The position numbers and the translations under genes are program-made. This document shows, piece by piece, positions 1 to 64,000 of a stretch of 64,000 bases of DNA. Numbering within the stretch: the first letter of the stretch is position 1; every line of letters begins with the position of its first letter. The DNA is from Agrobacterium tumefaciens (GTDB lineage Bacteria; Pseudomonadota; Alphaproteobacteria; Rhizobiales; Rhizobiaceae), in NCBI GenBank assembly GCA_025559845.1, contig CP048469.1, positions 1,240,001-1,304,000 of the forward strand, given 5' to 3'. The notes below the pieces were generated by a model that saw only the letters and a program-made list of their open reading frames with translations, was not told the origin of the DNA and did no database searches.

Positions 1-3000
1 GCCGTCATGTTGGAACGGGCAAGCTCGTTGAAATAGTTCAGCGGGATGGTTTTCAGGAGGGTTGGCTGAATGTCGATCAGCTTACCGCGCAGTTCCTCGA
101 CGACGCGAGACTGCGTTACGCGTTGGGCTCGACCTGGCTGTTGCTCTGGTCTGCGCTCTTTTCTCTGATAATTTGGCGTGCTTGTTTCAGATAGGCCTGC
201 CGGTCCGGATCGCGGGGCGACCACTGGCTCACCGAGGCGTGCCAATCCTTCCACTTCTGCAACGTGTCGAACGTCGCGGGGGGATCGTCGTGAAACCCTC
301 TGATCTGTGCCTGCTGCTGTGCCATCGCTGATCTGTCCCTTGAGCGCGACCGCCAATTTATCGAGCCTGGCCTCCAAGCCCTCGATGGCGGACGTATCAT
401 ACTTGTTGTTGCTGGAAATGTCGATAATCCCGGCCTTATCAGCCACGATTGCAGCCGTGTTGCGATAGGCCTCATTGCCCATCTCAGCCGTGATCTCGCC
501 CCGCTCGACGAGAGGACGCAGAAACGCGTCGATATCCTCGAGCGCAGATGCCAACTCGTTCTTCCAAGCCCTCACCACGCCGTTGTGGTCGGTAGACGCC
601 TGCACGAAGACATCGGCCTCTGGCGTCAGTGCGGCTCGCATCTGCATGCCGTCCTTGCCGAATGCCCATACAGAGTGGAGACCAGGTAGTGCGAGCATCG
701 TGAGATCAGCGACACTCAGAGGGCCGCTCGATGGGTGGTTATGGAATACGACAATGCGACGGTCCGGGTTCATCAACGCGCCCAGCAGGGTGTTATTGAT
801 GCCGGTTGCGGCCTTTTTCTTCGCGGTACCGAACTCGACAATGCTGCCGTCGTCATCTACGGCCATGAGGTATTCGTGGCCGTTCTTCCCAAACCGGGCA
901 ATGGTGTCCTTCGCCCACTTGAAGATCGCGGTACCGGAAGGCGCGCTTGGCAGGCCAACGGTCAACAGGTCGTTCGCGCTGCCGGTCTCAACGGGGTCAG
1001 GACGCTTGTTTGCGATCGGAGCGTCGTATTCCCCGCTCTCAACCGTTTTCGCTGCGGTGGCGCTCTTGGGCTGGGGCTTGAGAGCATCCAGCAGTCGACG
1101 GTGGCGTTCCGACGTCTCCGCGAGATCCTGCGTACCGATCCATGCGCCGATCTGCTTCTCGAGCGCGGGTGTCTGGGTACCAATCTCAGCGATACGCGCC
1201 TTGTCGAGATCTGGCTGGTTGGCGATACGCTTCACAGTGTTGGCGATGCGGGTTGCCAGACCTGCAGCATCGACGTCGGACGCATCATCGACCGGGACAT
1301 GGTATTCCTTGCCGCCATTGATGGTGACGTTGAATGCCCTGCCGTAACCCATCGGTTCGATGCCGATCTTGAAACCGGCATACTCGCCGATCTCGCGCAC
1401 ACCTTCCTTGTCGATCAGCTCCTTGCGCATCGCCGAGACGATGGCCGCGCCGAATTCCTTGCGCTTGTCGAACGCCTCGCCGTTGATGGTACCGGCGAAT
1501 TCCGCCGGCGCATTGCTGGCAAGCTCGGCGTCGGCCTGAACCGCTGCCATACCGGAACGAAGCTTTCCTGCTTCCTCCTCGAGCGAACGGATCTTGCCCT
1601 TGATGCGGTGCTGCTCTCTGTCATGCTCGACGGACTGGCCCTCGAGCTGGCGAAGCTTCCGGCGGGTGTCCATCTCCTCGAGGATCAGCGGATTACCGGA
1701 CGCTGCCGCCTTCATCTCAGCGGCGTTTGCGGCCTCACCGGCGATATCCTCGATCTCGCGGGCTTTCATATCACCCTTGCGCATCTGCTGGATAAAGCGG
1801 GCCTTGGCCTCGATTGTCTGCCACTGACGCGCATCCAGCGTGTTCTTGGTGGCATACCGAAGGATCTCGATCTCGAAACCTTCCGGATCGGCGGCATACA
1901 GCTCGTTGCCCTGGCGGATGCCCCGCCCGTCGCGCTGCTCGAGGTCAGACGGGCGCCACGGTGCGTCGAGGTGATGCAGCGCCACCAGTCTGTTCTGAAC
2001 GTTGGTCCCCGCACCCATCTTCGCCGTTGAGCCAAACAGGAAGCGGACACGGCCGGAACGGACCTTGCCGAACAGCTCTTCCTTCTGTGTCTCGGTGTTG
2101 GCGTCGTGGATGAACGCGATCTCCGCTTCCGGAATGCCGCGATCGATGAGCTTCTGTTTCAGATCATCATAGACAGAGAATGTGCTCTCGAGCGCCAGCA
2201 GCTCGTCGGGCGAAACCTTGTCCAGCGCCTCGATTGCGGCCTCATCGCCGTTATCGGCCTTCTCCATCAGGTCACGAAGGCGTGCCGCTTCTGCAGCCTG
2301 CGCTTTCTTCGGCGTCGAAAGGTCGATGAACACGAGCTGAGTGCCGCGCTGTTCCTTCGTCGCGTCGTAGATCCGCTTCATCTCATTTGCGGCTCGGTGA
2401 ACCTTCGATTTCTTATGATCCGGATAATTCGGGTCGATCAAGCGCATGTCGAGCGCCGCCTTACGGGCGTCAGACATGACCTTGAGCATGTTGTCTTTAC
2501 CCTTTTCGGCCTTCTTGGGCAGGTTCTCCGCCCGCCATACCAGAGAGCCACGCGGGAACACGAGGTTCCCGGCGTCGTCGGACTTGCCCTCACCGATGAA
2601 TGCGGCCTGATCGGACGAACGCTCGACAACCACGTTGGTGGGCTTTCCGCCCTTCACCTTCGGCAACGGGAATTTCTTGCCCTGAGCTGCGAGCTGCGCC
2701 TTGATGTCGTCATTGGTGATGACGTCGGCAAAGCTGCGGTACCGCTGCATCAGCTCTGGCACGTTGACGAACTTCGCGAACCGGCTGTTGAGCCGGTACT
2801 GTCCGGACGGTGAAAGCTCCCAATCGGTGACGACTTCGCCGAACACACGCGCCCAGGCATCGAAGTGCGACACACCCATGGCCCGCAGCGCCTTCTCGTC
2901 GAGGTAACGCTGAACTGTGAACATCTCGGCCATCGTATTCGACAATGGCGTACCGGTGAGGAAGACAACGTTATTGCCGCCGGTGCGCTCGAGCACGAAA

Positions 3001-6000
3001 CGCGACTTCATGTAGAGGTCTGCCGCCTTGGCACTGCCGGCCATGTTGCCGAGACCTGCCACACGTTGCATCGACGTGGAATAAGCGAGGTTCTTGAACT
3101 CGTGCGCCTCGTCGACATAGAGCGCATCAACACCCAGCTCGTCGAAGGTGAGGCCGTCGTCCTTCCTGCCGGAATCGAGCAGGCGTTCCATCTTGGCTTT
3201 GAGGTTATCGCGCCATTTGGTGAGTTGTGCGACGTTCCGGCTCTTAGCGCCCGTCGCACGTCGCACCTCTGCCAGTGAGGCCTCAAGATCATCCATTTGC
3301 TGCTGGATGAACTGCGCCTCATAGTTCGGATCGATGCCGATACGACCGAATGAGGAATGCGCGACGATCACAGCGTCCCAATCGCCCGTAGCGATGCGGG
3401 CAAACAGCCGCTTGCGGCGGTCTTTCTCAAAGTCCTGCTTTGTCGCAGCCAGGACCTTCGCACCGGGATAGAGACGGACGAAATCTGCAGCCCACTGACC
3501 GACAAGGTGATTGGGCACAACGAGCATCGGCTTGCGAGCCTGCCCGGTGCGGCGTTTCTCCATGACGGATGCGATGGCTGCAAAGGTCTTGCCCGCGCCT
3601 ACGGTATGATCGGCGAGCGCGGTACCACTCTGCAGCGTGCGCCAGATGAAGTTTTTCTGGCTGGGGCGTAGCTCGATGATGTCATCACCCACCTTGCCCG
3701 GGAGCGTGAGGTGCGAGCCGTCGAACTGCTGGATGACGTCGGTGTTGAACGTGTCGTTGTAGAGACGCGCCAAGTCATCGCGGCGGGTGTCATCCTGCCA
3801 CAACCACTTGCGCCACTCTGCCTTGACGCGCTCCACCTTCTCGTTGGCGGCGTCTGTAGCCGCCTGGTTGACGACGGACTTACCATCCGTGGTGCGGTCG
3901 TTGATCGTGATGGTCTGGCCGTTCAATACGGCGCTCAACACTGTTCCAACCGGTGCGCGATCGGTACCCCACTGCACCTGCGCCGCCGGCGTGACCTGCG
4001 GCACCTCGATGTCCCATTTCGCGTTCGCGGCGGAATAGAACACTTTCGGCCTGATCGATCCTTGGCCGATATGGCTGATGAAGTCCTGAACGTGCGATGC
4101 CGGGAGCCATGGTGCGCCTGGCTTAACATCGATGTCGATTGCCTCGATATCGGCTGGGATGACATCGCGCAGCGCATTCACGTTGCGGCGGAACTCCGGA
4201 TCTTGCTCTGCAGCTCGCTCAGCCTCGGCAAGCTTCTGCTTCACGTTGCCAGAGAGGTACTGGTCAGACGTCTCATACGCGCCGGTCGGTGTTCTGAATA
4301 CGAGCGGGCCCAGTTCGTCGACAATCGCATCGACCGGCTTGCCGTAGAGACGCGACATCGCCTCGAGATCGATACGCCCATAGTCGTTCAGGACCGTTGC
4401 AAGAGCATCCTTGGCGCTGCTCGCGCTGGTCGGGCGGCGGTATGGCTGCTGTGTCCTACGGCTGAAAATAGCCGCTTTGTCAGCCGTGGCAGGACGGGCC
4501 TTTTCGCCCGTTTTCTTTGCCATGCCCGCGCTGAGACCCTTATCGAAATTCTGCTCGAGCGCGCTGATCTGCGGCCACGTCGGATCATCGCGGAACAGAC
4601 GCTTATTTGCGTCCGAATTGACAGGACCATTAGACTTTACAAAGCCATCGTACAGACTGTTCAACCTTTTTCTGAGGTTTTCAATCTGCTGCTCCGTTGC
4701 CGTTTCGCTGATCTGAGCGCGGCGCAGCTTCGCAAAGGCGTCACGCACGCGGATCATGCCGGACACACGCTCTTTCGCGGTGTCGTTGGAGAAAGTAACG
4801 GCCTGCGACGTGGCGTTGCCGATGTGATCGGGGGTACGCAGGTGGATGGTGCCATCAGGCGCGGCAAACATGGTGCCGACTTGCACGTCGGTAACGGTCT
4901 CAGGGACGGTGACAGTTTCTGTCACCCTTGCAGCACCCGGTTCTGCCATGATGTCTCGCGGCAGTTTCTCGACGGCCTTTGCCAGCTCTGCCGGGGTATC
5001 CTGTCCACCTCGGGCAATGAGCGCGGGCTCATCAGGCCCATACATCGTGCCATATGCGCCGAAGTCACCCACCATCATTTCCGGGTTGTTGGCGAAATAC
5101 TTGTTCAACGGCACGGAATTGCCGTCCTTGCCGCGATAATCCACGACCTCGAGCCAATCGCTCGACTTCGGCGCAGCACCATTCTCGCGGCGCTGCAGGA
5201 TGACGATGTCCGTCGTGACCTCGGTACCGGCGTTCTTGAGGAACGCGTCATTCGGCAGTCGGATAGCGCCAATGAAATCCGCCTTGGCGTGGATCATGTT
5301 GCGCGCCGAGGCGGACTGGCCGTCGAGGAAACGGTTCGTCACGACCATGGCAAGCACGCCACCTGGTCGCAGAGTCTCAATCGCCTTGGCGAAGAAGAAG
5401 TTATGGATGGACAGCTTGTTGAGGTGCGTGCGCTCTTTGTCATAGAGCTTTTCCGAACCGAACGGCGGGTTGCCGATCGCCAGATCGAAATATGAATCGG
5501 GAACGGTCAGTTTCTCAAAGCCGACAGGGGCCTGAATGTTGGCGTTCGGATAGAGGTGCTTGGCGATAGAACCGGTGATGCGATCAAGCTCTACGCCGGT
5601 CACATTCGATGGGCCGCGCAAATCCCCAGGCATCAGACCAAGGAAGTTGCCAGCACCCACCGAAGGCTCGAGAACCTGCCCGCCCTTGAAGCCGAGACGC
5701 TGCACGATGCTCCACGCTGCATCCACGATCTCGGGAGACGTGAAATGCGCATTGCGCGTCGAGGACTCGGCGGCGCTGAATTCCTCTTTGGTCAGCAGAC
5801 CCTTGAGTTGTGCTGCTTCGCGCTCCCAGCCTTTGGCAACGCTGCCATCTTCACGCGGGAATGCAGAGCGCAGACCGCCCCAGCCGACCCACTTTGCGAG
5901 AACAGCCTGTTCGTCGCGGGTTGCCGGCCGCTTCTCCTCGTCGAGTTTTTTGACAAGCTCGATGGCCGCGACGTTGGCGCGGTATTTGGCTTTCTGCCCG

Positions 6001-9000
6001 CCCTCGCCCAATCCGTCTTCGGACGTGATGACGTAATCGGTAGGCCGCTGCTGTGCCGGTACAGACGCAACGCTGGTCTCGGTTACTCGATCGCGACTGT
6101 CCGTTGACCGCTGCGTGCGGCGCTCATCAGATCCTGAGACGTCTGGCTGGTCGTTTCTGCCTGCTGGCTGCCTTCCGGCGGAAGCAAGAGGTAATTCCCC
6201 CTCACCATCTGCCACGCCTCGTCCGGCTGGAACCCGTTCTGCTCGAGCTGGTCGGCTTCCAGATACGTCTGCTCCGCTGCGTCTTTCAGCGCCTCGTCCA
6301 GCGTCCCGGCCACTTTCAGCTCCTTGTACCTCTTCGGCAGGAACTCTTTCCAGTGCTGGCGCCCCAGCTCGATCCAGTTCTGCAGGTTCATTCTCGGCTC
6401 CGGTGAAGGTGTTTACGTCGGCGGCTTCTACGTCCGCTGCGCTCGACATGCCGTCGAAGGCTGCAGCGCGTGGATCGTACTTCACACCCATATACCACGA
6501 TTTGAGGTAAGGACGCGCCCCCTCGCCAAGGTCCGCCAGCATAGCCGAAGCGTATGCGGCAAAGGTGCGCGCCCCTTTCTCGATGTGGTAGCCTGCAAGT
6601 GTGATCCCGGCCTGCAACAGCTCCGGGTCGATGCCGCTGTTCAGGGTATTGCCGGAAAGCTTCTTCCGAAGCAACTCACGCGCCTTCGCCGCGGCGTCGT
6701 CAGTGAAGAGCTTGTTCTCGGAGACCGCAGGTTTAGCCTTCTGAGGAGCCGCGGCGGGTTTCTCCGCCGTTCTTTCCGGTACCGGATTATCACGCTCCCA
6801 CCGTGCCAGATCCTTCTCGGATGGCTGCGTCGAGTGGTTGCGCTCTCGATCGAGCGAGCCGTCTGCCTTTATCTCGGCAACCGTTACATTCCATCCGCGA
6901 GGTCCGCCGCGGTCAAAGCCAATTACACGATCAGGTCCGCCGTAACCCGGAACATCACGCCCAGGGCGGAAGTAGTTCTCAAGTCGGGCGAGGTTGTCGG
7001 GAGCCTTGCCCTTCTTCGGCTTGGGCTTCTGCTCCACCGGTGCTGGTGTGGCTGGCGGTGTGGCCTCACGCGCTGCCGCTTCGCGCCTCATGTCCTCGAG
7101 GGAGACCGCGAATTCCTTCCGTACAGCATCGGCGAGATCCTTGCCGCGCAGCACGATACGCTCGTTACCCCCGTCTTTCTCGAGCGTGATCGTGACTGAG
7201 GGTCCCTTACGGGTCTCAATCATGTAACGATTGCCGCCGGCACCGCCCTCGCCCCACCGCGTCTGGATCAGCTCGAGCAGAGCCTTGTTACTGACTTTGG
7301 CCTTGATCGCGTCAGAGATCGGCGTGTCACCGCCATTCACCTCGGCTATACGGCTCAGTGCGTCAGAGATCGCATCGGCTTCGCTGTTCCACACATCGGT
7401 CCAGGGGTACGCGCTCGGGTCAATCTCGCCACCCTTGGCACTCAGCACCGGCGGAGTGGTACGGCTACGCTCCAAGACCTCGAAGCGCTTACCACGCTGA
7501 ACAACCTCATGGGTCTGCCCCATCTTGTTTTTCGCCACGTAGGCGTCTGCTTTGTCCTGCGACGCAAACCATTTCGGCGCGAACGGGTCTTTCGTCTTGC
7601 CGGATTTCAGCCAGGTCTTGAAGTCGCCAAGCGTGGTTTGGCTGATATCGCCGAGACCCTTCCAGTCGGCGGTGTAGTTTTCGAGATATGCCGCACGTGC
7701 CTGTGCCTCGTTGTCGAAGCCAGCCATTACCTTGTGCTCATCAAAACGACCCCGGGCTGGGTCTTTCTGGTCGACGACAAAGATCGGCGCGGAATCGTCC
7801 AGTGTCTCGGTACCGGGACGCACGAAGATATCGATGTGATCCTTGTCCCGGCCTTCGGTACCGCGAATGTAGCCGTAATGGCTCTTCATATCGACGGACC
7901 ACGCCTTACCAGATCCGGACACGCCCTTGCGCTGCGATCCTGCGGGGTTCTCGACCGAGATATCTAAGCCGCCCAGCTTCAACCGGCCTACTTTGTAATT
8001 CCCAGCTTCCTTCTGTGCTGGTGTGGGCTCTGGCAGGTCATTGGTGGGCGACGTTGCGGCCTCGTTTGCTGCGGCTTCCGTCGTCGTCGGAGTTTCACCC
8101 GCCAACGTCGCGACATCTTCCGCTGCAGCGCGCTGCGCATCACGTACATCGAGCAGCTTCTTCTTGATGCCAGGCGTCATGTTGGCCCATGGCGTACGCT
8201 CTGGCCGTTTCACCCCAGCCTCAGCCAGAATGCGCTTGCGGTCTGGGTCTGTGAGATCAACCTCCCACCAGCTCGCGCCGTCGTCTGCGGCCTGTGGCTG
8301 TGCCTCACCCGCCTCTTTCGCCCTCGCCGCCTGCCGCTGCTTCAACAGCCGGTCATTCAGCGCATGCATCTTCACGGGCAACGTCGAGCGAGCATCCTTC
8401 GCTGCGCGTTCTGCACGGTACCGGTAATCATCTGCCATCGATGCGAGGTCGGAGACCTTCACGCCGAGTGCATCCGCAAGCCTCTTGCGCTCTGCAGGCA
8501 GCACGTTGTCCATGTCGACCTGTGACGTGCCGCCCAGCCGCTTTGCCATGATCTGCTCGCGGGCAAGGTCATAGAGCGCTGCGTGGTTGTCATCGGGGAG
8601 GACAACAGTCTTGCCGCCGATCTTGCGGCTGTTTGGGCCAGCATCGCCAATCTCGCGCTCGATGGGTGGATTGCGCTCGAGATCCTGTGCCTCGACCTGT
8701 GCCGCGGTAAGGCTGCTGACGTTTAACGCCGTCGTCGGCACCTGATACGGATTGCCCTTGTCATCGACTACAAGAGCCTCGTTGCCTTCGTTCTCATACC
8801 GCTCGATGCGCGCAGCGAACCTGCCTGCCTCTGGCGTATCGACAATGACACGCTGTCCGGGCTGTGGCCGCGTCGGGCGCATCTCGGTTGCTGGCTTGTC
8901 TTCGGAGCGTGGCGGAACCTCTGACGTGACCTGAGACGCCACTGGCGCCATCGGCTCGAGCGCAGGATCTGCAGACTGCTCTGGCATGCCATCGCTAGAC

Positions 9001-11720
9001 CGCTCGGGGAAACGATAGTCCTCGATCGGTGGCGCGATCTGCGTGATGTTGGCGAGCGGCACCTGGTACACTTCGCCACTGCCGGAATCGACCACGACGG
9101 CCTCATCGCCCTCGTAGCTCTCAACCGTGCCCATGAACGGCTCGATGCCTTCGGCCTCGACACGCACCGTGGCTCTGGTGGCCGGCCTGCCATCGATCGG
9201 CGCACCGGCATCCGCCGCCGCTGCACGTTCGGAACCGCGCTGCTGACCATGATCTGCAGCACGGCGCAGCGGGCCCCGGTTGTCTGGTTCTGCCTCAGGG
9301 GCTTCGATATCCTGCGGCGCAGACTGCTCTGCACCTGCACCGCGACGAGGACGGGCCAAGCCGCCAGCACCGCCCATGCCGCCGCCCATCGCGCCGCCAA
9401 CAGCCACACCAGATGCCAAGGATTCGCCGAGACCTTCTGTCAGCTCCTGATCCGGATTGACGCGGCGCATTGCTGCGTTCTCGGCGACGGTCTGGCCTAC
9501 GCTCTGCGGGGCCTCTTCAAACAAGCCTTCCGCAATCGCGCCACGCGTCATGCCAGTGGCGACGCGACGGACCACGCCGCCCTCAACGCCTTCGGCAACA
9601 ATCTTCGCCAGTGCACGGTCGCCCATGCCACCGAATGCGCCGGTGACGACACCTGCCGTAACGAGAGCCTGCATCTGCGCATCGCTGCTCACCGCTGCAA
9701 TGGCGTCATCCTCGGACATGCCCTGCGAAACGAGCTGCTTGACCGCATCCGACTGCACCAATTGCTCACGCGGCATTTCCGCGATCTTCTGGCGCACCGA
9801 GTTTGCGGCGTCTGCACCGCCCAACAATCCCTCGGTGATGCCGCCTGCCAGTGTTGCAGCCTTTGCCGCTGCTGCTGCCGCGACCTCAGTCGTCGCGCCT
9901 TGCGCCAGTGTCGCAAGATATGCGCCCCGAGCAACCAAGCCGGCGGGTGCCATGCTGGCGATTGTCGACGGGCCGCTTTCAGCGATCGCACCGATGTAGC
10001 TGCGCGGATCGGTCCACGCATCGCCCAGCCTGCTGTTCTCTTCGTCCCACCACTTCTTGTCTCGAGCTGCTTCACCCTCTGGCGAAAGCGTGGCGTTCTG
10101 ACGGTCAATGCTCTGCTGCAGGCGTTCATCGCTGCTGGTGCCGCCGCCGATCCACCTATCGATCCCGTCCAGCGCGTCGTTGATGAGCTTTCCACCTGGT
10201 ACCCTGTTGAGCAGCAGGTTGCCGAGGTTGTCGAGCGACTGGCTCGAGCCACTGGCTCCGGCACCCCAGCGACGTACGATGTCGCCAGCCGTGCCGCTCG
10301 CGCGGTTCTCCTTGTCCCACTGCTCCTGCCACGCGCCAAGCTCGCTCTCCGAGATCTCGCGGTACCTGCCCGGTTCCTTTGCCTCGAGGCCGGTGAGCGT
10401 CTTCTCGACCGTGGCGTTGTTGGCCGTCACCTCAGCCTCAGCGGCCTTGCGCTCTGCATCGGCCTTGGCCTGTTCTTCCGTCAACCGGCGCGTCTCGGCC
10501 GCACTGACTGCATCCTGCTCGATGGGATTTGCGCCGCCGGAGTACAGGCCGAGAGGGTCGCTGGCCTTGAAACCAGCATCAGCGACGATGCCCTTCGCCT
10601 CACCTGCCGCCCCCGGGTTCGCTGCCACCTCCTGAAACCATGCCGGTGCGCTGCGCATATTCCGGTTGCTGCGGTCGTACATGAACCACGGCGTACCCTT
10701 GCCGGTCTGATCCTTCATGTCGACGTGCAGCATGTCCGGGCTGTCTTTGTAGGTGATGAACCTACGAGCACCACGCGCATACAGCTCTCTCACGAGCTGC
10801 TGCCGCTCTGGCTCGCTCATGCCTTTCATCGACACGTCCGACGCCTTGCCTGTAGAATGCTCACCCGGTCCGTTCGCCTTTGCCGCCTCGACGCGATGCT
10901 TGGGCGAGCGGTACCCGGAGTTGATCGTGAAGTCGCGCCCCATGGCCTTCGACGTCTCGGAGAGGATCGATGCGAACTGCGGGTCGATGTTCTCCTGTCC
11001 GGCATGCACGAAGTTCAGCTTGCCGCCGGTACCGCGTGGCGCGTCCTCTGGCTCACGCACCAACCGGGCCAGCCCTTTGCCGTTCGGGTTGGGCGCGCTG
11101 GACTTGCCCTCATCACCCTGCAGCAGATCCTTGAACTGCCCCTTCGGGCCATACAGGCCAAGTGGGTCTTGCTCTGGCACGAACGCCGTCGATGTTGACG
11201 GTTCCTTGCCCTGCTTTCCACTCTTGGAATTGTAATAGACGTGCTCGCCGATCTTCGTCGTCTGCGGCATCGACGATGCCCAATACGGATTGACCGACGT
11301 GGCATGGTAATGATCCGCGCCTCCGGTCGGATCTGGGCCGTCGCTGGTCAGCACGCTGCGGAGAATGCCCTCAGCTCGAGCACGCATCGCAGGATCGCGC
11401 ATAGCCTCGACGGCCTTTGCGCCTGGCTGGGCGTAACCGGTGAACTGATCTGGCTCGCGCACCACATCACCAATGGACTTGCCACGGATATTCGATCGAT
11501 TGCGGATGACATGCGCAACGCCAGCCATGCCGTCGTCACCCTCGCCTGCAGCTTCGGCGATAACGGTGTTTACCGTATCGTCCCAATCGCGCTGCGACAT
11601 GCCTGCAGGCAGTGATGGTTTTGTATCGTTTTGAGGAGAAAGCCCGGGCGTTGTACCGCCGTACAGGTTGAGAGGATCATTCCACTCGGCATTGTCGCCG
11701 AGACCAAGGACGATGGGCAT
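1..11720 (-). CDS. Giant phage polyvalent protein (lytic domains + InPase + N6-MTase + helicase + RadC/JAB), partial
   Basis: The frame is open from ATG 11720 (AGGAG 8 nt upstream) to the window edge: at least 3906 codons, no stop. Domains in order, approximate residues: SleB-type cell-wall hydrolase 40-150; M15-type peptidase 235-345 (SGYRS, GxHxxGxAxD and MLHVDM motifs); hydrophobic Ala/Gly-rich segment 575-790; two related SH3/KOW-like units near 840-905 and 957-1000; InPase-like domain 1280-1370 (DKDHIDIF); N6-adenine methylase near 1990-2090 (GNPPFG); SNF2-like helicase 2690-3275 (VGAGKT, VDEAHEF, DGRGIRQG); RadC/JAB domain near 3615-3680 (FHNHPSSG). The layout matches DarB-like polyvalent proteins, virion proteins injected with the DNA. 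Inferred role: peptidoglycan breach and membrane passage, then protection of incoming DNA from restriction. The C-terminus lies outside the window. Confidence 0.92.
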   Translation of the reverse strand, partial: MPIVLGLGDNAEWNDPLNLYGGTTPGLSPQNDTKPSLPAGMSQRDWDDTVNTVIAEAAGEGDDGMAGVAHVIRNRSNIRGKSIGDVVREPDQFTGYAQPGAKAVEAMRDPAMRARAEGILRSVLTSDGPDPTGGADHYHATSVNPYWASSMPQTTKIGEHVYYNSKSGKQGKEPSTSTAFVPEQDPLGLYGPKGQFKDLLQGDEGKSSAPNPNGKGLARLVREPEDAPRGTGGKLNFVHAGQENIDPQFASILSETSKAMGRDFTINSGYRSPKHRVEAAKANGPGEHSTGKASDVSMKGMSEPERQQLVRELYARGARRFITYKDSPDMLHVDMKDQTGKGTPWFMYDRSNRNMRSAPAWFQEVAANPGAAGEAKGIVADAGFKASDPLGLYSGGANPIEQDAVSAAETRRLTEEQAKADAERKAAEAEVTANNATVEKTLTGLEAKEPGRYREISESELGAWQEQWDKENRASGTAGDIVRRWGAGASGSSQSLDNLGNLLLNRVPGGKLINDALDGIDRWIGGGTSSDERLQQSIDRQNATLSPEGEAARDKKWWDEENSRLGDAWTDPRSYIGAIAESGPSTIASMAPAGLVARGAYLATLAQGATTEVAAAAAAKAATLAGGITEGLLGGADAANSVRQKIAEMPREQLVQSDAVKQLVSQGMSEDDAIAAVSSDAQMQALVTAGVVTGAFGGMGDRALAKIVAEGVEGGVVRRVATGMTRGAIAEGLFEEAPQSVGQTVAENAAMRRVNPDQELTEGLGESLASGVAVGGAMGGGMGGAGGLARPRRGAGAEQSAPQDIEAPEAEPDNRGPLRRAADHGQQRGSERAAAADAGAPIDGRPATRATVRVEAEGIEPFMGTVESYEGDEAVVVDSGSGEVYQVPLANITQIAPPIEDYRFPERSSDGMPEQSADPALEPMAPVASQVTSEVPPRSEDKPATEMRPTRPQPGQRVIVDTPEAGRFAARIERYENEGNEALVVDDKGNPYQVPTTALNVSSLTAAQVEAQDLERNPPIEREIGDAGPNSRKIGGKTVVLPDDNHAALYDLAREQIMAKRLGGTSQVDMDNVLPAERKRLADALGVKVSDLASMADDYRYRAERAAKDARSTLPVKMHALNDRLLKQRQAARAKEAGEAQPQAADDGASWWEVDLTDPDRKRILAEAGVKRPERTPWANMTPGIKKKLLDVRDAQRAAAEDVATLAGETPTTTEAAANEAATSPTNDLPEPTPAQKEAGNYKVGRLKLGGLDISVENPAGSQRKGVSGSGKAWSVDMKSHYGYIRGTEGRDKDHIDIFVRPGTETLDDSAPIFVVDQKDPARGRFDEHKVMAGFDNEAQARAAYLENYTADWKGLGDISQTTLGDFKTWLKSGKTKDPFAPKWFASQDKADAYVAKNKMGQTHEVVQRGKRFEVLERSRTTPPVLSAKGGEIDPSAYPWTDVWNSEADAISDALSRIAEVNGGDTPISDAIKAKVSNKALLELIQTRWGEGGAGGNRYMIETRKGPSVTITLEKDGGNERIVLRGKDLADAVRKEFAVSLEDMRREAAAREATPPATPAPVEQKPKPKKGKAPDNLARLENYFRPGRDVPGYGGPDRVIGFDRGGPRGWNVTVAEIKADGSLDRERNHSTQPSEKDLARWERDNPVPERTAEKPAAAPQKAKPAVSENKLFTDDAAAKARELLRKKLSGNTLNSGIDPELLQAGITLAGYHIEKGARTFAAYASAMLADLGEGARPYLKSWYMGVKYDPRAAAFDGMSSAADVEAADVNTFTGAENEPAELDRAGAPALERVPAEEVQGAESGRDAGRGAERRSGADVSGSRPARAERVPAGRGVADGEGELPLASAGRQPAGRNDQPDVSGSDERRTQRSTDSRDRVTETSVASVPAQQRPTDYVITSEDGLGEGGQKAKYRANVAAIELVKKLDEEKRPATRDEQAVLAKWVGWGGLRSAFPREDGSVAKGWEREAAQLKGLLTKEEFSAAESSTRNAHFTSPEIVDAAWSIVQRLGFKGGQVLEPSVGAGNFLGLMPGDLRGPSNVTGVELDRITGSIAKHLYPNANIQAPVGFEKLTVPDSYFDLAIGNPPFGSEKLYDKERTHLNKLSIHNFFFAKAIETLRPGGVLAMVVTNRFLDGQSASARNMIHAKADFIGAIRLPNDAFLKNAGTEVTTDIVILQRRENGAAPKSSDWLEVVDYRGKDGNSVPLNKYFANNPEMMVGDFGAYGTMYGPDEPALIARGGQDTPAELAKAVEKLPRDIMAEPGAARVTETVTVPETVTDVQVGTMFAAPDGTIHLRTPDHIGNATSQAVTFSNDTAKERVSGMIRVRDAFAKLRRAQISETATEQQIENLRKRLNSLYDGFVKSNGPVNSDANKRLFRDDPTWPQISALEQNFDKGLSAGMAKKTGEKARPATADKAAIFSRRTQQPYRRPTSASSAKDALATVLNDYGRIDLEAMSRLYGKPVDAIVDELGPLVFRTPTGAYETSDQYLSGNVKQKLAEAERAAEQDPEFRRNVNALRDVIPADIEAIDIDVKPGAPWLPASHVQDFISHIGQGSIRPKVFYSAANAKWDIEVPQVTPAAQVQWGTDRAPVGTVLSAVLNGQTITINDRTTDGKSVVNQAATDAANEKVERVKAEWRKWLWQDDTRRDDLARLYNDTFNTDVIQQFDGSHLTLPGKVGDDIIELRPSQKNFIWRTLQSGTALADHTVGAGKTFAAIASVMEKRRTGQARKPMLVVPNHLVGQWAADFVRLYPGAKVLAATKQDFEKDRRKRLFARIATGDWDAVIVAHSSFGRIGIDPNYEAQFIQQQMDDLEASLAEVRRATGAKSRNVAQLTKWRDNLKAKMERLLDSGRKDDGLTFDELGVDALYVDEAHEFKNLAYSTSMQRVAGLGNMAGSAKAADLYMKSRFVLERTGGNNVVFLTGTPLSNTMAEMFTVQRYLDEKALRAMGVSHFDAWARVFGEVVTDWELSPSGQYRLNSRFAKFVNVPELMQRYRSFADVITNDDIKAQLAAQGKKFPLPKVKGGKPTNVVVERSSDQAAFIGEGKSDDAGNLVFPRGSLVWRAENLPKKAEKGKDNMLKVMSDARKAALDMRLIDPNYPDHKKSKVHRAANEMKRIYDATKEQRGTQLVFIDLSTPKKAQAAEAARLRDLMEKADNGDEAAIEALDKVSPDELLALESTFSVYDDLKQKLIDRGIPEAEIAFIHDANTETQKEELFGKVRSGRVRFLFGSTAKMGAGTNVQNRLVALHHLDAPWRPSDLEQRDGRGIRQGNELYAADPEGFEIEILRYATKNTLDARQWQTIEAKARFIQQMRKGDMKAREIEDIAGEAANAAEMKAAASGNPLILEEMDTRRKLRQLEGQSVEHDREQHRIKGKIRSLEEEAGKLRSGMAAVQADAELASNAPAEFAGTINGEAFDKRKEFGAAIVSAMRKELIDKEGVREIGEYAGFKIGIEPMGYGRAFNVTINGGKEYHVPVDDASDVDAAGLATRIANTVKRIANQPDLDKARIAEIGTQTPALEKQIGAWIGTQDLAETSERHRRLLDALKPQPKSATAAKTVESGEYDAPIANKRPDPVETGSANDLLTVGLPSAPSGTAIFKWAKDTIARFGKNGHEYLMAVDDDGSIVEFGTAKKKAATGINNTLLGALMNPDRRIVVFHNHPSSGPLSVADLTMLALPGLHSVWAFGKDGMQMRAALTPEADVFVQASTDHNGVVRAWKNELASALEDIDAFLRPLVERGEITAEMGNEAYRNTAAIVADKAGIIDISSNNKYDTSAIEGLEARLDKLAVALKGQISDGTAAGTDQRVSRRSPRDVRHVAEVEGLARLGEPVVAPRSGPAGLSETSTPNYQRKERRPEQQPGRAQRVTQSRVVEELRGKLIDIQPTLLKTIPLNYFNELARSNMT
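116..325 (-). CDS. Nested small ORF inside the giant gene (69 aa)
   Basis: The ORF lies in the frame shifted +1 from the giant gene and wholly inside it, just after the RadC/JAB domain. The ATG at 325 follows a purine stretch (AAGGGA, 10 nt upstream). By my count 53 of 69 sense codons end in G or C, against about 30 of 69 for the giant frame over the same bases, so this frame looks like the one under coding selection. The product is hydrophilic and tryptophan-rich (KWKDWH, WSPRDPDRQAYLK) with no recognised domain. It could instead mark a frameshifted stretch of the large gene, but the large frame stays open across it. Function unknown. Confidence 0.65.
   Translation of the reverse strand: MAQQQAQIRGFHDDPPATFDTLQKWKDWHASVSQWSPRDPDRQAYLKQARQIIREKSADQSNSQVEPNA
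6083..6391 (-). CDS. Nested small ORF inside the giant gene (102 aa)
   Basis: The ORF is nested +1 in the linker between the InPase-containing half and the methylase-helicase half of the giant protein. The ATG at 6391 has GGAG about 6 nt upstream. By my count 85 of 102 sense codons end in G or C, against about 39 percent for the giant frame here. The product is a compact, charged, probably helical protein (WIELGRQHWKEFLPKRY at the N-terminus, GNYLLLPPEG later). It resembles small phage proteins of the WxxLGxxHWxEFLPxxY type that I recall without a function. The giant frame encodes a low-complexity Arg/Gly/Ala/Glu linker over these bases, so the small gene seems to be overprinted on a spacer. 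Confidence 0.75.
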   Translation of the reverse strand: MNLQNWIELGRQHWKEFLPKRYKELKVAGTLDEALKDAAEQTYLEADQLEQNGFQPDEAWQMVRGNYLLLPPEGSQQAETTSQTSQDLMSAARSGQRTVAIE

Positions 11721-11922
11721 GCGTGGGCTCCTGATCGAGAGCCGCACTCATGCGCGGACGTGATGATCCGTTTATAGTTTGAACCGCATCGAATTGGAAG
11801 TTGGATTGAGTTTCTGCGGTTTTTTCAATGTGTTCAACACCTGTGGATTGCTTGGCCTCCCACGTCGACTTGCAAAGGCAAAGGTGCACAATCGAGTTCT
11901 TGGAATCGTTAGGAGAAATACC

Positions 11923-12156
11923 ATGACAGATAAAATCCCGAACCAGCGCTGGGACGTCTACATCGCTAATCCAGACAGTGAAGATCAATTTCGCGGCAAG
12001 GCGGTTTTAGCAGATCCTGCGCGCCCTTTGCCTGATGAAGTCCTACGTAACTTCACCATAGATAAAGAGGACGAGCTGGTCATTATTACAGACCCGCTTA
12101 TGCGCGACTATCAAATGGTTGCGGCTCACGGCTTTGTTCTATCTACGATTGAGTGA
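11923..12156 (+). CDS. Small hypothetical protein (77 aa)
   Basis: The start at 11923 is set by AGGAG (11911-11915) 7 nt upstream; longer upstream starts would run through a poorly coding stretch. The soluble, acidic product shows no domain I recognise. It is one of two plus-strand genes between the giant gene and the acyltransferase, both of which read leftward, so it probably belongs to an independently transcribed cassette carried by the lysogen. Function unknown. Confidence 0.6.
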   Translation: MTDKIPNQRWDVYIANPDSEDQFRGKAVLADPARPLPDEVLRNFTIDKEDELVIITDPLMRDYQMVAAHGFVLSTIE

Positions 12157-12226
12157 CACGCGAAACGCTGCCACCCCTTTTATGGTGTGACAAAATTCCG
12201 CCCTCACCCACTCGCACTGTCCCTCG

Positions 12227-12517
12227 ATGACCGAACCTTACCAACCCAAATACCGCTGGAAGCGCACCCAGATCGACGCTCAAGACCCGCCCACGGATTT
12301 CGACTGGACGGGTTACGACGGCGTCGAGGTTGTCGGCCGTGTACGCAAAGACATGCACGGTCCGACAAAAGGCAAATGGCAATGGGCTGGCTATTTTCCG
12401 TCTGGCTTCAAAGGCGCTCCGCCAACGCCGAATACCGGCTACGTCGAAACCGCTCGTCTGGCGATGCAGAAGTGTGAAGAGTATTGGGAGCGAGCGAACG
12501 AGGCGAACAGTAGATGA
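12227..12517 (+). CDS. Small hypothetical protein (96 aa)
   Basis: The product is rich in Trp, Tyr and Pro (YRWKRTQ, FDWTGYDG, WQWAGYF) and ends in an acidic helix (CEEYWERANEA). No clear Shine-Dalgarno precedes the ATG at 12227. It follows the 77-aa gene by 70 bp on the same strand and converges on the acyltransferase gene, whose stop lies 16 bp beyond. It looks like a soluble beta-rich phage or cassette protein; I do not recognise the family. Confidence 0.55.
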   Translation: MTEPYQPKYRWKRTQIDAQDPPTDFDWTGYDGVEVVGRVRKDMHGPTKGKWQWAGYFPSGFKGAPPTPNTGYVETARLAMQKCEEYWERANEANSR

Positions 12518-12532
12518 GCATCGACGTCCGCG

Positions 12533-13642
12533 TTAAGCGATGACAACTCTACGCTGGAATACAGATTGAATAGCGGAAGACAAGCGAACTGCTATCGGCT
12601 TTTCAATCCATTGTGCGATGACGAAGGCTACGGCGATTGAACCAGCAAATGCCAGCGCAATTGATGCCTCTGGAGACACCCCTGTCGGGTAGAGCCACAG
12701 CATAATCGCTCCGCCAACATGAAAATGGACCAAATACAGTGGGTATGTGATCCGCCCGAGAGCCATGACGAGTCCTCTAACAGGCGTTAAAACGCGAGAG
12801 ATGTAACTGTTCCAGTAGATCGACCCGGCCATAGCAAACATCGCAAAAGCCCAAACAAGATAAGGGACCATTGGCCAGAGGTCGAAACCAAACCCTGGCT
12901 TTTCCCACACGAGTGATGTCTTGATTTGTACCCACGTCGGCAAGAGCGACACCACCATAACAGCAACATTCAACGCGCTCGCGCCTTTTGTTTTGAGCAG
13001 CCAGAACGCGACCCCTAGGGCAAAGTAGCAGCCATGCTGCAAAAGGAATAACTGAGTGAGACGCCCGGTGGTATCTTCATAAAATCCGCTTGTCACCGCC
13101 AGCCAATAAAACGCCGAAGCAAATGCGACAGCGAGGCATACCCACGCGATGCGATCAAAGCTACGGAAAATCAGTAGCGCCAACATTAAACCGTAAAACA
13201 TTATCTCAATGGGCAGTGTCCAAATTTGACCAGCAATCCACGGCCCGAATGGGAAAAATGTGATGCTCTTCGCGTATAGATAAAGCGCCGAAGAGACAGG
13301 AAATGCCTGCCAGTAGAGCGTGATGGCTAAGCAGATTGTCGCGCTTATCCACATTACTGGCGCCAGTCTGGCTATACGTCCGACAATGAACTTAGAGGGC
13401 GCAGAATTCTCACTAGAAAACGCTATGACAAATCCGGAGATGACGAAGAATATTTGAACTCCGACCCACCCGAACCATGTCTCTTCCGACCACGACCACA
13501 AGATATCCGGGGCCCGTAATTCTTCGTGGAGATAGTATGTATCGAGAGACCAAGCTTTGTATCCGAGATGATACGCCATAACCATAATAGCGGCTATGAA
13601 CCGAAGTACATCGATCCCGAGATATATTTCCCGATTACGCAT
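12533..13642 (-). CDS. Acyltransferase family 3 (OafA/YrhL-like) integral membrane O-acyltransferase
   Basis: The 369-aa protein has about ten hydrophobic segments. The family signature sits at the N-terminus: GIDVLRFIAA, then MAYHLGY carrying the conserved His, then FFVISGFVIAF and GRIARLAPVMW. Such enzymes move an acetyl or other acyl group across the inner membrane onto surface polysaccharide. AGGAAGGGA 6 nt upstream supports the ATG at 13642. In a prophage this gene is a typical lysogenic-conversion function that changes the phage receptor or surface antigen. Base composition is visibly lower in GC than the neighbouring structural genes, which fits recent acquisition. The family is secure; the acceptor is unknown. 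Confidence 0.88.
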   Translation of the reverse strand: MRNREIYLGIDVLRFIAAIMVMAYHLGYKAWSLDTYYLHEELRAPDILWSWSEETWFGWVGVQIFFVISGFVIAFSSENSAPSKFIVGRIARLAPVMWISATICLAITLYWQAFPVSSALYLYAKSITFFPFGPWIAGQIWTLPIEIMFYGLMLALLIFRSFDRIAWVCLAVAFASAFYWLAVTSGFYEDTTGRLTQLFLLQHGCYFALGVAFWLLKTKGASALNVAVMVVSLLPTWVQIKTSLVWEKPGFGFDLWPMVPYLVWAFAMFAMAGSIYWNSYISRVLTPVRGLVMALGRITYPLYLVHFHVGGAIMLWLYPTGVSPEASIALAFAGSIAVAFVIAQWIEKPIAVRLSSAIQSVFQRRVVIA

Positions 13643-13721
13643 TTCGCATCCCTTCCTAGCCCCTTAAGGAAGAGTTACCGCAACGCAATAAATATTGCCA
13701 TGCAGCTCGAGGGATTTATTT

Positions 13722-13931
13722 CTACGATACGTAAGTTACCGAGGGATGAGCAATCATCACTTCATGCTGTGCCGGGGTTAGCCAAACTTTAATGACGAAG
13801 CCTGCCACCTTGTCAGTCGTATCGAGAGATACAGTCCCGCCATGCTTCTCGATCATGAAGGTTTTCCAACCAGGTACGTCTGTGTCATCGGGATCGTAAA
13901 ACGGGATGATGCGATAGATGTATTCGTTCAT
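13722..13931 (-). CDS. Small phage protein downstream of the fibre gene (69 aa)
   Basis: The ATG at 13931 overlaps the stop of the fibre-like gene as ATGA, so translation is probably coupled. The product opens MNEYIYRIIPFYDPDD and has alternating hydrophobic residues that suggest a small beta-rich fold. It is the last gene of the leftward structural block before the acyltransferase cassette. Phage proteins here are often fibre chaperones or attachment accessories, but nothing in the sequence proves that role. Confidence 0.65.
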   Translation of the reverse strand: MNEYIYRIIPFYDPDDTDVPGWKTFMIEKHGGTVSLDTTDKVAGFVIKVWLTPAQHEVMIAHPSVTYVS

Positions 13932-14863
13932 GCTGCAAGCGCCTTTATGCTAACTGTGCCGAAGAGAGGGGTGATGGAGGCTCGGACTGTGTGTCCTGCC
14001 TTCGTCGCGGTCGACAACCGGCCTCCCAAAGAGATATTCGAGCCGATGAGCTCTGCACCGTTCCTCGTCAAGGAAACGGCGCCCCCAACCACTTTCATTT
14101 CGATCTCATCGCCAATGACTACTTCTTGTGGCGATGTTCCTAGAGATATGAACCCCTCTGTCGTTGTTACAACGTATAATTGCCAGAGGTTCCCGTTCCG
14201 ACGAAGGCCTGCGTAATTGTCCCCGTCGATCATCCGCAGGCATAGAAAGAACGTCTGGGAATTTGCGATGGTCTGAATTGTGGTTTTGATAGAGTGGTTG
14301 GGTGACCCGGTTTCAACCATGTACGGCGTGTCGGGTGCTGCGCCCGCGACATGCTTTACGGTGCTAGCTCCGGTTGTTTGCGCCGATCGTCCACCCGCCC
14401 CTTTTATCCAAGAGCTGCGTGCCGAGAGATCGGCATTGTTTGCTCCGTCAGCGAAAGTATCGGTGAACGCAAACAGGGTGCCAGCACTCGGCGTAACGCT
14501 CTTCACATCGCTATCCGCCCCATTGCCTATCGCGTTTACAGCACGCACCTTAACGTTGACCGATGCACCGTTTGTCAGGCCGTTGATGTCGAAGGTGCCA
14601 GGGGACGATATGCCTGAGGCAGTCCAAGCCCCTGCGCCAACCTGGTATTGAATAGCCGTGATAGCTGACCCACCATCCGCTGGGAGCGCCGATATCGTAA
14701 CTGTTGCTCTGCCACCGACCGCGGCATCGACCACAGACCATTGCCCCGCGCCGAAGGCCGCTGGTGCGGTTTGAGCGGGGGGGCTGTTCTCGCCCTGCTT
14801 CGCCTCACTCAGGGCAACGAGCCTACGAAGCGACTTCATGTTCCCCTTGAGCCGCATCCCCAT
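13928..14863 (-). CDS. Tail-fibre/appendage-like protein with fibronectin type III domain
   Basis: The 311-aa product has a short basic N-terminus, a Pro/Ala linker, and a fibronectin type III-like domain at about residues 35-125 (motifs ITAIQYQVGAGAW and GLTNGASVNVKVRAVNAIG). A beta-rich C-terminal domain of about 180 residues (FAFTDTFADG, FFLCLRMIDGDNYAGLRR) resembles a jelly-roll carbohydrate-binding module. This arrangement suits a virion appendage contacting cell-surface sugars. The start at 14863 overlaps the upstream stop as TAATG; an in-frame ATG at 14857 is possible. No catalytic depolymerase motif is visible. Confidence 0.75.
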   Translation of the reverse strand: MGMRLKGNMKSLRRLVALSEAKQGENSPPAQTAPAAFGAGQWSVVDAAVGGRATVTISALPADGGSAITAIQYQVGAGAWTASGISSPGTFDINGLTNGASVNVKVRAVNAIGNGADSDVKSVTPSAGTLFAFTDTFADGANNADLSARSSWIKGAGGRSAQTTGASTVKHVAGAAPDTPYMVETGSPNHSIKTTIQTIANSQTFFLCLRMIDGDNYAGLRRNGNLWQLYVVTTTEGFISLGTSPQEVVIGDEIEMKVVGGAVSLTRNGAELIGSNISLGGRLSTATKAGHTVRASITPLFGTVSIKALAA

Positions 14864-15177
14864 TACGCAGCTACCCACACAAAGCGGTCGCCTGGCTTAA
14901 CATACAGGTCGTGTGGAGCGTTCGCCGCCAACAGCACATGGCGCGGGCTCTGTCCCGCATTCGACACGTCCGGACCATGAGCGACGAAGATATCGACAGT
15001 GTTCGTAACCCTGAAAACGGGGACGAGACCTTGGATGTCGGATGCACGCTGCGTTGTGGGAACGTTGGAAGCCGGTTCGGCTGACCACTGAGGGTCTTTG
15101 AAGAGCGCCTGCTTGTCTTTGGCGTTACCGTCGCCACCTGCATAACCGCAGATCACATGCACTTGCGGGAGAGCCAT
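14863..15177 (-). CDS. Small virion-associated protein, possibly decoration or fibre-base (104 aa)
   Basis: The ATG at 15177 is chosen because AAGGA lies 8 nt upstream; an extension to 15294 lacks such a site and is basic and non-coding in character. The product is a soluble, beta-rich single domain (PQVHVICGYAGG at the start, PGDRFVWVAA at the end). It overlaps the fibre-like gene by one base in the late block. I do not recognise the family; a head-decoration or fibre-adaptor role is inferred from position only. Confidence 0.65.
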   Translation of the reverse strand: MALPQVHVICGYAGGDGNAKDKQALFKDPQWSAEPASNVPTTQRASDIQGLVPVFRVTNTVDIFVAHGPDVSNAGQSPRHVLLAANAPHDLYVKPGDRFVWVAA

Positions 15178-15379
15178 TCGCGATATCCTTTTGCGAAGGG
15201 CACTCATGCGCCTGTTGATATGCGCAATATACCGGATTTTTGCCGCGTATCCAGCCCGGTACACGGTTGGAACCATTTGTGCGGCAACCAACAAGTTTCA
15301 GTGGACCGGGTGAAATTCACTGACATACTGCGGCAGCAGGCATTCGCACTTTTTCTTTTTTTAAATGGAAAGGTGCGTC

Positions 15380-15508
15380 ATGAACCATACAACCGATTTT
15401 TTCATGTTCTCATTCCCAGGCTTCCACGGGCAGGCAGAAGGAACATTAGCAGTCTTGTGTATTACTGCTGTAGTGCTCGTTGCACTTTGGAGGATACCAA
15501 GGCAGTGA
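15380..15508 (+). CDS. Small single-helix membrane protein (42 aa), plus strand
   Basis: A 42-codon reading frame starts at ATG 15380 with a GGAAAGG purine stretch 7 nt upstream. The N-terminus is hydrophobic (DFFMFSFPGFHGQ) and a transmembrane helix follows (LAVLCITAVVLVALW), ending in a short basic tail. It lies on the strand opposite to the surrounding late genes, in an otherwise empty 410-base gap. A pyrimidine tract (15344-15362) precedes it. It could be a lysogen-expressed membrane peptide such as a superinfection-exclusion factor; that role is a guess. Confidence 0.5.
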   Translation: MNHTTDFFMFSFPGFHGQAEGTLAVLCITAVVLVALWRIPRQ

Positions 15509-15587
15509 ACTATTGTTCACTGCTTCACACCAGCGACACGGCGCAGATAAGCCGCGAATGCGAGCAGTGACGCGTAAAACTTGTTTT

Positions 15588-15866
15588 TCATGCTTCACCT
15601 CCGAATGCGGCGATGCGCTCGCGCAGAACCTTCGAATATTCTGCCATGATGGAAGACTGGCGATAAAGGCGCTCGCGTTCCTTCTGGTCCGCGACGATAG
15701 ACACAAAGTCGTCACGGCCAATGAAGTCGCGCAGCTTGTCATGCTTTTCGTCCAGCGCGGACTTTTCATCAACAACCCGCTGCTGGTGCGGCAAAAGCGG
15801 CTCTGTCTTTTTGGGTTGGTCTTTCGCCCGCGGCCTGAACCGGTAATCAAATTGTGGAAGTCCCAT
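15588..15866 (-). CDS. Small conserved phage helical protein (92 aa)
   Basis: The start at 15866 has GAGGA about 9 nt upstream. After a basic Pro-rich head the sequence is helical with the pattern LLPHQQRVVDEKSALDEK, then IGRDDF and YSKVLRERIAAF. This matches a widespread family of small phage proteins (HQxRVVxEKxELDxK ... YxxxLxxRIxxF) without a known function. It follows the CsrA-like gene by 14 bp in the same operon. Confidence 0.72.
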   Translation of the reverse strand: MGLPQFDYRFRPRAKDQPKKTEPLLPHQQRVVDEKSALDEKHDKLRDFIGRDDFVSIVADQKERERLYRQSSIMAEYSKVLRERIAAFGGEA

Positions 15867-15880
15867 GTATTTGATCCTCG

Positions 15881-16069
15881 TTAAAACTGATCAATTGTCT
15901 GACGGCGCGTCAACGCCGGCCGAGGCTCTTCGCCCTTGTGGATCTTGATCGGACCCATGGGTGTATCGAAACCAAGTCGCACTCGGCGCCCTGATTTCTC
16001 TTCGACATGGATGGTGCCCATGCCCTCTATCTTCACGGTGTCACCAATCTTGACGACAAGCCTCAGCAT
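15881..16069 (-). CDS. csrA: CsrA-like RNA-binding regulator (62 aa)
   Basis: The length and layout match CsrA/RsmA: MLRL, then GDTVKIEGMGTIHV, then RRVRLGFDTPMGPIKIHKGEE, the last corresponding to the VRxGxxAPxxxxVxRxEI core. CsrA is a dimeric beta-fold protein that binds GGA motifs in 5' leaders and blocks translation. Two key positions differ: the usual LTRR near the N-terminus is LVVK, and the Arg before the GlnGlu/GluGlu motif is Lys. Affinity or targets may therefore differ. It sits between scaffold and small virion genes with a strong AGGAG site. Inference: control of phage or host mRNA late in infection. Confidence 0.7.
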   Translation of the reverse strand: MLRLVVKIGDTVKIEGMGTIHVEEKSGRRVRLGFDTPMGPIKIHKGEEPRPALTRRQTIDQF

Positions 16070-16077
16070 CGACGCTC

Positions 16078-17058
16078 CTACTCGGCCAGGTAACGTTCGC
16101 GCTTCTCCTCAGAGAGCTTCGCGAGTTCGATTTCGTATGCTTCGTGGTCCTTCGCGCCGAGGCGATCCAGCCAGCCGAATTCGCCGCCATCATCTGCGTC
16201 GTTGGCGTCGGCAGCGGGTACAGAGCCCAACGTCGGCACAACGTCGCGCGCCGGCGGCTTCTTGTTGTCATTCGGCTTCTGCTGTTCCTGCGGCTTAACG
16301 CCGTAAGCCTTGGACACCTGATCGGTGAGGTTCTTGTGCGCCTGCTTGAGTATTGCTGGGTTCAGAGGGTTCTGGGATTGCGCCTGCAACTTGCGCACCT
16401 CGGCATCCAGCATGGTGTAAAGGATCGACCCCTTCTCATACTGCTTGTGCTCGGCAAAGAACTCAGGAACGGTTACCTCCTTGTAGTGGTTGACGGCGTT
16501 CGTCTTACCGATGTTCGCCGCCATACGCTGCTCTTTGAGCTCTTCAAGCTGCGCGTCGATCTTGCGCGTCTCTGTCCGAAACTCTTTGAACGTAAGCTCA
16601 CCGTCGTCAGCCTTTTCGGTCAGCTCGTCCTTTTTCTTCTCGAGAGCTTCAATCTGCTCCGGCACCTTCGGATCAAGCACCCAAGACGGAGCACGATCAT
16701 CAGGGATGACGGCTGCAGCGGCAGCGGGCGTTTCGTCGGCAACAGGAGCGGCGGTGTCGTCCGCGGCGGCAGCGGCCGCAGCAGCAGCGGCATCGTCGGC
16801 CTTTGTGGTGTCTGGCTTACCAGCGTCATCATCATCGCCGTTGCCATCGTCGTCACCGTTCCCGGCGTCGGCGTTCGCCTCGTCGTCCTTCTTGCCAGCT
16901 GCATCATCAGCAGCCGCAGCGGCGGTATCGTCTCCGTCATCGCCCGCACCGTCGTCGCCATCTTCCAGACCTTCGTCAACGGTGTCTTCGTCGAGCAGGC
17001 CCTCAAGCTCCTCTTCGGTCAACATTTCCAACTCGGCTGCACTCAGCTTGGGTGCCAT
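16078..17058 (-). CDS. Capsid scaffolding protein
   Basis: The 326-aa protein is extremely acidic. Residues 1-115 are an Asp/Ala/Gly-rich low-complexity tail with several poly-Ala and poly-Asp runs. The C-terminal half is charged coiled-coil-like helix (EQIEALEKKKDELTEK, FRTETRKIDAQLEELKEQR). This composition, and the place right after the portal gene, are typical of podovirus scaffolding proteins that guide procapsid assembly and leave on maturation. GAGG about 9 nt upstream supports the ATG at 17058. A coat protein gene normally follows; here a CsrA-like gene does instead. Confidence 0.82.
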   Translation of the reverse strand: MAPKLSAAELEMLTEEELEGLLDEDTVDEGLEDGDDGAGDDGDDTAAAAADDAAGKKDDEANADAGNGDDDGNGDDDDAGKPDTTKADDAAAAAAAAAADDTAAPVADETPAAAAAVIPDDRAPSWVLDPKVPEQIEALEKKKDELTEKADDGELTFKEFRTETRKIDAQLEELKEQRMAANIGKTNAVNHYKEVTVPEFFAEHKQYEKGSILYTMLDAEVRKLQAQSQNPLNPAILKQAHKNLTDQVSKAYGVKPQEQQKPNDNKKPPARDVVPTLGSVPAADANDADDGGEFGWLDRLGAKDHEAYEIELAKLSEEKRERYLAE

Positions 17059-17070
17059 CGTCTCTACCTC

Positions 17071-19308
17071 TTATACGCCCAGGCCAATTGCCATTGGGTC
17101 TTGTTGCTGTTGGGCTTGCTGCTGTTGCTGCGCCGCCTGTGCCTGCTGGGCCGCTGCGGCGCGCATGGTCTCCTCTCCCTCGGTGCGGGAACGGAAACCG
17201 GATTCGTGAAGGATGACGTCGCCAACGTCGGCGAGACCCGGAGCCATGACGGCGATACCTGCAGCCTCGAGCGCCGCTTTCTGGCTGGTGACGTTGGAGG
17301 AGACGGTCTTTGCCTGAATGTCTGCGGCTTGGGCTTCGTTCTTCGTCGCTTCGGAAACAAGCTTGCGCAGTGTGGCCATGGCCGTCTCGATGGCGAGCTG
17401 CTGCTGCTGCGCGTTCATCTGCTGTTGCTGCTGCTCTTCCGGCGTTGGGCCTGTGTCTTCGGCGTCCGGATCTTTCATGCCTGTGATCTGACGAATACGG
17501 CGCACGATTTCGTCACGCTGCGGAATGTCCATGGCCTCAATGACGAGATCCATCATGGCGATGGCGAACTGCGGATTGACCGGTGCGATCTTGGCGATGA
17601 GATCGAGCAAGGATTCAACCTGCGCTTGGCGAACCGATGCGCGCCAATCCTTCTCGTCTATAACGAAATCCGCCTTGGTTCGAACGATGCTGTTCTCGGG
17701 CAGACCGTCGTTAACCGTGACGTATTCCGGCTTACCGCGCATGTTGGTGATGCGGAACTGCTTTTCCTCGGACATGAACTGCTCGATGTTCGCCAGCTCC
17801 TTCTCGCCCCGCGTCTGCTGGGCGTAGCGGTAATTGTCGAAGAGCTTTGCTGTGGCGAGTGCGCCCTGCTCCTGCCGCGCCTGAATGGCGATGCCGGAAA
17901 CGGCGTTGGTGCTGCGGCCAAGGTTTTCGTCGGTGACGCCGCCGACCTGCTGCACCATCTGAATATTGCGCGACATCAGCTCGAGATGCCACTGGCTGAG
18001 TTCTCGGTCGGCGTTAAGCTCGAGTTTCTTGCCTGTGTTGACGACGATGATCGCGTCGGGGTTGGCGGCTTCTTCGCGCAACTCCTCAATATCGTCGACT
18101 GCACCGCTTTCCATAATGATCTTGTTCGACGACAAGATGTGTAGGGCTTTGGCGGCGCGCTTGTTGATGTCGCTCTGAATGTCGCGGATGTTGCGCACCA
18201 GGCCGTACGGCATGCCGTCGCGGTCGCGGCGCTTGTTCCAGATCGGCGTGAACGGGTACTTGTTGTGGCGGTACGGCGATGGCGAGAGCCATAGCATGCC
18301 GGACGTGGTGAACAACGCGACGTACATGCGCATCATCGGCTTCTTGACGACTTCGCCGTCGCCTTCGTTGATCGCGTCGAGGTGTCCCGGGGATGCATCG
18401 TCGAACAGTTCACCGGCAAAGGTGCCGCCAGATATTTTGTCCGTCGTTACCGGCATCTTGAACCACATCTCAATGATGCGAATGCGCCGACGCTGATATC
18501 CGGTTACACGATCTGAAATGTATACCCCGTCGCCCCTGCCCTGATTTTCCTGCTCCGGGCCGTCCATCGGTTCATCGCCATAGGCGTCAATCATGGCGAA
18601 GTTGTCGCTGTCATCGACGCTGCGCTCGAGCAACGCTTTGCGCTTGGGGAAAATGGCCTGCGCCACGTCGAGATCGATCCACTTGGTGCGGGCGACGTAA
18701 CGGGCGTCGTTGATATCAAGCTCCGTCGCCGTGCTGTCCCACAGCATGTTCCGCCACGATTCGTAGCGGGTGAAGAGCGGTTCGCCCTCATCGTCGCCCT
18801 GATAGCCATCCTCGATCCAGCCGAGACCGACTTTGGCGGCATCTTCAAAGGCGCGGCTGACGTGGAACTGTGTCTTGTTGACGTCGGAGAGGTATTTCAG
18901 CAGCTCTGTCTTGCGCTGCGCAGGCTTGCTGTCCTCCTTGCGTCGGGGCAGCACGTTGAAATCGGTGCGGGCGCGCTTCTCGGTACCAATGACCCAATCC
19001 ACGGTGGTTGCCGTGACGTTGAACACGAGCGGCACCTGGCCGCGCTCCTGCAGCGTTGCTGCCTGCTCCTCGGTCCACTGGATGTTGTCGTAGAAATCGG
19101 CGTCGACTGCCATATCGCGGCGGTTTGGGTTCTGGCGGTCCAGCTCCCGGGTGTAAAAGTTCAGAAGGCGATGATGGAGCTGAACATTGCGGTTGTTGTC
19201 GAGCGTGTTCCCGCGCTGAGGTCGCTGCAGCGCGGGGGTGTCGGCGGGGATCGGCGATTCATATCGCTTCTTTCTGACAGAACCGTCATCCGCGGCGAGA
19301 TCGAACAT
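17071..19308 (-). CDS. Portal protein (P22-like)
   Basis: The 745-aa length suits the large podovirus portals. Features include the N-terminal NFYTRELDRQNPNRRD segment, NVTATTVDWVIGTEKRARTDFNVLP, and the WRNMLWDST and PFTPIWNKRRDRDGMPYGLVRN regions seen in P22-type portals. The C-terminal 100 residues contain two poly-Gln tracts. The protein forms the dodecameric DNA channel at one capsid vertex, binds the terminase during packaging and later the tail. It follows a small gene by one base, with AAGGGA just before the start. Confidence 0.9.
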   Translation of the reverse strand: MFDLAADDGSVRKKRYESPIPADTPALQRPQRGNTLDNNRNVQLHHRLLNFYTRELDRQNPNRRDMAVDADFYDNIQWTEEQAATLQERGQVPLVFNVTATTVDWVIGTEKRARTDFNVLPRRKEDSKPAQRKTELLKYLSDVNKTQFHVSRAFEDAAKVGLGWIEDGYQGDDEGEPLFTRYESWRNMLWDSTATELDINDARYVARTKWIDLDVAQAIFPKRKALLERSVDDSDNFAMIDAYGDEPMDGPEQENQGRGDGVYISDRVTGYQRRRIRIIEMWFKMPVTTDKISGGTFAGELFDDASPGHLDAINEGDGEVVKKPMMRMYVALFTTSGMLWLSPSPYRHNKYPFTPIWNKRRDRDGMPYGLVRNIRDIQSDINKRAAKALHILSSNKIIMESGAVDDIEELREEAANPDAIIVVNTGKKLELNADRELSQWHLELMSRNIQMVQQVGGVTDENLGRSTNAVSGIAIQARQEQGALATAKLFDNYRYAQQTRGEKELANIEQFMSEEKQFRITNMRGKPEYVTVNDGLPENSIVRTKADFVIDEKDWRASVRQAQVESLLDLIAKIAPVNPQFAIAMMDLVIEAMDIPQRDEIVRRIRQITGMKDPDAEDTGPTPEEQQQQQMNAQQQQLAIETAMATLRKLVSEATKNEAQAADIQAKTVSSNVTSQKAALEAAGIAVMAPGLADVGDVILHESGFRSRTEGEETMRAAAAQQAQAAQQQQQAQQQQDPMAIGLGV

Positions 19309-19309
19309 T

Positions 19310-19735
19310 CTATTCCCTTAGTTCAGCTTCGATGGTGCGACCGGTGTTGGTGTCGCGCATTGTGATCTCGGCCACGGTCTGCTGATCGGGGTTCTGGTAT
19401 GGGCGAATAGACAGAAGGTCGCCGAGATGGTCCTGAATGAACATCGCGAGGCGGATAACGGTGCGCTTGTCGTGGGACGCTAGACCGAGCGTGTCGGCGA
19501 ATTGGTGAGCTGTAAACGCAGCTTGAGCAGGGTCGCCGACTTTCTCATCCCAGATCCATGCCTTGTCAATCGTGACAACGCAGGGCACCAGTCTGTCGTC
19601 ATATTCCCTGTCCGCTGGAATAAGTACCATACACTGCCGGAAACGATCTCCCTGACGCAGCCAAGTGCCGATAGCTATAATCCCGCCTCTGGTTCGTGTC
19701 CAGACGCGCTTGTTCAAGTCGAGATCAGGGGTCAT
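19310..19735 (-). CDS. Small phage protein between terminase and portal (141 aa)
   Basis: Translation from 19735 is preferred because GAGG lies 7 nt before that ATG; an in-frame ATG at 19747 sits too close to the terminase stop. The product is soluble (DLNKRVWTRTRGG, then IAIGTWLRQGDRF) and has an alpha/beta pattern. It stands in the packaging cassette between TerL and portal. No family recognised; a head-tail or packaging accessory role is possible. Confidence 0.7.
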   Translation of the reverse strand: MTPDLDLNKRVWTRTRGGIIAIGTWLRQGDRFRQCMVLIPADREYDDRLVPCVVTIDKAWIWDEKVGDPAQAAFTAHQFADTLGLASHDKRTVIRLAMFIQDHLGDLLSIRPYQNPDQQTVAEITMRDTNTGRTIEAELRE

Positions 19736-19751
19736 GAAATGCCTCATGGGG

Positions 19752-21308
19752 TTAGATCGTCATAGGATCGCGAGAGCGGCGGCGGCTTCGCGACGATGAG
19801 GAGGAGGACGTGGCGTGGTAGCCGCAGAGTCGGCGAACCTCTTCGCGGAACTGTGCTTTCTGGCGCAGGGAATCGACGGCGTGCTGGTGGCCGTTCTTCT
19901 TCGGCATGTCGGACCAAACGCCCATGTTGGCGTTCCACGACTTGCGGTAGTTGTCGCAGTGCAGGATGCCTTGGGCGCAATTCTCTTCGTCGATGACGTA
20001 GTTGACGAAATCATCCTTGAGCGCAGGGATACCGATCGCCATCAGATCCGGCGTTACCGGAACGATGTGGACATTCATCAAGCCGACGCCTTCCAGCATC
20101 TCCTTTGGGGTCTCGATGACGACGCGGCCGGGGCGGCGGTGGTCGCCGTCGTGGGGCAGGAAGTGGTGGCCCCAGATGTAGCCGTGCTTGTTCATCTCGC
20201 CGACGACGTAACTGTACGCCTCGCCGCTGCACTCGAAGTAGTTGATGAAATGGTCCATGAGGCCGACAGCTTGGTGAAACCAAATCGCGATCTCGTCATT
20301 GACGCCAAGGTCCCAGAACGTGTTGACCGGGATTTCGGGACGCCACGGCACGCGGGTGATGCGGCCTTGGCTCCGGGCAATCGTCATCTGCTTGGCGAGG
20401 ATGACGCCTTCGGTGGAAACCTTGAACGCCTCGTCGACGGTGGACGGGTATTCCTGCCACATCATTTCGTCGTCGTCGGAATAGTCGTTCTTGCGGATCT
20501 CTACGTACCAGGCGCGCTTTCGATCCGAGATGGGACGGCCAATCTCGCGCTCCAGCTCGTCGAAATACTTGGTGTCTTTCGGAGTGACGACGACGCCCTC
20601 AGGGTCGATCTCATACTCGTCAGCGTCCCACCACGACGCGAAATGCAGCCGGTACTGCAGGCGTGTCAGCTTCTTCTTGGCCTCTTTGTTGGCCTTCGCT
20701 TCCATGACCATCTTGTAGTAATGGCCGTCGCGCCCTTTGGCCGTACTCTCAATGAAGGTGATCCCCTGTTGAGCCGCAGCGAGAGCGCCTGAAACGATTT
20801 TTGCCGCCTTCAGCGGCGATTCGAAGCAGATAATCCCGAACTCGGAGACGTGGAGCCAGTTGAGAGTGTCGCCTCGAGCTGAGGTCGAAACCTGAATCGA
20901 CGAACCGTTGGTGAATATCTTCTCTTCGGTGTTGTCGACCTTGATGCCGATGTCTTTCCGCAGGAATTCCGGCAAACGTTGATACGCAAACTCGATCTTG
21001 TTGCGCATGATCTTGCTGGCGGTGAACTGATCCTGCGCAATGATTGCGCCGCGCTGGTTCTCGTTGAACAGACACGCGTCCAGGATCAATATCTGGATGA
21101 CGGTGGAGAACCCACGCTGGCGGGCCTTCGGAACGATGTTGCGGTACCAGATCCGCTTGAGAAACTTCTCCTGCGCCTCATTCGGGCGGAAAAGGACCGT
21201 GTTGCCGTCTTTATCGAGAATGTAATACAGGTTTCGGATGCGCCACTGAGGGTCCTTGAGCTTTTCAAGGAACTCTTCCTCAGTCATGCCGCGGAGATGC
21301 TCATACAT
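19752..21308 (-). CDS. terL: Terminase large subunit
   Basis: The 518-aa packaging motor has an N-terminal ATPase with an atypical Walker A (KARQRGFST, about residue 77), as in many TerL proteins, and a hydrophobic strand ending in Glu as Walker B (LHVSEFGIICF). The C-terminal RNase H-like nuclease shows NTFWDLGVND (first acidic residue) and FLPHDGDHRR. It pumps DNA into the procapsid through the portal and cuts concatemers. Its start overlaps the small terminase stop as TAATG. The last 20 residues are a Ser/Arg-rich tail, often the portal-contacting end. Confidence 0.93.
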   Translation of the reverse strand: MYEHLRGMTEEEFLEKLKDPQWRIRNLYYILDKDGNTVLFRPNEAQEKFLKRIWYRNIVPKARQRGFSTVIQILILDACLFNENQRGAIIAQDQFTASKIMRNKIEFAYQRLPEFLRKDIGIKVDNTEEKIFTNGSSIQVSTSARGDTLNWLHVSEFGIICFESPLKAAKIVSGALAAAQQGITFIESTAKGRDGHYYKMVMEAKANKEAKKKLTRLQYRLHFASWWDADEYEIDPEGVVVTPKDTKYFDELEREIGRPISDRKRAWYVEIRKNDYSDDDEMMWQEYPSTVDEAFKVSTEGVILAKQMTIARSQGRITRVPWRPEIPVNTFWDLGVNDEIAIWFHQAVGLMDHFINYFECSGEAYSYVVGEMNKHGYIWGHHFLPHDGDHRRPGRVVIETPKEMLEGVGLMNVHIVPVTPDLMAIGIPALKDDFVNYVIDEENCAQGILHCDNYRKSWNANMGVWSDMPKKNGHQHAVDSLRQKAQFREEVRRLCGYHATSSSSSSRSRRRSRDPMTI

Positions 21309-22108
21309 TACGCGTCTTCACCCTCGCCGTCCTCGTCGTCGGAGGGTCTGATGGAGTTCGGCGCATCGTCGTCCGGCGCATCCTCAATGGGGGTGAACGT
21401 GCTGGGGCCGAGCTTGGACAGGAAGCTCCCGAGCGGGCTTTTCTCGTCGACGTCGTGTTTCAGGTTCTTGGTGTCGCGCCAGTCCACGCCCTTCCGGTTC
21501 TTGAGCCAGAAGATTGCGGCTGTGGTGTCTGGTGGCACATGCTCCATCGTCTCGACACGCTGGACCACGCCGCCAGCGGTGACGATCTTCTCGCTGTCGT
21601 AGGTGTAGCCGGTGGCGCGACGGAACAGGCTCTGCTCGACGATGGTGTCTGCCAGCTCTTTGCCCACCTCGAGCGCATCGGCAAACTCCGGGTGCTCAAT
21701 CTTCCAGCGGTGCAAGGTCCGAATGTTGCAGCCGAGCGCGTTGGCGATGTCCATGTCGATCGCGCCGAGCTTCGCCATGGCTTTGGCAACCTCGACGAAC
21801 TTGTCATCCCAGATCGTCGGACGGCCTGCGCCGCGAGGGTCGCGATGAAACGCCTTGTCGAACGCGGGATGCTCCTCACGCCACCAGGCCAATTCCTCCA
21901 TGTCGCAGCCCAAGGCTTCGGCGATGTCCTCATCGGTGGCGCCACGGTCTACCAGCTTCGTGGCGATACCGACGAAACGATCATCCCAGATGGCACCGTT
22001 GCGAGGCTCAGCGGCAACGGTCTGCTGTGTCGCCTTCTTGCGCGGTTTCTTGGCCTTGGGAGCGGCAACGCCACCCTTCACAGCCTTGCGAGGAGTACGG
22101 CTTACCAC
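21308..22108 (-). CDS. terS: Terminase small subunit-like DNA-recognition protein
   Basis: The 266-aa protein has a Lys/Ala-rich basic head and then two copies of a helix-turn-helix-like unit: WDDRFVGIATKLVDRGATDEDIAEALG and WDDKFVEVAKAMAKLGAIDMDIANALG, each followed by a Trp-containing helix and EHP. The doubled helix-turn-helix and the position just before TerL identify the packaging-site recognition subunit. The tail is very acidic. The start is GTG 22108, inside the end of the DUF1376 gene, with GGGAGG upstream. Confidence 0.82.
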   Translation of the reverse strand: MVSRTPRKAVKGGVAAPKAKKPRKKATQQTVAAEPRNGAIWDDRFVGIATKLVDRGATDEDIAEALGCDMEELAWWREEHPAFDKAFHRDPRGAGRPTIWDDKFVEVAKAMAKLGAIDMDIANALGCNIRTLHRWKIEHPEFADALEVGKELADTIVEQSLFRRATGYTYDSEKIVTAGGVVQRVETMEHVPPDTTAAIFWLKNRKGVDWRDTKNLKHDVDEKSPLGSFLSKLGPSTFTPIEDAPDDDAPNSIRPSDDEDGEGEDA

Positions 22109-22731
22109 CTGCCACCTCCCTGCCTCGATCGACGAGCGGCAAGCGCGGCTGCTGCCCCCGATCCGGTTCTACGGTCGAGGCTTTCGATGAGACGATTGGG
22201 GACAGGAATAACCGCTGGTGGATCGGCTGAAACAAACCGTTCAACCACCTCCTCCGGCGACTGCGTTTCCACAGATACCGAAGCGTTATTATTATTTATA
22301 TCTGGTACTGGTACTGGTATTACAACGCAATTGTCGAGCAATTGCTGAACCGGATCATTGATTTTATTTCTCTTTTCCAGTTTTTCGTTAGAATTATCTT
22401 TTCGTTTCGATCCGTTTTCAGCTCGTTTTCGCGAGATATTCAGCGCGTTTCCTATTTCAACTTCGGCACGGTGATTGCTGATTTTCTTGTCCCTCGTGAT
22501 GTAGATTTTGCGCAGTTCGATCAGCTCCTCGAGGAGTGCTTTCACCTTTCTGAGGGAGCAATTCAGCTCACCGGCAAGCCACCGTTCGTTGCGCTCGATC
22601 GGTCCGCCCTCGTCGTAAATCAGGTCAAGGATCGTCGTGTACGCGCCACGCTGCTCGAGCGTGAGCTTGCGGTAGCCCTGCAGGGCGTCGCCTTGGTACC
22701 GGCGGTGATAGGGCATGGTACGGCGGCTCAT
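22102..22731 (-). CDS. DUF1376/YdaU-like phage replication-associated protein
   Basis: The 209-aa product begins MSRRTMPYHRRYQGDALQG, followed by LTLEQRGAYTTILDLIYDEGG and NERWLAGELNCSLRKVKALLEELI. This is the YdaU/DUF1376 winged-helix pattern found beside phage replication genes. The middle is Asn/Lys-rich and AT-rich (around 22260-22440), then a Pro/Ala tail. The ATG at 22731 overlaps the preceding stop (ATGA). Such proteins are thought to act in replication initiation or primosome loading; no helicase gene is present nearby. Confidence 0.78.
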   Translation of the reverse strand: MSRRTMPYHRRYQGDALQGYRKLTLEQRGAYTTILDLIYDEGGPIERNERWLAGELNCSLRKVKALLEELIELRKIYITRDKKISNHRAEVEIGNALNISRKRAENGSKRKDNSNEKLEKRNKINDPVQQLLDNCVVIPVPVPDINNNNASVSVETQSPEEVVERFVSADPPAVIPVPNRLIESLDRRTGSGAAAALAARRSRQGGGRW

Positions 22732-23471
22732 GCTGGCGTCCCTTCGAATGGCAGAGAAAGCGCCTCCTGCGGCGGCTGTGGCGAGGCGGGAGGCTGGTCG
22801 GCATAGAACGGCACGTCGGCCTCGGCGAACGCTCGCTGGCGAAGCTGACGGCATACGGCGTGGGTGACTTCCTTGCCGGTGAGATGCCAGGCTAGGTCGC
22901 GGATCATGTCAGGACGGGTTGAACGGGATGAGCAGGCGACGCGGTGCCTGTTGCATTCAGCTCTCAGCTCTTCCGCCCACAGCATGTCGAGCATCGATGT
23001 TGCCCGGGGGATTCGAGATAGGTCTTTGCGACGATCAAAGTCCCACGCGTCGCCGTGGCGACCATAATTCCAATCGCTCATCTCGGGTTTGGGGTAGCGC
23101 CAAATGTTCTTGCGACGGCTGAATCGCTTGCCGAAAAACAAGGGATGGTTCAGATGCCGCTCGGGCGTGTGGTCACTATCCCAATATGGTTCTCGGAAAT
23201 CTGCGAAATGCTTCTCGTGGGCCGCGACGGCGACGAAGTGGCACACGTCGTTGAACGCCTTCCACTGCTCGTCGAGGCGCTTGAGAACGTCCTTCCGGGA
23301 TTTGATCTCAACACCAACGATGTGCTCTTTGGTCACAGCGGCAACGTCGATACGGTTCGACCCCTGCCCCGCAACGTTAAGTTCGTGAACGATACGGGCG
23401 TCTGGCAGCAGCTCGCGAAGGCGGGCGACGACGACATCGCGGATTTCCTGTTCGTCGAGGGAGCGCGTCAT
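22728..23471 (-). CDS. PD-(D/E)XK-like nuclease domain protein (247 aa)
   Basis: Residues 1-110 show an endonuclease-fold core: RIDVAAVTKEHIVGVEIKSRKDVLKRLDEQWKAF, with Asp, then Glu-Ile-Lys, as the catalytic D...ExK. This resembles MmcB-type and other phage PD-(D/E)XK proteins. The C-terminal half is basic, with several Cys and His residues. The start at 23471 is chosen for its ATGA overlap with the upstream gene. It could be a recombination or resolvase nuclease, or a host-DNA degrading enzyme. Confidence 0.68.
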   Translation of the reverse strand: MTRSLDEQEIRDVVVARLRELLPDARIVHELNVAGQGSNRIDVAAVTKEHIVGVEIKSRKDVLKRLDEQWKAFNDVCHFVAVAAHEKHFADFREPYWDSDHTPERHLNHPLFFGKRFSRRKNIWRYPKPEMSDWNYGRHGDAWDFDRRKDLSRIPRATSMLDMLWAEELRAECNRHRVACSSRSTRPDMIRDLAWHLTGKEVTHAVCRQLRQRAFAEADVPFYADQPPASPQPPQEALSLPFEGTPA

Positions 23472-23818
23472 CTCTGCCCCCTGCTGACCTGTTGGGCCCA
23501 CGAAACAGCCTCAGCAACGCTATGGAGCGTGACGACAGACGAACCGCGCCAAGCATCGGCGAAAGCTTGTTGGTTGTCGTTGAGCGCTGCGCCGTAACCT
23601 TTGTGACCGGATTTGAACTCGACGACATGGGTAACGCCCCGATACCCGACAATCGCGTCGGTCGGCTCGTGCAGGAGGAAGACGCTCATGCCGAACGCCT
23701 CGAGCGTCTTCACGATTTCGGGCTCGGCAGCGTCGCGCTTGGCGTTTCGGCGCGCCATCGTGGTGCGCTTCTTCGCTTTCGTGTTTTTGCGGTAGGTTGA
23801 GGCTGGGAGGCGTGTCAC
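23468..23818 (-). CDS. Small VRR-NUC/resolvase-like nuclease (116 aa)
   Basis: The core reads EPEIVKTLEAFGMSVFLLHEPTDAIVGYRGVTHVVEFKSG, followed by LNDNQQAFADAW. It has Asp, Glu-Phe-Lys and a final Gln-containing helix, the pattern of short phage PD-(D/E)XK (VRR-NUC or Holliday-resolvase-like) enzymes. I place the start at GTG 23818, overlapping the upstream TGA as GTGA; an internal ATG at 23758 is an alternative. It is directly coupled to the larger nuclease gene downstream. Confidence 0.7.
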   Translation of the reverse strand: MTRLPASTYRKNTKAKKRTTMARRNAKRDAAEPEIVKTLEAFGMSVFLLHEPTDAIVGYRGVTHVVEFKSGHKGYGAALNDNQQAFADAWRGSSVVTLHSVAEAVSWAQQVSRGQR

Positions 23819-24258
23819 GTGGCACCAGCTCCCCGCGTCATGTGGAGGTGGGCAACGTGCGCAGCGATGTAATCGACGCCCCATTCCTCACCATGGGCGG
23901 TGAAAACCTCTTTCGCCTGATGCTGGACGCGCAGAAGCAATGCCAAGGGGCACTTCAACAGCCAGTCGCGGCGCTCTGCAGATGATGCCTTCGCTAGGAT
24001 CTCGATGAGCGGCATGTCATCGGGTGGAACAGGAACGGGCTGCAGCCTCGTCGCCGCAAGGAACTCATCGAAGCGATGCTCTACGACTTTCTGGGCCTTT
24101 TCGACCGTCGACTCGCTGCCATTGGCGGCGTTCTTTGTCGGGCCTACCCAGACACGGTACCGGAAATACTTCGCCGACAACGGACGGAATACCGCGCCAA
24201 CAGCCGTGTCGCCGCACCGGGCCAACAGGCGATTGCCTTCATCTTTCCAAATAATCAT
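23815..24258 (-). CDS. Hypothetical phage protein (147 aa)
   Basis: The N-terminal 60 residues are beta-rich (MIIWKDEGNRLLAR, YFRYRVWVGPTKN). A Pro-rich hinge and a helical C-terminal half (RRDWLLKCPLALLLRVQHQAKEV) follow. It lies upstream of the two nucleases in one overlapping operon (ATGA at both ends), which hints at a DNA-metabolism role. No family recognised. Confidence 0.7.
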   Translation of the reverse strand: MIIWKDEGNRLLARCGDTAVGAVFRPLSAKYFRYRVWVGPTKNAANGSESTVEKAQKVVEHRFDEFLAATRLQPVPVPPDDMPLIEILAKASSAERRDWLLKCPLALLLRVQHQAKEVFTAHGEEWGVDYIAAHVAHLHMTRGAGAT

Positions 24259-24749
24259 GCCGCCCTACCTAACTCCGCGATCATGTCGCGGGCGGCTGAG
24301 AGGATTTTGGACGGAGTGGAGAGGTCGCGAGTAAGCGCACTGCCCAGGGCGACGTTCTCCTGCTGTATCCTTTCCCAGTCAGTGAAGTGATCCCGCACGA
24401 GATTATCCAGTGCAGACCACGCACTTTCCTCGTCCCATTCTGGTTCGTAGTATCCAGATACGGCGCCAACCATCACGGTACCCTTGCGGGGGTGGATTGG
24501 GGGCTTGATAAGGACGGGCGCACCAGCCTTCGTCCAATGAAGGATTTCCGCGCCACGCTTGGTAAGGTAATCGCTTCGGGGTTCACACTTTGGGTGGCAA
24601 CGCCGCCGATCCCAATGTTTTCGAGCGGTTATCAGGTTGCCGTGGTAGTTGTCGCCTCGTTCGGATGGAAACTGTTGGCGCTTATCTCCCAGCAGCGGCA
24701 GGAGCGCCGCCGCCCGCTTCGATAACTTCTTGAGGGTGCGTAGGTTCAT
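24255..24749 (-). CDS. Hypothetical phage protein (164 aa)
   Basis: The start at 24749 overlaps the GcrA-like gene stop (ATGA). The N-terminus is basic and helical (NLRTLKKLSKRAAALLPLLGD). A middle segment carries CHPKCEPRSDYLTKRGAEIL, possibly a small metal or DNA-binding patch, then helices. It resembles phage proteins annotated only as hypothetical. Its position between GcrA-like and nuclease genes suggests an early or DNA-related role. Confidence 0.68.
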   Translation of the reverse strand: MNLRTLKKLSKRAAALLPLLGDKRQQFPSERGDNYHGNLITARKHWDRRRCHPKCEPRSDYLTKRGAEILHWTKAGAPVLIKPPIHPRKGTVMVGAVSGYYEPEWDEESAWSALDNLVRDHFTDWERIQQENVALGSALTRDLSTPSKILSAARDMIAELGRAA

Positions 24750-25318
24750 GCCGCGATCCTCCGAGGCACAGCATTCCGCTCCGCCTGAGAACCAAGGCCG
24801 ACAGACATCTTGTGATGGCAATCGCAGTAGGATTTCTGATCACGCGTTACCGCGCCGCAGAACAGCGTGTGTTCGCGCTCTCCCGAAACCGGCCACTTGC
24901 ACTGATTACTCCCCAGCTCGAATAGTTTGAGGTTCAATGGCTCGGGCACAACGAGTGGCGCAGCGGGCTGGACGACGACTGGTTTTACCGGGGCCGGAGC
25001 AATCTTGTGCGGCTGGGCGAAATGCCCCCCGGTTCTCAGCAGCACGCCGGATGGCTTTTTCACCCTCGCCTTGGCAACCTCGCGGGCCTTCTCGACCTTC
25101 TCTGAGATAGCCGGCGCTTTGCCAGTGAGCGGCACGTCGACGAGCTTTGCAGCGTGACGGTTATAGTGCGAGATGACGGCGTTGCGTGAAATCGTGACCC
25201 GGAACTTCCCCGACAGCGCGGCAGCGATCGCAGCGCCGGTACCGGTCGTGGTGGGGTGGATTTTGATGATAGCTGCGGTGCGCTCGTCGGCGCTCAAGCC
25301 TTTCCAATGTTTCGTCAT
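24746..25318 (-). CDS. gcrA: GcrA-family cell-cycle regulator, phage-borne
   Basis: The 190-aa protein has an N-terminal helix-turn-helix with the GcrA hallmark ISRNAVISHYNRH (host form: TRNAVIGKVHR), a Pro/Ala linker, and a C-terminal domain with NQCKWPVSG, then LFCGA and SYCDCHHKM, matching the NQCRWP...FCG...YCxxH signature. GcrA binds the sigma-70 housekeeping factor and promotes transcription from promoters with CcrM-methylated GAnTC sites. Here it sits in the leftward phage operon with a GapR-like gene and could redirect host polymerase or tie phage expression to the methylation state. The N-terminal segment is longer than in the cellular protein. Confidence 0.85.
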   Translation of the reverse strand: MTKHWKGLSADERTAAIIKIHPTTTGTGAAIAAALSGKFRVTISRNAVISHYNRHAAKLVDVPLTGKAPAISEKVEKAREVAKARVKKPSGVLLRTGGHFAQPHKIAPAPVKPVVVQPAAPLVVPEPLNLKLFELGSNQCKWPVSGEREHTLFCGAVTRDQKSYCDCHHKMSVGLGSQAERNAVPRRIAA

Positions 25319-25321
25319 GGC

Positions 25322-25702
25322 TCACTCCATTCCAAGAGCGGCCATGTACGTCTGGAGGATGGTCTCCTCCTCGATACGCTCGTTGGCGTCTTTCTTGCGA
25401 AGACGGATTAGGGTGCGGATCGCCTTGGTGTCGTAACCGCGCCCCTTTGCCTCGCCCATCACGTCCTTGATGTCAGCCTGGATCGCTGCCTTCTCTTCCT
25501 CGAGACGCTCGACGCGTTCGATGAACTGGCGCAGCTCGGCCGCGGCAACGCCCTCAACGGCGCTTTCTCCGGTCTCTTCTCGGCTGAAAGCTTCTTTCTG
25601 TCCGGTCTGCGGAGGGTTATGTGCCCTGCCGATCGCCGCATTGGTCACAGCTCGCGCCGCGCCCTTCATGTTACCCTGTGCAAGTTCACCAGAAATCGTC
25701 AC
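25322..25702 (-). CDS. DUF2312 / GapR-like nucleoid-associated protein
   Basis: The C-terminal 75 residues match GapR closely: [25 protein letters not shown], then [22 protein letters not shown] and an acidic end with YMAALGM. GapR is an alphaproteobacterial protein that clamps overtwisted DNA ahead of forks and transcription. The first 50 residues are an extra, less conserved head. It stands 3 bp upstream of the GcrA-like gene, so two cell-cycle or chromosome factors are encoded together. Inference: support of phage replication or transcription by handling positive supercoils. Confidence 0.85.
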
Positions 25703-26115
25703 CCGTCAGTCCCTTCTAGGCTCTGCAGCGTCACGCGCCGCGCTTTGGCCCGCCGATTGAGCCGGCAGGCTTTGAGTTTCAGTTCGTTGTCGGACAGCAT
25801 TTTGAGTTTCGCCGTGTCGCGATGCCGGGGGTTCCAGATCGTCACAACGACCCCGGCAGGCTGGGCAATTCGGGCCGCAAACACGCGATTGTCGAAAGAC
25901 GTCACACCGAACTTCGCGGCTGTTTGGAGCCCCTTCGTCCAGATCAAGGCGCGGATATCGACGATCGACATGCCTGCAGCGGCGCAGAGCGCATGCGCCC
26001 TCGCCTTTTCACTCTCAAATTCTTCCATGGTATCGATGTGCAGGATGCGCTGCACGTAACGCGCTACGGCGTGATAACTCACCCGTTCAGGATCATCCGC
26101 CGCGTTCGGTTGCAT
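25699..26115 (-). CDS. Hypothetical phage protein (138 aa)
   Basis: Residues 10-75 ([37 protein letters not shown]) are helical, followed by [10 protein letters not shown] and GVVVTIWNP. This recalls phage proteins that match the start of a toxin-like or RelE-type fold (HAVxRYxxRI...VxTVW), but I cannot assign it. The C-terminus is very basic ([15 protein letters not shown]), so nucleic-acid contact is plausible. It overlaps the GapR-like gene by four bases. Confidence 0.68.
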
Positions 26116-26386
26116 TGCCGCTCCCGCTTTTCAGGAGGTCGCGGGCCTGCACCAAAGCTTCGAGATGGCCGCGCTGCGTCTCGATCTCATGAGCAGGACG
26201 AGCGCCCTTCCCTGAGCCGAAACGGCCCAACCACCAGATTTTGCTACGCGCCATCTTGTCGAGGTGCTGCAGGATCATCCGCAGGACCAGCTTATTTTGG
26301 CGGGCTTCCTGCATCTGCTGCTGAATGTGGGCTTCTTCTGCTGCGTGAGCGGCGTTTTCCACTGAGGTGCGGCGAAGTCCGTTCAC
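26093..26386 (-). CDS. Hypothetical phage protein (97 aa)
   Basis: It starts at GTG 26386, immediately after the TGA of the upstream gene. The N-terminal half is a probable coiled coil (ENAAHAAEEAHIQQQMQEARQ), followed by a basic segment with WWLGRFGSGKGAR. No family recognised. It shares the overlapped organisation of the leftward early operon. Confidence 0.62.
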   Translation of the reverse strand: MNGLRRTSVENAAHAAEEAHIQQQMQEARQNKLVLRMILQHLDKMARSKIWWLGRFGSGKGARPAHEIETQRGHLEALVQARDLLKSGSGNATERGG

Positions 26387-27082
26387 TCACGCCACCTCGC
26401 TGAAATTGTCGCGTTCTCGCTGCAGCATTTCGATCTGAGCGTCGATCTCGCGCCGGCGCTGCGCCTGGACGGCTTCCGACACCCACATCGGCGGCTTCGG
26501 AAAGGAAGCAGCGAGAAGGCTGGGACCGAACACGGCGATAAGGATTGAGAAATGCTGCACCGACGGCTGAGAGCGCCGGTGCAGCCAGTTCTCTACGCTG
26601 GCGGCTGGAATTCCCGTTTTGGCTTCGACGTGGAACGTCGTGGATCGCGGGTATTTCTTGCGCAGCCAGTCAATCAGGCCCGTCACGTCAAACAGAGGTG
26701 ATGAGCCAGTCCCGCAACTTTGCGGGATCTTCCCTGCGGAAACGGTACGTCGTGACGTGGCATTGTCAAAACGTTGGTGATCCTCTTCGGAGAAACCGAA
26801 AGGGCTTCGACCGGTGCGAACGGAAGAAGCAGAGGGATGCGATGGCTGGGCAATCAGGCGAAGGGTTTTGCGGACAGTAGACGCGATCATGGCCAGCCAC
26901 GCAAACCGCAGGGGAGCGGAATGCTGGGAATGGGGCACCGAAGCGGACGCAATACCTGCCGCTTCGGTGTTGCAGCTCTCGGGGACGTGAGATGCTGCTG
27001 GGGTAGGAAATTGGAGAATGTTCAAATGTGCCCCCTGATGTTTGCTGAAATGAATGGTTTCAACCGGCTTGAGCGACGTCAT
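26387..27082 (-). CDS. HTH-containing phage protein, second gene of the leftward operon (231 aa)
   Basis: The start at 27082 overlaps the Cro-like gene stop (ATGA). The first 130 residues are Ser/Thr/Pro-rich and unstructured. The C-terminal part has a helix-turn-helix-like stretch (HVEAKTGIPAASVENWLHRR) and a helical end (AQRRREIDAQIEMLQRERD). It may be a transcription or replication regulator analogous to lambda CII or O by position, but no homology supports a specific name. Confidence 0.62.
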   Translation of the reverse strand: MTSLKPVETIHFSKHQGAHLNILQFPTPAASHVPESCNTEAAGIASASVPHSQHSAPLRFAWLAMIASTVRKTLRLIAQPSHPSASSVRTGRSPFGFSEEDHQRFDNATSRRTVSAGKIPQSCGTGSSPLFDVTGLIDWLRKKYPRSTTFHVEAKTGIPAASVENWLHRRSQPSVQHFSILIAVFGPSLLAASFPKPPMWVSEAVQAQRRREIDAQIEMLQRERDNFSEVA

Positions 27083-27288
27083 GCGGCATCGGCTCCCTCG
27101 GGCGGCTCTTCGTCGAGCTTGCGGATAAAATCGCGAACCTTGTCTTCTGTATCTGGCCAAACACGTCCGCCATTTCGCAGGCGCTCCACGAGCCTGCCGT
27201 TGCCAGCAGCGAGGATGCCAAACCGGTGAGGTCCAACACCAGATTTCGGCAAGCAACGTTCAATTTCTTTGAGGAGTTCGGTTTGCAT
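27079..27288 (-). CDS. Cro-like HTH regulator (69 aa)
   Basis: The small DNA-binding protein has the pattern LLKEIERCLPKSGVGPHRFGILAAGNGRLVERLRNG, a Cro/CI-type helix-turn-helix seen in alphaproteobacterial phages. It is the first gene leftward from the immunity region and diverges from the CI-like gene. The operator-bearing promoter places the expected transcription start at or within a base or two of the ATG, so its message may be leaderless. Likely role: antirepressor-type repressor in the lysis-lysogeny switch. Confidence 0.75.
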   Translation of the reverse strand: MQTELLKEIERCLPKSGVGPHRFGILAAGNGRLVERLRNGGRVWPDTEDKVRDFIRKLDEEPPEGADAA

Positions 27289-27294
27289 ACGAAA

Positions 27295-27340
27295 CTAGAT
27301 ACACGCGATAGCGTGCAAGTCAATGCACGCCATAACGTGC
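27295..27340 (-). promoter_or_regulatory. Leftward early promoter with two repressor operators
   Basis: On the minus strand, TTGACT (27318-27323) and ATCTAG (27295-27300) are separated by 17 bp. That spacer contains operator 1, 27301-27316, ACACGCGATAGCGTGC on the plus strand. Operator 2, GCACGCCATAACGTGC (27325-27340), lies just upstream of the -35. Both match the near-palindrome GCACGCnATAGCGTGC found again at the rightward promoter. Binding in the spacer would block polymerase, as in lambdoid switches. A further half site, GCGTGC, is at 27357-27362. Confidence 0.8.
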
Positions 27341-27375
27341 AACACATTTTTTACTGGCGTGCTAAGAACGGAGAT

Positions 27376-27720
27376 ATGGAAAAGGGCTGGTACGACCGTT
27401 TAGTTGAGGCGATCAAAGGGGATGGGCGCTCAGAGCGAGCGATAAGCCTTGAGGCTAAGTGTGGCCCGAATTACGTCCAGCAGATGATCAGCGGGGGCAA
27501 GCGTCCAACAGTCGACAAGCTGATGGCGCTTTTAGATGTTCTTGGGGAGGCTAAAGCCTTCGAAATTCTGACCGGCCAAAAGTTGGTGGACGAGGATCTG
27601 GAATTTATAAGGCTTTCCGCTGGCCTCGATCCTGCTCAGAAGCGCGCAGCTCTGGCTTTTTTTCAGACTCTTTTAGAGCGGCAAGGTACTCCAACGCCTC
27701 CCGGCGGCTCTCAGGAGTGA
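27376..27720 (+). CDS. CI-like phage repressor (114 aa)
   Basis: The start at 27376 has a GGAG site and leaves residues MEKGWYDRLVEAIKGDG; then comes a helix-turn-helix (ERAISLEAKCGPNYVQQMI) followed by GKRPTVDKLMALLDVLG. The C-terminal part is helical and too short for a LexA-like self-cleaving domain, so induction by RecA-driven autocleavage is unlikely. It diverges from the Cro-like gene across the operators. Role: maintenance of lysogeny by repressing both early promoters. Confidence 0.82.
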   Translation: MEKGWYDRLVEAIKGDGRSERAISLEAKCGPNYVQQMISGGKRPTVDKLMALLDVLGEAKAFEILTGQKLVDEDLEFIRLSAGLDPAQKRAALAFFQTLLERQGTPTPPGGSQE

Positions 27721-27921
27721 GCTTTACCCAAATATCCAGCAGCGCAAGAAAATCTTTCAATTTTACGACCCTTTCCCAGGCCGGAAAAGTGGAACAAAAT
27801 AAGAACTAAGGCAAGCGTGATTGCATCAAATCTAAATGATTAGTTAATTATTCACAGCGCCCTAAAGTAGCATAAGGGCATAGTTTGGTTGTGTAATATC
27901 TTTTAGTTATGGGGGAATACT

Positions 27922-28347
27922 ATGAAGCCACTTAATTGTTTTGCTATGATTTTTGTAGCTGCTACCGCCTGCGCTTGCGCCACCACAAGCGAGATGCCGC
28001 TGGCACCGAATATGGTGCGGCTTGACACGCAGGCAAGCGGATTACTCTTCACTTCTACGGCAGGGCAAACCACTCTGGTAAAAGCTGCGGAAGCCACCAA
28101 AAGTCGCGGATATACCCATTTTCGCTTAACTGATGCGACAACGGCCCGGGGCTCGCAGATGGTGGGGATGCAGTCTCAGTCATACGGCTCGTACAACAGC
28201 GGTTTTTATTCGGGCTCGACGACCTACACTCCGATGCACGCTCCAACCGCGCAAATCGGCGTTACAGTAGTGATGTTTCACTCAAATGAGGCGGGTGCTA
28301 AAGGCGCTTTCAGCGTTGCCGAAGTCCTTAAGCAAAAGAAATCGTGA
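27922..28347 (+). CDS. Lysogen-expressed lipoprotein (141 aa)
   Basis: The N-terminus is a signal peptide with cysteines near residues 14-18 (FVAATACACA) suggesting a lipobox. The mature part has a Ser/Tyr/Gly-rich central stretch (SQSYGSYNSGFYSG) and a beta-strand VTVVMFHS. It resembles the general CC0125/CC1285-type lipoproteins of alphaproteobacteria. It follows the repressor on the same strand, so it could be made in the lysogen and act in superinfection exclusion. The 200 bases before it are AT-rich and hold no gene I can support. Confidence 0.72.
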   Translation: MKPLNCFAMIFVAATACACATTSEMPLAPNMVRLDTQASGLLFTSTAGQTTLVKAAEATKSRGYTHFRLTDATTARGSQMVGMQSQSYGSYNSGFYSGSTTYTPMHAPTAQIGVTVVMFHSNEAGAKGAFSVAEVLKQKKS

Positions 28348-28395
28348 GCGTCCAAACGCACGATTCGGGTGGGGTTTACTCCGCCCAAAAATGAT

Positions 28396-28448
28396 GCACG
28401 CTAAGGCGTGTATTTTCTGTTGACTAGCACGCTATAGCGTGCAATTGT
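28396..28448 (+). promoter_or_regulatory. Rightward early promoter with two repressor operators
   Basis: TTGACT (28420-28425) is followed after 17 bp by AATTGT (28443-28448). The spacer is filled by a perfect 16-bp palindrome, GCACGCTATAGCGTGC (28427-28442). A second copy, GCACGCTAAGGCGTGT, lies at 28396-28411. The geometry matches the leftward promoter near 27.3 kb, so both early units should be shut off together by the CI-like repressor. The promoter drives the plus-strand accessory block beginning at 28504. Confidence 0.82.
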
Positions 28449-28460
28449 CTTTCCATCGAC

Positions 28461-28478
28461 GGTTGCTTCGCCGCAACC
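28461..28478 (+). other. Leader hairpin at the start of the rightward early transcript
   Basis: GGTTGC-TTCGCC-GCAACC forms a 6-bp stem with a 6-base loop about 10 bases into the predicted transcript, followed by GGATTTT. The U stretch is short, so it is a weak terminator at best. It may be an attenuation or antitermination site, or simply stabilise the 5' end. Confidence 0.4.
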
Positions 28479-28503
28479 GGATTTTACCGATGGAGAGAGA
28501 CGA

Positions 28504-28623
28504 ATGCGGACCCTGCTTGCTTTGGCGGGAGCGATATCGCTTGCCCTGATTTTCAATGTCGATGACGGCATGAGCCGTTGCACCGCGTCGGTCTCGACGT
28601 GCCACTCAACTCTGAACCGTTGA
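28504..28623 (+). CDS. Short membrane-anchored or secreted peptide (39 aa)
   Basis: The first reading frame after the rightward promoter starts at ATG 28504, with GGAGAGAG about 6 nt upstream. The N-terminal half is a hydrophobic helix (RTLLALAGAISLALIF); the short tail has two Cys residues. The stop is 10 bp before the next gene. No family recognised; being first behind an immediate-early promoter suggests a host-takeover or exclusion peptide. Confidence 0.55.
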   Translation: MRTLLALAGAISLALIFNVDDGMSRCTASVSTCHSTLNR

Positions 28624-28633
28624 GGTGCCGATC

Positions 28634-28939
28634 ATGAAATTCTGGACCTGCACCGGCTGCGGCAACGTCGAACGCCTCAACATCTTCCCTGACTGCTGCT
28701 CCTCCTGCAACAGCCCCATGATCTGCGACGATGGCCGTACCACGAATGGCCGCGTCGAGCCCGATGTTATGGATTGCTTCGAGCTGCGCACCGCCGCGGC
28801 TGAGGGCGATCCGGAGGCGAACGTCATTCTCTGGCAGGAGTGCGCGCCTACCCGTTCGTTTGATCAGGATATGATCGACACCCTGTTGCTGCAGAACCGC
28901 ATCGACATGATGCAGGCCGTTTTCGGGAAAGCGGCATGA
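28634..28939 (+). CDS. Zinc-ribbon phage protein (101 aa)
   Basis: The start at 28634 follows GAGG by 8 nt. The N-terminus carries a zinc-ribbon: CTGCGNVERLNIFPDCCSSC, with CxxC knuckles 11 residues apart. The rest is acidic and helical. Overlap of four bases with the next gene indicates co-translation. Zinc-ribbon proteins of this size in early phage regions often bind nucleic acid or host enzymes; the partner here is unknown. Confidence 0.7.
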   Translation: MKFWTCTGCGNVERLNIFPDCCSSCNSPMICDDGRTTNGRVEPDVMDCFELRTAAAEGDPEANVILWQECAPTRSFDQDMIDTLLLQNRIDMMQAVFGKAA

Positions 28940-29223
28940 GCGAGCTGCCGAAGTTTCCAGAAGCCACTCATATCGCGCTCTACGCCGCGTCGGATCGTTC
29001 CACATCACCTGTCACGCAGCAGCTCATCGCTTACACGGCGTTGAGCTATCTGTACCCGGGCGCGGCCCCGCGGTGGCTCGGCGCTGCCGTTGGCTATTCG
29101 ACCCCGGGCCTCGCTGAGGCGATGTCGTTGATTTACCTCTACGCCAACGCTTTCAGCACAGTCGACGTAGATCACGTCATCGGCGCCATCGTCGCCCCTC
29201 TCTACGGTGAGAGGGCGAACTGA
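28936..29223 (+). CDS. Hypothetical phage protein (95 aa)
   Basis: ATGA overlap with the gene before sets the start at 28936. The sequence is Ala/Leu/Tyr-rich with alternating helical segments (QQLIAYTALSYLYPG, AEAMSLIYLYANAF). The hydrophobicity is moderate, and a membrane location is not clear. No family recognised. Confidence 0.65.
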   Translation: MSELPKFPEATHIALYAASDRSTSPVTQQLIAYTALSYLYPGAAPRWLGAAVGYSTPGLAEAMSLIYLYANAFSTVDVDHVIGAIVAPLYGERAN

Positions 29224-29224
29224 C

Positions 29225-29806
29225 GTGAGTAAGCATTCCAACTTCCCCCGCAACAAGCACGACATGTATCTGACGCCCTATGAGGCGGCTTTGCCGCTCC
29301 GTCCCTTCTTGGAGGGAGTTGAGACGTTTGCAGAGCCCTGCAGAGCTGATGGCCGGCTGATCCGCTGGCTTGAGAGCTTTGACCTGTCCTGCGTCCACAG
29401 CGGCGACATTCAGGACGGCGTTGACGCCCTGACTGATCCTTGGCTCGCTCTTGCCAAGGCAGACACCATCATCACGAACCCACCGTACACTTGGGAAATC
29501 CTCGAGGCGATGCTGGTACGGTTCATGAAGATCGCGCCGACCTGGCTTCTTCTCGAGGCAGATTTCGCATTCAACTTGCAGAGCGCGAAGTTCATGCCGA
29601 TGTGCACCGACATCGTGCCGATCGGGCGTGTGCGCTGGTTCACTGAGACGGAACACGACAGCAAAGACAATTTTGCTTGGTTCCGGTTCCACCAGCAGCA
29701 TCGCCGTGGCCCGGTGATGCACATCATGCAGCTCATCGACAAGCGCAGCATCCGCAAGATGAAACATCCGGAAATCCAATATCCGGAGTTTGAGCGTGCA
29801 GCCTGA
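29225..29806 (+). CDS. DNA adenine methyltransferase-like protein (193 aa)
   Basis: Motif IV of amino-methyltransferases is present as IITNPPYTWEILEA (about residue 82-95). It is preceded by a motif-I-like FAEPCRADGRLIRWLE and an acidic motif near SGDIQDG. The reduced size and the order fit small phage N6-adenine or related methylases that work without a restriction partner. Start chosen at GTG 29225, one base after the upstream stop. Possible roles: evasion of restriction or control by methylation. The methylated sequence cannot be read from the gene. Confidence 0.72.
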   Translation: MSKHSNFPRNKHDMYLTPYEAALPLRPFLEGVETFAEPCRADGRLIRWLESFDLSCVHSGDIQDGVDALTDPWLALAKADTIITNPPYTWEILEAMLVRFMKIAPTWLLLEADFAFNLQSAKFMPMCTDIVPIGRVRWFTETEHDSKDNFAWFRFHQQHRRGPVMHIMQLIDKRSIRKMKHPEIQYPEFERAA

Positions 29807-30008
29807 TCCAGCCCTCACCGCGCTTTTCTGCCTCGCCTTTCCCATCGCCGTATTCGGCGGCGGCTGGCTCATCGGCAGGGCGCACCGGTCTTTCCATGGC
29901 CGTTCCCACCTCACCCACATCGAGGCGACGCGCAACGCCATGCTGCGCCAAGCCGATGAATACGATCGCCACCACAGCGCCCGCATGGGCCTCACCAATG
30001 GAGAATGA
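29796..30008 (+). CDS. Small membrane protein (70 aa)
   Basis: The GTG at 29796 is preferred because CGGAG lies 7 nt upstream; a TTG two codons earlier is possible. One transmembrane helix (LTALFCLAFPIAVFGGGWLIG) is followed by a His/Arg-rich soluble tail. It overlaps the methyltransferase gene end and is followed 1 bp later by the XRE regulator. Function unknown. Confidence 0.6.
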   Translation: MQPDPALTALFCLAFPIAVFGGGWLIGRAHRSFHGRSHLTHIEATRNAMLRQADEYDRHHSARMGLTNGE

Positions 30009-30009
30009 A

Positions 30010-30420
30010 ATGCTCGATAAAGCACAGCACGCAAAGAAGCCAAACCCGGTCGACGTATTCGTCGGGTCAAAGGTACGCGCCCGCCGCAACTCCCTGTCTA
30101 TTAGCCAGGAGAAGCTTGGTGCGGCCATCGGCGTGACGTTCCAGCAGATCCAGAAATACGAGAAGGGCATGAACCGGATCGGAGCTGGGCGCTTGCAGCA
30201 GATCTCCGATGCACTTGGGACCAACCCTGCATTCTTCTTTGATGGAGTGCCGTCGCACGGTGTTTCCAGCAACGTCGATCAGGATGATTTGCTGACGTTC
30301 ATGCAGCGCGCAGACGGGCTGCGATTGGCCCGCCTCTGGATGAAGATCGGCGATAGCGAAGCCCGCCGCAAGCTTCTTGGCGTGATCGAACTGGTCGCTG
30401 CGCACCGCAGCGCCGAATAA
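30010..30420 (+). CDS. XRE-family transcriptional regulator
   Basis: The 136-aa protein has a classical HTH_3 domain: VGSKVRARRNSLSISQEKLGAAIGVTFQQIQKYEKGMNRIGAGRLQQISDALG (shown here as family match, residues 15-68). The helical C-terminal part (ARLWMKIGDSEARRKLLGVIELV) resembles the alphaproteobacterial SinR/PhyR-type small regulators found in many chromosomes. GGAG 7 nt upstream supports ATG 30010. It may be a second regulator of the rightward block or of host genes. Confidence 0.85.
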   Translation: MLDKAQHAKKPNPVDVFVGSKVRARRNSLSISQEKLGAAIGVTFQQIQKYEKGMNRIGAGRLQQISDALGTNPAFFFDGVPSHGVSSNVDQDDLLTFMQRADGLRLARLWMKIGDSEARRKLLGVIELVAAHRSAE

Positions 30421-30445
30421 TTAATCTCCAACTTGAGGACTTCTT

Positions 30446-31336
30446 ATGAAGCCATTGATTGTTTTGATGTTCGCGGCGCTATTCGTCGTGGCATGCCAAG
30501 CCAGCAACGCCAAGGCCGCATCTATCCGGCTTTGCACCGGTGCTGAGAGCGGCAACTACTTCGCCGCTGGCGATGCCGTGGTGAAGATGGCGGGCAAATC
30601 GCTCACCGTCGTCAACGTGCCGACCGAAGGCACGATTGACAACCTCGAGCGCGTCCTCGATCTCGACCCATCTAACCCCGAAGCGTGCGACGCTATGATC
30701 GGCCAGCCTGACGGCCCGGTCTATGTTAGTCGTTCGTCACCGGCCAAGGTGAAGAAGCTGCGGCAGGTGGCAACTCTGCACCGGGAATACCTGCATGTCC
30801 TGTGCGGCAAAAAATCCGGCGTAGATGATCTCTCTGACCTGCCAGATGATCCAGCCAAGTATTCCGTTGCGATCGGCGAACCCGGCAGCGGTGCCTGGCT
30901 GATCTGGCAGAACATCATTGCCGAAGACGAATCCTACGGGAAGGTTCCGGTTCGCAATGAAGGCAGCACCCTCGCCCTGTCTGCAGTCTCGAGCGGCGAA
31001 ACAACGTGCATGCTCGTGCCGGCCGGACTGAAAAACGGCACCGTCAATGAAGCCGACCAGATCTATGGCGACACCGTGCTGTTGGCCGGTGCAAAGGATC
31101 GCGACTTCGACGATGCCACCGATATCAAGGGCGATCCGCTCTATGAATATCGAGATATCCCAAAAGGTACCTACCCGCGTTCCCTGCAGAGCGGCTGGTT
31201 CTCGTCGCGCAGCACGATCTCTTGGCCCGCTGCCATCTTCGTCAACACTGACCGCATCGATAGCAAGACCCTGACAACCTTTGTCCAGGCAGCAGCTCGC
31301 GCAGCGCAGGCCGTCAAAGCGGAGTACGGCAATTGA
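30446..31336 (+). CDS. TAXI/TRAP-type solute-binding lipoprotein, phage-borne
   Basis: The 296-aa protein has a signal peptide and a Cys at residue 17 (FVVAC), so it is probably a lipoprotein. The body matches TAXI-family periplasmic binding proteins: RLCTGAESGNYFAAGDAV, a conserved early glycine-rich strand, then VAIGEPGSGAWLIWQNI in the second lobe, with a long C-terminal helix. Cellular versions feed TRAP transporters, but no large TRAP permease is encoded nearby. Its place between a regulator and a two-helix membrane protein in a prophage suggests a repurposed periplasmic binder, for instance in superinfection exclusion; that is inference. Confidence 0.78.
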   Translation: MKPLIVLMFAALFVVACQASNAKAASIRLCTGAESGNYFAAGDAVVKMAGKSLTVVNVPTEGTIDNLERVLDLDPSNPEACDAMIGQPDGPVYVSRSSPAKVKKLRQVATLHREYLHVLCGKKSGVDDLSDLPDDPAKYSVAIGEPGSGAWLIWQNIIAEDESYGKVPVRNEGSTLALSAVSSGETTCMLVPAGLKNGTVNEADQIYGDTVLLAGAKDRDFDDATDIKGDPLYEYRDIPKGTYPRSLQSGWFSSRSTISWPAAIFVNTDRIDSKTLTTFVQAAARAAQAVKAEYGN

Positions 31337-31503
31337 TCGCCCGGGCAAAGGCGTGGGCGAAAGAGCGGACGTCGGGGATCATTCTCACGACCGCAACAGC
31401 CTTGGTTGTTCTGTCGATTTTCACAGGTTGGATCATCGACGCAGTGCTTGGCTTCTTCGTCCTTCTTCTCCTGCGTCTCGCTCTGCATCTCAACAAGCGC
31501 TGA
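31333..31503 (+). CDS. Two-helix small membrane protein (56 aa)
   Basis: A TTG start at 31333 overlaps the TGA of the lipoprotein gene (TTGA), giving tight coupling. After a basic head (ARAKAWAKERTSG), two hydrophobic helices follow (ILTTATALVVLSIFTGW and AVLGFFVLLLLRLALHL), ending HLNKR. It could be a membrane partner of the lipoprotein or a holin. No endolysin stands beside it, which weakens the holin reading. Confidence 0.58.
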   Translation: MIARAKAWAKERTSGIILTTATALVVLSIFTGWIIDAVLGFFVLLLLRLALHLNKR

Positions 31504-31565
31504 CCCGCTCCGGTTTCCCCGCCTGCCTTCGGGCGGGGTTTCCCGAACAGGTCATGGAGTTTGAA

Positions 31566-32090
31566 ATGACGAATACAGCTACTTCCCCCACAATACCCCC
31601 GCGTCCGCGCTACTACGACGATGCAGTTCGTGAGACGGCGGTAGACGGCATTCTAGAAGACGTCTGTGAATGGCTGCAGGACAACGCGCAATTCGAAGAA
31701 AGCCGCGTTCGCGAGGCGCTTCTGAGGTGCCTCGATACGAACGGCTATGAATATGCTCAGAACCTCGCGCGCCGCCACGGTTGGGCACCAGATGCTCGGC
31801 TCGTCGAAATACTTGATGGTTTGTCTCTCGATGCTGCGCACCGGAAAGCGTGCATTGATTGGGTGAAGGCGCATGACGTGAAGGTGCCGTTTGAGGTGGG
31901 CGCATTGGTTAGTACCGTGCGCTACGCAAAAGCGAAGATCTTTGCGATTGAAGAGAAGTACGGGTGGCTGATCGTCCAGGACGACGCGTGGACGCATGGT
32001 GATGGCGGTCACATCATCAATTTCGAAGACGCCATCCCGATCATCGGCACCATTGACGATGCTGCACCAGCGGAAGGCGGTGCGGCATGA
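31566..32090 (+). CDS. Hypothetical phage protein (174 aa)
   Basis: The start at 31566 follows GGAG by 7 nt. The N-terminal half is helical and acidic (DAVRETAVDGILEDVCEWLQD). The C-terminal half looks like a small beta-barrel (VPFEVGALVSTVRYAKAKIFAIEEKYGWLIV), perhaps an SH3-like or PUA-like fold. It ends with an ATGA overlap to the next gene. Family not recognised. Confidence 0.65.
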   Translation: MTNTATSPTIPPRPRYYDDAVRETAVDGILEDVCEWLQDNAQFEESRVREALLRCLDTNGYEYAQNLARRHGWAPDARLVEILDGLSLDAAHRKACIDWVKAHDVKVPFEVGALVSTVRYAKAKIFAIEEKYGWLIVQDDAWTHGDGGHIINFEDAIPIIGTIDDAAPAEGGAA

Positions 32091-32341
32091 GCCATCGCGT
32101 CACCGGTCGAGACCCAATCAAGCGGCACCGTCAGAAGATTGTCGAGGCATCTGACATCGCGAAGAAAGTCTATTTCGAGGAGATGCAGCGGGGCGCAATG
32201 ACGTGCAACGCATTCCATCTCGCTTTTTGCCGCGCCCTCCGCTCCGGAATCGTCGAAACAGCTATTGAGGTCAGTCAGCTTCCAGAGGGAGAGGCACTGC
32301 TCGCCAGCCTTGCCCAAGAGGCGGAGGGAGGTGCTGCATGA
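32087..32341 (+). CDS. Hypothetical phage protein (84 aa)
   Basis: The product is a basic-then-acidic small protein with helical segments (RQKIVEASDIAKKVYFEEM). Four-base overlaps at both ends place it in the middle of a coupled series. No domain recognised. Confidence 0.62.
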   Translation: MSHRVTGRDPIKRHRQKIVEASDIAKKVYFEEMQRGAMTCNAFHLAFCRALRSGIVETAIEVSQLPEGEALLASLAQEAEGGAA

Positions 32342-32736
32342 CGAACGAAGATCTCCGCAAGCGCTGGGCCGAAGCAAATGAGCGCGTCGAGCTGCTGGAC
32401 AAGCAGCGGTACCAGCTCCTCGCACATACCGAACAGGAATGGCTCGAGGCTCAGACTGCGTTTCAGAAAGTCGTCGACGAGTGCGTGAATGGCGATGCCT
32501 TTTTGTGCACTGCCTGTGACACGCCAATTTTCCCTGGCGATCAATTCCACGCTGGCGCCACTCCTCTTTGCTACGAGTGCGCCCCGACATTCCAGTCGAT
32601 GCTTAACGAGCCTGAGCTGTTCGTCGACCTTATCAACGAGAAGCCATCGAGCCCCGAAGATCTTCGCGCTGCGTTCGATGCTCACATCGCCGCCGGCGGC
32701 AGCCCTGACGACAAGATGGTGGAAGTATATGAGTGA
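32338..32736 (+). CDS. Hypothetical phage protein with a zinc-ribbon (132 aa)
   Basis: An N-terminal coiled-coil helix (LRKRWAEANERVELLDKQ) is followed by a zinc-binding module CTACDTPIFPGDQFH ... CYECAP with CxxC pairs, then an acidic helical end. It belongs to the group of zinc-ribbon early proteins in this block. Overlaps of four and eight bases bind it to its neighbours. Confidence 0.66.
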   Translation: MTNEDLRKRWAEANERVELLDKQRYQLLAHTEQEWLEAQTAFQKVVDECVNGDAFLCTACDTPIFPGDQFHAGATPLCYECAPTFQSMLNEPELFVDLINEKPSSPEDLRAAFDAHIAAGGSPDDKMVEVYE

Positions 32737-33388
32737 TCGCCCGATCTTATTCAGCGGCGAGATGGTCCGCGCTCTATTGGCCGGTCGCAAGACACAGACG
32801 CGCCGGGTGCTAAACCCTCAGCCTGCAAACTCGGATAAGTTCCACGGCTTCGTAGGCGTCGGAGAGACGCGTGCCGTATTCGGAAAAAGCGACTATCCGC
32901 CTGGCGAGCCTAAGACGGTGAAGGTTCGCATCGGTATCGGCGACCAGCTTTGGGTGCGCGAGACGTGGCAAGGGTTGTCGTTCGGCGATTATTTGCCGAC
33001 GAAGAGCAGCGCTTGCGACGTTAGATATGCCGCGACAGATCCTTGCGCTGATCTGGATGCCGAAGCCCGCGGCTACCCATGGCGCCCTTCAATTTTTATG
33101 CCCCGCTGGGCGTCACGCATTACCCTGCTCGTGAAAGACGTAAGGATCGAGCGTCTACAGGATATCAGCGACGATGATGCCATCGCGGAGGGCGTTGAGC
33201 AGACGATTGCTCCTGTTGCCGGACGCGATGTGGACATCGACGGCTTCTATTGGCCCGGTGGCCCGAAACGAATGTTCGCTAGCCTCTGGGACCGTGTGAA
33301 TGGCAAGGGCGCATGGGACGCCAACCCATGGGTGGTGGCGTACACCTTCGTCACGATCAACGCGAATGTCGACAAGGTGGCAGCATGA
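32729..33388 (+). CDS. ASCH-domain-like phage protein (219 aa)
   Basis: The sequence has the signature of a widespread phage family: RPILFSGEMVRALLAGRKTQTRRV at the start, GDQLWVRETW, then PRWASRITLLVKDVRIERLQDIS, DAIAEGV and FASLWDRVNGKGAW. The ASCH fold is RNA-binding or ribonuclease-like. The role in phages is not settled; interference with translation or RNA turnover is possible. The start at 32729 lies within the end of the preceding gene. Confidence 0.82.
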   Translation: MSDRPILFSGEMVRALLAGRKTQTRRVLNPQPANSDKFHGFVGVGETRAVFGKSDYPPGEPKTVKVRIGIGDQLWVRETWQGLSFGDYLPTKSSACDVRYAATDPCADLDAEARGYPWRPSIFMPRWASRITLLVKDVRIERLQDISDDDAIAEGVEQTIAPVAGRDVDIDGFYWPGGPKRMFASLWDRVNGKGAWDANPWVVAYTFVTINANVDKVAA

Positions 33389-33810
33389 GCTATTCCACCT
33401 TCGACGACATGCCCCGCCGGAATCGCCGGTTGATCCTTCGCGATGAGGGTATCGCCCGCCGCGCCGGGAAATGGAGCAAGTGGGAAACGCTCAGGTTCCC
33501 CCGCGGCAGCGTCCACACCCACGGCTGGACCGCCGACATACTCATAGCTCACCGGAACAACGTGTTCAGCGTGCTTGATCGCACTTTGCCCGATGGCACG
33601 CGCCACCTGGCTATCACTTCGCTTTCCGGCGTTCGCCCGACGTGGCCGGAGATGCAGCGCATCAAGAACGAGATTGCAGGTCCAGAGGCGACCGCGGTCG
33701 AAGTCTACCCGCCGCAAGCCGAAATCGTCGACGACGCCGACATGTATCACCTGTGGGTGCTGCCTGCGCCCCTGCCATTTTCTCTGCACTCGAGGACGAA
33801 CAATGACTGA
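33385..33810 (+). CDS. DUF7694-type conserved phage protein (141 aa)
   Basis: The C-terminal part, PTWPEMQRIKNEIAGPEATAVEVYPP followed by DDADMYHLWVLP, is the motif of a common family of phage proteins of unknown role. The family name is from memory. The start at 33385 overlaps the ASCH-like gene by four bases (ATGA). Confidence 0.75.
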   Translation: MSYSTFDDMPRRNRRLILRDEGIARRAGKWSKWETLRFPRGSVHTHGWTADILIAHRNNVFSVLDRTLPDGTRHLAITSLSGVRPTWPEMQRIKNEIAGPEATAVEVYPPQAEIVDDADMYHLWVLPAPLPFSLHSRTNND

Positions 33811-34309
33811 ACCGGTCAACCGTGATTTTATCATCAAATCCTTCACTGAGGTGGACAGGGATCTCGTTTCGTTGACCACGAAGCGCGTCGGGGATGCCGT
33901 CAATTCCGTGATGCAACTCGTCGATACGCCCGAGAAGGCTCACCATATTGGGCTGGCTGCCCTCACCGCGGCACTCGGCGTCATGGCCGGGACACACGCG
34001 GCCTATCACGGCGAAAACAGTGAATTCGACGACATCGCCTATGCCCGCAAATGCTTGGACATGATGCAGATCGTGCGATCGGCCAAGAACGGCACCGAGA
34101 TTGAGAAAGCTCTAGAAGCCGTTCCTGACGAGGCGAAAATCAAGCACTCGATCGAAGCAATCAGCTATTTGCTAAATCGTTCACAGCGCGACGACAGACT
34201 CTATTACCAGATAGGTTTTGGCACCGAATCCTTCCGTCTTCTAACGGTCGCCTTGGCAGCATTGACCGACGTCGACCACGCCTCTGTCGAGAAGAGGTAT
34301 TCGCGATGA
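33803..34309 (+). CDS. Hypothetical phage protein (168 aa)
   Basis: The start at 33803 overlaps the preceding gene by eight bases. The all-helical sequence includes IGLAALTAALGVMAGTHAAYHG, a possible membrane-associated or packing helix, and HSIEAISYLLNRSQRDD. No family recognised. Confidence 0.65.
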   Translation: MTEPVNRDFIIKSFTEVDRDLVSLTTKRVGDAVNSVMQLVDTPEKAHHIGLAALTAALGVMAGTHAAYHGENSEFDDIAYARKCLDMMQIVRSAKNGTEIEKALEAVPDEAKIKHSIEAISYLLNRSQRDDRLYYQIGFGTESFRLLTVALAALTDVDHASVEKRYSR

Positions 34310-34668
34310 AGGCGTCCTTACTGAATATCCTTCAACACTCCCTTGGCCTCGACGAATACGGGCGCGGCACACCCTATCGCAACCACTTCGTAACAGGTGA
34401 AGGCAGCAAAAATCACGCTGACTGCTTGGCGCTTGTCGATGCTGGGTACATGGGGATTCGTAAAAACCATCCTCTCGCAGGCGGGGATGACGCTTTCTGG
34501 GTAACAGAAGACGGTAAGCGCGCAGTGAAGGAACATAGTCCAGCCCCTCCTAAGCTGACACGGGGGCAGCAGCGCTATCAGGCGTGGCTCGACTACGACG
34601 GCAGCATGTCCTTCATCGAATATCTGAAATGGAAATCGCATCAGCGGAAGGTGGCAGTCCATGGCTGA
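34306..34668 (+). CDS. Small conserved phage protein (120 aa)
   Basis: The N-terminal half reads LLNILQHSLGLDEYGRG, then YRNHFVTGEGSKNHADCLALVDAGYM and FWVTEDGKRAV. This is a pattern met repeatedly in alphaproteobacterial phages; it may be a winged-helix-type fold because of the TEDGKR hairpin. The C-terminus carries YQAWLDYDGSMSFIEYLKW. Function not known. Confidence 0.7.
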   Translation: MKASLLNILQHSLGLDEYGRGTPYRNHFVTGEGSKNHADCLALVDAGYMGIRKNHPLAGGDDAFWVTEDGKRAVKEHSPAPPKLTRGQQRYQAWLDYDGSMSFIEYLKWKSHQRKVAVHG

Positions 34669-35581
34669 AACCTCCGCTATCGAGTGGTGCGACGCCACCG
34701 TGAATTTCTGGTGGGGCTGCACCAAAGTCTCGCCCGGGTGCGATCATTGCTACGCCGAGACATGGAACGCCTTTCGTGGCAACGGCGAATGGGGACCAAA
34801 TGCCCCTCGCCGCAGGATCGCAGGCGCTCCCTCTCTGATCCGCCGACTGAATAACAAATCCGCTCGCACATTCTTCTCAGAGCACGGCCGGTTGATGCGC
34901 GTGTTCATGCAGTCGATGTCCGACACCTTCGACAACGAGGTGGCAGACACATGGAGGCATGAACTCTTCAAGGCGGCTGCCTGGGCGACCAGTCTGCAGA
35001 TCATCTTCCTGACAAAGCGCGGCGCGAACGTCGCCAAAATGGTGCCTGAGACCTGGCTGGACCGTTGGCCCCGCCACATCGGACTGATGTTCTCCATCAC
35101 GAACCAGCGCGAGGCAGACCGGGATATCCCGCGCCTTATCGATCTCAAGCAGCGTCTCGGCCTGCCGTGGATCGGTTTGAGCATGGAGCCGCTTCTCGGC
35201 CTCACCCGTCTCAAGGCTGAATGGCTGGACCATATCGATTGGGTGATAGTTGGAGGCGAGAGCGGCAAGGACGCCCGCCCGATGCATCCTGACTGGCTAG
35301 ACGAGATCAAGAACGCCTGCACGATGCGCCGCCATCCGCGCAAGCCGGTACCGTTCCTGTTCAAACAGTGGGGCGAATGGGTGCCTCATGACGTGGCGCG
35401 CAAACTTCCCAGCGTCAAGCCAATGGCGCCCTACCCGATGATGAACCTGCGACGCGAGAACAATGCGTTCTCAATGACCAATCTCGGCACCGTGGTGATG
35501 GTTCGCGTCGGCAAGAAAGCCGCCGGCCGAGAGATCTACGGCACCGAATACCTGCAGTTTCCAGAGGTGTTCGCAGCATGA
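34661..35581 (+). CDS. DUF5131 / phage Gp37-Gp68 family protein
   Basis: The 306-aa protein starts with the family motif TSAIEWCDATVNFWWGCTKVSPGCDHCYAE, holding three clustered cysteines (C-x6-C-x2-C). It later has FLTKRGANV, WIGLSMEPLLG and WVIVGGESGKDARPMHP. These proteins resemble radical-SAM enzymes with a metal centre at the Cys cluster; the substrate is not known. Its position before a DNA methyltransferase gene makes a nucleic-acid modification role possible. Confidence 0.86.
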   Translation: MAETSAIEWCDATVNFWWGCTKVSPGCDHCYAETWNAFRGNGEWGPNAPRRRIAGAPSLIRRLNNKSARTFFSEHGRLMRVFMQSMSDTFDNEVADTWRHELFKAAAWATSLQIIFLTKRGANVAKMVPETWLDRWPRHIGLMFSITNQREADRDIPRLIDLKQRLGLPWIGLSMEPLLGLTRLKAEWLDHIDWVIVGGESGKDARPMHPDWLDEIKNACTMRRHPRKPVPFLFKQWGEWVPHDVARKLPSVKPMAPYPMMNLRRENNAFSMTNLGTVVMVRVGKKAAGREIYGTEYLQFPEVFAA

Positions 35582-36330
35582 GCGAAACTGCTCCACTTTT
35601 CGCAGGCATCGGTGGCCACCACAGCACTCGCGCCCGAACAGATGAATGGCTAACGCCGCCGAGCATCATTGACGCGCTTGGTGGTTCATCGTCGTTCGAC
35701 CTCGACCCATGCTCGCCCGTTGTGAGGCCTTGGCCCACTGCAAAACGGCATCTCACGGTCGAGGATAACGGGCTCACGAAGCCTTGGAGCGGACGGGTTT
35801 GGCTGAACCCGCCATACTCCACTTCCGTTATTGGACTGTGGCTGGGCCGTCTCGCTCATCACGATGACGGCGTGGCGTTAATCTTCGCTCGCACCGAAAC
35901 CGATGCGTTCTTCCGTTTCGTGTGGGAGCGAGCAGCCGCGCTGCTGTTCCTTCGCGGGCGCATCAATTTCCATCTGGTTGACGGGAGGCGTGCGACGAAA
36001 AACAGCGGCGCGCCGTCAGTTCTTTGTGCCTACGGTCTCGATAACGCAGTCCAGCTCGGCGATTGTGGCATTGATGGCCAATTCGTGCCCCTCCTCCTTC
36101 CTCGGTTCTGGACCGGTGCCAGCGTGGCGCAGACATGGCGGGAGGTGTTGGCGGCGTTCATGGCCGAGAAGCGCGGGCCGGTCGCTCTTGCGGAAATCTA
36201 CAGGGCGCTTGTTAGGCACCCAAAGGCGCGCAGCAACCGGAACGTAGAGGCAAAGATCCGGCAGGAGTTGCAGCGCGGTCCGTTCATTCGGGCGGGTAAA
36301 GGGTTTTGGGAGGCTGCCGCCCATGACTGA
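35578..36330 (+). CDS. Phage N-6-adenine DNA methyltransferase (Dam-like)
   Basis: The 250-aa protein matches the phage N6-adenine methyltransferase family: TDEWLTPPSIIDALG, FDLDPCSP, GRVWLNPPYS (catalytic NPPY, about residue 79) and ALIFARTETDAFFRFVWERA. The last 80 residues are an extra basic segment. It methylates adenine in an unknown site, probably to protect phage DNA. No restriction endonuclease of an R-M pair is near. It overlaps neighbours on both sides by four and eight bases. Confidence 0.88.
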   Translation: MSETAPLFAGIGGHHSTRARTDEWLTPPSIIDALGGSSSFDLDPCSPVVRPWPTAKRHLTVEDNGLTKPWSGRVWLNPPYSTSVIGLWLGRLAHHDDGVALIFARTETDAFFRFVWERAAALLFLRGRINFHLVDGRRATKNSGAPSVLCAYGLDNAVQLGDCGIDGQFVPLLLPRFWTGASVAQTWREVLAAFMAEKRGPVALAEIYRALVRHPKARSNRNVEAKIRQELQRGPFIRAGKGFWEAAAHD

Positions 36331-36664
36331 CCGAATCGCCTGCATCAACCCCACCTGCCGCCGCACCGCCGCCCAGGAAAAACACCCGGGCTCGACGTGG
36401 ATCATCTGCGGCAAATGCTGGAAGGCAATTCCCGCTCGATATCGAGCCCGTTGGAATTCGTTGAAAAAACGAAGCCGGAAGCTCGACCGCATCTTCGACA
36501 AGCAAAAGCCCGCGCAGCCAGATCGGCTCGAGCAATGGCAAACCATCGACCGCTTCTACAGGCAGTCGTGGGACAAGCTCATCTCGTCAATCACCCACTA
36601 TTTTACCGCCTCAGAGCAGCCAGTCGGCCTCGAGGATTATATGAAGGAGAACGGCCTTGGCTGA
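36323..36664 (+). CDS. Zinc-ribbon phage protein (113 aa)
   Basis: Two Cys pairs, CINPTC and CGKC (about residues 7-12 and 29-32), make a zinc-ribbon, followed by basic helices (RARWNSLKKRSRKLDRIF). The overall charge is strongly positive, which suits nucleic-acid binding. It starts inside the end of the methyltransferase gene. Confidence 0.68.
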   Translation: MTDRIACINPTCRRTAAQEKHPGSTWIICGKCWKAIPARYRARWNSLKKRSRKLDRIFDKQKPAQPDRLEQWQTIDRFYRQSWDKLISSITHYFTASEQPVGLEDYMKENGLG

Positions 36665-37301
36665 GGAAAATCAACATTGGGCCATTGAGGTCCGCGTCGA
36701 CGGGGAACAGGTAATCACCCTAGAAAGTGATGGCAGCCTGGCCGGTATCTCGGACATTCAGCCCTCCTGCCAAGAGGCTATACGAACTGCGGCAGATCAT
36801 ATTACGGCCTTTATCGGACGTCGCCCACCAGAGATCGATATTATCGATCTGCGAGAAGCTGGGTCGGACGGCGGTAGCCTGATGGGATATTGGGCGAAGG
36901 GACACCATGAGCGCCACGCCTTCGCGGAAGCCGTCAATCAGCATACTGGCGCGGACTACTACTACGACAAACGTTACGTGAGCTGGGAACGGCGTCTTCC
37001 CGGCAGCACCGATGTTGTCCGCCATGAGTGGTGGCGAGCCGTACCGTTGTCCGGAGAGCCGGGGCACAGCGTCTATCAAAGTGCAGAGCCGCATTCCCGC
37101 GGCGCGTTCCCTGTCACCGTTACAACGATCGTCGAGGATCGGGAGCGTAAGGCTGTCCAGCGCAACATCGACGAGTACCACAAAGGCAGCCGCAGCGGTT
37201 TCGCCGAAGGGCTCAATTGGGCGCTGCGCCAGCTCGACAACATCGACGAAGAGGCCGGCAAGAAGCTGCTCGCTCGCTACCGCGAAAGGGACAAGGCATG
37301 A
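36657..37301 (+). CDS. Hypothetical phage protein (214 aa)
   Basis: A TTG start at 36657 overlaps the upstream gene by eight bases. The N-terminal part is a beta-alpha domain (HWAIEVRVDGEQVITLESDG), then a DIIDLREAG segment, a Tyr-rich patch (ADYYYDKRYVSWERR) and a C-terminal helix ending KKLLARYRERDKA. No family recognised. Confidence 0.62.
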   Translation: MAEENQHWAIEVRVDGEQVITLESDGSLAGISDIQPSCQEAIRTAADHITAFIGRRPPEIDIIDLREAGSDGGSLMGYWAKGHHERHAFAEAVNQHTGADYYYDKRYVSWERRLPGSTDVVRHEWWRAVPLSGEPGHSVYQSAEPHSRGAFPVTVTTIVEDRERKAVQRNIDEYHKGSRSGFAEGLNWALRQLDNIDEEAGKKLLARYRERDKA

Positions 37302-38143
37302 GCGACAAGGATTCGGCAGCGCTCGATATCGTAGAGGCCATTTTCACGGACATCCGTGGTCGTGCAGTCATCAAGTGGCTGTTCGACACCCACGGATCGG
37401 AACACTTCATTGCCAAGTTCGATGACGGCGAAGAGCTGCGGGGTATCGACCTCGAGGTGCAGGGGCAGATCAAAGCCGCCTGGCAGGTGCTTGTCAGAGA
37501 GGGTTTGGCGAAATTCAGTCGCCCCACTGGATGGCGCTGTTTCCATTGCGACGAGGTTTTCACGACCGAGCAGGATGCCCGCCTTCACTTCGGTATGGAT
37601 CAGTGCAGCGACCCTGCCTGCAAGATCAAACTCGGCGCAGAGAAAAGCCTGCTCGTCGCGCTCCATCGCGCCGAAACCGAGCTGCAGGACGCATGGGCCG
37701 CGATCCACAACGAGAGCACGGAAGCCGCCAAGGCCTATTATGCGCAGCAGTCTCGACATGGCGAGCAGCTCCGCGCAGCAGAGGAGCATGGGTACGAGCG
37801 CGCCGTCGCGGACAGCGCGACTGTTTTCCGCGAAAACGACGAACTGCGGGCGATAATTAGCAAATGCGCTGACGCTCTCGGGACTGGTGCGTTCATCTCG
37901 CAGAAGTGCACCATGGAATTCATGCAGCAACTTCCGGCGGAAATATCGTCGACCGTGCAATCCCTTCGCTCCTGCGCAGAAGCATCGCGTGAGCTGGCCT
38001 CTTGGGCGGGATGTATCAACTGGCGCGGAGGCGAAAATCAAAAGGAGTGGCTGAACGAACTTCGTCAGCACATCTCGCAAGTTGAGGCTATCACGCAGCC
38101 ATATATCGCTAGCCAGCAGGAGAATACCAATGAAGCCAACTGA
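37298..38143 (+). CDS. Phage protein with C2H2-type zinc motif and coiled coil (281 aa)
   Basis: Residues about 80-105 hold WRCFHCDEVFTTEQDARLHFG, a CxxC...H arrangement completed by DQCSDPAC. A long helical, coiled-coil-like part follows (EKSLLVALHRAETELQDAW, REGEQLR-like repeats) and then two CADA/CAEA segments. This architecture is common in phage and prophage accessory regions and has no settled function. The start overlaps the preceding stop (ATGA). Confidence 0.72.
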   Translation: MSDKDSAALDIVEAIFTDIRGRAVIKWLFDTHGSEHFIAKFDDGEELRGIDLEVQGQIKAAWQVLVREGLAKFSRPTGWRCFHCDEVFTTEQDARLHFGMDQCSDPACKIKLGAEKSLLVALHRAETELQDAWAAIHNESTEAAKAYYAQQSRHGEQLRAAEEHGYERAVADSATVFRENDELRAIISKCADALGTGAFISQKCTMEFMQQLPAEISSTVQSLRSCAEASRELASWAGCINWRGGENQKEWLNELRQHISQVEAITQPYIASQQENTNEAN

Positions 38144-38726
38144 CACGGAACACCCCCGCATTTGGCTCGAGCCAAAGGGCGCACCAGACCGCTGCTGGTG
38201 CTCTGACAACCAATGGGGCGATGAAGGCGTTGAGTACATCCTTGCATCTGCGGCGCAACCGCCATGTGACCACGATTGGTTCGCGATGGTCGATCCAGCT
38301 AGACCCTTGACCCATGCGATCGCCTACTGCTCGAAGTGCGGACAAGACGGCAACGGAAGAACTGTGATGACGCCGGCCTACAACCCTCAACCCCATCTTA
38401 TGGCTTCGCCCTGTTTCTCGCACGGTGGGACAAATGCGGGCGGGGCCCCTCCCGCGCCATCCCCAGCCGTGAAGGCTTTGGAGTGGATCGTTGCCCACCC
38501 TGCGGAAAGTAATGCAGTTGTTTGGGATTTAGCAAAGAACGCCCTCTCCGCACAGGTGCAGGACGTGGCGCGAGACCTTCCGTCCGAGTTCGAGAAATGG
38601 TGGGATGATGCCGGCCATTATGTCGGCGGCGTGGTCAAGATGACGTACACGCAGCGCAAACAGCTTGCTTGGGATGCGTTTTTCGCGTCAGCCAACCCCG
38701 CCGCACCCACAAAGCAGGAGGGCTGA
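38130..38726 (+). CDS. Hypothetical phage protein (198 aa)
   Basis: The start at 38130 follows CAGGAG by 6 nt and lies inside the preceding gene. The N-terminal half is Cys/Trp-rich (RCWCSDNQWG, PPCDHDWF, CSKCG), probably zinc-binding. The C-terminal half is helical and ends AWDAFFASANP, as in conserved phage proteins. Function unknown. Confidence 0.65.
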   Translation: MKPTDTEHPRIWLEPKGAPDRCWCSDNQWGDEGVEYILASAAQPPCDHDWFAMVDPARPLTHAIAYCSKCGQDGNGRTVMTPAYNPQPHLMASPCFSHGGTNAGGAPPAPSPAVKALEWIVAHPAESNAVVWDLAKNALSAQVQDVARDLPSEFEKWWDDAGHYVGGVVKMTYTQRKQLAWDAFFASANPAAPTKQEG

Positions 38727-38729
38727 GTT

Positions 38730-39284
38730 TTGACCTGCGACGTATGCCAAGGCTCAAAATACATATGTGTACCGGTCGCTCTAGCGCTCAGCACTTTTGT
38801 AAACGAAAGCGGTGTTCCCTCGAGCAGTGAGACAGTAATCGATCGCAAGACCTTTCCTTGCCCCCAATGCTGCGGGAAGCAAGCTGCCGACGAACGCATC
38901 GAGATCGCGGGCGTGGCGCTGGACGTGCCTGATTATGATGATGCTAGTGCCGAACGGTTCTACAAGGACCAAGCCGCACGCGTCCTCGCGAGCAACTTTC
39001 TCAAGCACGCTTCTATCGATTTCAAAAAGACCCCTCACCCCTACAAGCCCCTCCAATTTGAGATGACCGGCGTCGTCGGCCTCGTAACGAAGGTGCAGGT
39101 AAACCGCATCGAGGCCCGAGCAAAGGCAGAGGCGGCGAAGATTGTCGAGGAGGTGATTGAGGTCGCCACTCGTGACATCGAAACGTGGGGAAGCGCGTAC
39201 ACCGGCCTTGATGGCCCAATCGAAAAACGGATGGCAGTTCGGTTTATCCGGGCAGCTTTTCAGAAAGTGAAAGAGGGATTGTAA
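38730..39284 (+). CDS. Zinc-ribbon phage protein (184 aa)
   Basis: It starts at TTG 38730. The N-terminus has CDVCQGSKYIC and a second pair FPCPQCCGKQ, which make a DnaJ-like or rubredoxin-like zinc-ribbon. The helical C-terminal half holds ARAKAEAAKIVEEVIEVATRDIETW. It starts 3 bp after the upstream stop. No family assigned. Confidence 0.62.
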   Translation: MTCDVCQGSKYICVPVALALSTFVNESGVPSSSETVIDRKTFPCPQCCGKQAADERIEIAGVALDVPDYDDASAERFYKDQAARVLASNFLKHASIDFKKTPHPYKPLQFEMTGVVGLVTKVQVNRIEARAKAEAAKIVEEVIEVATRDIETWGSAYTGLDGPIEKRMAVRFIRAAFQKVKEGL

Positions 39285-39560
39285 ATGGGAGATCGCAACG
39301 AGAATTCGATTTTGTTGAAATTAATGGAGGTCCAAGACGCCGACGACGCTGCGCAGGCCCAGCTCCGCGCCGAAAAGATCGCTGCAGAGCGCCAGGCAAT
39401 TGTCTCGGAAGCCTATCGCCAGATGCCTGCAGACCTGCGTGAGAGAGCCAAGGAATGGGGTGTTTCGGCCTTGATGGAGCTCGTCTGGCTCAACGGCTGG
39501 GATTGTGGGTACCGGCAGTCCTTTCGTGACAGCGCCGCCGTTCCGGTTCGGGAGGAATAG
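39285..39560 (+). CDS. Hypothetical phage protein (91 aa)
   Basis: The product is helical and charged (LLKLMEVQDADDAAQAQLRAEKIAAERQ), with a conserved-looking end, LMELVWLNGWDCGYRQ. It begins directly after the previous stop. Function unknown. Confidence 0.62.
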   Translation: MGDRNENSILLKLMEVQDADDAAQAQLRAEKIAAERQAIVSEAYRQMPADLRERAKEWGVSALMELVWLNGWDCGYRQSFRDSAAVPVREE

Positions 39561-39561
39561 T

Positions 39562-39822
39562 ATGGCCTACGGAGATTATGACGGGCCAGATAAGCCCGAT
39601 AAAGGCGAAGAAAACGGAAGCTGCGCCCGTACGCTTTGTCAGTGCGGCCCGTCACGTTGGTATAACCATGGCTCATTCAAATGGTATTGCGACGACTGCC
39701 GTAGGGATATCCAGTTCGACATTTTCAATCTGAGGGATTGGGAGAGAAACTGGCAGCCGCGCTTAGGGCATCCGATGTTCGAAACCCGCGAAATGATCGT
39801 TGCTCGAGAGGCTGACCAATGA
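39562..39822 (+). CDS. Small zinc-binding phage protein (86 aa)
   Basis: The start at 39562 has GGAGG about 7 nt upstream. Cys residues in CARTLCQCGPSRWYNHGSF and WYCDDCRRDIQF make a likely zinc site. It overlaps the next zinc protein by four bases (ATGA). Function unknown. Confidence 0.65.
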   Translation: MAYGDYDGPDKPDKGEENGSCARTLCQCGPSRWYNHGSFKWYCDDCRRDIQFDIFNLRDWERNWQPRLGHPMFETREMIVAREADQ

Positions 39823-40079
39823 GTTACAGCCTACTTAGCCGAAAACTTACAAAGGCCCGCATCCCACACCGATGCATCTGGTGTTGCCATGAAGTCTTGG
39901 TTGGGTCGCTGTATGTGAGAGAATGCTCTACTTATGACGGCCATTTCCAGAATTTCGCATGGCATGAAGCCTGCCGAAAAGATGCAGACGATTACTTCGA
40001 CGACGGTGGTTGCGAAAACTTTACTTCCGGCAACGACATGCCGTTTTATGCGCTCTATGAGTTGGAGAAAGCAGCGTGA
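39819..40079 (+). CDS. Small zinc-binding phage protein (86 aa)
   Basis: The pattern LTKARIPHRCIWCCHEVLVGSLYVRE, then WHEACRKDADDYF and CENF, is a CxxC...H...C site found in conserved phage proteins. It overlaps both neighbours by four bases. Function unknown. Confidence 0.68.
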   Translation: MSYSLLSRKLTKARIPHRCIWCCHEVLVGSLYVRECSTYDGHFQNFAWHEACRKDADDYFDDGGCENFTSGNDMPFYALYELEKAA

Positions 40080-40273
40080 GCAAGTTCACCGAAGCGCGTT
40101 TCTCGCAATTGTGCGCCTACATCGCTACGAACGCAGCGAAATGGGCGGGCGATACACTCACCCTCCCCGAAAATCACCATCGCCAGGCTGACCCGGCGAT
40201 GGTCAAGCGTTTCACCAATGAGATGCGAGAAAGGCTTGACCGTCTCGACGAGTTGGCGTCTCGCGGCGATTAA
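40076..40273 (+). CDS. Last small gene of the rightward block (65 aa)
   Basis: It starts at GTG 40076, overlapping the preceding stop as GTGA. The sequence is helical (ARFSQLCAYIATNAAKWAGD, KRFTNEMRERLDRLDEL). Its stop overlaps the convergent integrase stop, and a terminator follows 24 bp downstream. Function unknown. Confidence 0.6.
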   Translation: MSKFTEARFSQLCAYIATNAAKWAGDTLTLPENHHRQADPAMVKRFTNEMRERLDRLDELASRGD

Positions 40274-41568
40274 GCCGCTATCCGCTTTTTCCTCGAAGGG
40301 GCCGGGTTCGGCCCCTTTTTGTTTATCCGGATAGGTCCGTTCACGAATTCATCGAGCGAAGGGGCACCATCCAAGACTAGATCCGCATAGATCTGCGCCA
40401 GTTCGCAACGGCGGTCTATATGCCGGGAGCGGTTATAAGTGCCCTCAACCTTATCCTTCGGCGTATGCGCGAGCATATGGTCGATGGTGCGATACTCGAG
40501 CGGGAAACGCTCATTCATGATCGTCGAGAATGAAACACGGAAGCCGTGCGGCACGTGATCGCCGTAATATCCCGCCCTATTCAGCATATAGCCAAGCGCG
40601 TTAGCTGACATCGGCTCACTTGGCCGCCTGGTGTTCGGGAACACATACTTGCCTCGTCCAGTCAACCGGCGCAGCAAAGCGATTATGTCCAGCGCCTCAC
40701 GCGGCAGCGGAACGAAGTGGTCGAAATTCTCGTCGCCTTTTCTGCTCTTCTTGAGCTTCATTCGAGCCGCTGGAACTCGCCAAACGGGGTTGTCCGGGTC
40801 AAGATCATCCCACTCTGACCACGGCGTTGCTGCCAATGTTCCTGGCCGAACAAAGGTGAGAATGAGAAGACGAATGCCAAGTTTAACGAATGGCCGGCCG
40901 GGTGTTGCACAGACGTCTTTGAGGATTTTCTGTACCGCCGGAACTGTCGTGACCGCCGGGTGTCTACCCTTCTCGAGCGGCGCCAATGCATCCTGCACTA
41001 CGGCTGCAGGATCGGATGACGCCCGGCCTGATGAAATCCCATAGACGAACACTGCAGATATTCTCTGACGGAGACGTTTCGCCGTTTCAATCGCACCGCG
41101 CTTTTCGACCAGCCTTAACACACCGAGAACGATGGGAGCATCGATGTCTTTGATCGGCAGCTCTCCGATGTGCGGTATCACGTCACGTTCAAGCGTGTGC
41201 CAGACCTCATCCGCGTGAGCTGTCGACCAGGCCACGCTCGCCAACTCAAACCACTCTTTTGCCACGACCGCGAACGTGGCCTCAGCATCGGATCGCTGAA
41301 TCGCTTTCTCGAGCTTCTTTTGGGCGGATGGGTCTTTGCCGGATTTCAAAAGCTGACGTGCTTCGTCACGAGCGCGTCGCGCATCGAGCAAACTCATCTC
41401 AGGATAATCGCCTATGACGAGGGTTTTTTCCTTGCCTAGAAATTCGTAGCGATATCGGAAGGTCTTGTTACCCGCTTTGCTGACATGGAGGTGCAGGCCA
41501 TTGGTGTCTGCAATTTTGTAAGGCTTCTCTTGAGCCTTCGCTTTTCGAATCGCCGTGTCGGTAAGCAC
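40270..41568 (-). CDS. int: Tyrosine-type phage integrase (P4/DUF4102 type)
   Basis: The N-terminus has the DUF4102 arm-binding domain (LTDTAIRKAKAQEKPYKIADTNGLHLHV). The C-terminal recombinase has the catalytic set: Arg in FVRPGTLAATPW, HxxR in HGFRVSF, His in HMLAHTPKDK and the nucleophile Tyr in GTYNRS. I place the start at GTG 41568, with AAGGA 7 nt upstream; GTG 41574 is too close to that site. It recombines the phage att site with the tRNA-Ser 3' end that lies 168 bp upstream. No excisionase gene is recognised. Confidence 0.93.
   Translation of the reverse strand: MLTDTAIRKAKAQEKPYKIADTNGLHLHVSKAGNKTFRYRYEFLGKEKTLVIGDYPEMSLLDARRARDEARQLLKSGKDPSAQKKLEKAIQRSDAEATFAVVAKEWFELASVAWSTAHADEVWHTLERDVIPHIGELPIKDIDAPIVLGVLRLVEKRGAIETAKRLRQRISAVFVYGISSGRASSDPAAVVQDALAPLEKGRHPAVTTVPAVQKILKDVCATPGRPFVKLGIRLLILTFVRPGTLAATPWSEWDDLDPDNPVWRVPAARMKLKKSRKGDENFDHFVPLPREALDIIALLRRLTGRGKYVFPNTRRPSEPMSANALGYMLNRAGYYGDHVPHGFRVSFSTIMNERFPLEYRTIDHMLAHTPKDKVEGTYNRSRHIDRRCELAQIYADLVLDGAPSLDEFVNGPIRINKKGPNPAPSRKKRIAA
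40297..40320 (+). terminator. Intrinsic terminator ending the rightward block
   Basis: GGGGCC-GGGTTC-GGCCCC is followed by five T. It stands 24 bp after the last plus-strand gene and lies inside the 3' coding end of the integrase gene, so the same bases encode a Lys/Gly/Pro/Asn stretch on the other strand. Confidence 0.85.
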
Positions 41569-41580
41569 GCCCACTTCCTT

Positions 41581-41626
41581 GTACCCGGTTTTTGAATGCC
41601 CTGTACCCGGTTTCGTACCCGGTTTT
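41581..41626 (+). repeat. Three GTACCCGGTTT direct repeats upstream of integrase
   Basis: GTACCCGGTTT occurs at 41581, 41603 and 41615. The copies lie between the integrase start and the tRNA 3' end, the usual place of integrase arm-type or excisionase binding sites. A second series with GGGAA(C/T) cores is spread over 41650-41730, closer to the tRNA. Function is inferred from position. Confidence 0.65.
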
Positions 41627-41735
41627 GACCGGGATAGTACGGAACGTTATGGGAACCAGTGGGAATATATGAACCGGAAGAGCGTTGGCGCGCAAGGGCG
41701 AACGGGAACAAAAGGGAACGTATGGGAAACAAATG

Positions 41736-41825
41736 TGGCAGATGGGGTGGGATTCGAACCCACGGTACGCTCTCACGCACGCCGGTTTTCAAGACCGGTT
41801 CCTTAAACCACTCGGACACCCATCC
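41736..41825 (-). tRNA. tRNA-Ser (UGA), prophage integration site
   Basis: The 90-nt minus-strand tRNA has acceptor GGATGGG/CCCATCT, an anticodon loop CTTGAAA giving UGA, a long variable arm (GCGTGCGTGAGAGCGTAC), T arm GTGGG-TTCGAAT-CCCAC, and an encoded CCA. The first acceptor pair is G-U, which may come from the phage-supplied 3' end. The 3' end faces the integrase, so attR runs through the T arm and acceptor, within about 41736-41790. Confidence 0.95.
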
Positions 41826-41928
41826 CTGCAGTGGTGAGGCTTTATAGCGGTTTGAAAAAAGCCGTCAATCCCGCTAACGCCATGATGCGCCCCGCCCCGT
41901 CATAATCCACCGGTGATCTGCAGAGAGC

Positions 41929-42093
41929 TTATTGCCCCGGCGTGGTGCCCGGTGGCAGGAGGGAGCCTTGTCCCGTGGGGACGGCCGGTATCTGCTGGCT
42001 GGTTTCGAAGAAGGCGATGCTCAGCACGATCGCGATCAGTACCAGCAGAAGCCCGACAAAAACCAAACCCGACTTGTCCATTCGTCTGCGCAT
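41929..42093 (-). CDS. Small single-helix membrane protein (54 aa)
   Basis: A basic head (MRRRMDKSG) precedes one transmembrane helix (LVFVGLLLVLIAIVLSIAFF) and a Pro/Gly-rich outer tail. The start could also be the Met at 42081. It is the first chromosomal gene beyond the tRNA. It looks like a conserved rhizobial membrane protein; function unknown. Confidence 0.6.
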   Translation of the reverse strand: MRRRMDKSGLVFVGLLLVLIAIVLSIAFFETSQQIPAVPTGQGSLLPPGTTPGQ

Positions 42094-42258
42094 GGGCGTG
42101 ATGATATGTCCAAATGTGTGCAATTCGAGGCGACCGGGCAAATCCGGTGCCGCGTGCAAACCTGCGACCATCCCGTCGCCATTGCAACGGTTTATGCCGG
42201 AAACGGTGTCGGATTTTTGCAATGCAAGGGAAACGGGCCGGCATCTGCCAGGCGTTTT

Positions 42259-42495
42259 TCAGGCGGGAAGCTTGTTCTGATTGGCCGGCTTGCGGTTCGA
42301 AACGGGTGTCGAGGCAAGGTAGAGAACGTAATCGTCGGCAGCATCGGCTAGCGCCAGCGCCGCCTCTTCCTCCCGCCAGCCATTTGCCACGGCATTGACG
42401 ATCAGGGCCCGCGCAGCAGCAATAAACGTTTCCCGGCATTCGGCGATCCGGGCCGTCTGGTCAACTGCAAAACGTGGGGGTTGAATTTGCTGCAT
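42259..42495 (-). CDS. Conserved hypothetical protein (78 aa)
   Basis: The soluble helical protein contains RIAECRETFIAAARALIVNAVANGWREEEAALALADAADDYVLYL (residues about 16-60), typical of small conserved rhizobial proteins. No motif or domain tells its function. The reading frame has good codon use and ends upstream of the small membrane gene. Confidence 0.65.
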   Translation of the reverse strand: MQQIQPPRFAVDQTARIAECRETFIAAARALIVNAVANGWREEEAALALADAADDYVLYLASTPVSNRKPANQNKLPA

Positions 42496-42716
42496 GACGG
42501 CAGATTGCCATTACTGCCTTGCTTCCGCAAGTCATTGATTAAGCGATAGTTAATATATCAAGGTGTGAGACAGTTTTGTATCATAGTGGCACGAAATTGC
42601 GCAGCGCAGCGCCGCAAAACGCCCTTTTCAGCGGCAAATAGCCGGGCGCGCAAACCTACCCTGCCCGATGGGTCGGGGGTGCTGACATGTTTTTTAGCAA
42701 AGCGTACCGATTGGGA

Positions 42717-42832
42717 CGGATGTGACCTATCTCATCCACGACATAATGAGCTATTCATTATTCATCGCTCCCGGGCATTGCCCAACTTTCCCCGAGCGAT
42801 CAACCTTGCCCCGCTTATCGCGGGGCTTTTTT
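42717..42832 (+). ncRNA. Candidate small RNA with terminator
   Basis: The 373-base gap 42496-42868 has no supported gene but holds a promoter-like CTGACA (42682-42687), 17 bp, TACCGA (42705-42710), then about 110 bases ending in a strong terminator. In between, ATCGCTC and GAGCGAT (about 42763-42800) can pair around an inner GGGC-ATT-GCCC hairpin. A terminator on the plus strand without a plus-strand gene suggests an independent transcript. I cannot match it to a named rhizobial sRNA family. Confidence 0.5.
42808..42832 (+). terminator. Intrinsic terminator of the candidate small RNA
   Basis: GCCCCGC-TTATC-GCGGGGC is followed by six T, a perfect 7-bp GC stem. The nearest annotated genes both lie on the minus strand, so it must serve another plus-strand transcript. 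Confidence 0.85.
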
Positions 42833-42868
42833 ATTTCGGGCTTGCGTGTTTCAAGCCCGCCAGATGCC

Positions 42869-43090
42869 TCAGACGTCAATGCCCGGACGGTGCCCGTCAT
42901 AGCGCAGCAGGTCTTCGAACAGGTCGATGATGGCGGGCGGCAGCGTATCGGAAAGCTCGGCGATGATTTCCGTGGCCCGGTTATAGGAATAGATTGCGCA
43001 CAGCGTCAGAACCAGCAGCACGATCCACGGCCACATGGCTTTCTTGCGGGGTGGTCGTGGCGGGGGTGGTGGGCCTTGGTCGACAGCCAT
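42869..43090 (-). CDS. Small membrane protein (73 aa)
   Basis: A Pro-rich head (DQGPPPPPRPPRKK) precedes one transmembrane helix (WPWIVLLVLTLCAIYSY) and an acidic amphipathic tail (ATEIIAELSDTLPPAIIDLFEDLL). It resembles small conserved rhizobial inner-membrane proteins. Function unknown. Confidence 0.65.
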   Translation of the reverse strand: MAVDQGPPPPPRPPRKKAMWPWIVLLVLTLCAIYSYNRATEIIAELSDTLPPAIIDLFEDLLRYDGHRPGIDV

Positions 43091-43118
43091 CTTTCTCCTG
43101 CCCTTCTTTCAGTGCGTG

Positions 43119-43385
43119 TCAGCGCGCTCTCGCACGCGGTTCGCCGCCCGGTGCATAGGCGGTCTTTTGCAGAAAGCGGAATATATTGCCGCATTGCGCG
43201 CAGCGTATCATGTATTCCGAAGGATTGCCGGAAGGACGCTCGGCGCGAAACCCCCTCGGCATCTCGTCAATGCGGAAGTCCACATCCGGCAAACGCTTGT
43301 CATCCAGTTCCGAGGCTTCGGCAAAACCCTGGTGGCCGCACTTCGAACATTCGAGTTTCCGGGAATATCTGTCGCGCGCTGCCAT
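43119..43385 (-). CDS. Zinc-ribbon protein (88 aa)
   Basis: Two CxxC pairs, LECSKCGHQGF and IRCAQCGNIF, enclose a central charged segment. The sequence has the look of a small conserved rhizobial zinc-ribbon protein. It lies 28 bp upstream of the small membrane gene on the same strand. Function unknown. Confidence 0.72.
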   Translation of the reverse strand: MAARDRYSRKLECSKCGHQGFAEASELDDKRLPDVDFRIDEMPRGFRAERPSGNPSEYMIRCAQCGNIFRFLQKTAYAPGGEPRARAR

Positions 43386-43572
43386 TTGCCGTCCTTTTTA
43401 CTGTCAAAGGTCAGGTAGCAGCGACGAATGGGCATTTCAATGGTTCGGGCCGGACGTTAAGAGTAAAGAGTGGCCGAATCCCATGTCCTCTGCGGCCAGC
43501 AGGCGCGTTTGCCGCTGCGGTCGCGTCGATCTTTCCGGACAGTTTTATCGCCGTGGACGTCTTGAGGGGCCC

Positions 43573-44283
43573 ATGCAGAACGAAACGCCCTTCTTCTCTT
43601 CCCGTTTCCGCCTCGTGCTCTCCGCTTTTGCAGCCCTGTCCCTTGTTCTTCTGGCGGCGCTGTGGTTTGCGGCGGGCTGGTATGGCGAGCAGATCCTCAA
43701 TGCCGGGCACACGAGCTCGACCGATCCCGTCACCGTTACCATTGGCAATGACAGGCTGCAGCTTGCCAAAAACACCATCCGCGTGCCCGCGCAGCGCCAG
43801 GATGGCGAATCGGACCGGGTCGATCTTTATCTGACCTGGCCGGATCTCGGCGGATATGGCGAAGCGAATCGCAAGGTTTTTGATAATCCGGACAGCACGG
43901 CCGACCTTATCTTCATACAGATATCGCGCAGCACCATGTCGGAGGATATGTCCGGCCGCTTCCTGCCGATCTACGCGCGGCTGGCGGAAGGAGAGCCCCT
44001 GCCCCTGCGTTACGGCCTGATGCTGCACCGCCTGAAAGCCGATTCCGGTTACGGCAAGGAAGTCATTCTGACTGGAAAGCGTGACAGCGAGACCGACTTC
44101 GTGGTGCGCTGCCTTTTGCCGCAAAAGCCCGAGGAATCAACAGGAAACGATTGCCAGCGGGATATTCGCGCCGGTCAGGACCTGACCATCTTCTACCGCT
44201 TTTCCGCACGCCTCCTGCCGCAATGGCAAAAACTCGACCAGGCACTGAAAACTTATGTCGAGGCCCGCCTCAATAAAGGCTGA
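43573..44283 (+). CDS. Membrane-anchored periplasmic protein (236 aa)
   Basis: One N-terminal transmembrane segment (RLVLSAFAALSLVLLAALWFAAG) is followed by a periplasmic domain of about 200 residues with mixed strands (DRVDLYLTWPDLGGYG, ADLIFIQISRSTM, DFVVRCLLPQKP). I place the start at ATG 43573. It resembles conserved rhizobial proteins of unknown function. It lies on the same strand upstream of the carboxypeptidase gene, with a 142-base gap between them. Confidence 0.68.
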   Translation: MQNETPFFSSRFRLVLSAFAALSLVLLAALWFAAGWYGEQILNAGHTSSTDPVTVTIGNDRLQLAKNTIRVPAQRQDGESDRVDLYLTWPDLGGYGEANRKVFDNPDSTADLIFIQISRSTMSEDMSGRFLPIYARLAEGEPLPLRYGLMLHRLKADSGYGKEVILTGKRDSETDFVVRCLLPQKPEESTGNDCQRDIRAGQDLTIFYRFSARLLPQWQKLDQALKTYVEARLNKG

Positions 44284-44425
44284 ATACTGCGGGAAGCCCC
44301 GTCCCGCAATGCGCTCGAAAAGTCGCATTTTATGGAATCCGGATACCCTTCATAAACCACTTGGTAACGCCATCTCGATAAAGTTCCGACCCATAGAGTT
44401 CGGGCGGGGCGTGTCCGAGCGGATT

Positions 44426-45955
44426 ATGAATATGCGATTGAAGAGTTCAGCGGTGTTGAAAATTCTATCTGGAGCACATGTGCGCAAAGCGGGTGTGAAG
44501 TCTTTCGTCAGGTTCGTTGCGTTGACCCTTGCTGCGGCGTTCATGGCCGCAACATCCGTTCAGACCGCACAGGCAGAACCGAAGTATGCCGGCATCGTCA
44601 TCGATGCGAAAACGGGCAAGGTTCTGTATGGCGAAGACCCCGACGGTCTGCGCTATCCGGCCTCGCTGACCAAGATGATGACGCTTTATCTTACGTTTGA
44701 AGCGTTGAGCTCGGGTCGTATCTCTCTCGACTCCAAGGTTCCGGTTTCGGCCAATGCCGCAAAGGAGCCGCCTTCCAAGCTCGGCGTTCGCGCCGGTGGC
44801 AGCATCACGGTTGAACAGGCCATTCTGGCGCTGGTCACCCGCTCTGCAAACGATATGGCAACGGCACTTGGCGAATATCTCGGCGGATCGGAAGATCGTT
44901 TCGCCCGCATGATGACGGCAAAGGCACGCGCTCTCGGCATGACCCGCACGACCTACCGCAATGCCAATGGCCTGCCGAACACCGCGCAGATGACCACGGC
45001 ACGCGATCAGGCCCGTCTCGGCATCGCCCTTCGCCAGCACTACCCGCAATATTACGGTTACTTCAACACCCGCACCTTTACCTTCGGCAAGCAGGTCATC
45101 GGCAACCACAATCGTCTGGTTGGCACGGTCAAGGGCGTTGACGGTATCAAGACCGGTTACACCCGCGCTGCAGGCTCCAACCTTGCAACCTCGGCACAGC
45201 TTGATGGCCGCTCCATCGTTGCCGTTGTTCTCGGCGGCCGTTCCAGCGCAGCCCGTGATGCCACCATGCGCAAGCTGGTTGCCACCTATCTGCCGCAGGC
45301 TTCGCGTGGCGGTAACTCCAACCTGATTGCCCAGACGCGTTCCGCGCCGATTGAGGAGCCGATTGCACCAGCCGCACCGGTTGCCATTGCTGCCGCTGTG
45401 CCTTCCGCACCGGTTGCCGCAGCCTCCGCTGGCGGTCTGCCGCACTCCGGCCCGGTTCCGCAGGCCCGTTACGGCGATGAAGCACCTGTCAGCGCCTTTG
45501 CCGGTTCGTCTTCCAACGCGGCTGTCAACGCGATGGAAATGGCAACGACCCGCCAGAAGGCAAAGACCCAGGCACCTGTTCCCGTCGCCCCGATTGCGCC
45601 GGATCGCAGCCTGATCACCAACTCCACCAAGGTCGACAACATCGTCACCGCGTCCGTTGCAGCCTCTGCAGCCAAGCCTGCCATTGCCCCGAAGATGGAA
45701 GCACCGGCCAGCGGCTGGGTCATTCAGATCGGCGCTTCGCCAGACGAAACCTCGGCCCGCAACCTGTTGCAGTCGGCGCAGGAAAAAGGCGGCGCGGCAC
45801 TGCGCTCTGCCAAGCCCTTCACCGTCGCCTTCAACAAGGACGGCTCCCAGTTCTACCGCGCCCGCTTCGGTGGCTTCGATGGTCAGAACGCTGCGGTCAA
45901 TGCGTGTAATGCGTTGAAGAAGAAAGGCGTAAGCTGCTGGGCCTCGGCACAGTAG
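44426..45955 (+). CDS. D-alanyl-D-alanine carboxypeptidase with SPOR domain
   Basis: The 509-aa penicillin-binding protein has a signal peptide at residues 1-50, then an S11 peptidase domain with SLTK (80-83), SAN (140-142) and KTG (242-244). A Pro/Ala-rich linker leads to a C-terminal SPOR domain (about 425-509; GWVIQIGASPDETSARNLL). It trims the terminal D-Ala of peptidoglycan in the periplasm. The SPOR domain binds glycan strands lacking stem peptides, so the enzyme is probably directed to the division septum or pole. ATG 44426 precedes a typical export signal. Confidence 0.93.
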   Translation: MNMRLKSSAVLKILSGAHVRKAGVKSFVRFVALTLAAAFMAATSVQTAQAEPKYAGIVIDAKTGKVLYGEDPDGLRYPASLTKMMTLYLTFEALSSGRISLDSKVPVSANAAKEPPSKLGVRAGGSITVEQAILALVTRSANDMATALGEYLGGSEDRFARMMTAKARALGMTRTTYRNANGLPNTAQMTTARDQARLGIALRQHYPQYYGYFNTRTFTFGKQVIGNHNRLVGTVKGVDGIKTGYTRAAGSNLATSAQLDGRSIVAVVLGGRSSAARDATMRKLVATYLPQASRGGNSNLIAQTRSAPIEEPIAPAAPVAIAAAVPSAPVAAASAGGLPHSGPVPQARYGDEAPVSAFAGSSSNAAVNAMEMATTRQKAKTQAPVPVAPIAPDRSLITNSTKVDNIVTASVAASAAKPAIAPKMEAPASGWVIQIGASPDETSARNLLQSAQEKGGAALRSAKPFTVAFNKDGSQFYRARFGGFDGQNAAVNACNALKKKGVSCWASAQ

Positions 45956-46040
45956 TCGTCACCCTGAACGGGCGGTGCCTCAAGGTTTTGGCGCCGCTCA
46001 AATCCCCTCGAATTTGTATTGTGTAACGAGGCGTTCAAAG

Positions 46041-46301
46041 ATGGCAATCAACGAGAATTTTTCGGACATTGCAGCAGGCAACGGTCAGGGCAGCCTGTCC
46101 GTTCTGCACCCCATTCATGAGGCCGCAATGCGCATTGCCGATATCGGCCTCAACCGTTCCCGGCATAAGACGCGTGATCTGGTCAACCTGCTGCTTTCCC
46201 ACGGCGCCCGCGCATGGCGCAGCAACCAGCCGGAAGCGAAGATCCATCTTCACATTTCCGGCCGCTCTGGCCGCGCGCCCATTCACATGAAGCTGCGCTG
46301 A
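46041..46301 (+). CDS. Conserved hypothetical protein (86 aa)
   Basis: The small basic protein has His- and Arg-rich segments (LNRSRHKTRDLVNLLLSHGARAW) and ends SGRSGRAPIHMKLR. It is followed 27 bp later by a strong terminator. It looks like a conserved rhizobial protein of unknown function. Confidence 0.62.
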   Translation: MAINENFSDIAAGNGQGSLSVLHPIHEAAMRIADIGLNRSRHKTRDLVNLLLSHGARAWRSNQPEAKIHLHISGRSGRAPIHMKLR

Positions 46302-46327
46302 AACGCGACTGTCCGAACAGCAATAAC

Positions 46328-46364
46328 AAAACCCCGCGGCGCCATCGGTTCCGCGGGGTTTTTT
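46328..46364. terminator. Bidirectional intrinsic terminator
   Basis: ACCCCGCGG and CCGCGGGGT form a 9-bp stem around an 11-base loop, with an A-run on one side and TTTTTT on the other. It closes the small gene at 46041. The following 280 bases to 46641 hold no gene or structure that I can support. Confidence 0.88.
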
Positions 46365-46641
46365 GTCTTTTCAGCCGGAATGGCCATGGCGCACCTGCCC
46401 TGCCGGCCCGTTTCTCAGTCAGGCGTTCTTGCCATCGTTATCAGGTCGTCGCGGTCGGCGGTGTTCGTTGCAAGGACGTTGACGCACATCACTTGCAGCC
46501 GCTGGCACGCGCAAGGCGCTCGCATCCCTCCAATGCCCTGCTCCGGAACGATCTTCGGCTGTGCTGACGAAATGCGGCTGAGCAAGCCAGAAGGAAAGCG
46601 ATCTGCTCTCGCCATGTCGATGGAGGAAGGACGCCGCGTGT

Positions 46642-47979
46642 TCACCAGCGCGCCGCATCGATGCGCAGCAGGCCCGCCGGCAGCGCCCATTCCGGTCCCC
46701 TGCCATCGACGCGAACCGGGAAAGTCAGCCGCCTCGCCGGTCCCCAGGATGTTTGTTCCAGAGCAGGAGCCAGATCGGCATCCCTGTCCTCGAGTTTCGA
46801 TCCCTGAAATGGCCGGGCACCGGCGCCCGTCAGCAAGGCCGCCGTTCTGGCAAGTGACAGGCGGGCGGAAAACCTCGTGCCGGTTGCCTGCGCGTGGCGC
46901 AAGGCGCGCAGCACGGCTGCGGCGATCAGATAGCCCGTCGCATGGTCAAGCGCCTGCACCGGAAGCGGCACCGGTTGCGCGCCGCCGGATCGTGTCATGC
47001 CTTCATCGGCAATGCCGCAGCTCATCTGCACCAAACTGTCGAAACCACGCCTGCCCGCCCAGGGACCGGTCCAGCCATAGGCATCAAGGCAGACATCGAT
47101 CAGGCCGGGCGACAGGCGCTGGCGCTCTTCATCGCCATAACCGAGCTTTTCCAGCGCACCGGGGCGGTAACCATGCACCAGCACATCGGCCTTTGAGAGC
47201 AGGGCTTCAAAGGTGCGGCGGTCGTCGGCACGGTGCAGATCAAGCCCGGCGCGGCGTTTGCCCACCGTCACCTCCGGTTCCACGGCCGGTTCGTTCCAGT
47301 CGGGTGGATCGATGCGCAGCACATCAGCCCCGAAACCCGCCAGAAACCGCGTTGCCACCGGCCCGGCCAGAACGCGGGTCAGGTCCAGCACCCGCAGGCC
47401 AGCGACCCCGGTGATCCTGCGTCCCTGCCCGATGTCTCGCCACTGGATCAGCGGCTCTGCCGCCACCGCCTGCCCTTGCGGATGCGTCCTCCATTCCTCG
47501 AGGCTGCGCATGGCGGCCGCCGCACCGCCCACCGCCACGATCGCCGCTTCCAGCTCGTCCTTGTTCCGGGCGGCAACCGCCGCTGAAACGCTCTCCCTGT
47601 CGCCGGCGCAGTCCAGCACCTGCAGCGCGGCGTGGCGGTGGTGCGGCGCATTGGTGTGCAGCCTGATCCAGCCATCGGCAGCGCGGTAATCGCCGGCAAT
47701 CGGGTCCCATATGGACGGCAGGCTCCAGCCGGCAGGGCGAAGGCTCATGCTGAACCACATCAGCGATAACCGGCGGTCAACCGAAACCGCCCGCGCACCT
47801 GTCAGTCCCGCAAGCTCGCCTGCGGCGGCGCGCACCGAGGCCTCCGCCAGATCGGACACCCGGAAACACGACGGTAACTCACCGTCACCGCTGCGTGACA
47901 CCTCTGCTGCAGGGGCAAATTCGCGCCCCAGCGCCTCGTTGATCTCCCTGTCGAAATCCTGCGTCACCTTCGCCTCCAT
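46642..47979 (-). CDS. CaiB/BaiF family III CoA-transferase
   Basis: The 445-aa protein has the family core in its second half: GLRVLDLTRVLAGPVATRFLAGFGADVLRIDPP, HGYRPGALEKLGYG and RRGFDSLVQMSCGIA. An N-terminal region of about 180 residues precedes it. Family III enzymes move CoA between acids through an aspartyl-CoA intermediate; I cannot fix the catalytic Asp with certainty. It diverges from a citrate-synthase-like HTH protein, which suggests a joint role in acyl-CoA metabolism, but the substrate cannot be told. Confidence 0.85.
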   Translation of the reverse strand: MEAKVTQDFDREINEALGREFAPAAEVSRSGDGELPSCFRVSDLAEASVRAAAGELAGLTGARAVSVDRRLSLMWFSMSLRPAGWSLPSIWDPIAGDYRAADGWIRLHTNAPHHRHAALQVLDCAGDRESVSAAVAARNKDELEAAIVAVGGAAAAMRSLEEWRTHPQGQAVAAEPLIQWRDIGQGRRITGVAGLRVLDLTRVLAGPVATRFLAGFGADVLRIDPPDWNEPAVEPEVTVGKRRAGLDLHRADDRRTFEALLSKADVLVHGYRPGALEKLGYGDEERQRLSPGLIDVCLDAYGWTGPWAGRRGFDSLVQMSCGIADEGMTRSGGAQPVPLPVQALDHATGYLIAAAVLRALRHAQATGTRFSARLSLARTAALLTGAGARPFQGSKLEDRDADLAPALEQTSWGPARRLTFPVRVDGRGPEWALPAGLLRIDAARW

Positions 47980-48023
47980 CGCTGCCTGCCTTCAATGCAT
48001 GATTGGCGCATGAGACCGCCGAG

Positions 48024-48057
48024 TTGACCGGCTGTAAATCTTGATCAATATAATCAA
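48024..48057 (+). promoter_or_regulatory. Divergent control region with TTGATCAATATAATCAA palindrome
   Basis: TTGACC (48024-48029), 17 bp, AATATA (48047-48052) is a good promoter whose predicted start coincides with the ATG at 48059. The near-perfect palindrome TTGATCAATATAATCAA (48041-48057) covers the -10. This is a natural place for the HTH domain of the citrate-synthase-like protein to act as autorepressor and control the divergent CoA-transferase gene. Confidence 0.6.
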
Positions 48058-48058
48058 T

Positions 48059-49189
48059 ATGAATTCTCTTGACTGGATCGACGCCCACACGGCCTGTGCG
48101 ATGCTCGGCGTCAAACCGCAGACGCTTTATGCCTATGTCAGCCGTGGTCAGGTGCGGGCCGAAGCGGATGCCGAGGACGCGCGCCGCAGCCTTTATGCGC
48201 GCCCGGATGTGGATGCCCTGCTGCAACAGAACCGACGTCCCCGCGCCCGTGCGGAGATTGCCGAACAGGCGATCAGATGGGGCGAGCCCGTGCTTTCCAC
48301 CGCCATTTCAGAGGTGCGCGACGGTATGCTCTGGCTGCGCGGCCTGTCGATCGAACACTGCGCGGAGCATTTCACGCTTGAGGATATGGCCGTGCATCTG
48401 TGGGCCGTCAGTGCGGTCGATGCGCCGGAGAGCGAGGTGGCGTCATCCCTGCCCAGTCCGCTCGGCCGCGCATTGGAGGTTCTCAGCCGGGAGGTGCCGG
48501 CGGCACCGAAACTGAAGCCGGATGCGGCTGCGAAACAGGGCGGCAGGCTGATGTCCCTTGTCGCCAATGCCCTCCTCGGTAAATCAGCATCGGGACCGAT
48601 CCACCTGCGTCTCGGGCAGAACTGGGGTCTGGATGCATCCGGCTGTGACGATGTGCGCCGTGCCCTGGTGCTGCTGAGCGACCACGAATTGAACCCGTCC
48701 ACCTTCGCCGTGCGCATCGCCGCATCAACAGGCGCAAGCCTTCCGGCCGCCCTGCTCTCCGGTCTCGCCACACTCAGCGGCCCGCGCCACGGCGGTGTCG
48801 CCACGCTGGCGCGGGTGGCGCTGCAAGCCACGGAGAGCGGCAAAATGCAGGCATTCCTCAAGGATCATGCCGACCAGTCACCCTATGGTTACGGCTTCGG
48901 CCATCCGCTATACCCGGAGGGTGATCCAAGGGCACGCCTCATCCTCGCCCGCCTCGGCGCGACAGCATCGCCGGTCGCCGCAGTCTGGGCGCTCTCCAGT
49001 GAAATCGGCATTCCACCCAACATAGACGCCGCCCTCGCCGCCTTGAGCCTGGTGCACAAACTACCCGACGATGCCGCCTTCACGATCTTCGCAACCGGAA
49101 GACTGATCGGCTGGATCGCCCACGCCATCGAACAACAGCAAACCGGCGAAATCATCCGCCCGCGCGCACGTTATCGCGGGAGCGTGTAA
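48059..49189 (+). CDS. Citrate-synthase-like protein with N-terminal HTH domain
   Basis: Residues 1-60 form a MerR/excisionase-like helix-turn-helix (DAHTACAMLGVKPQTLYAYVSRGQVRAE). The rest is citrate-synthase fold: SDHELNPSTFAVR (His near 209), GPRHGG (near 241-246), GFGHPLYPEGDPR (near 281) and PPNID (Asp near 322), and a RPRARYRG end. The catalytic His-His-Asp set thus appears kept. It may be an enzyme with a DNA-binding domain or a metabolite sensor that uses the old active site. No Shine-Dalgarno lies before the ATG, so a leaderless mRNA is likely. Confidence 0.85.
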   Translation: MNSLDWIDAHTACAMLGVKPQTLYAYVSRGQVRAEADAEDARRSLYARPDVDALLQQNRRPRARAEIAEQAIRWGEPVLSTAISEVRDGMLWLRGLSIEHCAEHFTLEDMAVHLWAVSAVDAPESEVASSLPSPLGRALEVLSREVPAAPKLKPDAAAKQGGRLMSLVANALLGKSASGPIHLRLGQNWGLDASGCDDVRRALVLLSDHELNPSTFAVRIAASTGASLPAALLSGLATLSGPRHGGVATLARVALQATESGKMQAFLKDHADQSPYGYGFGHPLYPEGDPRARLILARLGATASPVAAVWALSSEIGIPPNIDAALAALSLVHKLPDDAAFTIFATGRLIGWIAHAIEQQQTGEIIRPRARYRGSV

Positions 49190-49210
49190 CCATGTCACTC
49201 ATCAGAGACA

Positions 49211-49549
49211 TTAGGTGACAAAGGGCATGATATCCACGCCGTCGCCGGGAAAGACGGTGATGTGCGGGTGGTCCTGAAAAAGCCGTGCGGCGTCGTCGGC
49301 GCTCTCTGCCTCAACCACCAGATAACCGCAGAACGGATTGACCGCAGCCTGTATGCCATCTCTGCTAACGCGCGTCGTCTTGCCCACCATGCCGCCGCGA
49401 TCCAGAATGGACGCGGCGTTTTTCTCCTCCCACGCCGCCCATGCCTTGACGCCGACGGCATCGACAGCGTCCCGCTCGGATTTCGGCATCCGCCGAAAGG
49501 CCGCGAGGTCTTCGGGCGTCATGGTGTAAACGGCTAGAAAACGCGGCAT
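49211..49549 (-). CDS. YCII/DGPF-like small protein (112 aa)
   Basis: The start at 49549 follows GGAGG by 6 nt. The sequence MPRFLAVYTMTPEDLAAF, later AVNPFCGYLVVEAES and HPHITVFPGDGVDIMPF, resembles a YCII-related ferredoxin-like fold. Such proteins are often dimeric and sometimes peroxidase- or sigma-factor-associated. It faces the citrate-synthase-like gene end to end. Function unknown. Confidence 0.7.
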   Translation of the reverse strand: MPRFLAVYTMTPEDLAAFRRMPKSERDAVDAVGVKAWAAWEEKNAASILDRGGMVGKTTRVSRDGIQAAVNPFCGYLVVEAESADDAARLFQDHPHITVFPGDGVDIMPFVT

Positions 49550-49706
49550 GGACCACCTCCACAGTCTGCAACGATCACCAAGCTTACACCGCAAGTCTGC
49601 AAACCAGTCACGGAATTTCAGAGTGGCCTGCGCGGGTGTCGCGGCAAGGCAGGCATGAGGCGCGACCCTGCCGCATCTGCCTTCCCGCTTCACAGCCTTT
49701 GCCGGT

Positions 49707-50519
49707 TTAAATCCGCACTGCCGGTTCCGCCTGATAGGCGGCGTGAAGCAAGGTGTTGAACGCGTCCGACACGGGTATCTCAAACGAACCGATCCTGCGG
49801 ATTGCGACGGCGGGCGTCCATGAATTCATCAGCGCGGCACCGGCGAAGCTTTCGGCATCTGCAAGGCTGATGTCTTCCGTTCGGGAGCGGATGCCGAGTT
49901 TCGCAAGCTGTCGCTCGACGATCTGCATGGTGACGCCGTGCAGGATATCGGCCTTCGGCCATATCACCGATTGCCCATCCCAGAACGCCAGATTCCAGAT
50001 GCTGGCTTCGGTCAGGCGCCCCTGTTGATCGACAAACACGGCATCGTCAAAGCCGTTGCGTGCAGCCTGACGCATCGCGTAGGTCTTCATCGGCTCACCC
50101 ACCTGCTTGATGCTGGCAAGCGCCCTCTGGTGGTGAACGACATCCAGCGCGACAGGTCCGCCCGGACCCGACGATGCCGGAAAGCTCCGCACCAAGATGG
50201 CCGGATCGTCATAAGACGCTTGCGCTGTGAACTCCCCATGCCGCGAAAACACAGTGGCGGTCAGAGAAAGGTTCTGCGGCCCGGCCGCAACCGCCATGCG
50301 CAGAAAACGGCTGATGTCGGCATCGCTCCGCGCGCGGCCAAACATTGCCATCGAGGCGGTGCGAAGGCGTGTGAGATGCAGGTCCAGCCCCCGCACCTTG
50401 CCATCACGAACCTGCATTGCGGTAAAATGGGCAAAGCCCGCAAAGGCCAGCGGCGACAGATCCGTCGCGGTCGCCTCGTTTCCATCCAGCATGGTCACGA
50501 AGGAAGGATGTTCTTGCAT
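49707..50519 (-). CDS. Class IV aminotransferase-like protein
   Basis: The 270-aa protein resembles the branched-chain aminotransferase / ADC-lyase family: LDLHLTRLRTAS near residue 50, KQVGEPMKTYAMRQAARNGFDDAVFVDQQGRLTEASIWNLAF in the middle (Lys side and the Glu of TEAS), then LHGVTMQIVERQLAKLGI and MNSWTPAVAI. It should bind PLP. The start at 50519 follows GAGGAG; a Met at 50558 is a second option. The divergent MerR gene probably controls it. Confidence 0.8.
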   Translation of the reverse strand: MQEHPSFVTMLDGNEATATDLSPLAFAGFAHFTAMQVRDGKVRGLDLHLTRLRTASMAMFGRARSDADISRFLRMAVAAGPQNLSLTATVFSRHGEFTAQASYDDPAILVRSFPASSGPGGPVALDVVHHQRALASIKQVGEPMKTYAMRQAARNGFDDAVFVDQQGRLTEASIWNLAFWDGQSVIWPKADILHGVTMQIVERQLAKLGIRSRTEDISLADAESFAGAALMNSWTPAVAIRRIGSFEIPVSDAFNTLLHAAYQAEPAVRI

Positions 50520-50560
50520 GGTCTCTTGCTCCTCAGATGTGTTTGCATTGACGAGCAAAT

Positions 50561-50592
50561 CCTATAGACCCTGACAGTGCTGTTAGGGTCAA
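50561..50592 (-). promoter_or_regulatory. MerR-type promoter with long spacer
   Basis: On the minus strand, TTGACC (50587-50592) and TATAGG (50561-50566) are 20 bp apart, or 19 if the -10 is read one base earlier. The spacer holds a dyad (50567-50590, arms GACCCTGACAG and CTGTTAGGGTC, one mismatch). Over-long spacers with a central dyad are the mark of MerR-activated promoters. The direction points to activation of the aminotransferase-like gene. Confidence 0.72.
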
Positions 50593-50602
50593 GGGTGAAA
50601 TC

Positions 50603-50962
50603 ATGAAGATTGGCGACATGGCGGAGCGGACCGGCATCAGCATCCGGATGCTGCGATATTATGAAGAACAGGGCCTGCTGACGCCCGGCCGAACCGCCGC
50701 CGGCTACCGCGACTATGGCACAGAAGAACTTGCCACGATCACAATGATCAGGAAGCTCGGAGCCTGCGGAATGACCCTGCCGGTCATCCAGCAATTCCTG
50801 CCCTGCTCCCTCGACGGCCGCGATGAGTTCGAACCCTGCGACGAACTGCGCGCCATCCTGCAAAAACACATCGACGGCGTCGACCAGCAGATGGCCGCAC
50901 TCACAGAAAGCCGCTCCCTCCTCTCCGACCTGATGAGCGAGATCGACACAAGGCTGAAATGA
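50603..50962 (+). CDS. MerR-family transcriptional regulator
   Basis: The 119-aa protein opens with the MerR signature MKIGDMAERTGISIRMLRYYEEQGLL, then RTAAGYRDYG, and ends in a dimerisation helix (DGVDQQMAALTESRSLLSDL). Cys residues occur at about 56 and 75, but no classical metal-binding tail is evident. It diverges from the aminotransferase-like gene across a typical MerR operator. Confidence 0.88.
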   Translation: MKIGDMAERTGISIRMLRYYEEQGLLTPGRTAAGYRDYGTEELATITMIRKLGACGMTLPVIQQFLPCSLDGRDEFEPCDELRAILQKHIDGVDQQMAALTESRSLLSDLMSEIDTRLK

Positions 50963-50995
50963 GCGCGGGGAGCCTTGTCTGAAGCCAGTCGGTCG

Positions 50996-51703
50996 CTACT
51001 GCGATGTCAGCTTGGGTTGCCCAATCAAATCAGGCACTTCGCCAAGTTGAGTTACTGACAGCCCTTCATAAGATTGTTCCTTGCCAATCAGGATCGTCGA
51101 GAGGCCCGCAGCTTTGCCGCCCTCGATATCTGACTTCACATTGTCGCCAATCATCCAGACGACCTGCGCTGGTGCGAGTTCGGCGACGACGCGGGAAAAG
51201 CTCTCGGGTGAGGGTTTTTCATGACCAAGTGAGCCGGATGAAAATATGCGGTCGAAGCTGCCGGCAATACCGAGACCTTCAACGATCTGCTGCAGGTCCG
51301 GTGCAAAATTTGACAGTATAGCGTGCCTCCAGCCTCTAACGGAAAGCCTCTGCAGCGTTTCTGCCGCATGGGGAAGCAAATCCCAATATGCCAAATTGAG
51401 GTAAGTCATTCGCAGATTTTCTGACGCTTGTTCTGCCAGGTCAAAACGCAGTCCATGAGCAAGCAATGCCTGCATACTTGCACTCCGCAGTGGAGCCCAC
51501 CAAGCCTCTTGAGTTGCAAAATGATGGTCCCGATCAGGGCTGTTCCACGGAAGCACCGCCGAAAGGTATGGCTTCAAATCGTCTGAAGATGTTTCGAAAT
51601 TCGGATCAACCGACATAGCAGACGTTCGAAGTGCCTCGGCAAATCGTCCGCGCCGCCTCGCAAGTGTTCCCTCGAAATCCCAGAGAATGTAGTGCGACGC
51701 CAT
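50996..51703 (-). CDS. HAD-superfamily hydrolase
   Basis: The 235-aa protein has HAD motif I as WDFEGTLA, motif II near AILSNFAPD, the Lys motif in GHEKPSPE and motif IV as VWMIGDNVKSD. The fold is a haloacid-dehalogenase-like phosphatase with a helical cap. In motif I the second Asp (DxD) is Glu, which is unusual for a phosphatase. The start at 51703 is preferred over 51796, whose extension has poor coding quality. Substrate unknown. Confidence 0.8.
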   Translation of the reverse strand: MASHYILWDFEGTLARRRGRFAEALRTSAMSVDPNFETSSDDLKPYLSAVLPWNSPDRDHHFATQEAWWAPLRSASMQALLAHGLRFDLAEQASENLRMTYLNLAYWDLLPHAAETLQRLSVRGWRHAILSNFAPDLQQIVEGLGIAGSFDRIFSSGSLGHEKPSPESFSRVVAELAPAQVVWMIGDNVKSDIEGGKAAGLSTILIGKEQSYEGLSVTQLGEVPDLIGQPKLTSQ

Positions 51704-51884
51704 GCTGTTTCTCCCACCCAGCGCGATAACCAATGACGTCCTATCGCGTTCATGTGACCTGAATTTGAGGCTTGTTCCCCAAATGCAGAATCTCAAAAAA
51801 TCTGATGATCAGCCGTCCGTCATCTGTCGATCATGAGGAGCGGCTAAAGAACCGTTCTCGGCTGAAACAGATATGGAGCTGAGA

Positions 51885-52661
51885 ATGATCGAGCGGCATG
51901 GCGTATCCTTCGAAGACCCCTTGGTTGTGGAGAATTACATCCATCGCCCTCCCTATCCCCAAGGCGTGTACGACAGGCTTCTGTCCATTACCCCGCATCG
52001 CAATTGCCTTCTGGATCTGGGGTGCGGGACCGGTAAAATCAGCCGCCCTCTGGCCCGGCATTTCACTGACGTCGTTGCTGTTGACCCTTCGGAAGCCATG
52101 ATCGATCTCGCCCGGCGGCTCGAGGGTGGGACGGCGGCGAATATTCGATGGGTTACCGGTTTTGCGGAAGATTATGACACTGCCGCGGATGACAGGTTCG
52201 ACCTCATGGTCGCCGCTGCAAGTATTCACTGGATGGATCACACCCGCCTGTTTCCGCGGCTCAGGATGCTGGCGTCCGAATCCCACAAGATTGCGATCGT
52301 GACGGGCGATACGCCTTTCGCGCCTGCCTGGGCTGGCGACTGGCAATCATTTCTGGCGAAATGGGTTCCCATCGCTACGGGCGAAGAGTTCGACCACGAC
52401 CGGAAAGACGAAAAACGCTCCCGGTACAAGGCATTCCTGCATATCGAGGGTACGGAGTTTTTCAGTTCGGAGCCGGTAGAGCAGAGCATCGAAAACTTCA
52501 TCCTCTGCCAGCATTCCAGAGACACATTCGCGCCATCTCGGCTTGGCGAACTGCTGCCCCGGTTCGATGCGGAGCTGCGCGACATTCTGGTGCCGCATGC
52601 CACCGATCAGACGCTGCGCTTTTCGGTGCGTTCGCAAGTGCTGTGGGGCACGATCAGATAG
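51885..52661 (+). CDS. Class I SAM-dependent methyltransferase
   Basis: Motif I is LLDLGCGTGKISRPLA (about residues 42-57), then VVAVDPSEAMIDLARR as motif post-I, and FDLMVAAASIHWMD as motif IV-like. The rest is a mixed helical part as in small-molecule methyltransferases. GGAG 6 nt upstream favours ATG 51885; an ATG at 51873 is four codons earlier. Substrate unknown. Confidence 0.82.
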   Translation: MIERHGVSFEDPLVVENYIHRPPYPQGVYDRLLSITPHRNCLLDLGCGTGKISRPLARHFTDVVAVDPSEAMIDLARRLEGGTAANIRWVTGFAEDYDTAADDRFDLMVAAASIHWMDHTRLFPRLRMLASESHKIAIVTGDTPFAPAWAGDWQSFLAKWVPIATGEEFDHDRKDEKRSRYKAFLHIEGTEFFSSEPVEQSIENFILCQHSRDTFAPSRLGELLPRFDAELRDILVPHATDQTLRFSVRSQVLWGTIR

Positions 52662-52706
52662 GCTTAAGCCGCCTGCCACCGCGAAAGTCGCTGTGGGATT
52701 ATCCCC

Positions 52707-52910
52707 TCACTCCCGCAGCGTATCCGCCACCAGCGCGTTGGCGTGGCCGTGGCCCATGCCGTGTTCCTGTTTCAGCCAGGCGACCAGTTCCATGTGTTTC
52801 TTGCCGCTCTGGGCACGGATCAGCTCTTTCCACTCGGCAATCGGCCGCCCGTATTTGGCTTCGATGGACGGAAAGTAGGATGCGGGGCCCTTTACCGGAG
52901 TGGTTGTCAT
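52707..52910 (-). CDS. DUF4287 small protein (67 aa)
   Basis: The motif KGPASYFPSIEAKYGRPIAEWKELI followed by HMELVAWLKQEHGMGHGHANALVA is the DUF4287 domain. Many copies occur as short proteins or as the N-terminus of DUF5655 proteins. Function unknown. GAGG about 7 nt upstream supports the start. Confidence 0.82.
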   Translation of the reverse strand: MTTTPVKGPASYFPSIEAKYGRPIAEWKELIRAQSGKKHMELVAWLKQEHGMGHGHANALVADTLRE

Positions 52911-53062
52911 GATACCTCCCAGACATGAACGGTTCGTCTGGCAAGTGATAACACGAAAGAACGCGGTGTCACCGCCCGTGGACGCGATTTGACGCTTGAG
53001 GTGCATGTTTCGGTACAGCGCTTGTGAGCTTGTTCTCATCTCACCAATCGCCTCCAGGACAG

Positions 53063-53096
53063 AAAACCCCGCAGCGCCATCGCGCCACGGGGTTTT
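53063..53096. terminator. Bidirectional intrinsic terminator
   Basis: AAAACCCCG (53063-53071) pairs with CGGGGTTTT (53088-53096) around a 16-base loop. It stands in the 237-base gap between the DUF4287 gene and the small exported protein gene; both are on the minus strand, so it would end the transcript coming from the efflux side. Confidence 0.75.
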
Positions 53097-53147
53097 GATG
53101 TGTCGCACCTGAAAAGGCGCAGATCAGTCTTTCGGGTCAGGTTTTGC

Positions 53148-53357
53148 CTATCGGCAGACCTTTTCCTTCTTGGTGATCGGGCGGCCGAAGCGGTCTTTGG
53201 CTTTTACCAGCACCGTCTTGCAGTGAAGTTTCGGCTTTTTCGACGGGCCGCGCTCGACCTGTTTGCCCGGCTGGCGCGGCGGCGGTTCTTGGGCGATGGC
53301 CGGCAAGGCAAAAGCCGTTGCGACAACGCAAGTGATTGCGAGGGTGAGACGTCTCAT
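53148..53357 (-). CDS. Small exported basic protein (69 aa)
   Basis: A signal peptide (RLTLAITCVVATAFALPAIAQ) is followed by a Pro/Lys/Arg-rich mature part with two Cys (KLHCKTVLV, KEKVCR) that could form a disulphide. The start at 53357 has CAGGAG upstream. It lies one base after the Bcr/CflA gene and may be co-transcribed with it. Function unknown. Confidence 0.68.
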   Translation of the reverse strand: MRRLTLAITCVVATAFALPAIAQEPPPRQPGKQVERGPSKKPKLHCKTVLVKAKDRFGRPITKKEKVCR

Positions 53358-53358
53358 T

Positions 53359-54564
53359 TCAAACTCTCCTGTCTTTCTGAAATCCGGCAAAACACGCAAA
53401 CGCCGCCATAGCTGCCGCCGCTATGACCACGGTCATCGGCAGCGGCGAATTGTTCGCCATCATGCCGACGAGGCCGCTGACCAGTCCGGCGATGCCGAAC
53501 TGCAGAACGCCGAGTATTCCCGATGCCGCGCCCGCATCCTTGCCGCAGGCCGCCATCGCGAGAGCCGTGGAATTGGCGGCAACGACCGGCACGTTGGCAA
53601 GGCACAGGGTCAACGGGATCATCAAGGTGATGAGATCCGCCGCCCCCGAGAGCGCCACCGTTGCAGCACCGGTGACGACGAACAGCAGCAGCGAATATTT
53701 CAGGACGGTCGCGAGCGGATGCCGGCGCAACAGGTAACCGTTGATCTGCGAGCCGATGACCATGGCCACGGCGTTGGCGGCGAACACCCAGCCATAGGTT
53801 TGCTGAGACAGACCGTAGAGGTCCATCATTACATGCGGCGATCCGGTGATGAAGGCGAAGAGACCGCCAAGCGCAAAGCAGCCGACCAGGGTGAACAAAA
53901 CAAACTGCCTGTTCTTCAGCAGCTTGAGATAGGTTCTGCCGGTCTCGCCGATCCGTTGCGGCTGGCGGTTTTCCGGCGGCAGCGTTTCGCGAAAGGCAAA
54001 GCCGATCGCAAACAGGCTGGCGGCGGCAATGGCGGCAAGCGCCACAAAGATCGCCTGCCATCCCCAGGAGATCAGGATGTAGCCGCCCAGGATCGGCGCC
54101 AGAATAGGCCCAAGTCCGGTGATCAGCATCATGTGCGAGAGCACCCGCGCGCCCTCGGTGGCATCGAACAGATCGTTGATGGCGGCGCGGCCGATGACCA
54201 TGCCGGAGCACGCCCCGACCGCCTGCAGCAGACGCAACCCGTTGAAGGTGACAATGTCGGGCGCAAACGGCATTGCGACCGAACTGAGTGTGAAGACGGC
54301 CATGCCCGCCATCAACGGCAGCTTGCGCCCGAACCGGTCGATCAGCGTGCCATAGATGAGCTGGCCGAACGCCATGCCGATGAAGAAGATCGACAGGCTG
54401 AACTGGACCTGCCCGGCCGAGGCCGAGAGGTCGGCGCCAATCGCCGGAAACGCCGCCAGATACATGTCCGTGGCCAAGGGCGTGACGGCTGTCATCGCCC
54501 CGAGCACCAGTATGGTGACCAGATGCCCTCGGGAGGTTGCGGGAGACGCGGTGCCCATCGTCAT
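53359..54564 (-). CDS. Bcr/CflA-family MFS drug exporter
   Basis: The 401-aa protein has twelve predicted transmembrane helices. Motif A is GTLIDRFGRKLPL, and the Bcr/CflA hallmark TDMYLAAFPAI is in helix 1, with LLQAVGACSGMVIGRAAI in helix 4. It should export drugs with proton antiport across the inner membrane. Its start overlaps the outer-membrane-factor stop (ATGA), so it belongs to the RND operon. Confidence 0.88.
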   Translation of the reverse strand: MTMGTASPATSRGHLVTILVLGAMTAVTPLATDMYLAAFPAIGADLSASAGQVQFSLSIFFIGMAFGQLIYGTLIDRFGRKLPLMAGMAVFTLSSVAMPFAPDIVTFNGLRLLQAVGACSGMVIGRAAINDLFDATEGARVLSHMMLITGLGPILAPILGGYILISWGWQAIFVALAAIAAASLFAIGFAFRETLPPENRQPQRIGETGRTYLKLLKNRQFVLFTLVGCFALGGLFAFITGSPHVMMDLYGLSQQTYGWVFAANAVAMVIGSQINGYLLRRHPLATVLKYSLLLFVVTGAATVALSGAADLITLMIPLTLCLANVPVVAANSTALAMAACGKDAGAASGILGVLQFGIAGLVSGLVGMMANNSPLPMTVVIAAAAMAAFACFAGFQKDRRV

Positions 54565-56045
54565 CGCATTGCCACCCGTGGGCCGCTGGCAGGATCGACC
54601 ACCGCCGGTTTTTCGACATCGACCGTGCCGGTCCAGCCGCCACCGAGCGCCTTATGAAGCGCAATGTAATAGGTGGCGATATTGGCCTGGCTCGAGATCA
54701 GCTCTTCCTCGGCCGAATAAAGCGAGCGTTCGGCTTCGAGAACGTCCAGACGGTCGATCGCACCATCGACATTCAACTGACGGGACAGTTCGGCCGCTCT
54801 CCGGTAGGCGGCCACCGAGGCCGACAGTCTGGCGCGACGCTGCTGCGACTGCGTCAACGCCACGACCGCATTTTCCACGTCTTCCATCGCCGACAGCACG
54901 GCCGACTGGTAGGCTACGAAATACTGGTCGCGCTGCGCCTTCGCCACATCCACGGCAGCCTTCAGCTGACCGCCCTGGAAGATCGGAATGGAAAGACTTG
55001 GCCCGAATGCCCAGCTGATCGTCGATTTTTTGCCGAGGTCGGAAACGCTGCTCGCCGTCGTGGCAATATCGCCGGTAAGGCTGATCGACGGGTAACGGTC
55101 GGCTTCCGCCTTGCCGATCTTGGCGGTGTATTGCGCCAGTGCACGTTCTGCCGAGCGGACGTCCGGACGTCCGCTCACGACATCGGCCGGAATGCCGATA
55201 CCGGCCGCCATCTTCGGCGAGGGTATCTTGCCGGCCTTCGCCATCAGCGGCTGCAGCTCTGACGGTGCCTTGCCAAGCAACACGGCGAGACGGTTGACCG
55301 ACTGCATGTAGGAAATGCGGTAGGAAGGAATATCCGCCTCGGTCGAAGCCGCCTGCCCTTCAGCCGTTGCGCTGTCCACGCCCGTTGCAGCCCCAGCCTG
55401 CACCTGGTCGCGGGTCAGCACGGCTGACTGGCGTTGCGATTTGGCGGTGCGCTCGGAAAGCGCCACCAGAGCCTGATATTGCCGCGCCTGAACGTAATAG
55501 GACGTGACGTCACCGATCAGTGTCACCAGCGTATCCGCCAGATCTTCGTCTGCGGCCTGTGCCGCATAACGCGCTGCTTCCGCCGAGCGCCGGTTGCCAC
55601 CGAACAGATCGATTTCCCAGCTCGCGTCGAATCCGGCCTGCGCCTGGTTGTAGACGGCCGTTTCACCGGCGCTGGCCGTGCGGTTGCGCGTGCCGGACGC
55701 GGAACCGTTGACGCTCGGGTAGAAAGCCCCCGTCTGCTGGCGATAGGTGGCGCGGGCTTCGCGAATGCGGGCCTTTGCACTGGCGACATCCAGATTGCCG
55801 TCCACTGCCTGCGCGACGAGCGTGTTCAGCAAGGGATCGTTGAGCTGGCGCCACCACTCCGTCAGGTTGGGTTTTTTCGCCGCCGCCCCGGCTTTCGCGC
55901 CGCCCCCCCAGCTGGCGGGCACCACAAGATTGGGCTTCTGGTAGTCAGGGCCGACAACACATCCGGCAAGCAGAACTGCCAAAATGGACGCAGAGGAGGC
56001 CTTAACGCAGGTCGCAAGACCGCGCTTGAAGGTTGGATTGAGCAA
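54561..56045 (-). CDS. Outer-membrane efflux factor (NodT/OprM-like lipoprotein)
   Basis: The 494-aa protein has a signal peptide with a lipobox (AVLLAGC), then VVGPDYQKP, the usual opening of OprM/NodT proteins, and two TolC-like repeats each with long helices (e.g. VDGNLDVASAKARIREARA, AQAGFDASWEIDLFGGNRRSAEAARY). It forms the trimeric outer-membrane tunnel. Start at TTG 56045 after AAGGAA; the upstream ATG at 56168 would run 123 nt into the pump gene region without signal character. Confidence 0.85.
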   Translation of the reverse strand: MLNPTFKRGLATCVKASSASILAVLLAGCVVGPDYQKPNLVVPASWGGGAKAGAAAKKPNLTEWWRQLNDPLLNTLVAQAVDGNLDVASAKARIREARATYRQQTGAFYPSVNGSASGTRNRTASAGETAVYNQAQAGFDASWEIDLFGGNRRSAEAARYAAQAADEDLADTLVTLIGDVTSYYVQARQYQALVALSERTAKSQRQSAVLTRDQVQAGAATGVDSATAEGQAASTEADIPSYRISYMQSVNRLAVLLGKAPSELQPLMAKAGKIPSPKMAAGIGIPADVVSGRPDVRSAERALAQYTAKIGKAEADRYPSISLTGDIATTASSVSDLGKKSTISWAFGPSLSIPIFQGGQLKAAVDVAKAQRDQYFVAYQSAVLSAMEDVENAVVALTQSQQRRARLSASVAAYRRAAELSRQLNVDGAIDRLDVLEAERSLYSAEEELISSQANIATYYIALHKALGGGWTGTVDVEKPAVVDPASGPRVAMR

Positions 56046-56070
56046 ATGAGCGTTCCTTACGCTGGGGTGG

Positions 56071-59000
56071 TTATTCTGCCGGCGCGACGGGGATCGCGGC
56101 GGGTGTTGCGGCTTTCGACCTGAAGATCCTGCGCACGATGACGAACAGCAGCGGGATGAAGAAAACACCCAGCACCGTTGCCGAAATCATGCCGCCCATC
56201 ACGCCGATACCGATCGAGTTCTGCGCCCCGGAGCCTGCGCCATCGGCAATCGCCAGCGGCAACACGCCGAGGATGAAGGCAAGCGAGGTCATCAGGATCG
56301 GGCGAAGACGCTGGCGTGCGGCCTCGAGCGTTGCTTCCACCAGGCCCTTGCCATGCGCCTGCTGTTCGATGGCGAACTCGACGATCAGGATCGCGTTCTT
56401 CGCGGCAAGACCGATGGTCGTCAGCAGACCGACCTTGAAGTAGACGTCGTTGGTCTGCCCGAACATGGTTGCCGCAACCACCGCCCCAAAAATGCCGATT
56501 GGCACAGACAGAAGAACGGCGAAGGGAATGGTCAGGCTTTCGTAAAGTGCGGCCAGCGCCAGAAACACTACCAGAACCGAGATCGCATAAAGCTGCAGGG
56601 CCTGGTTGCCGGAAAGACGCTCCTGCGCCGACAGGCCGGTCCATTCATGCGCATAACCGGCCGGCAGCTCCGCCATCAGGCTGTCAACCGACGACATGGC
56701 TGTACCCGAGCTGACACCGGCTGCGGCCGACCCCTGGATTTCAACAGCAGAGGCACCGTTGTAACGTTCCAGACGCGGCGAACCATAGGTCCATTTGCCC
56801 GTCGAAAAGGACGAGAATGGCACCATCGTCTCGCTGGAATTACGGGCATACCAGCGGCTGAGGTCTTCAGGCTGCATGCGGAAATCCGTTGCACCCTGCA
56901 CGTAGACCGGCTTCACGCGACCACGATCGATAAAGTCGTTGACATAGGTTCCGCCCCACGCGGTCGACAGCGTGGTGTTGATGTCGGAGAGGTCGAGGCC
57001 GAGCGCGCTTGCCTTTTTGTCATCGATCTGGATCGAATATTGCGGCGTGTCTTCCTGGCCGTTCGGTCGCGTTCCGCTCAGCTGCTTGTCCTTGGCGGCA
57101 GCGGCGAGAAACTGGTTTCGGACATCGATCAGTTGCGCGTGACCGGCACTGTTGTTGTCCATCAGGTAGAACGAAAAGCCGCCGGATGTGCCGAAGCCGG
57201 GAATGGCCGGAGGCTGCAATGCAAAAGCGCTGCCATCGGTAAATCTGGAGAATGCCGCCATGGCGCGACCGGCAATGGCACCGGCTTTCGCCTTGTCATC
57301 CGTACGTCCGGCAAAATCCTTCAGGCTGACGAAGGCGATGCCGACGTTCTGGCCCGCGCCGCCGAAGCTGAAGCCGACGGAAGACATCACGCCTTCGACA
57401 TAGTCCTTCTCATCATTGAGGAAGTAGTTGGTGACGTCGTCCAGCATCTTGCGGGTCCGGTCCTCGGTCGCACCCGGCGGAAGCTGGACGCTGGCGATGA
57501 GCACACCCTGGTCTTCATCCGGAATGAACGAGGATTCCATGCGCGTGAAGACAAGTCCCGTGACGACGACGATGGCCGCAAAGATCACCAGAAACACCGG
57601 GCTGCGGCGAATGATGCCGCCGACGCTTTTCTGGTAGCCCTGGGTGGTCTTTTCAAAGCCGCGGTTGAACCAGCCGAAAATGCCCTTGTTCTTTGCGTCA
57701 TGCTTGGGTGGACGCAACAGCGTTGCGCAGAGCGCTGGCGTGAAGATCAGGGCAACGCCGACCGAAAGCACCATGGCCGAAACGATGGTGACCGAGAACT
57801 GGCGATAGATGATGCCGACCGATCCGGAGAAGAACGCCATCGGAATGAACACGGCAGACAGCACCGTGGCGATGCCGATCAGCGCGCTGGAGATTTCCTT
57901 CATCGACTTGATCGTGGCAGCCTTGGGGTCGAGCCCCTCCTCCTCCATGACGCGCTCGACGTTTTCGACAACGACAATCGCGTCGTCCACCAGAAGGCCG
58001 ATGGCCAGCACCATGCCGAACATCGTCAGCGTGTTGATGGAGTAACCGAACAGCGACAGGATGCCGAAGGTGCCAAGCAGCACGACGGGAACGGCAAGGG
58101 TGGGAATGATCGTTGCGCGGAAGCTCTGCAGGAACACGAACATCACGACGAAGACCAGAACGATGGCTTCACCGAGCGTCTTGACCACGTCTTCAATCGA
58201 CAGTTCCACGAACGGGGTCGTGTCGTAGGGGTAAACCACTTCGACATTCTGCGGCATCGTCGGCTTCAGCGCCTCGATGGCGGCCTTGACGCCGTTCGCG
58301 GTGTCTATGGCGTTTGCGCCGGTGGCGAGATTGACGCCGAGACCGCTGGCCGGCTGGCCATTGTATTTCGTCGTGGTGGTGTAGCTTTCCGCGCCGAGTT
58401 CGACGGTTGCCACGTCGCTCATCTGCACGACGGAACCGTCCGTCAGGCTTTTCAGAATGATGTTCTTGAATTCTTCAGGGGTCTGGAGACGGCTTTTCGC
58501 CGTAACCGTGGCGTTGAGCTGCTGGCCCTTGCGCTGCGGCGCGGCACCGAGCTGCCCGGCCGAAACCTGGGTATTCTGGGCCTCGATGGCCGAGGTGACA
58601 TCGCCGACCGTCAGCGAATATTTCGACAGCTTGTCGGGGTCCAGCCAGATGCGCATGGCATAACCGGAACCGAACATCTGTGTATCGCCAACGCCTTCAA
58701 CGCGGGCAATGCGGTCCTTCAGCGTGCTGTCGATATAGTCGGAAATATCCGTGGAGCTGAGTTTGCCGTCCGTCGATACGAAGGCGGCAATCAGCAGGAA
58801 GCTGGAGGTCGACTTCGTCACGGTGATGCCGGCCGTCTGAACGGCCGTGGGCAGGTTGGACTCCACCTGCTGCAACTTGTTCTGCACCTGCATCTGCGCG
58901 ACATCGGGGTCGGCCTTGTTGGTGAAGGTCAGCTCGATCGAGGCTTCGCCGGTCGATGTGGACGTGGCGGTCATGTAGTCGAGATTGTCGATACCGGTCA

Positions 59001-59205
59001 TGCCCTGCTCGATGACCTTGGTCACCGAGTTTTCGACCGTCTGGGCGTCAGCGCCGGAATAGCTGGCGCTGATCGTTACCGAGGTCGGGGCGATCTGCGG
59101 ATATTGCGAGATCGAGAGACCGGTGATCGACAGCACGCCTGCCAGCATCACGCAGACGGCGATCACCCATGCGAAGATGGGGCGGTTGATGAAGAACAGA
59201 GACAT
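56071..59205 (-). CDS. RND multidrug efflux pump, AcrB/MexB (HAE1) type
   Basis: The 1044-aa length is standard for HAE1 pumps. It opens [18 protein letters not shown], has the paired proton-relay Asp residues in helix 4 ([18 protein letters not shown], about 400-410), and the GxxxGxxDDAIV context typical of the family. Two large periplasmic loops lie between helices 1-2 and 7-8. It extrudes drugs, detergents or plant-derived compounds using the proton gradient. Its ATG 59205 overlaps the adaptor stop. Confidence 0.95.
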
Positions 59206-60428
59206 CAGTGCTGCGCCTCCGTCAGGCTGGCGACCTTGTTGGGGGTGTCGATGGATGCAGCCTTGAGTTCGCCGGTCGCGTTGTCGATGGTCACTTCCTT
59301 TACGTCGACATCCTGGCCGATCTGCGTGCGCTGCGTACCCTCGACGATCACCCGGTCGCCATCTTCGACACCTGCTGTCACCAGCCAGTTGTTGCCGATG
59401 CTGCGGTCCACCGTCAGGACGCGCTCTTCGACCTTGTTGTCCTTGCTGACGAAACGTGCGGTCGGTTCACCCTTGGTGTTGCGCGACACGCCGCGCTGCG
59501 GCACCAGATAGCTGTTTGGCGCAACGCCTTCCTGGATCACGGCGCGCACATACATGCCCGGCAGCACGATGCGGTCGGGGTTTGGAAACTGCGCGCGAAG
59601 TTTGACCGTGCCGGCCGATTCATCGACCGTCGCCTCGGCAAATTCCACCGTGCCGGTCTTGGCGTATTCCTTGCCGTTGTCGAGTTTCAGGTTGACCGAG
59701 ACGTTGATGCCCGAAAAACGCAACTGCCCGGCATCGACGGCCTCTCTGAGATCGAGGATTTTCGAGCTGGCCTGCGTCACATCGACATTGATCGGATCGA
59801 GGCTTCTGATCGTCGTCAGCGCCGTGGTCTGCTCCGCCGTGACAAGCGCGCCGACAGTAATGGCCGAGGCATCGACACGGCCGGAAATCGGCGCGCGGAT
59901 CTTGGTGTATTCGAGATTGATGCGGGCTGTCTCGACGCTCGCCTTGGCCGACGCGACATCCGCCTTGGCCTGTGCCAGCGTCGACTTCGCGTCTTCAAGG
60001 TCCTGCTCACTGACGGCGTTGTTCGATGTCAGGCGGCCGTAACGGTCGACTTTGGCCTGTGCGCTCGGCAGAGCCCCTTCAGCCTTCTGCAGTGAGGCAA
60101 CGGCGCTGTCATAGCTCGCCTGGTAGGTCGCGGGGTCGAGTTCGTAGAGCACGTCGCCCGCCTTTACCTCGCTGCCCTCCTTGAAATTGCGCTTGCGGAT
60201 AATGCCGCCAACCTGCGGGCGGACCTCTGCTTCCAGCGAAGCGGATGTCCGGCCCGGCAGCTCCGCCGTAATGGCCACGTCCTGCGGGTTCAGCACCACG
60301 ACACTGACATTGGGCTTGGCGGCTGCGGCCGGTGGCGCTGCTGCCTTTTCATCGCTGCAGGCGGCGAGCGCTGCACACACAAAGAATGCGAAACCTGCTG
60401 CAAAAATGGGTCTTGATCTGGGGGGCAC
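59205..60428 (-). CDS. RND periplasmic adaptor (membrane fusion) lipoprotein, AcrA-like
   Basis: The 407-aa protein starts at GTG 60428 with AAGG upstream. A signal peptide with lipobox (CAALAACSD) leads to a barrel-sandwich hybrid domain ([29 protein letters not shown]), a helical hairpin (90-170) and beta-barrel/membrane-proximal domains with [10 protein letters not shown] and VLPGMYVRA. It links the RND pump to the outer-membrane factor. It is the first gene of the four-gene operon, divergent from the TetR regulator. Confidence 0.92.
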
Positions 60429-60445
60429 GGGTTTTTACCTTTTTC

Positions 60446-60461
60446 TGTAACGGTGGGTACA
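60446..60461. promoter_or_regulatory. Candidate TetR operator between regulator and pump genes
   Basis: TGTAACGGTGGGTACA lies in the 79-bp divergent region (60429-60507). Only the outer TGTA/TACA arms are symmetric. The place is right for a local TetR repressor site controlling both directions, but no second copy supports it. Confidence 0.35.
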
Positions 60462-60507
60462 AATAATCAATTTGCGGTAAGAGTCAACGCATGCTAGGGA
60501 GACGTTC

Positions 60508-61158
60508 ATGGAAAATTCACCAGCAGACACGCCCGAAAGGCCGGCGGAACGAAGCCGCGGCAGGCCGAAAATCTATAGTGATGAGCAGCGTCGACAGACG
60601 ATTCTGGACGAGGCGCGGCGCACCTTCACCGAGGAAGGTTTTCGCCGCACGACCATCGCCAAGGTCGCGGCGCGCTGCAAAATTTCGAAGCAGACCATCT
60701 ACGAATCGTTCGAGAGCAAGGTCGATCTGTTCAAGGCCGTGGTGGGCGATCACCGCCGCATGATGCTGGACCTGCCCCGCCCTGCCGATGAAGACGCACC
60801 TGTCGATATCGTCATCGAACGTATCTTTCGCATCGATATCGACGAGGAAATGGACGCGGAACGCGACAGCTTTCTCTCGATCATTTTTGCCGAATCGAAA
60901 GAAGTGCCCGAACTGTTCGATTTCATCCGCGACGAAGGCGCCGATCCTTCAAGGCGCGATTTGATCGACTGGCTGAAAAATCAGGTCGAGCGTGGGCGAC
61001 TGAAGATCGACAACCCCGAAAGTGGGGCGCGCATGCTGATGGATATGCTGCTCGGCCCAACCGGACCCGGCCGCCGCGACTGGGCCACATTGGAAGACCG
61101 CCGCCGCCACCTCAGATGGTGCATCGACTTCTTCATGGCTTCGGCCGCGGCCAGGTGA
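60508..61158 (+). CDS. TetR/AcrR-family repressor of the efflux operon
   Basis: The 216-aa protein has a TetR N-terminal domain: DEARRTFTEEGFRRTTIAKVAARCKISKQTIYESFESKVDLFKAVV (residues about 35-80). The ligand domain is helical. The start has AGGGAGA upstream. Its divergent position to the adaptor gene is the standard arrangement for repressors such as AcrR. The protein does not resemble my recollection of Agrobacterium AmeR, so I give no symbol. Confidence 0.88.
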   Translation: MENSPADTPERPAERSRGRPKIYSDEQRRQTILDEARRTFTEEGFRRTTIAKVAARCKISKQTIYESFESKVDLFKAVVGDHRRMMLDLPRPADEDAPVDIVIERIFRIDIDEEMDAERDSFLSIIFAESKEVPELFDFIRDEGADPSRRDLIDWLKNQVERGRLKIDNPESGARMLMDMLLGPTGPGRRDWATLEDRRRHLRWCIDFFMASAAAR

Positions 61159-61195
61159 CGGATGCGGTGATCGCGTAAAGGAACGAACCGTCGCC

Positions 61196-61768
61196 ATGAC
61201 ACGTCCTCACTATGAAACGGCCATTCAGGCACTCGGCATCATGGAGGCGCTTGCGGCTTACGATCCACATATCGCCGGAACACCCCCACTGGGTGTGCAT
61301 ACCGAAAAGAGCGATATCGACATCCTGTGCCATGCGACTGACCAGCAATCCTTCCTGCGGGACGTCGTAAATTTATATGGAGACCGCAAGGCGTTTTGTG
61401 TCTGGCAGTGGACGTCGAACGACCAGCCAATCATCGCAAGCTTTACCACAGAAGGTTGGGACTTCGAAATATTTGCCAGCCGCCTCCCGGTCGTCGCACA
61501 GGCCGGATGGCGTCATTTTGAAATCGAGAAACGCCTTCTTGCCCTCGGCGGCAGTGCATTCAAAGCGAAAATACTCGCGCTCCGAAGCGAGGGATTGAAA
61601 ACCGAACCGGCGTTCTGGAGCGCGCTGCAGTCCGCCGGTGATCCCTATCTGGGATTGCTGGACCTTGAGGCTGCTTCGGACGAGGAACTGCGCGGCAGGC
61701 TCGCCGAAGCCGGATTTGTGTGCCGGCTGGATATGGAACCTGCTGCAAAAGCTCTACGCTCCACCTAA
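61196..61768 (+). CDS. DUF4269 nucleotidyltransferase-like protein
   Basis: The 190-aa protein has LGVHTEKSDIDILCHA, a nucleotidyltransferase-like D-x-D motif, then FCVWQWTSNDQPIIASF and AGWRHFEIEKRLLALGG, matching the DUF4269 family. It may transfer nucleotides to a small molecule or protein; no substrate is known. It follows the TetR gene by 37 bp on the same strand. Confidence 0.8.
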   Translation: MTRPHYETAIQALGIMEALAAYDPHIAGTPPLGVHTEKSDIDILCHATDQQSFLRDVVNLYGDRKAFCVWQWTSNDQPIIASFTTEGWDFEIFASRLPVVAQAGWRHFEIEKRLLALGGSAFKAKILALRSEGLKTEPAFWSALQSAGDPYLGLLDLEAASDEELRGRLAEAGFVCRLDMEPAAKALRST

Positions 61769-61803
61769 AAAAACGCCCCGGAATGCGCTGGCATCCGGGG
61801 CGT
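61767..61803 (-). terminator. Intrinsic terminator of the hydrolase gene
   Basis: ACGCCCCGGA (61773-61782) and TCCGGGGCGT (61794-61803) form a perfect 10-bp stem with an 11-base loop. On the minus strand the stem is followed by seven T, so it closes the hydrolase gene at 61812; it may also stop the convergent DUF4269 transcript. Confidence 0.88.
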
Positions 61804-61811
61804 CTGTCTTG

Positions 61812-62771
61812 TCATGCGGCTGTCTTTGTCTTGGCCGTCGATGCGTCAGCCAGATGTTTTCTGAAGAACGGCACGATTTCCTTGAGCGCCTTGCCCACGG
61901 GTTCAGGCTTGTCGTAGAGGTCGTAGTGTGACCAGCCTTCGACGACGACCAGCTCCTTGTTCTTCGAGGCGGCGCGACCATAGATTTCCATCCCGTCACG
62001 ATAGGCACCAAAGCCGCCGGGCTTGTCGCCGAACACCAGCATCATTGGCTGCGTCAGCAGCGTTTCAGCGAAGGCGAAGGCGTCCCAAGCAACGGCTGAC
62101 GCGGCATGCGAGACCAACATCCTCGTCCCTGCCCCTGCGGCCGGGCACCGGTTGCGGTAGTAGTCCGTCGCTTCCAGCACATCGATGTCAGTGATACCCG
62201 CGGCATTGCCCTCTTCGACGCTGGCGGGCAGGAAGATGTTTATGCGCTCTTCTGCTCCGGCGTTCTCGGCCGTTCGCTGTGCGGCCATTCCTTCGAGCGC
62301 CCCGACGGGGTCGAAGTTGCTGAAGCCCTCTCGCATCAGACGTCCAAAGTTGACACCGGTAATACTGACCAACGCCTTGATGCGCTTATCGATGATGGTG
62401 GCCTTGATGGAGTAGCCGCCGCCACCGCAGATGCCGAGGATACCGATGTTGTTGGCATCGACGTAGGGCAAGGATTGGGCATAGTCGATGACATCACGAT
62501 AGTCCTTCACCCGCTGCTCCGGGTCTTCAATCCAGCGGGGTTGTCCGCCGCTGCCACCCTGGAAGCTGGCGTCCGGAACAATGACGACGAAACCCGCTTT
62601 TGCCAGCGCTGCGCCGTAGACGTTGCCGGCCGTCTGCTCTTTGCAGCTGCCGATAGGATGGTTCGAAACGATTGCCGGATAGCGATGCCCGGCGTTGTAG
62701 TCGGGTGGGAGGTGAATGTCGGCGGCGATGTTCCAATGCATTCCGGGGTTACGGATGTTCACGGTTTCCAT
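61812..62771 (-). CDS. YcjY-like alpha/beta hydrolase
   Basis: The 319-aa protein has an alpha/beta hydrolase fold. HPIGSCKEQTAGNVYG gives the oxyanion region, GILGICGGGGYS (near 121-132) the nucleophile elbow with Cys at the nucleophile site as in dienelactone hydrolases, and SHYDLYDKP the late His. These proteins belong to the YcjY/dipeptidyl-peptidase-like group. The start at 62771 has GGAG upstream. Substrate unknown. It is about 40 percent similar by eye to the next gene upstream. Confidence 0.82.
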   Translation of the reverse strand: METVNIRNPGMHWNIAADIHLPPDYNAGHRYPAIVSNHPIGSCKEQTAGNVYGAALAKAGFVVIVPDASFQGGSGGQPRWIEDPEQRVKDYRDVIDYAQSLPYVDANNIGILGICGGGGYSIKATIIDKRIKALVSITGVNFGRLMREGFSNFDPVGALEGMAAQRTAENAGAEERINIFLPASVEEGNAAGITDIDVLEATDYYRNRCPAAGAGTRMLVSHAASAVAWDAFAFAETLLTQPMMLVFGDKPGGFGAYRDGMEIYGRAASKNKELVVVEGWSHYDLYDKPEPVGKALKEIVPFFRKHLADASTAKTKTAA

Positions 62772-62823
62772 GTGACTCTCCTGTTTACCTGAAGCGACTT
62801 GCGCTCGGTGGTTTCTAGTCCCG

Positions 62824-63771
62824 TTACTCGGCGGCTTGGCTGGCAGTGGTGTCGGCAACGAGCTTTGCCCGAAAGAACGGTGCGAGGACCGACACGGCTT
62901 CATCGACATATTTTTCGCCGTCATACAGCTCCATGTGGTTGGCACCTTCAACGACATGCAGCGCCTTGTCTCGGCTTGCGGCACGCTTCAGAAGGTCATC
63001 GCTCATCCACTTGCTACCGGCCTTGCTGCCGGCAACGACCTGCAACGGCTGTGTCAGATAGACCTCGGCCATGTGGTAAGCGTCATAGGTGATGATCTGG
63101 TTGAGGCTGCGCAGCGTCGCAAAACCGGGTGCGGTCGGGCATTCGGCGCGGGGGGTGTGGTAATACTCCCAGGCCTGACGCAGTTCTTCATTCGGCGCGT
63201 CCTCTTCCTTCAGCGGAGCAAGCGGCATCTGTCCCTTCTGGGCGCTTCCCGCATCGGCCGTACGGGCATTCGATCCCGCCTCGATATAGGGCAAGGCGTC
63301 GATGTCCTTGACGTTGTTTTCCCAGCCGTTGCGGAACATCGAGCCGATGTTGACCGCGCTCACTGTGCCAACGGCCTTGATGCGGCGGTCCTGGATGGCG
63401 GCGTTGGCGGTGTAACCAGCGCCGGCGCAGATGCCCATCGCGCCGATGCGGCTCTGGTCGATGTAGGCAAGCGTCGTCAGGTAATCGATAACGGCGCTGA
63501 CATCTTCCGTGCGGATATACGGGTTTTCGAGCTGGCGCGGCTCACCGCCGCTTTCGCCCTGATAGGAGGCGTCATAGGCAATCGTCACGAAACCTGCTTC
63601 GGCAAGCTTGCGGGCATAGGTGCCGGCGGTCTGTTCCTTCACGCCGCCGCCGGGATGGGAGACGACGATGGCAGGATACTGGCGGTTCTCATCAAAACCT
63701 GCGGGGAAGTTGATGACGGCCGACATGGTGATTTCAGGGTTATTCGAATTGGTGAAGCTGATCTTTCCCAT
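62824..63771 (-). CDS. YcjY-like alpha/beta hydrolase, second copy
   Basis: The 315-aa protein has HPGGGVKEQTAGTYAR, GAMGICAGAGYTANAA (Cys at the nucleophile site), and NHMELYDGEKYV for the late His. It is a paralogue of the downstream hydrolase, 52 bp away and on the same strand. Start at 63771 with GAGG 8 nt upstream; an ATG six bases earlier is too close to that site. It diverges from a LysR regulator. Confidence 0.83.
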   Translation of the reverse strand: MGKISFTNSNNPEITMSAVINFPAGFDENRQYPAIVVSHPGGGVKEQTAGTYARKLAEAGFVTIAYDASYQGESGGEPRQLENPYIRTEDVSAVIDYLTTLAYIDQSRIGAMGICAGAGYTANAAIQDRRIKAVGTVSAVNIGSMFRNGWENNVKDIDALPYIEAGSNARTADAGSAQKGQMPLAPLKEEDAPNEELRQAWEYYHTPRAECPTAPGFATLRSLNQIITYDAYHMAEVYLTQPLQVVAGSKAGSKWMSDDLLKRAASRDKALHVVEGANHMELYDGEKYVDEAVSVLAPFFRAKLVADTTASQAAE

Positions 63772-63843
63772 GGTCATATCCTCTTGGTTGGTCTGGTCTG
63801 TCGTGCACCAGAAGGGATGACTGGAAATATAGATCCATCTCAC

Positions 63844-63891
63844 CTATCACTCTATGATAGAGAATTGCATGAACCTATCACTGAGGTGATA
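63844..63891. promoter_or_regulatory. Two dyads in the hydrolase/LysR divergent region
   Basis: CTATCACTCTATGATAG (63844-63860) and TATCACTGAGGTGATA (63876-63891) are palindromes of related sequence, each preceded by AACC or CACC, with centres 32 bp apart, three helical turns. They are probable binding sites for the adjacent LysR protein; the second also covers the ribosome binding site of its gene. Confidence 0.68.
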
Positions 63892-63892
63892 A

Positions 63893-64000
63893 ATGAAACG
63901 CGATGAAATGGCGGATCTGACGGCTTTTGTCGTTGTCGCGGAAGAGCGCAACTTCACCCGCGCCGCGCTGAAACTTGGCCTGTCCCAGTCCGCACTGAGC
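63893..64000 (+). CDS. LysR-family regulator, partial at right edge
   Basis: The visible 36 residues, from MADLTAFVVVAEERNFTRAA to LGLSQSALS, are the start of a LysR helix-turn-helix. ATG 63893 has GAGGTG upstream; an internal ATG at 63908 is possible. The rest of the gene lies outside the window. It probably controls the divergent hydrolases. Confidence 0.85.
   Translation, partial: MKRDEMADLTAFVVVAEERNFTRAALKLGLSQSALS

Follow-up and report, generated by a model that had tools for sequence, protein, structure and literature searches.

Can the bases that encode the linker of a giant phage protein also encode a second protein in another reading frame, and what could such a protein be for? This question arises in the window, i.e. 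the whole stretch of 64,000 nucleotides of Agrobacterium tumefaciens contig CP048469.1 that was analysed, where a small open reading frame (ORF) lies within a giant gene on the same strand (Table 1). The DNA around the small ORF was taken for a prophage on the grounds that phage and IMG/VR records are closest to it. In the whole 6.3-Mb host genome, the small protein has one match.

Table 1. Positions of the features discussed, counted from the first nucleotide of the window.
Feature	Position	Strand	Description
Giant DarB-like polyvalent protein frame	3..11747	-	3915 codons in the window; runs past the left edge, no stop
Overprinted small gene	6083..6391	-	ATG, 102 codons, TAA at 6085-6083; 102 aa; distantly TnpV-like, four predicted helices
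Giant-protein linker, residues 1786-1888	6083..6391	-	Low-complexity R/G/A/E; same bases as the small gene; amino acids apparently little constrained, never stopped
GGAG Shine-Dalgarno-like site	6398..6401	-	6 nt 5′ of the small-gene ATG; from sequence
TAA in the small frame	6413..6415	-	21 nt open between this stop and the ATG
First part of the methylase module, 3′ of the overlap	4791..5990	-	Segment used as search query
Second overprinted ORF	116..325	-	69 aa; in the +1 frame of the giant gene; codon-position pattern flips there (347-108)

The enclosing gene encodes a polyvalent protein with Pfam matches to Hydrolase_2, peptidase M15, InPase, an Eco57I-type N6-methylase, SNF2, and Helicase_C, and it matches PHROG_10089, named 'DarB-like antirestriction'. 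By these Pfam and PHROG matches it is DarB-like in the sense of an adenine methylase fused to an SNF2/SF2 helicase and other domains. Methylase-helicase dyads in polyvalent proteins, and an LPD36 domain with a GXGU motif at the methylase N-terminus, are described in the available text of PMC5512222. Shortly 3′ of the overlap, the giant frame encodes GLGEGG, which resembles this motif; LPD36 is absent from the Pfam matches of the giant protein, and the label is given here by the motif alone. For phage JC1, the giant protein is reported to be virion-borne in the available part of PMC9144972.

The small ORF is in the +1 frame relative to the giant gene, with its first base at giant-frame offset 5356, and is preceded by ..ttcaccGGAGccgaga-ATG. 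An earlier note on this DNA had described it as a 102-codon frame with its own GGAG site, had counted 85 of 102 codons ending in G or C against about 39 percent G/C at giant third positions, had seen the giant frame run through without a stop, and had taken the small frame for the selected one. The frame, the GGAG site, and the uninterrupted giant frame were all found as described, and a recount gave G or C at 66, 39, and 85 of the 102 first, second, and third codon positions of the small ORF. Giant third positions over the overlap, which are identical with the small second positions, are G or C in 39 of 102 cases (38%). In windows of 150 nt, both flanks have a giant-frame GC3 of 0.52-0.82; it drops to 0.28-0.34 in the first two overlap windows and then recovers.

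Homologues of the small ORF were detected by tblastn in 21 phage records, comprising phages of Agrobacterium, Sinorhizobium, Ochrobactrum, Vibrio, Pseudomonas, Erwinia, and Klebsiella and one phage labelled Microcystis; in the 11 phage records examined, it is nowhere annotated as a gene of its own. Together with IMG/VR and genome scans, the locus set comprised 107 rows, or 89 after removal of identical ORFs. At 81 of these 89 loci, the two frames keep their relative phase, and no stop interrupts the giant one between 300 nt upstream and the end of the small ORF. The remaining eight are phage PBC5 (L017), L047, which is overprinted and has a giant frame open only from 82 nt upstream, and six loci outside an intact giant gene (L036, L037, L041, L044, L046, and L091). 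A more distant search added 12 loci with ten distinct ORFs, all 12 without a stop in the giant frame; at one of them, L128, this frame is open from 256 nt upstream. Homologues with stops in the small frame and conservation in the giant frame alone were looked for and not found. The protein retains 18 invariant residues among 19 sequences, with identities as low as 37%, and 186 database proteins match it at E≤0.01.

Genome records bearing the overprint are labelled Pseudomonadota, but also Planctomycetota, Chlorobiota, and Fibrobacterota, the latter being MAG contigs that are possibly misbinned. Among genomes of the same family, two of 151 have a match, including the window's own, and the only match in a class-level scan of 369 genomes was the seed itself. 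Plasmids searched by tblastn with the window protein and with L036 gave no match, nor did the LASTA segment against E. coli genomes. The overprint is not local to these prophages, being common to phages of many hosts and a plasmid described below. As a side observation, the record of phage Itty13 (L022, 3905-15163) places three long genes opposite the homologous giant frame, while the giant gene itself is unannotated there.

For the analysis of selection on both frames, the small gene of each of the 81 loci was subjected to 500 within-gene synonymous shuffles. Giant-frame stops over all loci numbered zero in the real sequences versus a mean of 90.5 (minimum 71) in the shuffled ones, and at most 38 of the 81 loci stayed open in any shuffle. 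The window ORF alone is a weak case because its giant frame stays open in 15% of shuffles; the comparison over many loci carries the result. Across 30 disjoint pairs, differences at small codon positions 1, 2, and 3 numbered 329, 318, and 631, compared with 571, 389, and 2168 at the three giant positions of the downstream giant codons. The upstream flank (1610, 1562, and 2519) is too divergent to act as a control.

The two-frame comparison of substitution rates that the earlier note had proposed was run across homologues and favours the small frame. Classified as synonymous (S) or nonsynonymous (N) in the small and the giant frame, in this order, raw rates from 23 pairs were 0.215 for SS, a class with few changes (14 over 65 opportunities; SN/SS 0.71-2.01), 0.231 for SN, 0.056 for NS, and 0.066 for NN, and 22 of the 23 pairs agree in direction. 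The small-frame omega of about 0.27 indicates purifying selection. Changes that are synonymous in the small frame and nonsynonymous in the giant frame occur at 0.72 of the flanking synonymous rate (bootstrap 0.61-0.87), versus 0.13 for nonsynonymous changes in flanking giant codons, so the giant amino acids over the linker appear little constrained. Both frames are apparently kept, the small one for its sequence and the giant one mainly for its continuity, because purifying selection acts on the former while the latter has no stop where 90.5 were expected.

These data bear on two simple explanations. The low-complexity linker and the GC-rich region might have produced an ORF by chance through GC skew; conservation down to 37% identity with its invariant residues, the signature of selection, and the Shine-Dalgarno results given below contradict this reading, the probability of which we regard as negligible. 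Alternatively, the giant protein might not be translated through the small gene at all, its open frame being a by-product of codon usage. Such a view would suit the weak constraint on the giant amino acids and the shuffles in which the window ORF stays open, yet it is hard to reconcile with the absence of stops over 81 loci and with the return of the coding pattern, in one and the same giant frame, on either side of it, and it was rejected as highly improbable. The small ORF is almost certainly a real, conserved nested gene as judged from these sequence comparisons, and the giant frame is very probably translated through the overlap.

A scan of 40-codon windows along the giant gene in 19 sequences, including that of the window, revealed the flip of the codon-position pattern at two places only, namely at 6347-6108, within the small gene, and at 347-108. 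At the latter, an ORF homologous to the second overprinted ORF is present in all 19 aligned giants. Two windows at 7067-6828 were flagged weakly, with few alignable pairs there.

Start sites were analysed for 92 overprinted loci, i.e. the 81 loci, the ten distinct ORFs of the distant search, and L047, with starts chosen by a script. The start codon is ATG at 85, GTG at six, and TTG at one of them. A Shine-Dalgarno (SD) match of at least 4 nt precedes 86 of the 92 starts, compared with 17.2% of 11,719 same-frame control ATGs, and a match of at least 5 nt precedes 47 starts, compared with 3.5% of the controls; a match of at least 4 nt is missing in L108, L121, L128, L129, L170, and L174. The small frame is open for only 6 nt before the ATG in Erwinia and Klebsiella phages, for 15 nt in VvAW1, and for 21 nt in the window, which argues against entry by frameshifting from far upstream.

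A programmed +1 frameshift from the giant into the small frame, yielding an alternative C-terminus, would be suggested by phage PBC5, where (around 7733-8309) a single ORF (orf33, 2185 aa) combines the first half of the giant with the small frame and the second half lies in another frame. The split is either genuine or due to a mistake in an old record, and it is the sole such case among 89 loci. Since in several groups a small-frame stop leaves no more than 6 to 21 nt open ahead of the start, and since a start codon is found at all 92 loci and an SD match at 86, frameshifting was rejected as well and is scarcely credible as the origin of the small protein. The PBC5 arrangement is apparently also the reason why PHROG_938, a family named 'endolysin' that has as many positions as orf33 has residues (2185), terminates in the small protein; the match of the small protein to this family is probably inherited from there.

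In the AlphaFold (AF2) model of the small protein, four helices lie within residues 3-63 and the tail is of low confidence; 64 of the 102 residues reach a pLDDT of 90 or more. The best structural neighbour is 2apl (PG0816-like fold), a weak match for a helical protein. A fold search of the PDB gave no match at E≤0.001, and a sequence search of the PDB gave weak matches only (best E 0.11). In BFVD, the fold search gave one match, a 1093-residue entry with 65% identity that is probably PBC5 orf33. The nearest named family is TnpV (PF14198). The window protein itself scores 12.4 bits (E 0.15), below the Pfam cut-off of 27 bits, while 22 of 82 relatives match at E≤0.01 (best 1.5e-4) and two overprinted relatives exceed the cut-off, L047 with 35.5 and L195 with 28.4 bits. 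For comparison, a canonical TnpV (L190), which is a stand-alone ORF, reaches 153.6 bits; TnpV matches were found in five of 100 genomes, two of them above the cut-off. The small protein is probably a distant relative of TnpV with a predicted four-helix domain, sharing with that family a small size and an occurrence in mobile elements.

Which part of the giant gene does the small gene accompany? Profiles of segments were built from the 19 aligned giants. The profile of the segment after the overlap matches at 90 of the 92 loci, and both misses are contigs ending there. The spacing between overlap and profile has a median of 32 nt (range -58 to 569), which means only that the spacing is kept, as the profile begins 5 codons past the overlap by construction. 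For the domain preceding the overlap, the profile matches at 65 of the 92 loci; three of the 27 misses have less than 1.3 kb of upstream DNA. At six loci (L047, L116, L121, L128, L136, and L191), the small gene is located near the start of a separate gene matching a methylase-type profile, and the gene of L191 matches the methylase-helicase profile of the giant at E 1.4e-232.

A comparable arrangement occurs on the Micromonospora plasmid pVMKU (L195), where an annotated hypothetical gene, TnpV-like and reached from the L047 protein at a tblastn E of 0.04, lies ahead of an annotated helicase. The frame of the latter extends without a stop from 1797 nt upstream, its coding-like GC3 dips only across the small ORF, and the long frame matches the methylase-helicase profile of the giant at E 1.4e-248. 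By its sequence, this looks like the same kind of overprint, in the same relative frame, on an actinobacterial plasmid. The annotated start of the helicase (6483, within 4686-12266) omits about 1.8 kb of an open, codon-like frame overlapping the TnpV-like gene.

In the Bcep22-like phages JC1, DC1, BcepMigl, BcepIL02, and CSP3, a +1 ORF is present at this place in all five cases, with AAGGAG before the ATG. The five Lessievirus small proteins are likely homologous to the family: the profile-profile match is weak (probability 12.6%, E 0.0023), and the JC1 protein matches the family profile at E 0.015 and Pfam TnpV at E 0.029. Changes among them are too few for a substitution test; between the closest pairs, second and third codon positions show nearly the same number of differences (13 and 14). 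A clearer family-profile match was obtained for USP_25 (E 4.8e-6), and in L201 such a match lies roughly 2.7 kb upstream, in the +1 frame. Candidate +1 ORFs are also present in 8P, Y7, BKO1-TP3, and the Dolichospermum phage Dfl-JY45; the candidate in the latter (L207, 4171-4950) is a 260-codon +1 frame before the methylase module with a GC3 of 0.82. Beside the related methylase modules of L199, L200, L203, L208, and L209, no convincing +1 ORF was found. Taken together, the small gene appears to accompany the methylase-helicase module rather than the linker as such. In this respect the earlier reading has to be modified: a separate, selected gene overprinted on the giant stands, while its tie appears to be to the methylase-helicase module rather than to the linker between the InPase and methylase-helicase parts as such.

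Some copies are free-standing. No methylase module was found near L036, L037, and L041, whereas L044 is located near McrBC and L046 near HsdM, a setting that fits a restriction-modification context in these two cases only. In L044 (Pseudidiomarina, 9974-14733), the small domain forms the N-terminus of a 262-aa ORF, the C-terminal half of which looks hydrophobic, and AAA_5 and McrBC genes follow downstream. L091 is flanked by rearranged fragments of the giant gene on both strands. A tree was built on 107 columns for 102 rows. An ancestral free-standing gene through which the giant was fused later is unsupported within the family: starred branches unite L046, L091, and L037 with overprinted relatives, and these three copies are therefore likely derived, as escapes or remnants. 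Mapping of three states on the tree required 12 changes, compared with 12.7 for shuffled labels, i.e. there is no extra clustering, and the canonical TnpV forms a very long branch.

As for function, we propose that the giant mRNA would be read in two frames. Ribosomes passing the overlap would produce the giant protein with a flexible linker, and others would begin at the internal ATG and produce the 102-aa helical protein. The latter would serve the DarB-type adenine methylase/SNF2-helicase module encoded just downstream as a dedicated partner, be it an accessory subunit, a chaperone, or a restraint, and the overlap would ensure that both proteins come from one message and one place. The partner role is inferred from gene neighbourhood, because the small gene is found with the methylase-helicase whether the latter is part of a giant, a separate gene, or plasmid-borne; taken alone, this role has roughly an even chance of being correct. 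The related modules without a convincing +1 ORF, phage P1 with DarB but no match to the small-protein profile, and the free-standing copies L036, L037, and L041 speak against it. The proposal as a whole, with a nested gene, read-through of the giant, and a partner of the module, is our best explanation, and we lean slightly towards it.

A real small protein might instead have a role unrelated to the methylase, for example in element excision or virion assembly, with its place being historical. Its distant TnpV similarity and the free-standing copies would agree with this, and TnpV of Tn4451 has been postulated, from its homology to lambda Xis, to act in excision, according to the available text of PMC3158075. 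Against it, the small gene precedes the methylase-helicase in phages and a plasmid, and two free-standing copies adjoin restriction or modification genes; we consider such a role a serious though lesser possibility. A bolder version of the partner proposal would see an ancient frame-locked overprint in phages and plasmids of several phyla, in which a TnpV-like gene was set before the DarB-type methylase-helicase, the linker has next to no sequence of its own and is mainly the shadow of this gene, and the small protein is an obligate partner made in cis that loads or restrains the methylase before injection. This version is rather unlikely and is put forward tentatively.

Nested genes, TnpV, and DarB-like proteins are each already known. 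Rz1 within Rz (available text of PMC9144972 and PMC9409062) is likewise a complete gene in another frame with its own start; it is named here as a nested pair only, beside an overlap in which the enclosing frame shows little amino-acid constraint and is kept mainly for continuity. P1 antirestriction is reported, in the available text of PMC9144972, to need Ulx, Hdf, DdrA, and DdrB besides DarA and DarB. The idea of accessory proteins is similar, but this is an analogy only: P1 has DarB, and neither half of its genome contains a match to the small-protein profile. The accessible parts of PMC5512222, PMC9144972, PMC6630229, and PMC9409062 do not mention the overlapping gene, and among the papers listed in the literature searches, subscription papers aside, the text available gave no description of this overlap; that of PMC7457138 was unrelated.

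The finding reveals a gene that was overlooked as a gene of its own in all 11 phage records examined, and shows that a giant protein can gain a linker by out-of-frame reading of another gene. It is also a clear example from nature of overlapping frames under different constraints, one in its sequence and the other mainly in its continuity, and it provides an experimentally tractable candidate accessory factor for virion-borne antirestriction methylases. If the arrangement is general, annotation that bars nested genes on the same strand would miss a whole family.
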